In this document: positions 1 through 41,617 of the stretch, in pieces
How positions within the stretch are numbered: the stretch's first letter is position 1
Layout: each line of letters opens with the position of its first letter
Assembly: GCA_022865905.1 (NCBI GenBank)
Contig: JALHUM010000358.1
Location: 1-41,617 of the forward strand
Origin: Anaerolineales bacterium
GTDB lineage: Bacteria > Chloroflexota > Anaerolineae > Anaerolineales > Villigracilaceae
Direction: 5' to 3'
DNA length: 41,617 nucleotides
Made by a program: the position numbers and the translations under genes
Notes under the pieces: model-generated
The model's database searches: none
The model's input: the letters and a program-made list of their open reading frames with translations, nothing else
What the model was told of the DNA's origin: nothing

Positions 1-478
<478 letters not shown>

Positions 479-483
<5 letters not shown>

Positions 484-503
484 AAATCACCTCTTGCGAG
501 GTG
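479..503 (-). other. Terminator-like hairpin abutting the 16S 5' end
   Basis: On the minus strand a perfect 6-bp stem (CACCTC / GAGGTG, loop GCAA) at 488-503 is followed by A and six T just before the mature 16S start. It has the form of a weak intrinsic terminator but lies inside the rRNA leader. A processing or antitermination-related structure is an equally good reading. Confidence 0.45.
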
Positions 504-589
504 CGAGTTACGGATTGGATATAACGACAGGGCTGATTTACTTCCTATCACTTTTCAGTTGTTAAGGTCCCGATAACTAAGCGGGCTGT

Positions 590-618
590 ATTCTACCCGC
601 GAGGTGTGCCTCTGTCAA
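590..618 (-). promoter_or_regulatory. rRNA promoter, proximal
   Basis: On the minus strand TTGACA (613-618) and TAGAAT (590-595) are separated by exactly 17 bp. This is a near-consensus housekeeping-sigma promoter about 105 bp upstream of the 16S 5' end. Confidence 0.8.
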
Positions 619-776
619 GGCTTAGACAGACAAAAGAACCGATGTTTCCCTTTCAACACCGGCTCGTCAGACTGCAAAACCCATTGGTTTGTGTCTCTGA
701 CGTGAGACGACTTTTTAGTTTGTCAACGATCTGTCCTTTTTAGGACGAGATCTGATTCAAGGTTGTTTGTACTTGT

Positions 777-805
777 ATTATCCCACGAGCCTGAAGGCTT
801 GTCAA
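777..805 (-). promoter_or_regulatory. rRNA promoter, distal
   Basis: On the minus strand TTGACA (800-805) and GATAAT (777-782) are separated by 17 bp. With the proximal promoter it makes a tandem pair, the usual arrangement for rRNA operons. The rest of 504-831 holds leader sequence and no gene that I can support. Confidence 0.75.
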
Positions 806-831
806 GAACCAATCGTAAAATCTTAGAAACC

Positions 832-1434
832 TTAAGACATCTCCTGCCGTCCAGTCAGCGCACGCAGCAGGGTATTCTGGTCGGCATACTCCAGGTCCCC
901 GCCGACGGGCAGGCCACGCGCCAGCCGCGTCAGATGGACATTGAGCGGCAGCAATTGTTGACGCAGGTACAGCGCTGTCGCGTCCCCCTCCATGCTAGGA
1001 TTGGTTGCCAGGATCACCTCCTTCACTTCGCCACGCCGCACGCGTTCGACCAAAGGCCTGATCTTCAGGTCATCCGGGCCAATGCCTTCGATGGGTGAAA
1101 GCACGCCGTGCAGCACGTGGTACTTGCCGCTATAGGCGCCCATGCGCTCCAGGGCCAACACGTCCAGCGGTTCCTCGACCACGCACAGCATCGAACCATC
1201 CCGTTGCGGGTTCTCACACACCTCACAGCGTTCACGCCCGGCGGTAGTGATGTTGAAGCACTCCTGGCAAAAGCCGGTTTTGGTTTTCAATTCGGTCAAG
1301 GCCTCGGCCAATTGGCCTGACAACTCCTCTGGGGCGCGCAGCAGGAAGAAAGCCAGCCGGGAGGCCGTCTTCGGGCCGATGCCAGGGAGGCGTTCGAGGG
1401 CAAAGATCAGGTCTTGGATGGGATCAGGTAACAT
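832..1434 (-). CDS. recR: Recombination mediator protein RecR
   Basis: RecR acts with RecO and RecF to load RecA on SSB-coated single-stranded DNA at gaps. The 200-residue product has the family length and order: an N-terminal helix-hairpin-helix (LERLPGIGPKTASR, about residues 13-26), a four-cysteine zinc finger (C56, C59, C70, C73) and a Toprim domain from about residue 80 (CVVEEPLDVLALE). A C-terminal segment contains LARGLPVGGDLEYAD. It is the last gene of the minus-strand run dnaX-ebfC-recR, the classical order in many bacteria. A long hairpin repeat separates it from ebfC, and the start codon lies directly after that array. Nothing essential is missing. Confidence 0.97.
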   Translation of the reverse strand: MLPDPIQDLIFALERLPGIGPKTASRLAFFLLRAPEELSGQLAEALTELKTKTGFCQECFNITTAGRERCEVCENPQRDGSMLCVVEEPLDVLALERMGAYSGKYHVLHGVLSPIEGIGPDDLKIRPLVERVRRGEVKEVILATNPSMEGDATALYLRQQLLPLNVHLTRLARGLPVGGDLEYADQNTLLRALTGRQEMS

Positions 1435-1437
1435 ATC

Positions 1438-1501
1438 GGTTGCACGTTAGCAAGTTATCACGTTTGCACGTTGAACGTGTCAACATGCAAACGTGATAAC
1501 G
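1438..1501. repeat. Word array with a long perfect hairpin, between ebfC and recR
   Basis: Arms GTTATCACGTTTGCA (1454-1468) and its exact complement (1486-1500) enclose a second inner stem (GTTGA/TCAAC). The array begins one base after the ebfC stop codon and runs nearly to the recR start. The same words (GCAAACGTG, ACGTGATAAC, GCACGTT) recur after pyrB at 35120-35197. Confidence 0.85.
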
Positions 1502-1825
1502 TCAGAACGGAAGCCCGCCTGCCAGTGGGTCCATGAATTGCTGCTGGAGTTCACGCGACTTGTCCAGGGCCAGGTTGACAGCGGTCAGAATCAAATATTG
1601 CAGCATATCCGCGTCGGTATCTTTCAATAATTCGGGGGCGATCTCCACCGCCGTGCAGCGCTGGTCGCCGGTCATCGTGACCTTGACCGCGCCGCCCCCC
1701 GCCGTCGCCATGACGCTCTCCTCGGCCAGCCGCTCCTGGGCCTCGGCCAATTGCTGCTGCATCCGCTGGATCTGTTGCATCATGCCAGATTGCCCACCTG
1801 CCGGGCGGTTGTAACCTTTGGCCAT
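1502..1825 (-). CDS. ebfC: YbaB/EbfC family nucleoid-associated protein
   Basis: This is a small DNA-binding protein of the YbaB/EbfC family (107 residues). These proteins form tweezer-like dimers that bind DNA, and their genes commonly lie between dnaX and recR, as here. A glycine-rich start (MAKGYNRPAGG) is followed by a coiled-coil helix rich in Gln (QQIQRMQQQLAEAQERL). The conserved core follows (VKVTMTGDQRCTAVEIAPELL) and then the C-terminal helix. The start at 1825 is chosen because AGGAG lies just upstream. An upstream ATG at 1876 would add 17 residues coded mostly by the hairpin repeat at 1839-1871, so I reject it. The stop codon directly precedes the repeat array. Confidence 0.93.
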   Translation of the reverse strand: MAKGYNRPAGGQSGMMQQIQRMQQQLAEAQERLAEESVMATAGGGAVKVTMTGDQRCTAVEIAPELLKDTDADMLQYLILTAVNLALDKSRELQQQFMDPLAGGLPF

Positions 1826-1838
1826 AAATCTCTCCTTC

Positions 1839-1871
1839 AGACACCTGGTTTCTCGAAGAAACCGGGTGTCT
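1839..1871. repeat. Palindromic repeat, 15-bp arms, between dnaX and ebfC
   Basis: AGACACCTGGTTTCT (1839-1853), loop CGA, then AGAAACCGGGTGTCT (1857-1871). The arms pair with one mismatch. It fills nearly all of the dnaX-ebfC gap and looks like a dispersed REP-like element. No second copy of this exact family is in the window. Confidence 0.75.
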
Positions 1872-1872
1872 C

Positions 1873-3483
<1,611 letters not shown>

Positions 3484-3535
3484 TTCAGGTACCAGTTTTC
3501 AGTGTTCAGTTCTCAGTGAATAGTGATCAGTTTCA
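3484..3535. repeat. CAGT-type word array between the lamin-tail gene and dnaX
   Basis: Read on the minus strand, units of the form ACTGA-n-AC (AACTGATCACTATTCACTGA and onward) repeat at about 8-10 nt spacing. They start at the stop codon of the lamin-tail gene and end at the dnaX start. The same family occurs at 27972-28036. Confidence 0.75.
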
Positions 3536-4012
3536 AGGGATCGAGTACTGGGCGCGCATGACGCCTTGAGTGTCATACAGGCTGACCTGCTCGCCTGGCT
3601 GCCAGGCCGGAGCAGTGCGTCCCCAGTAGAGGTCGGTTGGCGTATCCGCGCCGGAGGCCGTGTGCACCATCACCGTGCCGCCTTTGTACAGGGTTAGCTG
3701 CGGGAAGGTATAGGTGTTGCCTAGAGCATCTTTCAAATACCAGCCTGTCATAATGATAGGGTTTTCACCTTTGTTCTCGACGACAACCACTTCGCTGCCA
3801 ATTATCCCTGCGCCGAGGATGCTGACAATATCTACCTTTATGTCGCCAGAAACAGGCGAAGGGGTGAGCGCAGCAGGCGCGGAGGAAACATCGGCTGGCG
3901 CGCAGTCCGCGCGGTGGGCGCGGTCGTAGAAGAAGAGGATCGTACCGGTCACAAGGGCAGAGATGAAGGCATTGAGAAGAAGGTAGAAAAGCAACCGTCG
4001 CGCCTGGCTCAT
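3533..4012 (-). CDS. Membrane-anchored lamin-tail (LTD) domain protein
   Basis: The product has about 159 residues. One N-terminal transmembrane helix (LLFYLLLNAFISALVTGTIL) has a positively charged start, predicting an N-in/C-out anchor. A short Pro/Ala/Ser linker follows. The C-terminal 100 residues resemble a lamin-tail/LTD immunoglobulin-like fold: VVVENKGENPIIMTGWYLKD, then FPQLTLYKGGTVMVHT. Bacterial LTD domains are usually extracellular modules; the target is unknown. I chose the start at 4012 because it gives a clean signal-anchor. An ATG at 4066, three bases after the upstream lipoprotein stop, would add 18 residues and could be translationally coupled. Neither start has a strong ribosome binding site. 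Confidence 0.75.
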   Translation of the reverse strand: MSQARRLLFYLLLNAFISALVTGTILFFYDRAHRADCAPADVSSAPAALTPSPVSGDIKVDIVSILGAGIIGSEVVVVENKGENPIIMTGWYLKDALGNTYTFPQLTLYKGGTVMVHTASGADTPTDLYWGRTAPAWQPGEQVSLYDTQGVMRAQYSIP

Positions 4013-4069
4013 ACTGTCTGAATGATAGCACAAAAACGTCGAACGCTCCAAAATTGAGGCTGGCATCCG

Positions 4070-5386
4070 TCAAGGCGCGACGACCGGATGGAGTATCCTC
4101 CAGGGACCATCGGTGCTGGATTTCCTTACCAGGGCAATCTCGCCAGTATCCGGGTTACGAGCAACGGCCCAGCCATGGCCGATGTCCATGTAGATGAACT
4201 GCCCGTCCCAGAAGACCTCGCCGGCCAACATCCATGTCTGGCCGCCGTTATCCGTGCGGAAAATCTTGCGGCCCAACGCCAGCCCGGTCTGCGGATTCAG
4301 GAAAAGCAGGCCCTCGCCCATTTTGTAAGTATCGGGCAGAAGATAAGCCTGCCAAGTGCTCCCACCGTCAGTGGTGGAATAGACGTAATCTTTCTCAGTC
4401 TTGAAATCGTCAACGTTAAGGCACTTCATCGCCACGACGACCGACTGCGCCGAAAAGGTATTCGGCGAATACGTTCCGCAGGCCCACTTTTCATAGAAAG
4501 TTGGCTCGGTAGCCGGCGTTGGCAGGTCAATCCGCTCCCATGTACCACCGCCGTCCGAGGTGCGGAAGATGTGCGGGATCGGATCAACACCATGCCCATC
4601 CCTCGCCAACCAGCCGGTTTGCGCATCCACAAAAACCATGCCGGTCTTCAAAAAGGACTGGATGCCGCCATCGGTGTACGGGTCCAGGATGTCAGTCCAG
4701 GTCGCGCCGCCGTCGGTGGTATCGAACAAGGCCACGTAGTTGTGGCTCATCCCCGCGCCGAGGTAGAACATCAGCCAGCCATGCTGACCGTCCACAAAGT
4801 CAATGAACCAGGGGCTGAAAGCTTCCGGTGAGACGGATGAGTCGATCGCGCTGTATTGCCAGGTTGTGCCTCCATCCTGCGTGTACCAGACGTAGGCATA
4901 AGGCAGCGGAGGGTAATCCTGCCCGCCGTACGCCACCCAGCCGATCGAAGCATCCAGGAATGCGCCGATGGCAACCAGGTTCACTCCGGGCGGCGGAACT
5001 GGCTGCGGCGGAGTGATGTCGCGCCAGGTGGCACCACCGTCTTGCGTGCGAAAAATGTTGTCGGAGGCCTTATTCAACCCGCCGATGCCCCAGCCCGTGT
5101 CAACGTCAACCATGTGGATATAAGTAATATCAATGGCCTGTCCGGCCGCCAGGTGCTGGATGGCTGGGCCATTCAAGGTGGGAGTCGGTGAGGCAGGCGT
5201 GGTAATCTCTGTCGGGGTGGGAGACGGCAGTTGTGGGGTGGGTTTGTCCGATAAAGGCGTGGGGTTGGCCAAGGGTGGGCTGACCAGAACTGGCGAAGCG
5301 GTCGGTGTATTCGGAAGATTGCAACCGGCGAGAACCAGCATAACCGCCGCCCCAAATACCGAAAATGGGAACTTGTTCGGTTTCAC
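4070..5386 (-). CDS. Lipoprotein with Asp-box (BNR/Ycf48-like) beta-propeller repeats
   Basis: The 438 residues start with a lipoprotein signal (VMLVLAGC, lipidated Cys22) and a Thr/Pro-rich linker of about 50 residues. A beta-propeller then carries at least six Asp-box turns of the form S/T-x-D-x-G-x-T-W: TQDGGATW, TQDGGTTW, TTDGGATW, TSDGGGTW, TTDGGSTW and TDNGGQTW. This arrangement matches the Ycf48/sialidase-like Asp-box propellers of exported lipoproteins. The ligand or partner is unknown. The sialidase active-site arginines are not evident, so I do not call it a sialidase. It lies directly upstream of the lamin-tail gene (3 bp to its first possible ATG), suggesting a shared envelope role. 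Confidence 0.85.
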   Translation of the reverse strand: MKPNKFPFSVFGAAVMLVLAGCNLPNTPTASPVLVSPPLANPTPLSDKPTPQLPSPTPTEITTPASPTPTLNGPAIQHLAAGQAIDITYIHMVDVDTGWGIGGLNKASDNIFRTQDGGATWRDITPPQPVPPPGVNLVAIGAFLDASIGWVAYGGQDYPPLPYAYVWYTQDGGTTWQYSAIDSSVSPEAFSPWFIDFVDGQHGWLMFYLGAGMSHNYVALFDTTDGGATWTDILDPYTDGGIQSFLKTGMVFVDAQTGWLARDGHGVDPIPHIFRTSDGGGTWERIDLPTPATEPTFYEKWACGTYSPNTFSAQSVVVAMKCLNVDDFKTEKDYVYSTTDGGSTWQAYLLPDTYKMGEGLLFLNPQTGLALGRKIFRTDNGGQTWMLAGEVFWDGQFIYMDIGHGWAVARNPDTGEIALVRKSSTDGPWRILHPVVAP

Positions 5387-5406
5387 GATTTCACCTCCTC
5401 GAAAGG

Positions 5407-6345
5407 TTATCGAACGACCAGCGCCACCCAGTCCCCAGTTTGGCAGTTCTCGACCAATTTTACCCCATGCGCCCGTGCAGCAGAAATCACACTTTCGGCT
5501 TGCTCGGCCAGGATTCCGGACAGGATAAGCGACCCTCCCGGAGCGACCAGATTTGCCAGACCCGCATCGAACAGGCGGATAATGACCGGCGCGAGGATAT
5601 TCGCCAGCACCAGCGGTGCACTCCGAACCCCAAACCTGCCTTCTAAAATTTCCGGCACCGACCCGACGCCGAGAGCGAATTGCTCCGCTGCTATACCATT
5701 TGCCTCCGCGTTCTCGCGGCTGACGCGGACCGCGGCCTCGTCAACGTCCACGCCGAGGGCGAAGTCAGCGCCCAATTTTAAGGCAGCAATAGAAAGAATA
5801 CCTGAACCACAACCGATATCAATAAGTGACAAGTGGGGAGTGATGAGTGACAAGGAAGCATCAAAATAATTTTCGAGCAATTCCAGGCAAAGTTGCGTTG
5901 TGGGATGCGTACCCGTGCCAAATGCCATGCCTGGGTCAATCTTGATCGGGATGCGTTTCTCGTCCGGCGATTCCAGCCAGGCCGGGACGATGATCAGCCG
6001 CTTGCCAATCGGGATGGGCTGGTAGTGCTCTTTCCAGGCTTCCATCCAGTTCTGGTCAGCAATCGGCTTGAAGACCGGCGCGGGCAGGGGCTGGATCATG
6101 CCCAGGTAGTAGAGCGCCTCCTCCAATTTCTGGCGTGTTTCTTCGGTTTTTTCGTCAATGGGCAGATACGCACGCACGCACACCGCTCCGCTGGGCGTGC
6201 CTTCATCTTCATCGTGGCGGTAAGTCACCCCGCTCTCCACGGCCACGCCGCCCGGCGCGAAGCGCGCCAGAATCTCGGCCACGGCTTCGGCCAGTTCGCC
6301 GCTTACCACAAGAGAGACTTCGAGCCAATTTGGATTAGTGGCCAT
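5407..6345 (-). CDS. prmA: Ribosomal protein L11 methyltransferase
   Basis: PrmA uses S-adenosylmethionine to trimethylate ribosomal protein L11. The N-terminal L11-recognition domain covers about residues 1-90. The catalytic Rossmann domain has DPGMAFGTGTHPTT at 138-150, motif I DIGCGSG at 176-182 and the family motif ANILAPVI at about 248-255. Length (312) is normal. Residues 163-174 (ASLSLITPHLSL), just before motif I, are coded by a quasi-periodic stretch (about 5826-5855) that looks like the intergenic word arrays. prmA is next to dnaJ in many bacteria; here an AT-rich HEPN-like gene lies between them, 18 bp upstream. No clear ribosome binding site precedes the ATG. Confidence 0.94.
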   Translation of the reverse strand: MATNPNWLEVSLVVSGELAEAVAEILARFAPGGVAVESGVTYRHDEDEGTPSGAVCVRAYLPIDEKTEETRQKLEEALYYLGMIQPLPAPVFKPIADQNWMEAWKEHYQPIPIGKRLIIVPAWLESPDEKRIPIKIDPGMAFGTGTHPTTQLCLELLENYFDASLSLITPHLSLIDIGCGSGILSIAALKLGADFALGVDVDEAAVRVSRENAEANGIAAEQFALGVGSVPEILEGRFGVRSAPLVLANILAPVIIRLFDAGLANLVAPGGSLILSGILAEQAESVISAARAHGVKLVENCQTGDWVALVVR

Positions 6346-6363
6346 GTACTAATAAGGCATTCT

Positions 6364-7128
6364 CTATTCATCAACAACAAAACGATGAATTGAAATGCCC
6401 ATTTTCTTTGCAATTTCCTCAAAATGTAACAGTGTCTGTTCTGTAGCCTTAAAAGCCATATCCACATCTTCTACCTTTACAGAACTACTATCAAGAGCAG
6501 ACATTTCGTGAACAATCTGATTACGCAGGTTTTCAATAGGAATCATGGCTTGAAGTAATTTTTCGTCTATACTATTTCTTGTTATCTTTTGGAGTCTCTT
6601 GATAATATCCTTGATGCTTCCTTGTGTTAGATTGGATGCTGCCTTTAACGCCAGAGTGTATATAAGAGCTCGTTTGGAATCCGCTTCCAACAACTCTTGA
6701 AGGTTTATTTTTCCTCGCAGATTTACATCGGACGCTGGATGTATATAATCAAACATCCTTTGGGGAAATTTGCAGAATAGGCTTGTTACAAAGTTCTTCA
6801 AGATCCCCTCAAAATAAGTGATAACTACAACTATCATCTGCATAGAATAAACTGTGAACACTTGAGAACGATGCAAAATAATTCCTAATCTAACCAGTTC
6901 CTCTTTCTTATTATCTGGAATAATCGCATCGATAGCTTTAGATTCGGGATTTTTCATTTCCCTAAGTTTTTCATCAAAAAGTGTTGAAGTGATTTCCGGA
7001 TTTGTTATTAATTTTATCAAAAAAGTATAAGCGGAAATTTGTTCATCCAAAGCGATCTCCCATCGTTCAACATCAAAGGGAATGTCCACCGACGAATCTT
7101 GTACAATTTTGGAAGATAGTTTAGTCAT
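6364..7128 (-). CDS. HEPN-like protein of unknown function, AT-rich insertion in the heat-shock operon
   Basis: I do not recognise a named family for this 254-residue, largely helical protein. The best functional clue is LRNQIVHE at 201-208. This gives R202-x4-H207, the catalytic R(x4-6)H motif of HEPN ribonucleases and toxins, near the end of a helical region as usual. FTVYSMQMIVVVITYFEGIL (91-110) is hydrophobic but probably a buried helix. The gene is visibly AT-rich, with AT-ending codons, unlike its GC-rich neighbours dnaJ and prmA, which suggests recent acquisition. Its start lies 8 bp after dnaJ with an AGGGG-type site inside the dnaJ end, so it is likely co-transcribed with the HrcA-controlled operon. 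No antitoxin partner (for example an MNT nucleotidyltransferase) is adjacent. Confidence 0.7.
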   Translation of the reverse strand: MTKLSSKIVQDSSVDIPFDVERWEIALDEQISAYTFLIKLITNPEITSTLFDEKLREMKNPESKAIDAIIPDNKKEELVRLGIILHRSQVFTVYSMQMIVVVITYFEGILKNFVTSLFCKFPQRMFDYIHPASDVNLRGKINLQELLEADSKRALIYTLALKAASNLTQGSIKDIIKRLQKITRNSIDEKLLQAMIPIENLRNQIVHEMSALDSSSVKVEDVDMAFKATEQTLLHFEEIAKKMGISIHRFVVDE

Positions 7129-7136
7129 TTATTCCC

Positions 7137-8258
7137 CTATCCACCTAACGCCTCGTTCAACCAATCCAAGAATCCCTTCTCCTTCGGAATGGGCGTCGTC
7201 CCCAGAGTGGCGGCCATTTGCTCGAAGAGGGCACGCTGCTCCTTCGTCAGCTTGGTCGGGACTTCCACGTTGACGATCACCAACTGGTCGCCGCGGCCAT
7301 TTTTGCGCAGATAAGGAACACCTTTGCCTTTCAGAGTGAAAACCCTGCCCGGCTGAGTGCCAGCAGGAATATTCAGCTTTTCGAACCCATCCACTGACGG
7401 GACTTCGATCTGCGCGCCCAGTACAGCCTGGGCAATGTTGATGTTCAGGTTCAAGAGAATATCGTTCTCACGCCGCTTGAAGAACTTATGGGCTTGAACA
7501 GTGACAACCAGATAAAGATTACCTTGCGGCCCGCCATTCGCCCCCGGCTCGCCTTCACCGGCCAGGCGGATCTGAGTGCCAGCATCCACGCCCGCCGGGA
7601 TCGGCACAACCTTCTTGACCGTCTTGCGCTCCAGCCCGCCGCCGCGGCAGGTGTGGCACGGCGAAGTGATAACTTCGCCGCGCCCGTTGCACGCCGGGCA
7701 GGTGGAGGATTGCATCATCGAGCCGAAGATGGTCTGGCGCACCTGGCGAACTTCACCCCGCCCGCCGCAGGTGGCGCAGCGCTGCGGGCTGCTGCCCGGC
7801 TCTGCGCCGGAGCCGCGACAGGTGCTGCAAACCTCGTTGCGAGTCACCTCGACTTCTCTCTCGACGCCGAAGACGGCCTCCTCGAAAGTCAAGACGACTT
7901 GGTACTGCAAGTCGCGCCCACGCCGAGGCCGCCGCGAGCGACCGCTGCCACCCATGCCGAAGCCGAAACTGCTGAACAGCTCCTCGAAGATGTCGCCAAA
8001 GTCCATTGTGGCGTAGTCGGGCATACCGTTCATATTGCCCAGCCCGGCGCGACCGAACTGGTCGTAGCGGGCGCGCTTGTCCGGGTCGGAAAGCACGCCG
8101 TAGGCCTCGTTGATCTCCTTAAATCTCTCCTCGGCGTCCGGCTCTTTGCTCACATCCGGGTGGTACTGGCGTGCCAGCTTGCGGAAGGCGGCCTTGATCT
8201 CGTCCACCGAGGCGTTTCGGGAAATGCCGAGAATGTCGTAGTAATCGCGTTGAGTCAT
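7137..8258 (-). CDS. dnaJ: Chaperone protein DnaJ
   Basis: DnaJ is the J-domain co-chaperone that delivers clients to DnaK and stimulates its ATPase. All type I (DnaJA) parts are present in 373 residues: the J domain with HPD at 33-35, a short Gly/Phe-type linker, and a zinc domain with four CxxCxGxG repeats ([32 protein letters not shown]). Two C-terminal beta-sandwich client domains follow ([13 protein letters not shown], then [17 protein letters not shown]). It lies 25 bp downstream of dnaK in the hrcA-grpE-dnaK-dnaJ order. Its stop codon overlaps the ribosome-binding region of the following HEPN-like gene. Confidence 0.97.
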
Positions 8259-8283
8259 TTATGCTTTCGCCGCCGGGAGCATA

Positions 8284-10203
8284 TCAGGCATCTTTGACTT
8301 CGCCGTCAACCACGTCGCCATCGTTGGGCTGTTTCGGTTCAGAATCGGGCGATTCGGATTGTGTACCCCCGCCGTTTGGGGGTGTACCACCCTCGCCGGG
8401 CTTCTGCTGATAGGCATCCACGCCAATCGTTTGGACGGTCTGGCTGAGGGCATCCACCGCCTTGCGGATGGCCTGTTCATCCTCGCCATCCTTCACCTTC
8501 TTGACCTCGTCCACTGCGGCGCGTACATTGGCTTTTATCTCATCTGGAACCTTACCGCCCAATTCGCTCAGAGCTTTTTCCGCGCCATAGACGGAAGCGT
8601 CGGCGGTATTCTTGGCATCAATCAAATCGCGGCGCTTCTTATCTTCCTCGGCGTGCGCCTCGGCTTCCTTGCGCATCTTCTCGACTTCTTCCTTCGCCAA
8701 ACCAGAGGAAGCCGTGATGTTGATATGCTGAGAGCGACTCGTCGCCTTGTCTTGCGCGGTGACTTTCAGGATGCCGTTGGCGTCAATATCGAAGGTCACC
8801 TCGATTTGCGGAATACTGCGCGGGGCAGGCGGGATGCCGTCCAGGATGAACTTGCCCAGCGATTTATTATCCACCGCCATCGGGCGTTCACCCTGCAAGA
8901 CGTGGATCTCGACCTGGGTCTGGCTATCGCTGGCAGTGGAGAAGATCTGGCTCTTGCGGGTTGGGATGGTTGTGTTGCGCTCGATTTGCGGCGTAGCCAC
9001 CCCGCCCAGGGTCTCGATGGAGAGTGTCAGCGGGGTAATGTCGAGAAGCAGGATGTCTTTCACTTCCCCGCCCAGGACGCCCGCCTGGATCGCCGCGCCG
9101 ACCGCCACCACCTCGTCCGGGTTGACGCCCTTATGCGGTTCCTTGGCGAACATACGGCGCACGGCCTCTTGCACTGCGGGCATGCGCGTCATGCCGCCGA
9201 CCATGACCACCTCGTTCACGTCTCCCGGATTCAGGCCCGCGTCCGCCAGCGCCTGGCGGACCGGGCCCAGCGTCCGTTCGACCAAATCGCCGGTCAATTG
9301 CTCCATCTTGGCGCGCGTCAGGGTCATCACCAGGTGTTTCGGGCCGGAGGCGTCCGCCGTGATGTAGGGCAGGTTGATCTCGGTCTGCATCATGGTGGAT
9401 AATTCGATCTTGGCTTTCTCGGCCGCCTCCTTCAGACGCTGGAGGGATTGCTTATCCTGGCGCAGATCAATGCCGTTATCTTTCTTGAATTCATCCACCA
9501 GGTAATCAATGATGCATTGGTCGAAATCGTCGCCGCCCAGGAAGGTATCGCCGCTGGTCGAACGCACCTGGAAGACGCCTTCGCCGACATCCAGAATGGA
9601 AATGTCGAACGTGCCGCCGCCCAGGTCATAGACTGCGATGATCTCGTTCTTTTTCTTGTCCAGGCCGTAGGCCAGCGAGGAGGCGGTCGGCTCGTTGATG
9701 ATGCGCAGTACATCCAGACCGGCGATCCGGCCGGCATCCTTGGTGGCATTGCGCTGAGCATCGTTGAAATAAGCCGGGACGGTGATAACGGCCTGCGTGA
9801 TTGTCTCGCTCAGATACGCTTCGGCGTCGCGCTTGATCTTGGCCAGGATCATGGCCGAGACCTCGGGCGGGGAGTATTCCTTGCCATCCAGCATGACCCG
9901 CATGTCGCCATTTTCGGCTGGCATGGCAGTGTAAGGGATGCGCGGCAGGGTGCGCTGTACTTCTGGATCCTCGTACTTGCGCCCCATGAAGCGCTTGATC
10001 GAAAAGATCGTATTTTCCGAATTGATGATTGCCTGATTGCGCGCCACCCGTCCTACCAGCCGTTCGTGGTTCTTGTTGACCGCCACCACCGAGGGAACCA
10101 GCCTTTCTCCCTCCGCGGAAGGGATGACGACCGGCTCGGCCCCCATCATCACTGCGCCGACCGAGTTGGTTGTGCCCAGGTCAATTCCTATGATTTTTGA
10201 CAT
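8284..10203 (-). CDS. dnaK: Chaperone protein DnaK (Hsp70)
   Basis: This is the ATP-dependent Hsp70 chaperone, 639 residues, full length. The nucleotide-binding domain starts with [16 protein letters not shown] and has the second Hsp70 signature [15 protein letters not shown] and the third [17 protein letters not shown]. The interdomain linker ([18 protein letters not shown]) leads to the substrate-binding beta domain and the helical lid. The C-terminal tail is Gly/Pro/Asp-rich and ends in VVDGEVKDA rather than EEVD, which is normal for bacteria. It follows grpE across an 80-bp spacer containing an A/G-T/C word array. It is expected to be under the CIRCE/HrcA control upstream of hrcA, since no second CIRCE is seen. 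Confidence 0.98.
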
Positions 10204-10216
10204 GCTGTCTCCAAAT

Positions 10217-10286
10217 AAGTAAGAAGTTGGAAGGGAGAAGTTAGAATCGAGAGCGCGCTTTTTTACTTTTTACTTCTCACGTTTTA
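10217..10286. repeat. AGAAGT/ACTTTTT word array between grpE and dnaK
   Basis: The plus strand shows AAGAAGTTGGAAGGGAGAAG, then TTTTTTACTTTTTACTTCTC. These are short words in both orientations (AGAAGT and ACTTCT) that can form an imperfect hairpin. The array starts at the grpE stop codon, whose TAA (10284-10286) is part of the first word. Confidence 0.65.
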
Positions 10287-10913
10287 CTGCGCCACTCTCA
10301 CCATTGCCGGGCGGATGACCCGCTCACCGAGCATGTATCCATTTTGAACGATGGCGGTAACCTGCCCGCTTTCGTAACCCTCGGCCGGCTCTTGCGAAAT
10401 GGCCTCGTGGAAGTTCGGGTCGAACATCTGCCCCTCGGCCTCGATGCGTTTCACGCCCTCGGCCTCCAGGATGGTTTGCAGTTTCCGGTAGATCAGTTCG
10501 ACCCCGTCCGCCCAGGCCAAGTCAGCGGGACGCGCCGCCAGGGCGCGCTCCAGGTCATCCAGAATGGGCAGGTAGCGTCTGACGATGCTGCCGACCGCGT
10601 TCTGGTAAGTTTCAGCCTTCTCGGCGTCGGTGCGGCGCTTGTAGTTCTGGAAGTCGGCCACTGCGCGTTGCCAGCCATCCTTGTATTCGGCGGCCTGCGC
10701 CTGATTTTCTTCGAGCTGTTTTTTCTGCGCCTCGAACTCATCCAATGAAACGGTCTGTCCTGCTTCTACTTCACTTGTGCCTGCCTGCGCCAGTGCCGCA
10801 GGCACAGGTGCGCAAGTGCAGGCAGCAGAAGGTTTGGCAGGGATTTCCGCTGGTGTCTCAAGCGATTCTTGGTTTTCGGGTTCGATGTTCTGTCGTGTCT
10901 TTTTACTGCTCAT
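10284..10913 (-). CDS. grpE: Nucleotide exchange factor GrpE
   Basis: GrpE releases ADP from DnaK. The 209-residue protein has an unstructured N-terminus, a long helix from about residue 55 (DEFEAQKKQLEENQAQ), the dimer-forming core (VADFQNYKRRTDAEK) and the C-terminal beta domain. The beta domain carries the signature FDPNFHEAISQEP and ends with VIQNGYMLGERVIRPAMVRV. The start codon overlaps the hrcA stop by one base (TAATG), so translation is coupled. Residues 32-47 (CTCAPVPAALAQAGTS) are coded by a hairpin repeat inserted in frame in the disordered N-terminus. Two cysteines there are unusual for a GrpE. Confidence 0.96.
   Translation of the reverse strand: MSSKKTRQNIEPENQESLETPAEIPAKPSAACTCAPVPAALAQAGTSEVEAGQTVSLDEFEAQKKQLEENQAQAAEYKDGWQRAVADFQNYKRRTDAEKAETYQNAVGSIVRRYLPILDDLERALAARPADLAWADGVELIYRKLQTILEAEGVKRIEAEGQMFDPNFHEAISQEPAEGYESGQVTAIVQNGYMLGERVIRPAMVRVAQ
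10772..10818. repeat. Hairpin repeat inside the grpE coding region
   Basis: The outer arms CACTTG/CAAGTG and inner arms GCCTGCG/CGCAGGC form a long interrupted hairpin. The core TGCCTGC...GCAGGCA is shared with 27744-27785 and 39412-39432 and is related to the hairpin in the glycine riboswitch (13468-13495). Confidence 0.7.
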
Positions 10914-11959
10914 TATTGTGATTCATCTCCAACCATAGTTTCAGAGACTAGTCCGCTCAACAGATCAGCCATAAAGCGGACCGTGGGAATGGTACGCGTG
11001 TACGACATGCGCATGGGACCGAAAACGCCCAGCGCGCCGGTCGCCGTCCCAGGGATGCCGTAGCGGGCCAGGACGACCGAGCACTGCTTCAGCTCTTCCC
11101 ATTCGCCTTCGCCGCCGATCAGAACCTGCACTCCGCCCACGTGACTGTTGACCATTGTGCGCGCCAGCAAATCCTGGAGCAGGGAGCGCTCCTCGAATAG
11201 CCGGATAGCGCGCCGGGCATCATCCGACTCGATGAATTCCGGCTCGGAAAGAACGTTGGTCAGGCCATCCAGGTAGATCTCACCGGAGACGCACTGCTCG
11301 CCGCGATTCATATCCTGCATAACCAGGGTTAGGATGTCCTTCTCCAACGCGTCACCGCTCGGGCTGAGAGCCGCCATCTCCTCCGTCGTTCGGCTTTGGC
11401 AAACCTGGTTGAGGCGGTTGGCAGCGTTACTGAGTTGATCCTGCGAGACCGGCTCGGCCAGGGTAAGGATCTGTTGGCTCACTTCTCCGCCGACCAGCAC
11501 CAGCACCATCAGCACCTGGCGGCCCTGGGTGGAAATACACTCGAGATGCTTATAGCGCGCCCTTGCGGCGTGCGGCGCGGTGATGAGAGAGGCAGCGCGT
11601 GACTGGTGCGCCAAAATGGAGGCCGCCAGGTGCATCCATTGCTCCACATCCTGGCGCGCCTGGTAGAACTGGTGCGTGATCGTATCCCGTGTGGCGTTCG
11701 GTAGGTCGGTCTGGTAGACGAAGTGGGTGACGAAATATCGGTAGCCTTCCTCTGTCGGGACGCGCCCGGCGGAAGTGTGCGGCTGACGCAGGTAGCCGGC
11801 CTCGGTCAGCGCGGCCATCTCGTTGCGGATGGTGGCCGAGCTCATGTCCAGCTTGTAATGCTCGATGAGAATCTTCGAGCCGACCGGCTTTGCGGTCTCG
11901 ATGTAGTCGCGCACGACCAGGGTGAGGATCAGTTTCTGGCGTTCGGTCAGTTCGTCCAT
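10913..11959 (-). CDS. hrcA: Heat-inducible transcription repressor HrcA
   Basis: HrcA represses class I heat-shock operons by binding CIRCE; GroEL modulates its activity. About 348 residues: an N-terminal winged helix (TERQKLILTLVVRDYIETAK, recognition region SSATIRNEMAALTEAGYL, then HTSAGRVPTEEGYRYFV), a GAF-like middle domain, and a C-terminal segment with IGGEGEWEELKQCSVV. I place the start at the ATG at 11959. A GTG at 11980 inside the CIRCE palindrome would add seven residues and is less likely. The gene heads hrcA-grpE-dnaK-dnaJ and is preceded by a good promoter and a perfect CIRCE, so autoregulation is expected. Confidence 0.96.
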   Translation of the reverse strand: MDELTERQKLILTLVVRDYIETAKPVGSKILIEHYKLDMSSATIRNEMAALTEAGYLRQPHTSAGRVPTEEGYRYFVTHFVYQTDLPNATRDTITHQFYQARQDVEQWMHLAASILAHQSRAASLITAPHAARARYKHLECISTQGRQVLMVLVLVGGEVSQQILTLAEPVSQDQLSNAANRLNQVCQSRTTEEMAALSPSGDALEKDILTLVMQDMNRGEQCVSGEIYLDGLTNVLSEPEFIESDDARRAIRLFEERSLLQDLLARTMVNSHVGGVQVLIGGEGEWEELKQCSVVLARYGIPGTATGALGVFGPMRMSYTRTIPTVRFMADLLSGLVSETMVGDESQ

Positions 11960-11973
11960 CTCATCTCGAAAAT

Positions 11974-12000
11974 TTAGCACTCTATAAGCGCGAGTGCTAA
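11974..12000. promoter_or_regulatory. CIRCE operator
   Basis: Perfect match to the CIRCE inverted repeat: TTAGCACTC, 9-bp spacer, GAGTGCTAA. It lies between the hrcA promoter and its ATG and is the binding site of HrcA. Confidence 0.98.
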
Positions 12001-12013
12001 ATCACAATGTATA

Positions 12014-12042
12014 ATCATATCATGGCTGAAAATGGGCGTCAA
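12014..12042 (-). promoter_or_regulatory. hrcA operon promoter
   Basis: On the minus strand TTGACG (12037-12042), 17 bp, TATGAT (12014-12019). The predicted start of transcription lies just before CIRCE, so bound HrcA would block initiation or early elongation. Confidence 0.78.
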
Positions 12043-12064
12043 TAAAAGCTGTGGGCAAAATCAG

Positions 12065-12093
12065 TTGCCTTTTATCCAATTTGGTTGTAAAAT
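12065..12093 (+). promoter_or_regulatory. Promoter of the first DUF4870-like gene
   Basis: TTGCCT (12065-12070), 17 bp, TAAAAT (12088-12093). It is divergent from the hrcA promoter and about 40 bp upstream of the open frame at 12133. Confidence 0.65.
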
Positions 12094-12132
12094 AATGCTG
12101 AATCCCATAAACTTTATCTTCAGGAGGAACAA

Positions 12133-12447
12133 ATGACTCAACAACCGATTAATCCCGACATCACCAGTGACGATAAGCTGTGGGCTTTGTTAAGCTGGCT
12201 GTTTTGGCCTGTGGCGGTCGTCATGCTTCTAATGGATGACAAGAAGGCCCGCCCGTTCATCAAATACAACGCTGTGCTTTCGTTGGCTTATGCCGTACCT
12301 TTGTATGTTTTGGGTACGATTACGGTAGGCTGCTTGCTGGCGTTAGGTGGTATTTATGCGATTGTGCTTGGTATCCAGGCCTATCAGGGCAAGTGGGTGA
12401 CTGTCCCGTTCCTCTCTGATTTCATCAAGAAGCAAGGCTGGGCGTAA
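12133..12447 (+). CDS. Small DUF4870-like membrane protein
   Basis: This 104-residue integral membrane protein has the DUF4870/Tic20-like pattern. A cytoplasmic N-terminus contains SDDKLWALLSWLFWPVAVVM, followed by DDKKARPFIKYNAVLSLAYA, and then hydrophobic helices. Three to four membrane segments are visible. The function of this family is unknown. AGGAGGAACAA precedes the ATG, an excellent ribosome binding site. It is monocistronic: its own promoter lies upstream and an intrinsic terminator follows. It is probably paralogous to the next gene. Confidence 0.8.
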   Translation: MTQQPINPDITSDDKLWALLSWLFWPVAVVMLLMDDKKARPFIKYNAVLSLAYAVPLYVLGTITVGCLLALGGIYAIVLGIQAYQGKWVTVPFLSDFIKKQGWA

Positions 12448-12466
12448 CCACTCCCTATCCGATTCG

Positions 12467-12499
12467 AGAAGCCTGCCTGAGGGCGGGCTTCTTTGGTTT
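12467..12499 (+). terminator. Intrinsic terminator after the first DUF4870-like gene
   Basis: Arms AGAAGCCTGCC and GGCGGGCTTCT (11 bp with one G-T pair, loop TGAG) are followed by TTTGGTTT. Confidence 0.8.
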
Positions 12500-12585
12500 A
12501 AGTCCGTGCAACGTCTTCCTGGAAAAATCGTTATATCATAATAGATTTCCTCAACCAAAATTTCTGCAATTTCTAGGAGAATGCC

Positions 12586-13131
12586 ATGCCTGCAAAGAAA
12601 TCAATCCTACCTGCCGAACCGATTGAGCCTGTCGCGCCGTCGGCCCCGGTCGAACCGGTCATACCGCCTCTGCCGCCGGTTCCTCCTGCTCCTCCGATGC
12701 CGCCCATGTCTCCCCAGCCGCTTTCACCCGGCGACGAGCGCACCTGGGCGATGGTCGCCCATCTCAGTGTACTGACCAATCTCATCACCGGTTTTCTTGG
12801 CCCTGTCGTTGCTCTACTGATCTATTTGATCTACAAAGACCGTTCGAGGTACGTTGCTTATCATTCCCTCCAGTCGTTCGTCTTCCAGTTGATCTGGTGG
12901 GGCGGCGCGGGCGTCTTGATCGGCTTGATGTGGGCTGTGACCGGCATCCTTTCGGCGCTGATCGTCGGCATTTTGCTCATCCCAATCGCCCTTCTGCTGA
13001 CACCCGTTTTCCTACTCATGCCGCTGGGGGCGCTCGTCTACGGCGTCATCGGCGGCATTCAATGCAGCCAGGGACAGGATTTCAAATACTGGCTAGTTGG
13101 TGACTGGGTGCGCGGCACCCTGACCGGTTAA
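12586..13131 (+). CDS. DUF4870-like membrane protein with proline-rich N-terminus
   Basis: A protein of 181 residues. Residues 8-48 are Pro-rich (for example PPLPPVPPAPPMPPMSPQPL), a probable flexible cytoplasmic arm. A DUF4870-type core follows: DERTWAMVAHLSVLTNLITG, then YKDRSRYVAYHSLQSFVFQL, and three to four hydrophobic segments. AGGAGA stands a few bases before the ATG. A second ATG five bases upstream is out of frame. Function is unknown. The neighbour at 12133 shares the DUF4870 character, so this may be a small local duplication with a diverged N-terminus. Confidence 0.8.
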   Translation: MPAKKSILPAEPIEPVAPSAPVEPVIPPLPPVPPAPPMPPMSPQPLSPGDERTWAMVAHLSVLTNLITGFLGPVVALLIYLIYKDRSRYVAYHSLQSFVFQLIWWGGAGVLIGLMWAVTGILSALIVGILLIPIALLLTPVFLLMPLGALVYGVIGGIQCSQGQDFKYWLVGDWVRGTLTG

Positions 13132-13155
13132 TCCCGGCGGCACGCACGGACCCGT

Positions 13156-13186
13156 GACCGGTCTCGCAAGAGGCCGGTCGTTTTTT
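13156..13186 (+). terminator. Intrinsic terminator after the second DUF4870-like gene
   Basis: GACCGGTCTC, loop GCAA, GAGGCCGGTC (10 bp with one G-T pair), then GTTTTTT. Confidence 0.87.
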
Positions 13187-13209
13187 ACCCTACAATTCAC
13201 AATCTGCCC

Positions 13210-13238
13210 TTGATTTTGTCTCTCACTTCACGTAGAAT
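13210..13238 (+). promoter_or_regulatory. Promoter of the glycine riboswitch / gcv operon
   Basis: TTGATT (13210-13215), 17 bp, TAGAAT (13233-13238). Transcription would begin just before aptamer 1. Confidence 0.72.
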
Positions 13239-13281
13239 ATGACTACAATTGAAACGGTAGTAGGGAAGAGACTTGTGCGTA

Positions 13282-13307
13282 ATGGTAGCCTGCAATCAGG
13301 CTACCAT
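13282..13307. repeat. Hairpin repeat in the P2 arm of glycine aptamer 1
   Basis: A perfect 11-bp stem, ATGGTAGCCTG / CAGGCTACCAT with loop CAAT, is followed by a word array (GCGTAAAGCGTAAAACGTAA). A second copy of the hairpin lies at 30781-30803. Confidence 0.8.
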
Positions 13308-13467
13308 AATGCGTAAAGCGTAAAACGTAACGAGCGCCGAAGGGGCAAGTCCGGATGGCTGGCGAGGCCGGACGAAACTCTCAGGCAAAAGGACCCTGTA
13401 CCGGTTTCCTCTGGAAAGTCACGTGAACGTGACACCGACGGGGCAATCCTTTGGCTTCGGGTCTCGA

Positions 13468-13495
13468 CACCTGCACTTGCATGCAGGTGCAAGTG
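13468..13495. repeat. Hairpin repeat in the P3 arm of glycine aptamer 2
   Basis: CACCTGCA/TGCAGGTG and, alternatively, CACTTGCA/TGCAAGTG can form 8-bp stems. It is related in sequence to the hairpin inside grpE. Confidence 0.65.
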
Positions 13496-13560
13496 TACAC
13501 CGGAAGAATACCGGCTACTCGACCCACCGTTCAGGAGAATCTCTCAGGTGCAAATAACAG

Positions 13561-13596
13561 AGGGCGCACGTTCTATCTGCGTGCGCCCTTTTTGTT
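13561..13596 (+). terminator. Regulatory terminator of the glycine riboswitch
   Basis: AGGGCGCACG (13561-13570) pairs perfectly with CGTGCGCCCT (13580-13589), followed by TTTTGTTTT. The 5' arm overlaps the closing helix of aptamer 2, so it is the expression platform. Confidence 0.9.
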
Positions 13597-13629
13597 TTCG
13601 CCAAAATCGTCTATTCGAGGAGACACGAA

Positions 13630-14007
13630 ATGAACATTCCTTCCAATCTCAAGTTCACCAAAACCGACGAGTGGTTCGACCTGTCCAGCGGCAAAATGGG
13701 CTTGAGCGATTACGCCCAAGGCCAGCTTTCGGATATCGTTTTCGTCGAAATCGTTGTCGCGGTTGGCGAGGCGACAGAGCAGGGCAAGGCGATCGCCTCG
13801 GTCGAGTCGGTCAAGGCCGCCGCGGAGACGTATGCCTCGGCCTCCGGCAAGGTGGTCGCGGTCAATGAAGAGCTTGCCAACAACCCCGAAATCCTCAACA
13901 AAGACCCCTATGGCGCAGGCTGGATGGTTCAAGTCGAGGGCGGCGATGCCTCCGCGCTCATGGATGCGGCCGTATACGAGAAGTATTGCGAAGAAAGAGC
14001 ACAGTAG
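13630..14007 (+). CDS. gcvH: Glycine cleavage system H protein
   Basis: GcvH carries the lipoyl group that shuttles the aminomethyl intermediate between P, T and L proteins. The 125-residue protein has the single lipoyl domain with the attachment lysine K62 in SVESVKAAAETY, and the H-protein ending GAGWMVQVEG. The ATG is preceded by CGAGGAGACACGAA, a good ribosome binding site. It is the first gene behind the glycine riboswitch and is followed by both halves of the P protein. No gcvT or lipoamide dehydrogenase gene is in the window. The TAG stop runs directly into a word array. Confidence 0.96.
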   Translation: MNIPSNLKFTKTDEWFDLSSGKMGLSDYAQGQLSDIVFVEIVVAVGEATEQGKAIASVESVKAAAETYASASGKVVAVNEELANNPEILNKDPYGAGWMVQVEGGDASALMDAAVYEKYCEERAQ

Positions 14008-14139
14008 TCTCATAGTCTGATAGTCGAATGGTTAAAAAGTCAATGGTTTCATCTTTTCCAAAGACTACCAGACCATACGACCATTTGACCACAAGACTAT
14101 AAGACTATCGGACTATCAGACTACAAGACTGGAGACTCC
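14005..14139. repeat. AGACTA/TAGTCT word array between gcvH and gcvPA
   Basis: Words such as CATAGTCTGATAGTCGAATG on the 5' side are answered by AGACTATAAGACTATCGGAC on the 3' side, in opposite orientation. The array can fold on itself. It begins at the gcvH stop codon and its last word (GACTGGAGACTCCT) supplies the GGAG in front of gcvPA. Related words stand at 32914-32945 and 34125-34144. Confidence 0.85.
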
Positions 14140-14140
14140 T

Positions 14141-15496
14141 ATGAACTATATCCCAATAAGCCCTAAAGAACGGGACGCGATGCTGGCTGCCATTGGCGTC
14201 AAGAGCCTCGATGATTTATTCAAAGATGTTCCGACCAGGCATCGATTCCCCAAGTTTGACCTGCCACCAGCCCTGACCGAGATGGAGGCCGCCGCTGAAT
14301 TGGGGGAACTTGCCCTCGGCAACGAAACCATCCGCACCGACTTGGTCTCCTTCCTCGGCGCGGGCGCGTACAATCACTACATCCCCTCGGTCGTTGACCA
14401 CATCCAGCGGCGCGGCGAGTTCTACACCGCCTACACCCCCTACCAGCCGGAAATTTCGCAGGGCACACTGCAAGCCATCTTCGAGTACCAGTCCATGATG
14501 GCCGCGCTGACCGGCATGGAGGTCTCGAACGCCTCGCACTACGACGGGGCGACCGCCGTGGCCGAGGCCGTCAACATGGCCTACGCCCAGTTCCGCGGCA
14601 AGCGCACGAAGGTGGTCATCTCACCTACCGTCCACCCTCAATATCGAGAGACCCTGCGCACGTATGTGCAAGGCATGGGACTTGAACTCGTTGGCGATGG
14701 CCCAAAGGCTGACCTCAAGGCGACCCCGGACGATCTACGCTCCACGCTCGACGCAAATACGGCGCTGGCCATCGTGCAATATCCTGATTTCTTTGGCCGC
14801 ATCTATGATTACACCCCACTCATCGAGGCAGCACACGCCCAGGGCGCGCTGGTCTGCGTGGCCGCCAACCCGACTGCACTGGCGCTCTTCAAAACCCCCG
14901 GCGAGATGGGCGCGGACATGGTTGTCGGCGAGGGTCAGCCGCTCGGTATACCCCTTTCCTACGGAGGCCCCTACCTGGGCTTCTTCACTACCCGCAAGCA
15001 GTACATCCACAAGATGGCCGGACGCCTGGTCGGCGAGACGGTGGACAGCCGCGGCCAGCGCGCCTTCGTCATGACCCTGACCGCCCGCGAGCAGCACATC
15101 AAGCGCGAGCGCGCCACCTCCAACATCTGCACCAACCAGGGACTGATGGCGCTGGCCTCCGCCGTGTACCTGTCCGTGCTTGGGCAAAACGGCCTGCACC
15201 AGGTGGCCGAACTGTGTTACCACAAGGCTCACTACGCCGCCGGGCAAATCGCCAAAATCCCCGGCTACTCGCTCTGCTTCGATGCGCCCTTCTTCCACGA
15301 GTTCTCGGTCTGCTGCCCGAAGCCGGTGGAGGCGATCAACGACCACCTGCTCGAACACGGCATCCTGGGCGGCTACGATCTCGGCCAGCACTACCCCTCC
15401 CTCAAGAATCACATGCTGGTGGCCGTGACCGAGATGAACACCAGGGACGAAATCGACGCGCTGGTGGATGCGCTTTCGGAGGTGAGCCATGACTGA
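14141..15496 (+). CDS. gcvPA: Glycine dehydrogenase (decarboxylating) subunit 1
   Basis: This is the N-terminal half of the two-subunit P protein, which decarboxylates glycine with PLP and transfers the aminomethyl group to GcvH. The 451-residue length is typical. Diagnostic segments are MNYIPISPKERDAMLAAIGV, FLGAGAYNHYIPSVVDHI, YTPYQPEISQGTLQAIFEYQ, LSYGGPYLGFFTTRKQYIHK and ATSNICTNQGLMALASAVYL. The catalytic lysine is on the partner subunit. The ribosome binding site GGAG comes from the word array upstream. The 3' end overlaps gcvPB by 8 bp, so the two subunits are translationally linked. Confidence 0.97.
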   Translation: MNYIPISPKERDAMLAAIGVKSLDDLFKDVPTRHRFPKFDLPPALTEMEAAAELGELALGNETIRTDLVSFLGAGAYNHYIPSVVDHIQRRGEFYTAYTPYQPEISQGTLQAIFEYQSMMAALTGMEVSNASHYDGATAVAEAVNMAYAQFRGKRTKVVISPTVHPQYRETLRTYVQGMGLELVGDGPKADLKATPDDLRSTLDANTALAIVQYPDFFGRIYDYTPLIEAAHAQGALVCVAANPTALALFKTPGEMGADMVVGEGQPLGIPLSYGGPYLGFFTTRKQYIHKMAGRLVGETVDSRGQRAFVMTLTAREQHIKRERATSNICTNQGLMALASAVYLSVLGQNGLHQVAELCYHKAHYAAGQIAKIPGYSLCFDAPFFHEFSVCCPKPVEAINDHLLEHGILGGYDLGQHYPSLKNHMLVAVTEMNTRDEIDALVDALSEVSHD

Positions 15497-17003
15497 TTCC
15501 TCGACTACGCTCGGAACAGGCACTTCGACTATGCTCAGAGTTGAACCCACTCTCTTTGAACTTTCATCCCCCGGACGCACCGGCGTCACTTTCCCGGACC
15601 CGGACGTGCCGCGCGCCAAATTGCCCGAGTCCATGCTCCGGGCCGAGCTCCCGCTCCCCGAACTAGCCGAGGTGGACGTGGTGCGTCATTACATGCACCT
15701 CTCGCGCTACAACTACAGCGTGGACAGTGGCTTCTATCCGCTCGGTTCGTGCACGATGAAATACAACCCAAAGATCAACGAGGATACCGCCCGCTTGCCC
15801 GGCTTTGCCTTCACGCATCCGCTCCAGCCGGTCGAGACGGTGCAGGGCAACCTGGCACTGATGGACCAGTTGCAAGAGTGGCTGAAGGAAATCTCCGGCT
15901 TTGCCGCTGTGACTTTGCAGCGCGCAGCCGGCGCACACGGCGAGTTGACCGGCGTGCTCATCATGCGCGCCTATCACAAAGACCGCGGCGATAGCAAGCG
16001 TGTCAAGATGCTCATCCCCGATTCAGCGCATGGGACGAACCCGGCCTCGTCTGGCATGATCGGATTGGAAGTGGTGCAAATCCCGTCCGATTCACGCGGC
16101 AACGTGGACCTGGCTGCCCTCAAATCGCAATGCGACAAGACCGTCGTCGGCCTGATGCTGACCAACCCGAACACACTCGGCCTGTTCGACGAACACGTCG
16201 AGGAGGTCATCGAGATCGTCCACGACTGCGGCGGGCTGGTCTACGGCGACGGGGCCAACCTGAACGCCCTGCTGGGCATCGTCCGCCCTGGCGACCTGGG
16301 CTTCGACATGATGCACTTCAACCTGCACAAGACGTTCTCGACCCCGCACGGGGGCGGAGGCCCAGGCTCGGGTCCGGTGGGTGTCGCCGCGCGCCTGGCC
16401 GAGTTCCTGCCCTCGCCCATCGTCGGCGTCATCGAAGAGGGCGAAGAGGAAATGCCTCCATTGTTTGGCTTCGTCACCCCGAAAAAGACGATTGGCCGCC
16501 TCAAAGCCTTTCATGGTCATTTCGGCATGTTGGTGCGCGCTTATACTTACATTGCCATGCACGGCGCGGACGGGTTGCGCCAGGTGGCCGAGTATTCGGT
16601 GCTGAATGCCAACTATCTCTTAGCACGTTTACGGAACACATACCACGTACCCTATGACCGCATCTGTATGCACGAATTCGTGGTAGAAGGGAAAGTTGAA
16701 GGCTCGGATATCCGCGCCCTGGATATCGCCAAGCGGCTGATGGATTACGACTTCCACCCGCCGACTAACTACTTCCCGCTCATCGTCCACGAGGCGCTGA
16801 TGATCGAGCCGACCGAGACCGAGAACAAGGACACCCTCGACGCCTTCGCCGACGCCCTCATCAAGATAGCAGAGGAGGCGAAAACGACCCCAGACCTGCT
16901 CCACGAGGCCCCGCACAAAACCCCCTTCGGGCGCATGGACGAGGTCAAGGCCGCCCGTGAATTGGTTCTTTGTTGTTGGTTGCCGGAAAACTACAGCGAT
17001 TGA
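15489..17003 (+). CDS. gcvPB: Glycine dehydrogenase (decarboxylating) subunit 2
   Basis: This is the C-terminal, PLP-binding half of glycine decarboxylase (504 residues). The PLP lysine lies in NLHKTFSTPHGGGGPGSGPV. Other family segments are FYPLGSCTMKYNPKINED, TLQRAAGAHGELTGVLIMRA and DSAHGTNPASSGMIGLEV. The first 16 residues (including SSTTLGTGTSTM) are coded by two tandem copies of a CTTCGACTAYGCTC-type repeat; the conserved protein begins around LRVEPTLFELS. The C-terminus (LCCWLPENYSD) is not conserved as far as I can judge. A degenerate echo of the 3' end may lie just downstream (about 17013-17057). It overlaps gcvPA by 8 bp. Confidence 0.96.
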   Translation: MTDSSTTLGTGTSTMLRVEPTLFELSSPGRTGVTFPDPDVPRAKLPESMLRAELPLPELAEVDVVRHYMHLSRYNYSVDSGFYPLGSCTMKYNPKINEDTARLPGFAFTHPLQPVETVQGNLALMDQLQEWLKEISGFAAVTLQRAAGAHGELTGVLIMRAYHKDRGDSKRVKMLIPDSAHGTNPASSGMIGLEVVQIPSDSRGNVDLAALKSQCDKTVVGLMLTNPNTLGLFDEHVEEVIEIVHDCGGLVYGDGANLNALLGIVRPGDLGFDMMHFNLHKTFSTPHGGGGPGSGPVGVAARLAEFLPSPIVGVIEEGEEEMPPLFGFVTPKKTIGRLKAFHGHFGMLVRAYTYIAMHGADGLRQVAEYSVLNANYLLARLRNTYHVPYDRICMHEFVVEGKVEGSDIRALDIAKRLMDYDFHPPTNYFPLIVHEALMIEPTETENKDTLDAFADALIKIAEEAKTTPDLLHEAPHKTPFGRMDEVKAARELVLCCWLPENYSD

Positions 17004-17121
17004 TACAAAACAGACCGTGAACTGGTGCTGCTGAAGGTGCTGGCTGCCAGAGGATTACTAGAGAGAAGGATGATTCGGGGCGTGATTGCTCGACCCCTGT
17101 GTTTTTCAAGTGGAGATTCCT

Positions 17122-17907
17122 ATGCCTGTCTCATGGTTAGAGATGACAGCTATTCCGTTCAATACTCTCCTGCTACTCGAGCGCGTCCAGCTCTCCTGGT
17201 TTCCCGGTTGGGTGAACGAAAATGATCTGGGATTGGCGCTCAGAGCTAACCCGGTTGTGGAATGGTTCTTACGCCATAAATGCCAAGAGCTATGTGATTG
17301 GTTGGATAGTGTCATGGCGCAAGCTATGGACGTGCTACTCGATGCACACGCTGTACGGCAGGCAGAGATCCGTGTGTTGCAGTCTTTGGATGATCTCATT
17401 ACGTATGTGCATGACCCGGCCATCTACGATGCGTTAGAATTTTTGAAATGGGATTCCAGCGAATTGACCTCCCTGGTGGATTTCTCCGGTAAGACCGTCA
17501 TTGACGTCGGTTCAGGTACTGGACGGCTGGCCCTCGTTGCCGCACAAGCCGCCATAGCCGTATTCGCTGTCGAGCCGGTCGGCAACCTGCGGTATTACCT
17601 CAAAGAAAAAGCTAGCAAGCATGGCATGACGAACATCTATCCCGTTGATGGGCTGATCACTGACTTGCCTTTCCCGGACGGTTTTGCTGATTTGACGATG
17701 GGAGGTCACGTTTTCGGCGATGAACCAGATGCGGAATTGTCCGAACTGGTGCGTGTGACCAAACCAGGAGGCATGATTGTGCTCTGCCCGGGGAATGACG
17801 ATGTTGATAACATTCGCCATGGTTTTTTGATGGCACAAGGTTTTGCCTGGGAGCGCTTTGTGGAACCACCCGATGACAGGGTCAGAAAATATTGGAAAAC
17901 GATTTAG
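17122..17907 (+). CDS. Class I SAM-dependent methyltransferase
   Basis: A protein of 261 residues. The N-terminal ~110 residues are helical and not recognised. A class I methyltransferase domain follows: motif I VIDVGSGTGRLALVAA, the acidic residue after strand 2 (VFAVEPVGNLRYYLKE), motif II/III LPFPDGFADLTMGGHVFGDE, and post-motif VTKPGGMIVLCPGN. The methyl acceptor cannot be told. The start is the ATG at 17122, 6 bp after GGAG. An in-frame TTG further upstream is less likely. No operon partner is evident: gcvPB ends over 100 bp upstream and a MITE-like element follows. Confidence 0.82.
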   Translation: MPVSWLEMTAIPFNTLLLLERVQLSWFPGWVNENDLGLALRANPVVEWFLRHKCQELCDWLDSVMAQAMDVLLDAHAVRQAEIRVLQSLDDLITYVHDPAIYDALEFLKWDSSELTSLVDFSGKTVIDVGSGTGRLALVAAQAAIAVFAVEPVGNLRYYLKEKASKHGMTNIYPVDGLITDLPFPDGFADLTMGGHVFGDEPDAELSELVRVTKPGGMIVLCPGNDDVDNIRHGFLMAQGFAWERFVEPPDDRVRKYWKTI

Positions 17908-17918
17908 GCTCATTCTCT

Positions 17919-18044
17919 CGAGGGGCTGTCCTAAAAGCCCACGAAAGCTCACGGAGACCGCCAGATTTGGTGGTCTCCGTCAATACCTTGCGCCACATGT
18001 AGCGGCGAGATACTATCTCGCCCCACTTTTTGGACAGCCTCTCG
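17919..18044. mobile_element. MITE-like non-autonomous element with 19-bp terminal inverted repeats
   Basis: The left end CGAGGGGCTGTCCTAAAAG (17919-17937) and the complement of the right end CGAGAGGCTGTCCAAAAAG (18026-18044) differ at two positions. The GGCTGTCC...AAAA end resembles ends of several transposase families. No open reading frame is inside. It holds two internal hairpins: ACGGAGACCGCCA (17951-17963) with a 13-nt partner (17968-17980), and GGCGAGA/TCTCGCC near 18004-18022. A CT dinucleotide flanks both ends, too short to prove a target duplication. The element ends 6 bp before the stop of the activase gene. Confidence 0.7.
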
Positions 18045-18049
18045 CTAGT

Positions 18050-18958
18050 TCATTCGTTGCCTGACGGATGTTTTACCTGCACGCCACACGCTCGCAGGAT
18101 TTCCGCGATCTGCCCCAGCCTCTCTTCGGACGGCGGACGGGTATCGGGCAGCGGATACTCGTGCCCCAATCCGGCGTATTTGCTCGTCGCGGCGTGATGG
18201 TAAGGCAGGAGTTCGAGACTGTGCGCACGGGGCAGCGAGGCCACGAATTCGCCCATCTGGCGGATGTTCTTTTCATCGTCATTGACCCTTGGGATGACTG
18301 GCATTCGTAAGAGGATAAGGTGGTCTCGCTCTGAAAGTTTCTGTAGATTGGTCAGGATCAAGCTATTGGATATCCCCGTAAATTGGCGGTGCCTGGCATC
18401 GTTAACCACTTTGAGATCGTACAGGAACAAGTCCACGTGGCCGCGCACGCGCTCGAAGGTATCCCAGGATGCAAAGCCGCATGTATCCAGCGCGGTGTGG
18501 ATTTCCCTTTCCTTGCAGGCCTCGAGCAGCCCAAGCGCAAAGTCGCGCTGCGCCAGCGGTTCTCCGCCGGATAAAGTCACACCACCTCCGGACTCATCAT
18601 AAAAGGGGATATCGCGTTCGACTTCGGCCATCGCCTGGGCGACGGTCATCTCGCGGCCGACCACCTGGCGCGCCTCGGCGCAGCAAACGAGGGTGCATTC
18701 CCCGCAACGCTCGCAGCGTTCTCGCTGGATCTCGGGGCCTGCTTCGCCCAATCCGGCTGCGCCCTGCGGACAGGCTTCCACGCACGCCCCGCAGCGGATG
18801 CAGCGCGCGCTTCGCAAAATGATTTCCACCTCTGGGGATTGGCCTTCTGGGTTGTGACACCACCAGCAATGCAGCGGACAGCCTTTGAAAAATACCGTCG
18901 TGCGGATACCGGGACCGTCGTGGATGGAGTATTTCCTGATGTCGAAAACGATACCCAT
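18050..18958 (-). CDS. Glycyl-radical enzyme activating protein (PflA-like radical SAM)
   Basis: These enzymes use a 4Fe-4S cluster and SAM to install the glycyl radical on a partner enzyme. The 302-residue protein has the radical SAM motif CPLHCWWC preceded by the activase signature SIHDGPGIRTTVFFKGC. Two ferredoxin-type cysteine clusters follow (CIRCGACVEAC and CERCGECTLVCC), as in the longer activases rather than minimal PflA. GGVTLSGGEPLAQ and ALDTCGFASWDTF are the SAM-binding and core motifs. Length is normal. No glycyl-radical enzyme is in the window, so the substrate is unknown. A MITE-like element ends just behind the stop codon. Confidence 0.92.
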   Translation of the reverse strand: MGIVFDIRKYSIHDGPGIRTTVFFKGCPLHCWWCHNPEGQSPEVEIILRSARCIRCGACVEACPQGAAGLGEAGPEIQRERCERCGECTLVCCAEARQVVGREMTVAQAMAEVERDIPFYDESGGGVTLSGGEPLAQRDFALGLLEACKEREIHTALDTCGFASWDTFERVRGHVDLFLYDLKVVNDARHRQFTGISNSLILTNLQKLSERDHLILLRMPVIPRVNDDEKNIRQMGEFVASLPRAHSLELLPYHHAATSKYAGLGHEYPLPDTRPPSEERLGQIAEILRACGVQVKHPSGNE

Positions 18959-18998
18959 AATCTCGGCTTTACCAATAACGAATTGTGGAAACTGTTTG

Positions 18999-19508
18999 TC
19001 AACCTTCTGGACGGTACATCACTGCACTCATGTCACCCACGAAGTCGGGCAAGTTGGTGTGCCCCAGCATCTGGCGGACGGCGGAGGCCTCGCCAGTATG
19101 GTACCAGTAATGGTAGATGTTCCGCATCAGCAGGGTGCCGACGGTTTCGTCGAGTGGCTTTCCATCCCGCAACAAGTATTTCTGCATGATCTCGGGCGTC
19201 AGGGTATCCAGGTAATTATCGGCCTCGGCGGTTACTTTCCACCATATCTCCCACATCTCATTCAGCGGAGGTGTGCTGGCCGGCTGGCCGTAGCCGACCA
19301 GATCGTTGAGATACGGCGCCAGGTTCTTTTGCTGGGTGAAGACGACCCAGTAACGATGTTCCTGGTTGGCGAGGTGGCCCACCATCCAACTGATGCAATT
19401 CATCGGCATGAGCCTGCGTATGGCGTCCTGCTCGGAAACGCCCTCGAGGCAGCGGTAAAACTCAGTACGGGCAAAGCGAAGTTGCGTGACAAGGAGATGA
19501 GGTTGCAT
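18999..19508 (-). CDS. DinB-superfamily protein
   Basis: A predicted four-helix-bundle DinB/YfiT-like protein of about 169 residues, probably metal-binding. The histidine pattern fits: WMVGHLANQEHRYW in helix 2 and YHYWYHTGEASAVRQMLGH in helix 4. Members include thiol-dependent transferases, but the activity of this one cannot be assigned. I start at the ATG at 19508, with GGAG 6 bp upstream; an ATG four codons earlier would overlap that GGAG. A second DinB-fold gene lies 56 bp upstream on the same strand, perhaps a related pair. Confidence 0.8.
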   Translation of the reverse strand: MQPHLLVTQLRFARTEFYRCLEGVSEQDAIRRLMPMNCISWMVGHLANQEHRYWVVFTQQKNLAPYLNDLVGYGQPASTPPLNEMWEIWWKVTAEADNYLDTLTPEIMQKYLLRDGKPLDETVGTLLMRNIYHYWYHTGEASAVRQMLGHTNLPDFVGDMSAVMYRPEG

Positions 19509-19564
19509 AAAAGACTCCATAGCCCGGTCAAGCCGGAACTAAACAGAGATGGAAAGCAAAACGG

Positions 19565-20260
19565 TTACAGCAATTTCTGGATATGAGCGGTATGATCCCG
19601 TTCGTGCCACAGCGCGCGGCGAAGGATCTTGCGCGGGCTCCAGAATTCCCCATCTATGCCAACCACTTGCTTGGAGCCTTCCAATGTTGGGAGGGTCTCT
19701 TTGAGCAGCGCACGGATCTTCTCCAGCCGTGTGAACGGTTCTTCGGGAATTTCATGGCGCGGGAAAGCCAATCCAAGCCGATCCAGGTACCACCACTCCG
19801 CCCCGCCGACGTGACCGAGAATCCCATTGATGCTCCAACGCTCTCCGAGGTAAGTCTGGTTGAGTTTCTCGTTGCTCAAACCCTCGACGGTTATCAAGAG
19901 ATCAGAGCGGCTCCAGGTGATTAGTTTCAGGGTACGCCGGATCTCAAGAACCGTCAATGGTTTCCAGTCGTAGCGAAAGAAGGATTCCACACTGTAGCCA
20001 TCTTTCTCGACTTGATCGAACTCATCATTGATGAGGTAGACGTCCCAGGTTTCCTCGACGCGTGTTTCGACCTCCTCGAAGTTCAACCATGTACGCGGCT
20101 CGTGTTTGAGGATCCAGGTCGCATAGGCCTGGATAGCGACTTCCAGGTTTGCGGATGCGGCGTATGCATCCTTGCCATAGGCGAAGCAGCCAGGATGTTC
20201 GAGCGCCCATGCAATCGAACGCCCCTCGTTGTTGTTTTCGATACCGACGCGGAATATCAT
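19565..20260 (-). CDS. HicB-like N-terminus fused to a DinB-type domain
   Basis: A protein of 231 residues. Residues 1 to about 55 (GRSIAWALEHPGCFAYGKDA, then ASANLEVAIQAYATWI) resemble the ferredoxin-like HicB fold, typical of antitoxins. The rest resembles a DinB bundle: WSINGILGHVGGAEWWYLDR and the terminal ALWHERDHTAHIQKLL supply the histidines. The start at 20260 is set by AAGGAGG-CACGAG-ATG, a near-perfect ribosome binding site. A longer frame to 20491 would overlap the ABC permease and the terminator and is rejected. No HicA toxin gene is next to it. Biochemical role is unknown. Confidence 0.78.
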   Translation of the reverse strand: MIFRVGIENNNEGRSIAWALEHPGCFAYGKDAYAASANLEVAIQAYATWILKHEPRTWLNFEEVETRVEETWDVYLINDEFDQVEKDGYSVESFFRYDWKPLTVLEIRRTLKLITWSRSDLLITVEGLSNEKLNQTYLGERWSINGILGHVGGAEWWYLDRLGLAFPRHEIPEEPFTRLEKIRALLKETLPTLEGSKQVVGIDGEFWSPRKILRRALWHERDHTAHIQKLL

Positions 20261-20298
20261 CTCGTGCCTCCTTGCATGGGTGTATTTTACACCAATGC

Positions 20299-20325
20299 AA
20301 AAGGGGCGGAAAGTATCTCCGCCCC
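20299..20325 (-). terminator. Intrinsic terminator of the ABC exporter operon
   Basis: On the minus strand GGGGCGGA, 7-nt loop, TCCGCCCC (8 bp perfect), then TTTT. It lies between the ABC permease and the HicB-DinB gene. Confidence 0.72.
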
Positions 20326-20385
20326 AGCGGTAGAGCCTGAAAGGGATCGCGCGAGGCTCTCCTCCTTCGAGTGTTCGAGGAGTAT

Positions 20386-21129
20386 TTACTCCCAACGGAA
20401 AGTTTTGGCTGAGAGGATGACTCCAATGATAAGCATACCGGCCAAAACACCCGCATCGAGGAGATGGCTGCTCCAGGTTTCGCCGACCCACAGCCCGCGC
20501 AGCAGGTTGACCACGTAGGTCAGCGGCAGGAACGCGGAAACCTTCTTAATGGCTTCGGGCAGGAGTTCGCGAGGGAAACCTGCCCCGGAGAGAAACAGCA
20601 TTGGGTACAGTAGTACCATACCAACGATCTGGGCTGTGCGCGCCGTAGGCATAATACCGGCCAGGATGAATCCCAGCCCGAAGAAACTCAGGCTGCTCAG
20701 TACGAAGCCCGCCAGCACGCTGAGGGCGTTGCCCTCGAAACGCACGTGGTAGACCAGCTTCCCGGCGGCGACGAGCAGGAGCATGCCCAGGCTGGTCATT
20801 GCGAAGACCACGACGACCTGCGTGGCCAGGACGACCAGCGGGCTGATGGGTGTGGTCCGCAGGCGGCGCAAGATGCCCGTCTCCCGGTAGGTGGCCATCG
20901 TGATGGTGATGGACATCAGTCCAGTGGTGGCGATGATCATGGCGGTATAGGCCGGTATGGAAATATCGATCGTCCCATGACCGCCGAACATCGGCGTGGG
21001 TTCGTTTCCGTATATACTGCCGAACAGGAACAGCATCATCAACGGGAAAGCCAGCGTGAAAAAGGCTCCCACCGGTTCCCGCAGGAATAGCTTGCCTTCC
21101 ATCCAGGTCATTTTCAACAGGCTTTTCAT
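20386..21129 (-). CDS. ABC-2 type exporter permease
   Basis: A 247-residue inner-membrane permease with six hydrophobic segments in the ABC-2 pattern. After the first segment comes a loop (FGSIYGNEPTPMFGGHGTID). A cytoplasmic segment (TYRETGILRRLRTTPISPLV) is typical of the family, and the last part has PEAIKKVSAFLPLTYVVNLL. It pairs with the upstream ATPase for export of an unknown substrate (drug, lipid or peptide). The ATG at 21129 follows GTGAGG at proper distance; a GTG at 21141 overlapping the ATPase stop is the alternative. It is the last gene of a four-gene operon and is followed by a terminator. Confidence 0.9.
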   Translation of the reverse strand: MKSLLKMTWMEGKLFLREPVGAFFTLAFPLMMLFLFGSIYGNEPTPMFGGHGTIDISIPAYTAMIIATTGLMSITITMATYRETGILRRLRTTPISPLVVLATQVVVVFAMTSLGMLLLVAAGKLVYHVRFEGNALSVLAGFVLSSLSFFGLGFILAGIMPTARTAQIVGMVLLYPMLFLSGAGFPRELLPEAIKKVSAFLPLTYVVNLLRGLWVGETWSSHLLDAGVLAGMLIIGVILSAKTFRWE

Positions 21130-21137
21130 CGTGTACC

Positions 21138-22061
21138 TCACTCTCTCATTTCCCGGCCGGTCAGTTTCAGGAAGACATCTTCCAGGGTCGGCTGCTCGGT
21201 ACGCAGGTCGCGGAACCGGACTCCCTGTGCGGTCAGCAGGCTGACCACCTCGCTGACCAGCGGGACCTTCCGGCCATCCTTCCCGTGGACGGTCACTCGC
21301 TCTCCCTGGACCTCGACCCGGACCGCCCCGGAAAGGGCTTTTTCAAACCCGGCGGGCAGGGACCCATCCACGTTGAAGACGACGCGCTCTTCCGCCCCCA
21401 AGCTGCGGATCAGGGCCGCTGGGGTGTCCAGCGCCACGATCCGGCCGTGGTCAAGTATGGCGACCCGGTCACATAGGCGCTCGGCCTCCTCCATGAAATG
21501 GGTGGTCAGCAGGATGGTCTTGCCTTTCGAGCGGACGTCGCGCACCAGGTCCCAGATGGCATGCCGCGCCTGGGGGTCCAGGCCGGTGGTCAACTCATCG
21601 AGGAAGACCAGCTGCGGGTCCGGTAGGAGCGCCAGGGCGATGAACAGGCGCTGCTTCTGTCCGCCGGACAGCTTTGAGAAGGGGGCGTTGCGCTTCTCTT
21701 CCAGGCCCAACTGCGCGAGCAATTCCTTCCAGTCGGCCGCTTTTGGGTAGAACGAACTGTACAGATCCAGCGCCTCCCAGACTCTCATCCGCTCCGGCAG
21801 GTTGGATTGCTGCAACTGCATGCCGGTGCGTTCCCGCAGGGTCTGGCTCTCGCGCTGTGGGTCCACGCCGAGGACGCGAACCGTCCCCCGGTCCGGTTTG
21901 CGCAGGCCCTCCAGGCATTCAATGGTGGTGGTCTTGCCGGCCCCGTTCGGGCCAACCATCCCGAAGATCTCTCCTTCGCGGACTTCGAAGGAGATATCGT
22001 CCACGGCGACGGTTGCGCCGTAGGTTTTGCGTAATTTTTCGACTTGCACGATGGTTCCCAT
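21138..22061 (-). CDS. ABC transporter ATP-binding protein (exporter, DrrA-like)
   Basis: A 307-residue ATPase subunit: Walker A GPNGAGKTT at 37-45, signature LSGGQKQR at 131-138, Walker B LVFLDE at 151-156, and the H-loop in TTHFMEEAERLCDRVAIL. The C-terminal extension from about residue 225 ends in FRDLRTEQPTLEDVFLKLTG, characteristic of ABC-2 exporter ATPases such as DrrA or CcmA-like proteins. The downstream permease begins within 10 bp of its stop. The two genes upstream encode a winged-helix regulator and a membrane protein in the same operon. Confidence 0.95.
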   Translation of the reverse strand: MGTIVQVEKLRKTYGATVAVDDISFEVREGEIFGMVGPNGAGKTTTIECLEGLRKPDRGTVRVLGVDPQRESQTLRERTGMQLQQSNLPERMRVWEALDLYSSFYPKAADWKELLAQLGLEEKRNAPFSKLSGGQKQRLFIALALLPDPQLVFLDELTTGLDPQARHAIWDLVRDVRSKGKTILLTTHFMEEAERLCDRVAILDHGRIVALDTPAALIRSLGAEERVVFNVDGSLPAGFEKALSGAVRVEVQGERVTVHGKDGRKVPLVSEVVSLLTAQGVRFRDLRTEQPTLEDVFLKLTGREMRE

Positions 22062-22068
22062 AACTACC

Positions 22069-22362
22069 TCACTTGCTTCTCAAGATCGATTCCAGTGCCA
22101 CCACGTGTTCAGCGAAAACCTTGCGACCCTCGGCGGTGGCAGCGACATAAGTGCGCGGTTTGCGCTCGACGAAGGTCTTGTTGACAGCGATGTAGCCGGC
22201 CTCTTCCAGTTTTCGCAGGTGGGCGCCCAGGTTGCCATCGGTAACGCCCAGCAGGTCGCGCAGGTAGGTGAAGTCCACCTCTTCGTTCGGTCCCAGGGTC
22301 ACCAAGGCAGCCATGATGCGCAGGCGCACCGTCTGGTGGATGGTTTCATTAAGCACGGCCAT
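22069..22362 (-). CDS. Winged-helix transcriptional regulator
   Basis: A 97-residue single-domain winged helix of the type related to ArsR/MarR (PF13601-like). It contains TVRLRIMAALVTL, EVDFTYLRDLLGVTDGNLGA (recognition helix) and HLRKLEEAGYIAVNKTFVER (wing). It lies 3 bp downstream of the membrane protein gene and 7 bp upstream of the ABC ATPase gene, so it probably controls its own operon. A perfect inverted repeat at 22970-22988, just after the operon promoter, is the obvious candidate operator. Ligand unknown. Confidence 0.9.
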   Translation of the reverse strand: MAVLNETIHQTVRLRIMAALVTLGPNEEVDFTYLRDLLGVTDGNLGAHLRKLEEAGYIAVNKTFVERKPRTYVAATAEGRKVFAEHVVALESILRSK

Positions 22363-22365
22363 GGT

Positions 22366-22935
22366 TTACCACCTCGAGCGGATGTACAGGCCAAGGACGA
22401 TCATCCCGCCGCCGCCCAGGATGGCCATCCAGAGATTGAAGATGCCCGGTAGCAGGAAGTAACCCACCAGCGCCAGGGCTGTGATGATCACAGCGGGCCA
22501 GATGGATGTAAAGGAGAGCAGCAACCCCATGGCCAGCCAGCCGACCATGACGAACAGGATAATGAACATGGCAAGTTGTTTTCCGTCTGCTGGCCAGGAG
22601 ACCGCAATCGAGGCGACGCAGTACAGGAACAACAGCATCCAGAAAATGGCGATTCGCTTGCCAGAGGAGCTAGATGAGGGACTACGTACACCCCGGTTCA
22701 TCCTGATGCCGATGATGGCGGAGAGGATCCCGCCCAGGATATCCAGGACCACCCATGTATACACGGCGATGTACTGGGGCAGGAACTGTGCCCCTAGGAA
22801 CCCCAGCAGCCAGATGATGCCCCAGACGATCAGGAACAGGTAGGCACCGCTGCTGGAAATGGCCCTGCGGGTTTTCTTCATCATGGCCTGGATGGCGGCC
22901 AGGGCTTGTTCGGCTTCGTAGGGAGAGATATTCAT
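22366..22935 (-). CDS. Multi-pass membrane protein, first gene of the ABC exporter operon
   Basis: A 189-residue protein. Its N-terminal soluble helix (SPYEAEQALAAIQAMMKKTR) is followed by about six hydrophobic segments: YLFLIVWGIIWLLGFLGAQF, a tail of five more, and a Ser-rich cytoplasmic loop (RSPSSSSSGKR). I do not recognise a named function. Such proteins often precede a small winged-helix regulator and may act as a sensor or anchor. ATG at 22935 follows GAAGGAGTTTCCC. Promoter and putative operator lie directly upstream. Confidence 0.8.
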   Translation of the reverse strand: MNISPYEAEQALAAIQAMMKKTRRAISSSGAYLFLIVWGIIWLLGFLGAQFLPQYIAVYTWVVLDILGGILSAIIGIRMNRGVRSPSSSSSGKRIAIFWMLLFLYCVASIAVSWPADGKQLAMFIILFVMVGWLAMGLLLSFTSIWPAVIITALALVGYFLLPGIFNLWMAILGGGGMIVLGLYIRSRW

Positions 22936-22969
22936 GGGAAACTCCTTCAGAGTGGTCGCTGATTAAGAG

Positions 22970-22988
22970 TACTCTGTTTCTCAGAGTA
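22970..22988. promoter_or_regulatory. Putative operator of the winged-helix regulator
   Basis: TACTCTG, 5-bp spacer, CAGAGTA: a perfect 7-bp inverted repeat touching the -10 element of the operon promoter. Autoregulation is inferred from position. Confidence 0.6.
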
Positions 22989-23016
22989 TTCTACAATATT
23001 TCTTCGGGATTGTCAA
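22988..23016 (-). promoter_or_regulatory. Promoter of the ABC exporter operon
   Basis: On the minus strand TTGACA (23011-23016), 17 bp, TAGAAT (22988-22993). Near-consensus. Confidence 0.83.
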
Positions 23017-23073
23017 GAGGGAAAATTTATTGGTTGATAGAGAGGATTCGTACTTTACCCCCTTAAGACACGA

Positions 23074-23101
23074 GCAGGAGCGATTGGCTGATTGCTCCTG
23101 C
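23074..23101. repeat. Hairpin between the aminotransferase remnant and the exporter operon
   Basis: GCAGGAGCGAT and ATTGCTCCTGC pair over 11 bp with one G-T pair, loop TGGCTG. It lies downstream of the aminotransferase remnant (minus strand). It has no T-run, so I do not call it a terminator. Confidence 0.5.
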
Positions 23102-23131
23102 CATTCCCTATATTCGCTGAACTATGCTCGA

Positions 23132-23350
23132 TTACCCGTGCCGACTCATGAACCTTTCCATGCGGTGCAGGGCTTCCTCGATCTTCTCATAAGCTGTGGC
23201 ATACGAGCAGCGCACGAAACCCTCTCCGCCTGCGCCAAAGGCGCTGCCGGGTTCAACTGCCACTTGCTCTTCGCGCAACAACGTCTCGGCGAAGGTCTCC
23301 TCGTCCATGCCCGAGGCGATGAAGGGAAGGTGGATATCAGCGTGTTCAGG
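23132..23350 (-). pseudogene. 3' fragment of a class I/II aminotransferase
   Basis: Read on the minus strand, the frame ending at the TAA at 23132-23134 encodes LREEQVAVEPGSAFGAGGEG, then FVRCSYATAYEKIEEALHRM. This is the C-terminal end of a PLP-dependent aminotransferase (the PG-AFG and R-CSYA segments bind the substrate carboxylate). The frame is closed by an in-frame TAA at 23351-23353, just behind the pntB stop. The first ~300 codons, including the PLP lysine, are absent. It is a 5'-truncated remnant, which suggests that the transhydrogenase genes joined this locus by deletion or insertion. Opposite-strand frames here are spurious. Confidence 0.8.
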
Positions 23351-23364
23351 TTACTCTGCTGTAT

Positions 23365-24822
23365 CTAATCAGTCAAGCCTCCAATTAAACCTGAGAGGGT
23401 TACTTTGGCGTCGCCAAACAGCAGGATGGTTGATGGTAACTGATAGAGGGGGTTTTCCACGCCAGAGTAGCCGGGCCTTTCATCCAGATTGCAGACGACC
23501 GCGCATTTGGCCTCATGCGCCATGAGGATGGGCATGCCGGATATCGGCGTATCTGCTTGCTGGATGGCGGCTGGATTGACTACATCGCAGGAACCAACAA
23601 TCAGGGCAACGTCAACGTTTTTGAATTCCGGATTGATCGTTTCCATTTCCACGAGCTTGTCATATTCAACTTCAGCCTCAGCCAGAAGCACATTCATGTG
23701 CCCAGGCATTCTCCCTGCCACTGGGTGGACGGCAAACTTGATGTCCACGCCGCGCCGTTCCAGATGGCGCGCTAATTCGACAACTTTGAATTGAGCTTGC
23801 GCCAGAGCCATTCCGTACCCAGGGATGATTACCACTCTCTGAGCCTTTCTTAGTTTATCTAGCGCGGCTTCCAAAGGGGGGGGCGCGGCTCTTGCGGCTG
23901 GAACAATTTCAGCTGGCGCGTCAGCTTCTATTGCCGTCGCGGTACCTGCCGTGGGGGGGGCCTCTGCGGCTGGTGGTGTTGTGGGTGTCGTTGCTCGATC
24001 TTTCGAGGTGGCCATGGTACCGACAAACACATTGACCAGGCTGCGGTTCATAGCTTTGCACATTACGTGAGTGAGAATCGATCCGGACGCCGCCACGGTT
24101 GCTCCGCAGACGATCAGCAACCGTTCTTGCATGACGGCACCGCAGAAGGCCGCTGCCACTCCTGCTGTCGCGTTAAGAAAAGAAATCAGCACCGGCATGT
24201 CCGCGCCACCGATCCTGATTGAGAAGAGGATGCCAAGCAGAATGGCCAGAATAAGCAGAACCAAAAGCAGCCAGACCTCCGGGCGTGGGTCACGGAACGA
24301 GGAGAATACGGCCAGGATAAGCGTGAGGAGAGCCACTGCCAGCAAAAGGGCTGAATGCTGCGGGAGTACCGTCGGCCGTTGATTGATCTTGTTGGCCAGC
24401 TTAGCGCTGGCGATCATGCTACCGCTAAAGGTCGCGGCGCCAATAATCAGGCCGAGAATTCCCGATATCTTGCCGAAAGAAGTCAGATAGGCACTTGATC
24501 GGTTCAATTCGACGAAAGAAACCAGGAAAGCCGCCACACCGCCGGCTCCATGTTGAAATGCAACCATTGCCGGGATCTGGATCATATGGACGCGCATGGC
24601 GACAATGACGCCAACCATAGAGCCGGTGATGAGGGTTGCCAGGACGATGCCCGGCGATAATATTCTGTAACGATAAAGGACGAGCAAGAAAGCGACCAGC
24701 AAGGCGAAGGCGTTGATCAGATTGCCCGCTCGTGCTCCCTTAGGGCCTTGGAATAGTCTGATCCCAACGATCAGCAGGAGGACGACGAGAAGGTCAAAAA
24801 GCCAATTGAGCCAGGTTCCCAT
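23365..24822 (-). CDS. pntB: NAD(P) transhydrogenase subunit beta
   Basis: PntB carries most of the proton channel (domain II) and the NADP(H)-binding domain III of the transhydrogenase, which reduces NADP+ with NADH using the proton gradient. In 485 residues the first ~275 form about nine membrane helices, with VAFQHGAGGVAAFLVSFVEL and SGSILTHVMCKAMNRSL. After an Ala/Pro/Thr-rich linker comes domain III: VVIIPGYGMALAQAQ, HPVAGRMPGHMNVLLAEAEV and IVGSCDVVNPAA. The linker is long and contains G-rich homopolymers in the DNA. It is the last gene of pntAA-pntAB-pntB, 4 bp after pntAB. Confidence 0.96.
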   Translation of the reverse strand: MGTWLNWLFDLLVVLLLIVGIRLFQGPKGARAGNLINAFALLVAFLLVLYRYRILSPGIVLATLITGSMVGVIVAMRVHMIQIPAMVAFQHGAGGVAAFLVSFVELNRSSAYLTSFGKISGILGLIIGAATFSGSMIASAKLANKINQRPTVLPQHSALLLAVALLTLILAVFSSFRDPRPEVWLLLVLLILAILLGILFSIRIGGADMPVLISFLNATAGVAAAFCGAVMQERLLIVCGATVAASGSILTHVMCKAMNRSLVNVFVGTMATSKDRATTPTTPPAAEAPPTAGTATAIEADAPAEIVPAARAAPPPLEAALDKLRKAQRVVIIPGYGMALAQAQFKVVELARHLERRGVDIKFAVHPVAGRMPGHMNVLLAEAEVEYDKLVEMETINPEFKNVDVALIVGSCDVVNPAAIQQADTPISGMPILMAHEAKCAVVCNLDERPGYSGVENPLYQLPSTILLFGDAKVTLSGLIGGLTD

Positions 24823-24826
24823 CGGG

Positions 24827-25114
24827 CTATTCCTTTCTTGATTTCTTGAAGAGTTTCACCATTCGATCTGTGATGACAAAGCCTCCGGTTACATTGAAAG
24901 CAGCCATGGCGATAGCTACGGCACCGAGAATCTTTTCGGCTGGCGCGGTATCAACCGCGAAGAGTATTACTGCTCCTAGAATCGTAACAGCCGAGATGGC
25001 ATTCGTCATGGACATTAACGGTGTATGCAAAAGTGATGGTACTCTAGAGATCAGGAGATAGCCGATGGCAAAAGAGAGCACAAATACGGACACCATGATC
25101 AACAGTTCAGTCAT
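24827..25114 (-). CDS. pntAB: NAD(P) transhydrogenase subunit alpha, membrane part
   Basis: A 95-residue protein with three membrane helices that form the alpha-subunit part of domain II. Characteristic text is PLMSMTNAISAVTILGAVIL and AVAIAMAAFNVTGGFVITDR. In E. coli this is fused to the soluble part of PntA; here, as in many bacteria, it is a separate gene. The ATG at 25114 is preceded by AAAAGGATGCAAG; a TTG seven codons upstream is not needed. It stands between pntAA (49 bp) and pntB (4 bp) on the same strand. Confidence 0.94.
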   Translation of the reverse strand: MTELLIMVSVFVLSFAIGYLLISRVPSLLHTPLMSMTNAISAVTILGAVILFAVDTAPAEKILGAVAIAMAAFNVTGGFVITDRMVKLFKKSRKE

Positions 25115-25162
25115 CTTGCATCCTTTTCCGATCAAACGACAATCAGCAGACTTGCTCGTCGG

Positions 25163-26323
25163 TTACTTTTCCCCCATTGCCTTCAGCGCACCGGCAAATA
25201 CAATTTTGCCCTGGTATGTGACCAAGGAGTGTTTGACGATCTCGTCTTCCAAGTCGAAGTGATCGATGCCCTTCTTGAACAGATTCTCCACGTAATAATA
25301 CATGTTATTGGCATACAGCCAAGCAGAGTGAACAGGCACGCTACCGGGAATATTTGCGATACCGCTTATCGTGATGCCATGCTTTTCTACAACCGTGCCG
25401 CTTTCAGTCAACGCGCAGTTGCCTCCCTGGTCGATGGATACGTCCTCGATGACTGCCCCTGGTTTCATCTTGGCCACCATCTCCTCGGTAATGAGGATGG
25501 GCGCGACCTCGCCGGGCACCAGCGCACTGAGGATGATAATATCCGCTCCCCCCACATACGGCGCGATCGCCTTACGCTCCTTTTCCAGCCATTCTGGCAT
25601 CAGGGCTTTGGCATAACCGCCTTCGCCGGTGGCCACTTCTGCTGGCATTTCAAAACCGACCACCTTCGCGCCCAGGCTGTTCGCCTCTTGACGGGCGTTT
25701 TCACGGATGTCGATGGCCTCAACCACACCACCCAAGCGTTTGGCAGTTGCAACTGCCTGCAGACCGACCACGCCGGTGCCGATAATGAGCGCCTTTGCAG
25801 GTTGGATTGCACCAATGGCGGTACCGAGCATGGGGATGAATTTTGGCAGGTGGCAAGCTGCCATCAGAACCGATTTATAACCGGTGACGGTGCTCATGGA
25901 GGACAAAGCATCCATTCGCTGAGCCCGCGAGATGCGCAGGATGCCATCCATTGTGAAAGATGTGATGTTCTTGTCTCTCAACCCCCTGATCATTTCGTGG
26001 TTATTGGGCGCTGCGGGATGCAGGAAAGTGATTAACGCACCGCCTTCGCGCAGCATGTCCACTTCCGTCTTGCCCGTGTTGGGATTCATGTAGGGCTGCT
26101 TGACTTTCAGGATGAGATCTGCTTTGGCAAACAGTTCCTCGACATCGGAAAAGATGTGAGCGCCGGCCTTTGTGTAATCATCATCAGAAGCAAAGATACC
26201 GGCGCCAGCCCCGGTTTCCACAGCAATGTCAAATCCCATTTTGCAGTACTTGGCTACTGTCTCGGGTATGGCGGCGACGCGTCGCTCAGCCGGCAGTATT
26301 TCTTTGGGTATTCCGATTAACAT
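25163..26323 (-). CDS. pntAA: NAD(P) transhydrogenase subunit alpha, NAD(H)-binding part
   Basis: Soluble domain I of transhydrogenase, homologous to alanine dehydrogenase (386 residues). It contains IGIPKEILPAERRVAAIPET, the signature RISRAQRMDALSSMSTVTGY and a Rossmann motif ALIIGTGVVGLQAVATAKRL. EDVSIDQGGNCALTESG and IANIPGSVPVHSAWLYANNM follow. It could be confused with alanine dehydrogenase, but the RISRAQ-type loop and the adjacent membrane subunits identify it as PntAA. First gene of the three-gene set. Confidence 0.96.
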   Translation of the reverse strand: MLIGIPKEILPAERRVAAIPETVAKYCKMGFDIAVETGAGAGIFASDDDYTKAGAHIFSDVEELFAKADLILKVKQPYMNPNTGKTEVDMLREGGALITFLHPAAPNNHEMIRGLRDKNITSFTMDGILRISRAQRMDALSSMSTVTGYKSVLMAACHLPKFIPMLGTAIGAIQPAKALIIGTGVVGLQAVATAKRLGGVVEAIDIRENARQEANSLGAKVVGFEMPAEVATGEGGYAKALMPEWLEKERKAIAPYVGGADIIILSALVPGEVAPILITEEMVAKMKPGAVIEDVSIDQGGNCALTESGTVVEKHGITISGIANIPGSVPVHSAWLYANNMYYYVENLFKKGIDHFDLEDEIVKHSLVTYQGKIVFAGALKAMGEK

Positions 26324-26356
26324 AGTGATCCTCCATTTTTTCTGGTTGGTTGTGTT

Positions 26357-26569
26357 TTAGGGTTGATGGATGCGCCACTCGTCGTACAGCTCGCCGTAGA
26401 GTAGCTCGAACACCTGCCCATCCGCCGTCCGCACGCGGAAGCACTTTGCCCCGGGGATACGCCAGCGTTCCAGAATTTCGTCAATCTCCAGGCGCTGTCC
26501 CCCCCAGGTCAGGGTGACCGGCTTCTCGGCATATTCATATTCGGAATGGCACTCGACGATCTCACTCAT
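26357..26569 (-). CDS. Small conserved protein (DUF6504-like)
   Basis: A 70-residue acidic protein with no membrane segment or signal. The pattern EKPVTLTWGGQRLEIDEILE, RWRIPGAKCFRVRTADGQVF and ELLYGELYDEWRI resembles the DUF6504 family of small beta-rich proteins of unknown function. It sits 33 bp upstream of pntAA on the same strand and could be read with it. The assignment to the family is from memory of its pattern and is tentative. Confidence 0.65.
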   Translation of the reverse strand: MSEIVECHSEYEYAEKPVTLTWGGQRLEIDEILERWRIPGAKCFRVRTADGQVFELLYGELYDEWRIHQP

Positions 26570-26587
26570 ATTGTAGGGATTCCTCAG

Positions 26588-26619
26588 AAAAAATCATAGG
26601 ACAAGATGTCACTTGTCCT
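26588..26619 (-). terminator. Intrinsic terminator after the sugar nucleotidyltransferase
   Basis: On the minus strand AGGACAAG, 6-nt loop, CTTGTCCT (8 bp perfect), then ATGATTTTTT. Confidence 0.72.
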
Positions 26620-26657
26620 GCAAACAAATGGCATGAAATCGGTCGCAGATCCTTCCT

Positions 26658-27680
26658 CTACAATAGAACACTGCTGTTGTCGCCGATGTTCAAGGTCATG
26701 GGCGCTTCGTCGGCGCCGCGCCCCTGGATCCGGGCCTGCCGGCCGATAAATGAGCTGCTCAAGGCCGCCGCGTTGACCTCCACCCTCGCCTCGAGGATGC
26801 TGTTCTCGATTCGGCTGTCCGTGATTTTACAATTTGCCCCGATGGAGACGTGCGGCCCGACAGTTGAATTGCTCACCTCTGCGGTGGGATGGATGAATAC
26901 CGGTCGGACCATTTTGACATCTTCGCTGACATGATTGGCGGCGTTCTCGCGTCCATGCTCCAGCAAGTAGCGATTCGTCTCCAGTGTGGCTTCTATCGTG
27001 CCGGTATCCAGCCAGATGCTTACCTTTTGCGTGCGGAATTTCGCCCCGCGTTCCAGCATGATATTGATGGCGTCGGCCAGGAAGAACTCGCCTTTCAGGG
27101 ATGTACCGCGCCGCATTTGCTCTTCGATGGCGGCGATTAAATCCTCGCTGCGCTTGAAAAAGTAGCAACCGACGATGGCCAGGTTATTCTCCAGCGTCTG
27201 CGGTTTCTCGATCAACCGCCTCACCCGTCCTTCTTTGTCCACTTCCGCCACGCCGAAGCGGCGCGGGTCGGGCACGGCCTTGACCCAGGCTACACCATCA
27301 AGAGTCTCGTCTGCCAGGAAGGAGAAATCGGTCTCGATCAGTGTATCGGAGAAAACCATCAGCATTGGGCCGCTCAGGTGCTGGCGCGCAAGATAGAGCG
27401 CGTCCGATTGGCCGCGCATGACTGACTGCACATCGTAATGCGCCTTCAGCTTTGGGTAGTTTGTCTGCATGAAAGCCGGGATTTGTAGTTCGCCCAGGTA
27501 CGGCCCGACGATGAAAACGTATTCGCTGTTTTGGGGATTGGGAACGGTATCGAACATCGCCAGCAGGTGGTCGAGGGCGGTCTTGCCTGCCAGGCTGATC
27601 AAAGGCTTGGGCTTGGACCAGGTGTGCGGCCTCATGCGCGTGCCCCAGCCGGCCATTGGGATTACGATTTTGAGGTTCAT
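26658..27680 (-). CDS. Sugar-phosphate nucleotidyltransferase with left-handed beta-helix tail
   Basis: It makes an NDP-sugar from NTP and a sugar 1-phosphate; the specific sugar is not clear. The nucleotide-binding signature is IVIPMAGWGTRMRPHTWSKP, where the usual GxGTR reads GWGTR. MLMVFSDTLIETDFSF and VAWVKAVPDPRRFGVAEVDK fit the family, and NLAIVGCYFFKRSEDLIAAI follows. The C-terminal ~80 residues have hexapeptide-type repeats (HPTAEVSNSTVGPHVSIGAN, then KITDSRIENSILEARVEVN), a left-handed beta-helix as in GlmU or RmlA-long proteins. At 340 residues it lacks a full acetyltransferase. No glycosyl genes are adjacent. Confidence 0.9.
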   Translation of the reverse strand: MNLKIVIPMAGWGTRMRPHTWSKPKPLISLAGKTALDHLLAMFDTVPNPQNSEYVFIVGPYLGELQIPAFMQTNYPKLKAHYDVQSVMRGQSDALYLARQHLSGPMLMVFSDTLIETDFSFLADETLDGVAWVKAVPDPRRFGVAEVDKEGRVRRLIEKPQTLENNLAIVGCYFFKRSEDLIAAIEEQMRRGTSLKGEFFLADAINIMLERGAKFRTQKVSIWLDTGTIEATLETNRYLLEHGRENAANHVSEDVKMVRPVFIHPTAEVSNSTVGPHVSIGANCKITDSRIENSILEARVEVNAAALSSSFIGRQARIQGRGADEAPMTLNIGDNSSVLL

Positions 27681-27684
27681 AGCT

Positions 27685-27954
27685 CTATTTTACGGTATTT
27701 TGGCAAGGAGTGCGAAGTCTCCCTGGCCTAGCCCGCCACCAATGCCTGCCTGTCCTGGCGACAGGCCAGGACGCCAGGTGCAGGCGGGCATACATTTCTT
27801 CGCGTTTCTCGCCCAGGCGAGTCCAGTCGGTCAGCCACTCGTCAGCGTTGGCGGTGGTGAGGGGGCACGCTTCGATAATCTTGTAGTGCGGTTCGATTTC
27901 TTCCCACTTCCAGTTGATGAGGGCGGCTGGGGTGGAGGGGAGGTCTTTGAGCAA
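27685..27954 (-). pseudogene. 5' fragment of an M3-family oligoendopeptidase (PepF-like)
   Basis: The first ~60 residues (LPSTPAALINWKWEEIEPHY, then LTTANADEWLTDWTRLGEKR and EEMYARLHLA) resemble the N-terminus of an M3 oligoendopeptidase F. The expected HExxH zinc site and about 500 further residues are absent. The similarity breaks off at a hairpin repeat (27744-27785), after which the frame runs on into unrelated sequence to a stop at 27685. The gene has lost its 3' part, with the break at the repeat. The family call is from pattern recognition of the N-terminus only. Confidence 0.65.
27744..27785. repeat. Hairpin repeat at the break of the oligoendopeptidase fragment
   Basis: GTCCTGGC/GCCAGGAC is nested within GCCTGC...GCAGGC. 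It shares the TGCCTGC...GCAGGC core with the grpE hairpin. Confidence 0.7.
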
Positions 27955-27971
27955 GAGAGTCCTTTCTGTTC

Positions 27972-28036
27972 CAGTAATCAGTGTTCAGTCATCAGTCAAC
28001 AGTGGGACTGATCACTGGTCACTGATAACTGATCAC
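27972..28036. repeat. CAGT-type word array overlapping the pcrA 3' end
   Basis: The plus strand shows CAGTAATCAGTGTTCAGTCA, then AGTGGGACTGATCACTGGTC and ACTGATAACTGATCAC. Words occur in both orientations. The last codons and the TGA of pcrA (28019-28036) lie inside the array. Confidence 0.85.
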
Positions 28037-30196
28037 TTTGAGGTTTGCCAGCGAGGCTGCCAGCCGTTTATTCCCAACTGACTCAAATACAACGTCAACG
28101 GTCTCATCATCATCCTGGATTCTACTGGTTAAAACGATGCCCTCGCCCCAAACAGGATGCTTGACGCGCATCCCAGCCGTGAATGTGGCCCGTTTAACGG
28201 CGGCAGGCTTTGGCGTGGAAGGCGTCGTCCAGGATTGGGTGTTGGAAAAACGCTGGGAGCGGCCTCCGGCCCGGGAGCTGCCGTTCAACAGTTCGGGCGG
28301 GATGTCATCCAGAAAACGGGATGGATAGGTCTCTTCGGCGTAGCCTCGTCCGCCGCGCCGCAGGCAGCGTATCAGGTAGAGACGATCCTTGGCGCGGGTG
28401 ATGCCGACATAGAACAGGCGGCGCTCCTCTTCCATCGCTTCGGGTTCGTCGAACGAGCGGCTGTGGGGTAGGATGCCGTCGTCCAGGCCGACGATGAAGA
28501 CGACGCCAAATTCCAGACCCTTCGCCGCGTGGAGGGTGAGCAGCGTGGGAGCGTTCTGGCCTTCGGTGAGGGTGTCCTGGTCGGAGATGAGAGCCACATT
28601 TTCGAGGAACTCAGTCAGGGTGCGGGATTCGTATTCGACGGTGAGACGGCGCAGCTCCTGGACATTCTCCCAGCGCTCGGCGCCCTCCTCCGTGCCGTCG
28701 TCGAGATATTCCTTGTAGTTGATGTCGGTGGCGATGCGGTCGAACAGTTCGGTGACGGTGGCTCTGGCCGCCTCGGCGCGCCAGTTGGCGAGCAGCGCGC
28801 CGAAATCAGCCAGTGGCAGGACGGCGCGACCAGTGAATTGCGGCCAAGAAGGAGACGCGTCGCCGCGCGCCAGGTCGAACAGCAACGCGCTCGGCGAGAC
28901 GTTCGTCCCGCGCGCCGCGGTGTGCAAGGCAAGTACGGTCTTATCTCCGATGCCGCGCGGCGGGACGTTTATGACGCGGTCGAGCGAGACCTCGTCGGCG
29001 GGGTTGTGCACCAAGCGCAGATAGGTGATGATGTCTTTGACCTCACGCCGTCCGTAAAAGCGCTGCGCCCCGACCAGCCGATAGGGCAGGCGGGCCGCCA
29101 GGAAGGCCTCTTCTAGCAGGCGGGACTGGGCGTTGGTACGGTACATCACGGCGCAATCCCCAGCCTCGTATTGTTTGCTGGCGACGAGCTGGACGATGCC
29201 ATCCACGACGAAGGAAGCTTCGCCGTAAGCGTCGTTGGCCTCGTAATAGGAGAGCCGCTCGCCCTGGCCGCGTTCAGTGAAGAGCTTCTTGCGGCGACGG
29301 TGCGGAGCGCTGTCAATGACCGACATGGCCGCGTCTAAGATGGTTTGCTTGGAGCGGTAGTTCTGTTCCAGCAGGACCACCTGACAATCTGGATAATCCT
29401 GTTCGAACCTCTGCACGTTTCGATAGTCTGCACCACGCCAAGCGTAAATTGACTGGTCCGGGTCAGCCACGACGAAGACATTACGGTGAACGGACGCCAG
29501 GTGTTTGAGCAGAATGTATTGGGCGTAATTCGTATCTTGATATTCGTCCACCAGCACGTGAACGAAGCGCCAGGCGTACTTCTCGCACACGGCGGGATTC
29601 TCCGAAAGCAGCCAGGCCGTCCACAACAGCAGATCGTCGAAATCTACGGCGTTGTTCTGTTTCAATAATTCCTGATAACGCTTGTAAATGCGTTTTACCA
29701 CCTCGTCGCGGTAAGTCTGGGTGGTGTATTCTTCGGGGAAGATCAGGTCGTTCTTGGCGCGCGAAATTGCCCCATGCACCGATGGCGGTCGGTAGGTTTT
29801 GTCATCCAGGTTCAAGTCTCGGATGGCGGCCTTGACCACCCGCTGCTGGTCGTCTTCATCGTAGATGACGAAGTTGGAGTCGAAAGGCAAATGCTCGGCT
29901 TCCCGCCTTAGCAGCCGGGCGCAGGTGGCGTGGAACGTTCCCAGCCACAGGCCGTTGGTAGCCTCCTCGCCCAGCAGTCCGCGCACACGACCTTCCATCT
30001 CCCGCGCTGCCTTGTTGGTGAACGTGACGGCCAGCATTTGGTAGGGACGCACGCCCTCGTAACCGATCAGATAGGCAACGCGCTGGGTCAGGACACGCGT
30101 CTTCCCGGACCCGGGGCCAGCCAGTACCAAAACAGGCCCGGCGCCAACCGTCACGGCCTGGCGCTGCTGGGGGTTGAGTTTGTCGAGGAAATCCAT
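28019..30196 (-). CDS. pcrA: ATP-dependent DNA helicase PcrA/UvrD
   Basis: Superfamily 1A 3'-5' helicase for repair and replication-conflict removal, 725 residues. Motifs in order: Q motif LNPQQRQAV, Walker A GPGSGKT at 27-33, motif Ia TFTNKAAREMEGRV, motif II VDEYQDTN, motif III DPDQSIYAWRGADYRN, motif IV QNYRSKQTILDAA, motif V TLHAAKGLEFGVVFIVGL and motif VI RRLFYVGITRAKDRLYLI. The C-terminal Tudor-like segment of PcrA is present (MRVKHPVWGEGIV). The start is the ATG at 30196 before DFLDKLNPQQ; a longer frame adds unrelated residues. No Shine-Dalgarno is visible. The final residues ISYQ and the stop codon are contributed by the word array. Confidence 0.96.
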   Translation of the reverse strand: MDFLDKLNPQQRQAVTVGAGPVLVLAGPGSGKTRVLTQRVAYLIGYEGVRPYQMLAVTFTNKAAREMEGRVRGLLGEEATNGLWLGTFHATCARLLRREAEHLPFDSNFVIYDEDDQQRVVKAAIRDLNLDDKTYRPPSVHGAISRAKNDLIFPEEYTTQTYRDEVVKRIYKRYQELLKQNNAVDFDDLLLWTAWLLSENPAVCEKYAWRFVHVLVDEYQDTNYAQYILLKHLASVHRNVFVVADPDQSIYAWRGADYRNVQRFEQDYPDCQVVLLEQNYRSKQTILDAAMSVIDSAPHRRRKKLFTERGQGERLSYYEANDAYGEASFVVDGIVQLVASKQYEAGDCAVMYRTNAQSRLLEEAFLAARLPYRLVGAQRFYGRREVKDIITYLRLVHNPADEVSLDRVINVPPRGIGDKTVLALHTAARGTNVSPSALLFDLARGDASPSWPQFTGRAVLPLADFGALLANWRAEAARATVTELFDRIATDINYKEYLDDGTEEGAERWENVQELRRLTVEYESRTLTEFLENVALISDQDTLTEGQNAPTLLTLHAAKGLEFGVVFIVGLDDGILPHSRSFDEPEAMEEERRLFYVGITRAKDRLYLIRCLRRGGRGYAEETYPSRFLDDIPPELLNGSSRAGGRSQRFSNTQSWTTPSTPKPAAVKRATFTAGMRVKHPVWGEGIVLTSRIQDDDETVDVVFESVGNKRLAASLANLKVISYQ

Positions 30197-30249
30197 GGGG
30201 ATTTGTAATGCTCGAGCGGGGGTTGAACCCACGCTAGAGAAAGAGAGGA

Positions 30250-30687
30250 TTACATCAATTCGGAAGTGCAATGCGGGCAGCGAGTGGCCTTGATCGGAAT
30301 GGCCGTGAAACAATGCGGACATTCCTTCGTGGTCGGCTCGGCCGGCGCGAGGGCGGGCTGCTTGTGGAGTCGGTTAATGCCCCTAATTAATAGGAAGATG
30401 ACAAAGGCGACGATAAGGAAATCAATCACATTGTTGACGAACAGGCCGTAGTTGATGGTCGGCGCGCCGGCGGCCTGGGCATCGGCTAACGAGGCGAAAC
30501 TCTGCCCGTTCAGGCTGACGAACAGGTTCGAGAAGTTCACGCCGTGCAGCAGCAGGCCAATAGGCGGCATGATGATGTCGTTGACCAGCGAGCTGACGAT
30601 CTTGCCGAAGGCCGCGCCGATGATGACGCCGACGGCCAGGTCTACCGCGTTGCCGCGCATGATGAAAGCTTTGAATTCTTTTAACAT
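30250..30687 (-). CDS. mscL: Large-conductance mechanosensitive channel MscL with C-terminal zinc ribbon
   Basis: MscL opens under extreme membrane tension to release solutes. In 145 residues: the N-terminal helix [22 protein letters not shown]1 ([20 protein letters not shown]), a periplasmic loop, and TM2 ([20 protein letters not shown]). The usual cytoplasmic helix is shortened and replaced by a small zinc-ribbon-like tail, [18 protein letters not shown]. The ATG at 30687 has GAGGTG upstream; ATG at 30711 is a worse choice. It lies just upstream of pcrA on the same strand (53 bp). Confidence 0.94.
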
Positions 30688-30780
30688 AAGTGTCACCTCT
30701 TTTGGGATCATTCCAGCCGCCTCATTGTACCGTCAGGGTATGGGGATGTCAACGAACCTGGCATCGCAGGTTGTTGTATA

Positions 30781-30803
30781 ATGGTAGCCTTGAAGGCTAC
30801 CAT
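30781..30803. repeat. Hairpin repeat, second copy of the ATGGTAGCCT family
   Basis: ATGGTAGCCT, loop TGA, AGGCTACCAT. It matches the arms of the hairpin in glycine aptamer 1. Its first two bases complete a TATAAT (30777-30782). Confidence 0.75.
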
Positions 30804-30838
30804 AATTGTGTTCATGAACCTTCTCGAGGGAGATTGTG

Positions 30839-32776
30839 ATGCCTGATCGTCGATCTGTTTTCGAAGGCTTTCTCGTTTTCCTGGTTGTTCTTTTAGCCGC
30901 CTGTGGGCCAAAGGGTACCTCCACGCCAACGCCCACATCCATACCCATATCCTCAACGCCCACGCCAACTCCCACGCCGCCGCTCACGTTGACGGTCTGC
31001 CTGGGGGAGGAGCCTGCCAGCCTATATCCGTTTGGGAATCTCTCGTCCGCGGCGCGCAGCATCCTGGCGGCAATCTATGATGGCCCAATGGATACCAATT
31101 CTTATGGCTACCAACCGGTCATCCTGAAAAAGTTACCCAGCCTGGCGGATGGGGACGCGCTGATCAGCGTCGTTTCTGTCTACGTCGGCGACGAGGTAGT
31201 GGACGCGGACAACCTGCCGGTCACGCTGGCGCCTGGCGTGCGCTTCCGGCCGAGCGGCTGCCGGGGCGACGACTGCGCGGTTGTCTACGACGGCAAGGGC
31301 GAGATCCAGATGGATCAGATGGTGGTCAATTTCAGCCTGCTGTCCGGCCTCTATTGGTCGGATGGTATGCCCCTGACGGTGGAGGACTCGGTCTATTCAT
31401 ACGATCTGGCTACCTATCCCGACACGCCCGGTTCCACGTACCTGATAGACCGCACCAAAGCGTATGAGGCCGTGGACGAACAGACCGTCCAGTGGTGGGG
31501 TAAGCCAGGTTACCTCGACCCAACCTACTTCACCAATTTCTGGACGCCCTATCCCAAGCATTTGTGGAGCCAATACACACCGGCCGAGCTTCCTGACACT
31601 GAAGTGGCTGCCCGCGAACCGGTTGGCTGGGGAGCTTACGTAGTAGAAGATTGGGTGAGCAGCGATTCCATCACGTTGAAGAAGAATCCTTACTACTTCC
31701 GGGCGGGTGAGGGCTTGCCAAAGTTCGATACGCTGGTATTCCGTTTTATCACCACGCCGGAGACCGCCATCAGCGAATTGATCGCCGGAAAATGCGACCT
31801 CCTAGATGCCAGCCTGCACCTAGACGGACAGGTCGGTATCCTAAAGAGCTTCGATTCTCAAGGTCAGCTCAAAGCTATCTTCTCCACGACGGACGTGATG
31901 GAACGCTTCGATTTCGGAATCCGCCCGGCCAGCTATGATGATGACTATAACCTCGATGCAGGCGACCGCCTGGATTTCCTGGGCGACGTGCGCGTCCGCC
32001 AGGCGATTGCCATGTGCCTGGACCGACAGCAGGTCGTGGATACAGTGCTGCATGGGCTGACGACGGTGCCCAATTCTTACGTGCCCGCCGACCATCCGCT
32101 CTACAACCCAGACGTGAAGCCATATCCCTTCGACGTGACGGCAGCTAGTCAACTGCTCGAACAGGCCGGCTGGCGGGATCAGGACAACGATCCCGGCACG
32201 CCGCGCCAGGCCCGGGGTATTGCAGACATCCCGGCCGGCACGCCGCTAGTCTTGGATTATTGGACGACCGGCGCGGCCCAACGCAGGCAGGTCAGTGAGA
32301 TCCTGGCCGGGTCGCTGGCCCAGTGCGGGATCCAGGTCAACTTGCAATATTACGATCCCACCGAGCTATATGCCCAAGGCCCGGATGGGCCGTTGTTTGG
32401 GCGCAAGTTCGACCTGGCCGAGTTTGCCATGGGCAGCACAGGTATGGAACCGCCTTGTGAGTGGTTCACAAGCGCCGAGGTGCCGAGCGCCGCTAATCAT
32501 TGGGTCGGCGCCAACATCAGCGGTTACACCAGCGCGGCTTATGATGAGGCCTGTCTCGCCGCCAAAGGCTCTTTGCCGGGCGAACCGGCTTATGCAACTG
32601 GCTATCACGACTCGCAGGCTATCTCCTCCGAGGAGTTGCCCATTGTTCCGTTGTACTGGCGGTTGAAAGTGGCCGCCTCCCGTCTCGATTTCTGCAACTT
32701 CAGCCTCGATCCCAGCGCGGCCAGCGACTTGTGGAATCTCGAAGCTTTCGATGATGGAGAGGCCTGCGCCCCTTGA
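30839..32776 (+). CDS. ABC transporter substrate-binding lipoprotein, peptide/nickel (SBP family 5)
   Basis: A lipid-anchored extracellular binding protein (645 residues) of the oligopeptide/dipeptide/nickel class. Signal peptide with lipobox VVLLAAC (Cys22), then a Thr/Pro-rich linker (TSTPTPTSIPIS). The mature part starts LTVCLGEEPASLYPFGNLSS and has YDGPMDTNSYGYQPVILKKL, LYWSDGMPLTVEDSVYSYDL and VRQAIAMCLDRQQVVDTVLH, all typical of SBP_bac_5. A GTG one codon before the ATG is possible; GAGGGAG gives the ribosome binding site. No permease or ATPase genes follow, so the transporter partners are elsewhere or this is a solitary receptor. Its stop codon overlaps the promoter of the pyr operon. 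Confidence 0.93.
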   Translation: MPDRRSVFEGFLVFLVVLLAACGPKGTSTPTPTSIPISSTPTPTPTPPLTLTVCLGEEPASLYPFGNLSSAARSILAAIYDGPMDTNSYGYQPVILKKLPSLADGDALISVVSVYVGDEVVDADNLPVTLAPGVRFRPSGCRGDDCAVVYDGKGEIQMDQMVVNFSLLSGLYWSDGMPLTVEDSVYSYDLATYPDTPGSTYLIDRTKAYEAVDEQTVQWWGKPGYLDPTYFTNFWTPYPKHLWSQYTPAELPDTEVAAREPVGWGAYVVEDWVSSDSITLKKNPYYFRAGEGLPKFDTLVFRFITTPETAISELIAGKCDLLDASLHLDGQVGILKSFDSQGQLKAIFSTTDVMERFDFGIRPASYDDDYNLDAGDRLDFLGDVRVRQAIAMCLDRQQVVDTVLHGLTTVPNSYVPADHPLYNPDVKPYPFDVTAASQLLEQAGWRDQDNDPGTPRQARGIADIPAGTPLVLDYWTTGAAQRRQVSEILAGSLAQCGIQVNLQYYDPTELYAQGPDGPLFGRKFDLAEFAMGSTGMEPPCEWFTSAEVPSAANHWVGANISGYTSAAYDEACLAAKGSLPGEPAYATGYHDSQAISSEELPIVPLYWRLKVAASRLDFCNFSLDPSAASDLWNLEAFDDGEACAP

Positions 32777-32800
32777 CAAAACCACCGCCTTGCCTATAAT
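32773..32800 (+). promoter_or_regulatory. Promoter of the pyrC-pyrB operon
   Basis: TTGACA (32773-32778), 16 bp, TATAAT (32795-32800): consensus hexamers. The TGA stop of the binding-protein gene lies inside the -35 hexamer. Transcription should start around 32807-32809. Confidence 0.87.
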
Positions 32801-32810
32801 TCCGCCCGAT

Positions 32811-32876
32811 ATGGTTACCCGCCTGTATTTCCGAGATTTCGCGCGGGCGTTGATGCCCACAATATTCATCCTTTAG
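32811..32876 (+). CDS. Putative pyr operon leader peptide (21 residues)
   Basis: An ATG only about 2-4 nt downstream of the expected transcription start opens a 21-codon frame, MVTRLYFRDFARALMPTIFI followed by L. Its TAG stop lies in the first two bases of the attenuator stem. A ribosome finishing the peptide would cover the 5' arm and prevent the terminator, as in the E. coli pyrBI leader, where coupling depends on UTP. With so short a 5' UTR it would be translated leaderless. A small hairpin GGGC/GCCC (32844-32857) could act as a pause site. No experimental support is available here. Confidence 0.55.
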   Translation: MVTRLYFRDFARALMPTIFIL

Positions 32877-32904
32877 AGAGCCGTCATTCGGCTCTCTTTT
32901 TTTT
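32875..32904 (+). terminator. Attenuator terminator upstream of pyrC
   Basis: AGAGAGCCG, loop TCATT, CGGCTCTCT (9 bp perfect), then seven more T. It lies between a strong promoter and pyrC with no full gene before it, so it is regulatory. Confidence 0.87.
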
Positions 32905-32913
32905 ACCTGTTCC

Positions 32914-32945
32914 TTGACTATGAGACTATCCGACTATGAGACTAC
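32914..32945. repeat. GACTATGAGACTA word array containing the pyrC start codon
   Basis: GACTATGAGACTATC is followed by GACTATGAGACTACC. The second ATG is the pyrC start. The words are related to the gcvH-gcvPA array. Confidence 0.75.
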
Positions 32946-34075
32946 CTGGACTTATTGACCCCCACATCCACCTGCGCGAACCCGGTGCGACCCACAAGGA
33001 AGACTGGGACTCCGGCACGTCGGCCGCGCTGGCGGGCGGATTTACTCTGGTGCTGGCCATGCCGAACACAAAGCCACCCATCTTCGACGCCGCCACCCTC
33101 GACCTGGCGCTTGCCGCGGCGCGCTCCAAAGCCCGCTGTGACTACGCCCAGTTTGTCGGTGCAGGGCCGGATAATGCCAGTTGGGGCAGGCGCACCGCTC
33201 GTGCCGCGAACACCGACGGCACGCCGGTGCGAGACGGCAAGGGGCTACCCCGAGGGGCGGCGGGCTTGAAAATGTACCTCGACAGCACCTTCGGTCAACT
33301 GCGCCTGGACGACATGACTCTCTGGATGCAGCACTTCCAGAACTGGCCCAAGGACATGCCCATAGTAGCTCACGCCGAGAGCCGCAGCATGGCGGCGGTG
33401 ATTTTAATGGCCGCAATCTACGACAGGCCGGTGCACATCGCTCACGTCTCGCTGCGGGAGGAAATCCTGCTCATCAAGGCGGCCAAGGAGCGGGGGATCA
33501 AGGTCACGTGCGAGGTCACTCCGCATCATTTGTTTCTCACCCAGCCCCCATCCAACCCTCCCCTAAATTCGCAGAATTTGGGGGAGGGCAAGGGAGTGGG
33601 CGGGGGCAGATGGGAAGTCCGCCCACGCCTCGCCACGCAAGTCGATGTTGACGCCCTCTGGCAGAACCTGGATGTCATTGACTGCTTCGCCACCGACCAC
33701 GCCCCGCACACCCTGGCCGAGAAGGACGGTGAGAATCCGCCGCCCGGCTTCCCTGGGTTGGAAACTGCATTGCCGTTACTGTTAACAGCGGTTGACAGTG
33801 GGCGGTTGACGGTGGATGATATTATTTTGCGGATGCACACCAACCCCCGCCGCATCTTCAACCTGCCTGAACAGCCTGAAACCTGGATTGAGGTGGACGC
33901 TGACGCACGATACGAGATCCGCGCCGCGGAGATGAAATCCCGCTGCGGGTGGACACCGTTCGAGGGCTGGAAGGTGAAAGGACGCTTGCATAAGGTTGTG
34001 CTGCGCGGTAAAACAGCGTTTGAGGATGGCAAGATCCTCGTCAAACCCGGTTTCGGGATAAATGTGAGAGGATAG
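32936..34075 (+). CDS. pyrC: Dihydroorotase, CAD-like
   Basis: Converts carbamoyl aspartate to dihydroorotate in pyrimidine synthesis. A protein of 379 residues. Metal ligands: H10 and H12 ([12 protein letters not shown]), carbamylated K112 ([10 protein letters not shown]), H146 (VAHAE), H170 (IAHVS) and D254 ([14 protein letters not shown]). The flexible-loop residues T118 and F119 match the TF pair of human CAD dihydroorotase. Much of the chain reads like the CAD domain ([48 protein letters not shown]). Two segments, residues 86-99 and about 204-224, are coded by hairpin repeats and look like in-frame insertions. The start codon lies in a word array with no Shine-Dalgarno. First gene of pyrC-pyrB, behind an attenuator. 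Confidence 0.94.
33191..33231. repeat. In-frame hairpin in pyrC, first
   Basis: CGCACCG-CT-CGTGCCG pairs with CGGCACG-C-CGGTGCG, 10-nt loop. It encodes residues 86-99, a segment without counterpart in CAD dihydroorotase as I recall it. Confidence 0.75.
33556..33588. repeat. In-frame hairpin in pyrC, second
   Basis: CCCTCCCCTAAATTC, loop GCA, GAATTTGGGGGAGGG: 15-bp arms with one mismatch. It encodes residues 207-218 between HHLFL and EVRP. Confidence 0.85.
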
Positions 34076-34124
34076 GCTAAAGCAATCCACCCCGCTAGCC
34101 CGATTCATACTCAAAACGATATCT

Positions 34125-34144
34125 ATCAGACTAGGAGACTAAAC
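34125..34144. repeat. AGACTA words supplying the pyrB ribosome binding site
   Basis: ATCAGACTAGGAGACTAAAC lies directly before the pyrB ATG. The AGGAG is embedded in two AGACTA-type words. Confidence 0.6.
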
Positions 34145-35119
34145 ATGCCCACCCCTTCCCCAAACCCCCACCTGCCCTTCGGCGACCAGCGCACAGCGCC
34201 CTGGTACGGCAGAGACATCATCTCGGTCAAGCAGTTCGGCCGCGAAGACCTGGAATACATCTTTGCCGTGGCGCACGAGATGCACGACATGGTGGACCAC
34301 ATCGGAACCTTCGACCTGCTCAAAGGCAAGATCCTGGCCAACCTTTTCTACGAACCGTCCACCCGCACATCGTCGTCGTTCACCGCAGCGATGGAACGGC
34401 TGGGCGGCTCGGTCATCCCGATCAACGAGGTCAAATACTCGTCGGTCTCGAAGGGTGAGAGCCTTCCCGACACCGTCCGCACCCTGGAATGCTACACGGA
34501 TGTGATCGTCATCCGCCACCCGGAAGTTGGCTCGGCGGCCATCGCGGCCAAGGCGGCCCGCAAGCCGGTCATCAACGCCGGCGACGGCATCGGCGAGCAC
34601 CCCACCCAGGCCCTACTCGACGCCTTTACCATCAAGGAAGAACTCGGCCACATTGATGGTCTCACCGTCACCCTGCTCGGCGACCTGAAGCACGGGCGCA
34701 CCGTCCACTCGCTGGCGCGCCTGCTCTCGCTCTACAAGGTCAGGCTGAACTATGTCGCGCCCGACATCCTGCGCATGCCGGCCGAACTGATTGACGAACT
34801 CAAGGCCAAGAAGGTCGAGCAAGCCGAGTACACCACCCTCGACCAGGCCCTGCCCGAGACCGACGTGCTGTACGTGACGCGCGTCCAGAAGGAACGCTTC
34901 ACCGACGAGGCCGTTTTCGAGTCGGTCAAGGGCGCCTATGTGATTGATCCGAAGGTGATGAAAGCTGCCAAGGAACGCATGATCGTGATGCACCCGTTGC
35001 CGCGCGTCGGCGAGATTTCTCCCGAGTTCGACGACGACCCACGTGCTGCGTATTTCCGCCAGATGGAGTATGGGTTATACGTTAGAATGGCTTTGTTGGC
35101 GATGGTGCTTGGGAAAGCG

Positions 35120-35122
<3 letters not shown>
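34145..35122 (+). CDS. pyrB: Aspartate carbamoyltransferase catalytic subunit
   Basis: Condenses carbamoyl phosphate and aspartate to carbamoyl aspartate (325 residues). Carbamoyl-phosphate site STRTS at 72-76 ([15 protein letters not shown]), then the second segment [20 protein letters not shown]. The aspartate domain has [30 protein letters not shown] and the closing [20 protein letters not shown]. No regulatory subunit (PyrI) gene follows. The gene order pyrC-pyrB repeats the DHO-ATC order inside animal CAD, although the proteins are separate here. 69 bp separate it from pyrC, and AGGAG precedes the ATG. The TAA stop begins a word array. Confidence 0.97.
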
Positions 35123-36588
<1,466 letters not shown>

Positions 36589-36649
36589 ATGTTGCCATAA
36601 CCGCCCGGCGGTTGTAGAATACACGTGACTTTTCGCTCGAGGAGACCTT

Positions 36650-38272
36650 ATGCGACGCTGGAACGGCTGGGGTGAGGCTGCCATCACATACCCGCTGCCC
36701 GAAACCGCTGCACAATACCTGGAAACGCGGATCGGCGCGGGACTGCGCCTGGAGGATGCTTCGCTGGAACGTGTCCTGGCGAACATCCCCCCCGTGCGCC
36801 TTTCGCCCCATCCCTGCCTCTCGACCGACCCGGAAGACCGCCTGCGCCACGCACGAGGACAATCCCTCCCGGATTGGATCGCCCTTCGCTCCGGACGCGT
36901 TGGCGTCTTCCCGGATGGCGTGGCCTACCCGGCCTGTGACGAGGACGTGCGCGCCTTGCTGGATTACGCCCGTCGCACCGGTACTCGCCTGATCCCCTAC
37001 GGCGGCGGGACGAGCGTGGTCGGGCACATCAACCCGCTCCCCGGCGGCGCGCCCGTCCTGACCCTCGACCTGTCGCGCCTCAACCGTCTGCTCGAATTGG
37101 ATGAAACCAGTCGGTTAGCCACGTTCGAGGCGGGCATTACCGGCCCCGAAATCGAAAAGCAACTTAACGCGCGCGGTTACACCCTCGGCCACTATCCCCA
37201 ATCCTTTGAATACTCCACCCTCGGGGGCTGGATCGCGGCGCGCTCCAGTGGACAGCAATCCTATTACTATGGGCGCATCGAAAACCTGTTCGCCGGAGGC
37301 CACGTGGAGACTCCGCTCGGCGCACTGGATCTGCCTCCCCATCCGGCCTCGGCCGCCGGACCGGACCTGTGCCAGATGGTCCTCGGCTCAGAAGGGCGTC
37401 TCGGCATCATCACCCGCGCCACTGTGCGGGTACGGCCATTGCCGGAAGAAGAATCCTTCCAAGCCTTCTTTTTCCACGATTGGGAATCGGGCGCGGCGGC
37501 GGTGCGCGAGATCGCCCAGGCCGGACTGAAACTCTCGATGCTGCGCCTGAGCAACGCGCTGGAAACCACGACCACGCTGGCGCTATCCGGCAAGGGTAAA
37601 CTCGTCGAATGGGCCAATCGAGGCTTATCCTTTCTGCGATATGCCGAAGGGCGCTGCTTACTGATCGCGGGGTTCACCGCCGAAAAGAGGGGTAAGGCTG
37701 CCAGGGAGCAATTCGCCGCGGCCCGGGAGGTCATCCGCGCCCACGGCGGATTGTGGACGGGCACGCCCATCGGCAAAATGTGGAAAAAGTCGCGCTTCCT
37801 GACGCCTTATTTGCGTAACACGCTCTGGGAGCGCGGTTACGCCCTGGATACGCTGGAGACTGCCGTCACGTGGGCGAACGTGATGCCAACGGCAGAAGAA
37901 ACCCAGAAGGTTATCCGCGAAGGACTGGCAGAAATCGGCGAGCGTGTCCTTGTCTTTGCCCACCTCTCGCACATGTACAAGGATGGGGCCGGCATCTACG
38001 TGACCTATCTATACCGCCGCGCTGCATACCCTTCGGCTTCGCTCAGGGCAAGCCCGGATGAAACGCTGCGCCGCTGGCAGGCTTTGAAAGGCGCGGCCAG
38101 CCGCGTCATCGTGGCGCACGGCGGGACGATCAGCCACCAGCACGGCGTCGGACTGGATCACGCCCCATATCTCGCTGCCGAAAAAGGCAAGCTCGGCATG
38201 CAGATGCTGGAATCGGTGAGACGCAGCCTTGACCCTGAGGGCCTGCTCAACCCGGGGAAGTTGCTCTCATGA
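36650..38272 (+). CDS. FAD-binding oxidase, alkyldihydroxyacetonephosphate synthase-like
   Basis: A VAO/PCMH-family flavoprotein of 540 residues most like AGPS, which exchanges the acyl chain of acyl-DHAP for an alkyl chain in ether-lipid synthesis. It begins MRRWNGWGE, a typical AGPS-type start. The FAD domain has LIPYGGGTSVVGHINPL, EAGITGPEIEKQLNARGYTL, STLGGWIAARSSGQQSYYYG and MVLGSEGRLGIITRATVRVR. The end AHGGTISHQHGVGLDHAPYL is characteristic. Residues around 461-470 (PSASLRAS) are coded by a CTTCGGCTTCGCTCAGGGCA repeat. ATG follows CGAGGAGACCTT. With glpD about 1.2 kb downstream it suggests glycerol-phosphate/ether-lipid chemistry. Another FAD oxidase role cannot be excluded. Confidence 0.85.
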   Translation: MRRWNGWGEAAITYPLPETAAQYLETRIGAGLRLEDASLERVLANIPPVRLSPHPCLSTDPEDRLRHARGQSLPDWIALRSGRVGVFPDGVAYPACDEDVRALLDYARRTGTRLIPYGGGTSVVGHINPLPGGAPVLTLDLSRLNRLLELDETSRLATFEAGITGPEIEKQLNARGYTLGHYPQSFEYSTLGGWIAARSSGQQSYYYGRIENLFAGGHVETPLGALDLPPHPASAAGPDLCQMVLGSEGRLGIITRATVRVRPLPEEESFQAFFFHDWESGAAAVREIAQAGLKLSMLRLSNALETTTTLALSGKGKLVEWANRGLSFLRYAEGRCLLIAGFTAEKRGKAAREQFAAAREVIRAHGGLWTGTPIGKMWKKSRFLTPYLRNTLWERGYALDTLETAVTWANVMPTAEETQKVIREGLAEIGERVLVFAHLSHMYKDGAGIYVTYLYRRAAYPSASLRASPDETLRRWQALKGAASRVIVAHGGTISHQHGVGLDHAPYLAAEKGKLGMQMLESVRRSLDPEGLLNPGKLLS

Positions 38273-38291
38273 AAAGGGAGAATCAGTAAAT

Positions 38292-38365
38292 CACGAAAGC
38301 GTAGTAACGACTTTAGTCGTTCGGCGAAAAAGCGACTGAAGTCGCTACTACAAATGCTTTTCGTG
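38292..38365. repeat. Large nested palindrome (cruciform-type repeat)
   Basis: The outer arms CACGAAAGC/GCTTTTCGTG enclose two 21-nt arms beginning GTAGTAACGACTTTAGTCGT and ending AGTCGCTACTAC. The arms pair with four differences. Each arm is itself a palindrome (ACGACT/AGTCGT and AGCGACT/AGTCGCT). The rest of 38273-38549 shows no gene or convincing promoter. Confidence 0.8.
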
Positions 38366-38549
38366 AAGTACTGAGGACTTTACTTTTCGCTAACTCGTGC
38401 CTTGACAGCATATGTGGCAATTTACTCGAAAATCCGACGGTTTAGCCTATATTTGGGACGCCATATCTGGGAAAAATAGCTGATTTTAACGTTGTTTCTA
38501 CATATATAACGTAAATCTCAACTTAGCGGAAACTAAAGGAGAATAGCAG

Positions 38550-39098
38550 ATGAGAAAATTAGTTGCCTTTCTTTTGTTGGTCCTGTTTACCCTGACAGCC
38601 TGCGGCCCTCAGCCAACAGTCAAGCACTTCGAAAATGACGGGATAGCGTTTGATTACCCCGCCTCGTGGCGTAGCATGTCCGAAGTATTCGGCGCTGAAT
38701 ACCTTGACGATAATTTCCGCGGCTTTGGGATGCAAGAAATTGTCGCCATAACCAGCATGAAAAAGAAGGGGCAGTTCGGCGCTTATTTCAACGTGGCGAC
38801 CAGGCCACTCCCAGCTGGGCAGAACTTGGAAGATACCTATCGTCAAGCCTACCAGGATTACTTCAACATCAATCGTTCTTCAAGGGAAATCTCGGAAGAC
38901 ACCATTGCGGTAGATGGAATCACCGCCTTGCGCAAGATTTACCAGAGCCCAGTTGGAGAGCCTTGGTGGGACTACGTAGATATCTGGCTGGAAAAAGATG
39001 GCGTGATTTATCTTCTTTCTTTTCATTGCTTATTAAACACCCTTGAGCATCACGAACAAGATTTACAGACGATCCTCAATGCTTTTCACGTAAAGTGA
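38550..39098 (+). CDS. Small lipoprotein, PsbP/DUF1795-like
   Basis: A 182-residue exported lipoprotein: signal peptide with LFTLTAC (Cys18). The mature part fits the PsbP-like alpha/beta sandwich: FENDGIAFDYPASWRSM near the start (the FxxPxxW motif of such proteins), then IDGIT-like AVDGITALRKIYQ, and a C-terminal WLEKDGVIYLLSFHCLLNT ending in a helix. Bacterial members are of unknown function. AAAGGAGAATAGCAG precedes the ATG. It stands between the AGPS-like gene and a thioredoxin-fold gene, with 22 bp to the latter. Confidence 0.8.
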   Translation: MRKLVAFLLLVLFTLTACGPQPTVKHFENDGIAFDYPASWRSMSEVFGAEYLDDNFRGFGMQEIVAITSMKKKGQFGAYFNVATRPLPAGQNLEDTYRQAYQDYFNINRSSREISEDTIAVDGITALRKIYQSPVGEPWWDYVDIWLEKDGVIYLLSFHCLLNTLEHHEQDLQTILNAFHVK

Positions 39099-39120
39099 GC
39101 TTATTTCGAGAGAACAAATC

Positions 39121-39393
39121 TTGCTCAATATCAAAATCCTCGGCGTTCGACATCCCGAGCGTTACGCGGTCAGGCGCAGCGTCCTTTCTGCTCAAAACGA
39201 ATTGCAGGCTCAATATCCCGATCTGGCGGTGGAGATCGCTGAGATCAAAGACCCGGGCGAGATCGGTAAATATGCTTTAGTGCTGATCTTGCCCAGCCTG
39301 GTGGTCAACGAAAAACTGGTCTGCACCGGGCGGTTCCCGGCCAAAAAAGAGGTCCTCGGCTGGTTGCTGGAGGCGATGGGCAAAGAAAATTAA
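39121..39393 (+). CDS. Thioredoxin-fold protein lacking the CxxC motif
   Basis: A 90-residue protein with the outline of the small thioredoxin_3/redox-disulfide family: LNIKILGVRHPERYAVRRSV, then PDLAVEIAEIKDPGEIGKYA, the cis-Pro segment LILPSLVVNEKLVCTGRFPA and the closing helix KKEVLGWLLEAMG. At the place where this family has CxxC after the first strand, it reads RHPERYAV, so redox chemistry in the usual way is not possible. The start is TTG at 39121; no ATG exists in frame after the stop at 39091. It is likely co-transcribed with the lipoprotein. The TAA stop runs into a CCACAGAG word array. Confidence 0.7.
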   Translation: MLNIKILGVRHPERYAVRRSVLSAQNELQAQYPDLAVEIAEIKDPGEIGKYALVLILPSLVVNEKLVCTGRFPAKKEVLGWLLEAMGKEN

Positions 39394-39490
39394 CCACAGA
39401 GTACACATGTGTGCCTGCGCACAGTGCAGGCAGAGCGCACGGAGAAAAGAAAATAATCTCTGTGGTCTCTGTGCTCTCTGTGGTGAATTA
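39391..39490. repeat. CCACAGAG/CTCTGTGG word array with a hairpin, before glpD
   Basis: ACCACAGAGTACAC on the 5' side and CTCTGTGGTCTCTGTGCTCT on the 3' side are complementary words. A TGCCTGC/GCAGGCA hairpin (39412-39432) sits inside. It begins in the stop codon of the thioredoxin-fold gene. Confidence 0.8.
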
Positions 39491-39505
39491 TGGAAGGATG
39501 TTTTC

Positions 39506-41086
39506 ATGTGGGAAAAAAATTGGCGTGACACCGTCTGGTCGCAGCTAGACCGCGAATTCGATCTCATCGTAATCGGCGGAGGCATCACCGGCGCGGGAAT
39601 TCTACGCGAGGCAGCCCGCGCCGGGCTGAAAGCCGTCCTGTTCGAGCAGGGCGATTTCGCTTCCGGCACCTCCAGCCGTTCTTCGAAGCTGGTACACGGC
39701 GGCCTGCGCTACCTGCGCCATGCAAAAATCAAGTTGACCTACGAATCGGTGCACGAGCGCGAGCACCTGCTGAAAGAAGGCCGCGGCCTGGTCATACCCC
39801 TGCCGTTCCTGATGGCAAACTTTCGCGGCGACAAAATCCCTGCCTGGGTCTTTGGCGTTGGCTTGTCGCTCTACGACATCATGGCGCTCAAGTGGAACCA
39901 CGCCTATTACCAGCCGAATGGCCTGCGCGTCCTCTGTCCGCAACTGACCTCAACTGAGATGGTCGCTGGTTACCGTTACTTCGACGCCCAAACCGACGAT
40001 GCCCGGCTGGTGCTGCGCGTGATCCTGGAAGCGACAAAAGATGGCGCGCTGGCTTTGAACTATGCCCGCGTAGAGGGATTGATAAAAACTGGCGGACGCG
40101 TCCGTGGCGTAGCGGTGCGGGACCTCGCGCCTGGTTCCGCCAAAACGGCCGAAGTCCGCGCCCGGGCCGTGATCAACGCCACGGGCGCCTGGGCAGATGA
40201 ACTGCGGGGACAGGTCGGAGGTCTGGCGCGCTTGCGTATCTTGCGCGGCAGCCATTTATTCTTTTCCTCCGCCAAACTCCCGCTGGCGCGCGCCGTCACC
40301 CTCCTTCATCCAAAAGACGGACGCCCGGTCTTCATCATCCCCTGGGAGGGTGTGACCCTGGTCGGCACTACCGACGTGGATCACGGCGCGGCCCCATCCA
40401 CCGACCTGCGCATTGGCGAAGCGGAGGCCGCCTACCTGATGGACTCGGTGACGCACGCCTTCCCCGGCCTGGGCCTTTCGCTGGCTGACGTGCAGTCCAC
40501 GCTGGCCGGGGTGCGGGCGGTGGTGGATACCGGCAAGGCTGATCCGAGCAAGGAATCGCGTGAGTTCGTCTTATGGAACGAAGCCGGGCTTCTGACGGTC
40601 AGCGGCGGCAAGCTGACCACCTTCCGGCTGATGGCACAGACCGCGCTGCGCGCCGTGCGCGCCGCCTTGCCGGAGCACACGCGCCTGGGCCGCGACGAGC
40701 GCGTCCTCGACCTGCTGCCTCCCGAGACGACCGTTTGCGATCTGCCGCCCGTACTGCGCCTGCGATTGCTCGGACGCTATGGGAACGAGGCCTGCAACCT
40801 TACCGAGGTAGCAACAGAAGGGAAGTTGGAAACCATCGGTGATAGCCCCTCGCTGTGGGCCGAACTGCGCTGGGCGGCGCGCGCCGAGGGCGTGGTGCAC
40901 CTGGATGACCTGCTGGCGCGCCGTCTGCGCCTGGCGATCAACCTGCCTGGCGGCGGCCTGGCGCAAATGGATCGCATCCGCGCCATCGTCCAGCCGGAGT
41001 TGGGCTGGGATGACGGGAGATGGAAAGAAGAGGCCGAGGCTTACGGAAAAACCTGGCGGGCATATTATTCACCGCCATCGGCGTAG
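39506..41086 (+). CDS. glpD: Glycerol-3-phosphate dehydrogenase (FAD-dependent)
   Basis: A membrane-associated flavoenzyme that oxidises glycerol 3-phosphate to DHAP and passes electrons to quinone (526 residues). The FAD-binding motif DLIVIGGGITGAGILREAAR is followed by FEQGDFASGTSSRSSKLVHG and GLRYLRHAKIKL, both hallmark segments. Later it has ATGAWADELR, then SHLFFSSAKL, WEGVTLVGTTDVDH, and the C-terminal all-helical DAO_C domain from about residue 395. The ATG at 39506 with AAGGA upstream is the start; a longer frame to 39407 would be translated from the repeat array. It supplies DHAP, the backbone used by AGPS-type ether-lipid synthesis. Confidence 0.95.
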   Translation: MWEKNWRDTVWSQLDREFDLIVIGGGITGAGILREAARAGLKAVLFEQGDFASGTSSRSSKLVHGGLRYLRHAKIKLTYESVHEREHLLKEGRGLVIPLPFLMANFRGDKIPAWVFGVGLSLYDIMALKWNHAYYQPNGLRVLCPQLTSTEMVAGYRYFDAQTDDARLVLRVILEATKDGALALNYARVEGLIKTGGRVRGVAVRDLAPGSAKTAEVRARAVINATGAWADELRGQVGGLARLRILRGSHLFFSSAKLPLARAVTLLHPKDGRPVFIIPWEGVTLVGTTDVDHGAAPSTDLRIGEAEAAYLMDSVTHAFPGLGLSLADVQSTLAGVRAVVDTGKADPSKESREFVLWNEAGLLTVSGGKLTTFRLMAQTALRAVRAALPEHTRLGRDERVLDLLPPETTVCDLPPVLRLRLLGRYGNEACNLTEVATEGKLETIGDSPSLWAELRWAARAEGVVHLDDLLARRLRLAINLPGGGLAQMDRIRAIVQPELGWDDGRWKEEAEAYGKTWRAYYSPPSA

Positions 41087-41194
41087 GGCAGGATTCCATT
41101 CCCGCCGATACATTTCGCCTCCAAACATACCGGGTAAAATGCGCAGGTGAGTTACAATCAGGGGGTAAATTTCCACACAGAGAAGGCTGCGAAC

Positions 41195-41617
41195 ATGCAC
41201 ATATTGGTCACCAACGATGATGGTGTGCAGGCTCCCGGGCTGCTGGCGTTGGCGCAGGAAATGCGGACATTGGGCAAGGTTACCGTCTTTGCCCCGGATC
41301 ACAACTGGTCGGCTTCGGGGCACGTCAAGACGATGGATCGCCCGCTGCGCGCCCGGGAGGTGCTCCTTGCCGATGGCACCTCTGCCCTGACGACCGACGG
41401 CGCGCCCTCCGACAGCGTGGCACTGGCCCTGCTGGGCGTGGTGAAAGAGAAGATTGATCTGGTGGTTTCGGGGATTAATCCGCACGAGAATATCGGCCAC
41501 GATGTGACCTACTCCGGCACAGTGACAGCGGCCATGGAGGCGGTCATCGGCGGCGTGCCGGGCATTGCCGTTTCGCTGCACGCCCCGGAGAATCACCAAG
41601 ACGTTTTGGATTACAGC
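41195..41617 (+). CDS. surE: 5'/3'-nucleotidase SurE, N-terminal part (runs off the right edge)
   Basis: SurE is a metal-dependent nucleotidase/exopolyphosphatase linked to survival. The visible 141 codons begin MHILVTNDDGVQAPGLLALA, with the metal-binding DD pair. APDHNWSASGH and LTTDGAPSDSVALALL follow. The diagnostic SGINPHENIGHDVTYSGTVT and AAMEAVIGGVPGIAVSL come next. The reading frame is open to the last base, so the 3' end lies outside the window. Opposite-strand open frames here are spurious. The 108 bp before the ATG hold no clear promoter. Confidence 0.95.
   Translation, partial: MHILVTNDDGVQAPGLLALAQEMRTLGKVTVFAPDHNWSASGHVKTMDRPLRAREVLLADGTSALTTDGAPSDSVALALLGVVKEKIDLVVSGINPHENIGHDVTYSGTVTAAMEAVIGGVPGIAVSLHAPENHQDVLDYS

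Follow-up and report, generated by a model that had tools for sequence, protein, structure and literature searches.

The gcv leader of an Anaerolineales bacterium (G000) is, with high probability, an ordinary tandem glycine riboswitch, likely an ON switch, into whose tolerant P2 and P3b loops dispersed palindromes have been inserted repeatedly while the core fold was kept. Glycine binding would stabilise P1 of aptamer 2, which would compete with an overlapping terminator upstream of gcvH-gcvPA-gcvPB, and the lineage's dispersed palindromic repeats would have entered two apical loops, that of P2 in aptamer 1 and that of P3b in aptamer 2, on repeated occasions. We analysed the whole stretch of DNA that contains this leader (41,617 nt, hereafter the window). 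Its source genome, G000, is a 3.17-Mb draft of 359 contigs with 5% contamination, and the comparison set comprised 61 related genomes, four of them in the genus; G001 and G002 are congeners of G000. The nearest named relatives of gcvH come from Anaerolineales/Anaerolineae bins, among them MNXK01000047.1, which is of the same genus, and a partial 16S rRNA gene lies at the contig edge (1-483, minus strand).

A tandem glycine riboswitch with extra sequence in two apical loops

The leader and the operon behind it comprise the following features, all on the plus strand (window coordinates).

13210-13238, plus strand: sigma-70-like promoter of the gcv leader, TTGATT-17-TAGAAT, from a consensus scan (9/12 matches)
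13252-13406, plus strand: glycine riboswitch aptamer 1 (RF00504, 44.7 bits, E 4.5e-06, whole window searched)
13401-13570, plus strand: glycine riboswitch aptamer 2 (RF00504, 43.5 bits, searched on its own)
13559-13591, plus strand: intrinsic terminator; its 5' arm overlaps the 3' P1 strand of aptamer 2 (CAGAGG)
13630-14007, plus strand: gcvH, glycine cleavage H protein (PF01597, E 1.4e-30)
14141-15496, plus strand: gcvPA, glycine decarboxylase P subunit 1 (PF02347, E 6.3e-134)
15489-17003, plus strand: gcvPB, glycine decarboxylase P subunit 2 (PF21478 and PF02347)

Both aptamers score above the RF00504 gathering threshold of 32 bits, and together with the terminator overlapping P1 and gcvH-gcvPA-gcvPB downstream they make up a leader of the RF00504 tandem type. 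The G000 leader differs from that type in two apical loops, P2 of aptamer 1 with 53 extra nt and P3b of aptamer 2 with 81, and this extra sequence consists largely of dispersed repeats. Infernal, a check proposed in the first-pass annotation of this DNA, assigns 53 inserted positions to the terminal loop of P2 and 81 to that of P3b, outside the conserved helices, none of which is interrupted. The binding cores and the P1/terminator overlap are intact, as that annotation had stated, and the CAGAGGGCGCACG stretch at the overlap is identical in the congeners. By analogy with known gcv leaders, the G000 leader is most likely a glycine ON switch that acts by antitermination. Unconstrained MFE folding of the whole G000 leader recovered the core helices only in part, with the inserts folding locally, and recovered most core helices of the G001 leader; we judged this folding unreliable for the core.

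The tolerance of insertions at the two loops is well supported. The apical loops of P2 and P3b can accept extra sequence because they are unconserved and probably face away from the binding and inter-aptamer surfaces. Since each insert is self-complementary, it would form its own hairpin atop a pre-existing stem and would thus keep the core fold; with the core and the P1/terminator switch untouched, such insertions, presumably near-neutral, would survive selection.

The insert in aptamer 1 is a dispersed 53-nt element

The following copies and units bear on the P2 arm of aptamer 1.

13276-13328, plus strand: dispersed element of 53 nt within the P2 loop of aptamer 1 (TGCGTAATGGTAGCC...AAAACGT), with a 96% identical 53-nt copy at L198:4692-4743
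13282-13307, plus strand: ATGGTAGCC..GGCTACCAT palindrome, dispersed in the genome
30781-30803, plus strand: second copy of the ATGGTAGCC palindrome in the window, with ORF 30836-32776 ~34 nt downstream

The element combines the ATGGTAGCC..GGCTACCAT palindrome and CGTAAA words in one 53-nt unit. Its palindrome, which the first-pass annotation had recognised as ATGGTAGCCTG/CAGGCTACCAT in the P2 arm, reads ATGGTAGCCTG-CAAT-CAGGCTACCAT and is followed by GCGTAAA words at 13311-13324; the sequence at 30781-30803, put forward as its relative, is a true one. The same annotation had singled out the GCGTAAA array. As a lone word, GCGTAAA is no more frequent in the window than chance predicts (3 occurrences, 3.5 expected), but the array does belong to the repeat: by BLAST, the L198 copy in the same genome matches all 53 nt, CGTAAA words included, and another locus has a 27-nt exact match to the word part without the palindrome. 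The element length measured by BLAST equals the length of the Infernal insertion, and the two values were obtained independently. Excision of 13276-13328 leaves a 12-nt P2 arm (ACTTG joined to AACGAGC), and a 12-nt arm is also found in G004 and G011.

The palindrome is multicopy well above chance, as a dispersed palindromic repeat should be, with 31 sites in the G000 genome at no more than 3 mismatches (reversed-pattern control, 0) and 70 sites of the looser form GGTAGCCN0-30GGCTACC (control, 1). When all 61 genomes were searched, it was present in 4/4 genus genomes and in 0/57 other relatives. At L203:33-74, L191:14248 and L208:7519, a dispersed CCCTGGC..GCCAGGG hairpin sits in the loop of the ATGGTAGCC palindrome. 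Their shared junctions suggest that a single composite may have spread, and we did not count composite GGTAGCC elements as independent nestings.

Intergenic palindromes with arms of at least 10 occur at 0.61/kb, a density estimated on 357 kb of sampled contigs, some of them chosen for carrying copies. One palindrome in a 0.35-kb leader is therefore unremarkable on its own; what carries weight is that inserts recur at the same two sites. An insertion hotspot in the leader, which we also considered, is unsupported at this density.

Aptamer 2 holds one hairpin nested in another

Two further units were identified in the P3b arm of aptamer 2.

13459-13525, plus strand: outer hairpin of the P3b arm in aptamer 2, GGGTCTCGA^TACACCGGAAGAATACCGGCTACTCGACCC, dispersed, with the interruption at CGA^TAC (pattern search)
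13468-13495, plus strand: inner nested hairpin CACCTGCACTTGCATGCAGGTGCAAGTG, a 28-nt unit (dispersed pattern and contexts)

The first-pass annotation had correctly placed a hairpin, CACCTGCACTTGCATGCAGGTG at 13468-13489, in this arm; the stretch lies inside the 28-nt unit and is the inner hairpin only. Because this CACCTGC hairpin is nested in the TCTCGATAC..CTACTCGA hairpin, the leader holds three dispersed repeats instead of two. The earlier reading, that a regulatory RNA had absorbed two repeat insertions at tolerated sites, thus survives as an interpretation with its number corrected, and the leader is one of many such cases in its family.

Both hairpins are dispersed. The inner hairpin is found in 17/61 genomes (control, 0), and a gapped pattern gives, in its own genome, the window copy and 7 more among the matches listed; an exact-spacing search had suggested a single copy, a result overturned by these dispersed copies. 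The outer hairpin, searched as TCTCGATACN4-34CTACTCGA, is found in 30/61 genomes (control, 0), and the nesting of inner in outer recurs at locus L241 in G002. We also considered whether Anaerolineales hairpin repeats prefer the loops of existing hairpins, as DNA cruciforms or single-stranded DNA, with riboswitch arms as landing sites that grow by nested insertion; this idea is speculative, and we give it a small but real chance.

A nested palindrome, CACTTGTGCCTGC..GCAGGCACAGGTGCGCAAGTG, lies at 10772-10818 inside ORF 10284-10913 (minus strand). Its proposed kinship with the aptamer 2 hairpin was not borne out, as neither pattern search nor BLAST linked it to the CACCTGC hairpin, and it is possibly a distant relative of that family.

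Congeners carry different repeats at the same two loops

With the arms cut, core identity is 81.5% for G000/G001, 88.1% for G000/G002 and 80.5% for G001/G002, whereas the arms of the three leaders do not align, and the inserts at the same sites are unrelated and mostly dispersed repeats. The comparison of close relatives suggested in the first-pass annotation thus came out in its favour: neither congener has the same long arms, and unrelated arms stand on cores that are 80-88% identical. In P2, G001 has a 31-nt palindrome, of which its genome contains one more exact copy, and G002 has a 96-nt element bounded by 16-bp terminal inverted repeats. Relatives of the latter over its full length (76-79%) occur in G003, and a second pair of its ends lies in G002. 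In aptamer 2, TAGTYNNN words make up a hairpin in the P3b arm of G002, of a type dispersed in 26/61 genomes; the P3b arm of G001 is short. Excision of the aptamer 1 inserts leaves P2 arms of 12-18 nt, next to a family minimum of 12 and a median of 25. As the repeats in these arms differ from one congener to the next, mobile hairpins seem to have entered them repeatedly, presumably by transposition. The three leaders amount to a natural insertion-tolerance experiment, with a nearly identical core and different repeats at the same two loops, and they mark where a glycine riboswitch can be extended. An exact DNA-level empty riboswitch site in a very close strain was not found; the G001 aptamer 2 arm is shorter, with diverged flanks.

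Local events can give rise to such hairpins, and the TAGTYNNN arrays look like products of slippage, as might be expected if the arms had arisen in place by inverted duplication or template switching and were not copies of mobile repeats. We regard such an origin as quite improbable in general, given the near-identical copies that the inserts have within their own genomes (53 nt at 96% in G000, 31 nt exact in G001) and the full-length relatives of the G002 insert in G003. These sibling copies disfavour it for the P2 inserts; some P3b arrays may have arisen in this way. A metagenome-bin assembly artefact that joined repeats to a riboswitch is barely credible, even though the draft has 359 contigs and 5% contamination: a typical read is longer than the repeats, the cores continue without a break into gcvH, and the same kind of insertion is present in two separately assembled congeners.

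Two side observations concern these repeats. The 8-nt TAGTYNNN words form arrays, often followed by their complement to give long hairpins, in 26/61 genomes (G042, G057, G060 and others; for example L232:2112-2161), and the 7-nt CGTAANN word arrays resemble them. In G001, a further insertion, containing a hairpin of the dispersed type (CCTGGCCTAGCCCGCCAGGGCAGGC), lies between the terminator and gcvH (L033:420-540).

Arm length varies at the same two sites across the family

Glycine aptamers were found in 54/61 relatives, mostly in tandem, and 41 leaders were parsed into an arm table, in which three (G009, G027 and G060) are mis-split by the parser. Within this table, the three mis-split leaders included, the P2 arm of aptamer 1 measures 12-145 nt but its P3 stays close to 27 nt, and the P3b arm of aptamer 2 reaches 143 nt but its P2 stays close to 16 nt. 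Strong length variation across the family is confined to these P2 and P3b arms. At the base of P2, pairing is maintained while the sequence varies, with 88% paired in aptamer 1 (67% when shuffled) and 84% in aptamer 2 (59% when shuffled); the three mis-split leaders were excluded from this test.

The long arms could instead be a lineage-specific functional extension, for example a protein-binding element or one that sets the pace of folding, selected as long hairpins for which repeats were merely the source sequence. The P3b arm of aptamer 2 does exceed 40 nt in 23/41 leaders (again counting the three mis-split ones), and many arms, ~11 of those in P3b, are long TAGTYNNN word hairpins. Arms of 12-25 nt nevertheless occupy the same sites in the same family, and the sequence, length and repeat type of the arms vary between congeners, with arm sequence conserved nowhere. 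We therefore consider a selected extension unlikely and favour repeated insertion into tolerant loops.

The palindrome also lies in frame in protein genes

Of 35 sampled copies of the ATGGTAGCC palindrome, about 15 fall inside ORFs, and in several protein genes the copy is in frame. The following ORFs carry it in frame and are apparently intact.

L190:3987-5327, minus strand: ORF with in-frame palindrome
L192:12759-13808: ORF with in-frame palindrome
L199:13811-15196: ORF with in-frame palindrome
L195:10741-13023, minus strand: ORF with in-frame palindrome
L206:6735-8675, minus strand: ORF with in-frame palindrome
L189:16578-17741: ORF with in-frame palindrome
L194:12253-13149: ORF with in-frame palindrome

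The host ORFs include diaminopimelate (DAP)-decarboxylase-like, MeaB-like and HflX-like ones, and the in-frame palindrome often encodes GSxxSGYHY; its form with an 8-nt spacer is a 27-nt unit of nine codons.

A perfect inverted repeat that is dispersed, with a second window copy in a promoter region, could also be an operator for a DNA-binding regulator, present in the leader by chance. This is very improbable indeed for a palindrome whose spacer measures 2-8 nt, or as much as 29 nt where a hairpin is nested in it, that occurs in tandem arrays and so often within ORFs, and whose riboswitch copy sits downstream of the promoter.

In the DAP-decarboxylase-like ORF, the nine-residue block encoded by the palindrome is missing from solved homologues. 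For a lipoprotein-like ORF of G000, the orthologue in G001 is shorter by exactly 27 nt at each of two places: a whole element is absent at one, and one unit of a tandem pair at the other. These exact absences, which supply the empty sites expected of a mobile palindromic repeat, indicate that the element comes and goes as a unit; on the evidence of the G001 sites, the palindrome is inserted or duplicated as a frame-keeping 27-nt unit. Only these two cases were used, because the alignments of the HflX-like and MeaB-like copies to solved homologues did not clearly span the element.

Relation to known palindromic repeats

The Rickettsia palindromic elements (RPE) occur in protein genes, tmRNA and RNase P RNA and measure 105-146 bp (PMC2229807). 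The likeness lies in short palindromes that are in frame in protein genes and inside structured RNAs, here the DAP-decarboxylase-like ORF, the lipoprotein-like ORF and the riboswitch, and it is one of behaviour, not ancestry. The unit here is only 26-27 nt against ~105-146 bp (PMC2229807), the phylum is another, and the RNA host is a riboswitch aptamer.

GTAG REPs are multicopy palindromes of 20-40 bp, some of them in genes, that have been reported from Chloroflexi and are associated with RAYT transposases (PMC3733652). The repeat described here is likewise a short multicopy palindrome with some copies in genes, and PF01797 Y1 transposase proteins are present in 4/4 genus genomes. It differs in that GTAG lies inside the paired stem on both sides and is not a tag at one end, and the palindrome flanks none of the ten Y1 transposase (PF01797) loci read, being absent within ~1.5 kb of each.

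The leader of the pneumococcal trp operon is a composite in which two T-box riboswitches, apparently still functional, flank a BOX element (PMC3049150). That leader resembles ours as a composite of repeat and riboswitches, but its repeat stands between two switches, whereas here the repeats are inside aptamer arms. Genomic repeats in a structured RNA gene offer a further parallel: STRR repeats are reported within cyanobacterial RNase P RNA (Vioque 1997, title cited in PMC2858038), a case of tandem repeats in a catalytic RNA, unlike the riboswitch inserts here.

In the open-access literature we found no published case of repeats inside riboswitch aptamer arms. With the present leader, a riboswitch aptamer joins the short list of structured RNAs that host or adjoin palindromic repeats (tmRNA, RNase P RNA and T-box leaders), and a Chloroflexota repeat family enters both RNA and protein genes at a frame-keeping size of 27 nt.

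Follow-up and report, generated by a model that had tools for sequence, protein, structure and literature searches.

A putative ribosome-controlled transcription attenuator with a near-leaderless leader peptide upstream of pyrC-pyrB in Anaerolineales

In the window (the whole 41,617-nucleotide stretch of Anaerolineales DNA analyzed here), pyrC and pyrB are preceded by a compact unit of promoter, 21-codon frame, and intrinsic terminator (Table 1). This unit is probably a UTP-responsive transcription attenuator, controlled by a ribosome that translates a near-leaderless leader peptide; if the nature of the signal is left aside, we are highly confident of attenuation by a translated leader. Because 60 related loci share this arrangement, sequence comparison identifies the leader-terminator unit as a conserved element rather than a product of chance.

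Table 1. Coordinates of the predicted attenuator and of the downstream pyrimidine genes in the window
Feature	Position	Strand	Basis
-35 hexamer TTGACA	32773..32778	+	TTGACA in 58 of 60 parsed elements, TTGACG in the other two
-10 hexamer TATAAT, spacer 16	32795..32800	+	Spacer 16 in 60 of 60 parsed elements
Discriminator and expected transcription start (predicted, ~32807-32811)	32801..32810	+	-10 to ATG 8-11 nt in 59 of 60 elements
Predicted near-leaderless 21-codon leader peptide MVTRLYFRDFARALMPTIFIL, TAG at 32874-32876	32811..32876	+	Frame open in 53 of 53 non-redundant relatives; pN/pS lowest in this frame in 4 of 4 clades
Pre-hairpin tract, proposed UTP-sensitive pause region (putative pausing)	32856..32875	+	Composition profile, synonymous-site T enrichment
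Intrinsic terminator (putative attenuator) AGAGAGCCG-TCATT-CGGCTCTCT and T-run	32875..32904	+	Conserved in the family
pyrC, dihydroorotase, putative regulated gene 1	32936..34075	+	TIGR00857 as best NCBIfam match (E 3.7e-77; 260 bits, slightly below the curated cut-off of 279)
pyrB, aspartate carbamoyltransferase catalytic subunit, putative regulated gene 2	34145..35122	+	TIGR00670, over cut-off

The leader promoter, of the sigma-70 type, matches TTGACA-16-TATAAT at 12 of 12 positions and was the sole site to do so when positions 30700-35400 were scanned. Since the leader ATG lies 10 nt past the -10 hexamer, a preliminary description of this DNA was right to place a consensus promoter about 10 nt before the ATG of a 21-codon frame. 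Because transcription usually starts 6–9 nt downstream of the -10 hexamer, promoter geometry predicts a 5' UTR of 0–4 nt for the leader message. The sixtieth parsed element (L149), read by eye, has its ATG farther from the -10 hexamer than 8–11 nt. Within the window's genome, the arrangement TTGAC/TANNAT/ATG occurred 19 times, compared with 4 times for the reversed pattern, and several of these sites precede frames of at least 400 codons. Predictions of leaderless genes in Chloroflexi have been published (PMC3160421). A near-identical leaderless-type promoter with a short frame (MVSHRCYFAGMLSYCAGFF...) was found at two places in genome G000 (L159 and L168; C41 and C166), where one of the copies precedes a 449-codon frame. 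The same preliminary description had regarded nucleotide-sensitive start selection as conceivable because the start region is C-rich. Such selection, or reiterative transcription at a C-rich start as in E. coli pyrC or codBA, would suit the discriminator of the window's clade (TCCGCCCGAT), but the discriminator is not conserved across the family (TCCGCCCGAT, CACGCCGAA, TCGGCGCA, and ATTTCAAA among relatives), the distance of 8–11 nt to the ATG is what stays constant, and the expected start has no homopolymer run. Start selection was rejected on account of this variability, and we give it next to no credence.

Searches for pyrC returned 30 loci in genomes of relatives, plus 80 named contigs belonging to Anaerolineales/Anaerolineaceae and other Chloroflexi MAGs. 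When the sequence 5' of these pyrC genes was read directly, many of them proved to carry the unit. A model (R1) was built from 28 elements and was sequence-only because RNAalifold gave no common base pair in the alignment (A2), in which MAFFT probably misaligned one terminator class. Applied to 95 loci, R1 gave 64 matches, including a few duplicates of one genome; 60 were parsed. The element was present at 60 Anaerolineales loci (53 non-redundant) upstream of pyrC or a uracil-permease-like gene, and the order of its parts was always the same; R1 and its filters were trained on such promoters, so the constancy of the promoter is partly by construction, and the frame and stop tests are free of this effect. 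The preliminary description had proposed looking for the short frame in sister genomes, and the 60 loci indeed kept the frame, the predicted near-leaderless start, and the end at the hairpin, with evolution of the coding type. Among 61 relatives, R1 gave 32 matches with E < 1e-4, 31 of which precede pyrC or a Xan_ur_permease (uracil-permease-like) gene and one of which precedes chorismate mutase and DAHP synthase. With strict filters, scans of phylum and order samples gave matches only inside the order. Upstream of pyrC in other families of the order, the same architecture was seen in L184, L185, L186, L187, L190, L191, L193, and L195, several of which carry different hairpins; the region 5' of pyrC in L188, L189, L192, and L194 gave no clear case.

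The distribution of the element also showed several peculiarities. Some relatives are without it, such as L015 from the same genus; there and in L060 (both G002), neither leader nor terminator is present, and the same promoter is directly followed by pyrC (TATAATTCCGCCCCCCATG), which itself appears to be leaderless. Two genomes carry two copies: in G008, they lie before uraA-pyrC and before a second pyrC (C228:4518-4653, L133, and C32:8733-8875), and in G020, one lies before a uracil-permease-like gene and the other before the pyrC downstream of that gene (C1:82660-82785, L180, and C1:84275-84410, L129). In other families, the leaders of L151, L183, L184, L187, and L193 contain, within the frame, a GC-rich hairpin with a T-run behind it, and in most of them a second, final terminator follows; these in-frame hairpins are perhaps pause hairpins or tandem attenuators. 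The sole element match outside pyrimidine genes (L153, G025:C53:18152-18332, minus strand) combines a leaderless-type, Phe/Tyr-rich leader (MANKSFRLYFSSFYYGFHSVAVGCA and stop) with a terminator before chorismate mutase (CM_1) and DAHP synthase, and it is probably an aromatic amino-acid attenuator.

Frame 0 was open to at most 9 nt from the stem in all 53 non-redundant leaders, compared with 17 for the +1 frame, 30 for the +2 frame, and a mean of 21.8 (maximum 31) for shuffled leaders; the loci share ancestry, so that these counts are not independent trials and the shuffle and Fisher figures overstate independence. The stop codon falls 1–9 nt short of the stem in 11 leaders; it coincides with the stem base in 20, lies within the hairpin in 8, and is found past it in 14, that is, at the stem base or further downstream in 42 of 53. 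Some of the frames that run through the hairpin end on the pyrC start codon (e.g., L027, L183, L190, and L193), which suggests translational coupling. In four clades, pN/pS was 0.43, 0.68, 0.50, and 0.16 in frame 0 and 0.75–3.1 in the other frames; coding selection is weak in the 0.68 clade, where another frame reaches 0.77, and clearer in the other clades. The leader frame thus evolves as coding sequence, and its translation is predicted. In place of translational attenuator, the term used in the preliminary description, the proper name is a transcription attenuator dependent on translation.

These data also bear on two alternative readings. If the promoter-terminator unit were a small RNA source or a constitutive terminator with an incidental open frame, its shortness and the conservation of the hairpin sequence in the family would be explained. 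Frame conservation and pN/pS count against this reading, as do the finding that the hairpin sequence differs between families while the frame-to-hairpin arrangement stays and the lack of another promoter before pyrC; we consider it very improbable. Alternatively, the leader peptide could arrest the ribosome on a pyrimidine metabolite, in keeping with the purifying selection on the peptide and with clade motifs such as HHFFGMxVS and RDFLFEPxGL. Arrest peptides, however, usually keep strict residues, and the leader peptides align poorly between clades and are unrelated in other families, which makes stalling by the nascent peptide quite unlikely.

The terminator hairpin of the window (32875-32897) has 9 pairs and a loop of 5, with a T-run to 32904, and its first bases are overlapped by the leader TAG; the earlier observation that the TAG enters a strong intrinsic terminator before pyrC was therefore accurate. 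The terminator stands 39 nt before pyrC-pyrB (pyrC start, 32936). A hexamer scan between terminator and pyrC found no second promoter-like site of at least 9/12, so expression of pyrC from the leader promoter would need readthrough. Folding of 32807-32906 gave -29.3 kcal/mol (z -2.75), almost wholly from the terminator. An antiterminator structure was sought in the leader without its terminator, which folded no better than shuffles (z +0.30), and a structured antiterminator was rejected on this basis. Between terminator and pyrC, positions 32919-32950 hold a short dispersed repeat (GACTATGAGACTATCCGACTATGAGACT), similar stretches of which occur elsewhere in the genome and in relatives, and a glycine riboswitch match (Rfam RF00504) lies at 13252-13406 of the window.

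PyrR was also considered as a regulator. No PyrR element of Rfam matched the window at the gathering threshold, and in 61 genomes the PyrR protein model NF003549 gave no match over cut-off, compared with 6 of 14 controls; the best match in the window's own genome was an HGPRTase. Control by PyrR was rejected on these results, which agree with the initial impression that no PyrR-type binding site is apparent.

The family profile of the leaders shows T climbing from 23–32% to 51–62% at -20 to -5 before the stem; the window copy of this tract is weaker, with 7 T of 20, below the family mean. In the last eight codons, the third base of NNY codons was T in 72% of cases, against 42% in the preceding part of the frame and 34% within pyrC, and Phe codons showed the same shift. 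This enrichment of T at synonymous third positions suggests that selection in the pre-hairpin tract acts on the nucleotide instead of the amino acid. A ribosome-controlled attenuator could nevertheless respond to general translation capacity or growth state, or to aminoacyl-tRNA supply, and not to UTP-dependent pausing. The frame and the stop position are observed and UTP sensing is what we infer; Phe accounts for 20% of codons among the final eight, and the Phe/Tyr-rich leader before chorismate mutase/DAHP synthase suggests that amino-acid-type leaders exist in the lineage. On the other hand, the genes downstream are pyrimidine genes, the synonymous T enrichment favors the nucleotide, and the peptides vary without a common run of one regulatory codon. 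Neither such a run nor an alternative antiterminator hairpin, as in attenuators of the trp/his/ilv type, was found. The stop is also too near the hairpin for the classical type: the terminator of amino-acid attenuators lies >20 bp from the leader stop, that of pyrBI lies inside the leader gene (PMC4824070), and by these distances the present leader geometry is of the ribosome-occlusion type. Overall, a signal other than UTP is unlikely, although less so than the other alternatives.

The unit is best explained as a shorter, presumably nearly leaderless variant of pyrBI/pyrE-type attenuation with a predicted response to UTP. It has a terminator between promoter and pyrimidine gene and a conserved leader frame whose end falls at the terminator, within it, or past it, and a U-rich tract precedes the hairpin in the family, weakly so in the window copy. 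The pyrBI-like geometry proposed at the outset, with a leader frame ending at the terminator before pyrimidine genes, was right and is kept in 60 loci. Outside Proteobacteria, a translating ribosome was reportedly proposed by Van de Casteele et al. in 1997 to prevent the terminator of the Thermus ZO5 pyr attenuator; that model has PyrR as the sensor, whereas the 61 genomes tested here gave no PyrR match over cut-off. The leaders of C. glutamicum ilvBNC and S. meliloti trpL are likewise short peptides on messages with little or no 5' UTR, but these amino-acid attenuators sense aminoacyl-tRNA via alternative hairpins, whereas the Anaerolineales unit lacks a run of regulatory codons and has just one hairpin, which overlaps the stop. 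The E. coli pyrE attenuator lies downstream of orfE/rph, a translated frame that ends just before the terminator and on which the ribosome follows a UTP-sensitive polymerase; in pyrE, a complete enzyme gene takes the part that a dedicated micro-ORF plays in Anaerolineales. E. coli pyrBI is similar in that its pyrimidine operon is preceded by a leader ORF which extends into or through an intrinsic terminator, and in that the sequence ahead of the hairpin is U-rich. The E. coli K-12 pyrL sequence comprises 44 codons with a GGAGG ribosome-binding site in its 5' leader, a U-rich TTTTTCTTCCC tract, and the terminator inside the frame, whereas in Anaerolineales the 5' UTR is predicted to be nearly absent, the hairpin begins ~62–94 nt after the ATG, the stop is most often at the stem base, and pyrC-pyrB or uraA-pyrC-pyrB are the putative regulated genes. 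Coupling across pyrL prevents the terminator in E. coli (PMC5021804).

In the proposed UTP-dependent mechanism, the RNA would start 0–4 nt before the AUG, as the promoter geometry suggests, and a ribosome would load without a Shine-Dalgarno leader once the 5' end emerges. RNA polymerase would then enter the U-rich tract situated 5–20 nt ahead of the hairpin. If UTP is plentiful, the polymerase would pass quickly, the ribosome would lag, the hairpin would form, and the transcript would end near 32904. With scarce UTP, the polymerase would presumably slow in the tract and the first ribosome would catch up, coming to rest at the stop codon, which is observed on the hairpin and in some relatives inside or beyond it. 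The ribosome footprint could then mask the 5' arm of the hairpin and permit readthrough into pyrC-pyrB, and in relatives the same device may serve uraA-pyrC-pyrB. Masking of this kind is backed by published tests in E. coli, in which placing a stop codon 5 bp ahead of a terminator lowered termination from ~90% to <10% and uncoupling of translation abolished the effect (PMC4824070). In the same species, ribosomes do not usually repress a terminator located within the first 100 bp of a coding region unless a pause intervenes (PMC4824070), and the UTP model therefore needs a real pause in the leader.

The near-leaderless start, as predicted from the promoter, is the main novelty of the attenuator, and a literature search found no paper on pyr attenuation in Anaerolineales. 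A wider reading, which we advance tentatively and hold to be somewhat less probable than even, is that this is a PyrR-free control of pyrimidine genes, widespread in Anaerolineales, in which near-leaderless initiation is part of the sensor: a start at the bare 5' end would give the ribosome a defined head start, so that a leader as short as ~65–80 nt could measure polymerase speed in the U-rich tract. To our knowledge, this would be the first known ribosome-coupled UTP attenuator on a leaderless message. If the proposed attenuation is true, the pyrBI type, best known in enteric bacteria, would extend to Chloroflexota, where it would be a frequent, PyrR-free means of controlling pyrC and uraA in Anaerolineales, and leaderless initiation would support tight coupling of transcription and translation within ~70 nt.
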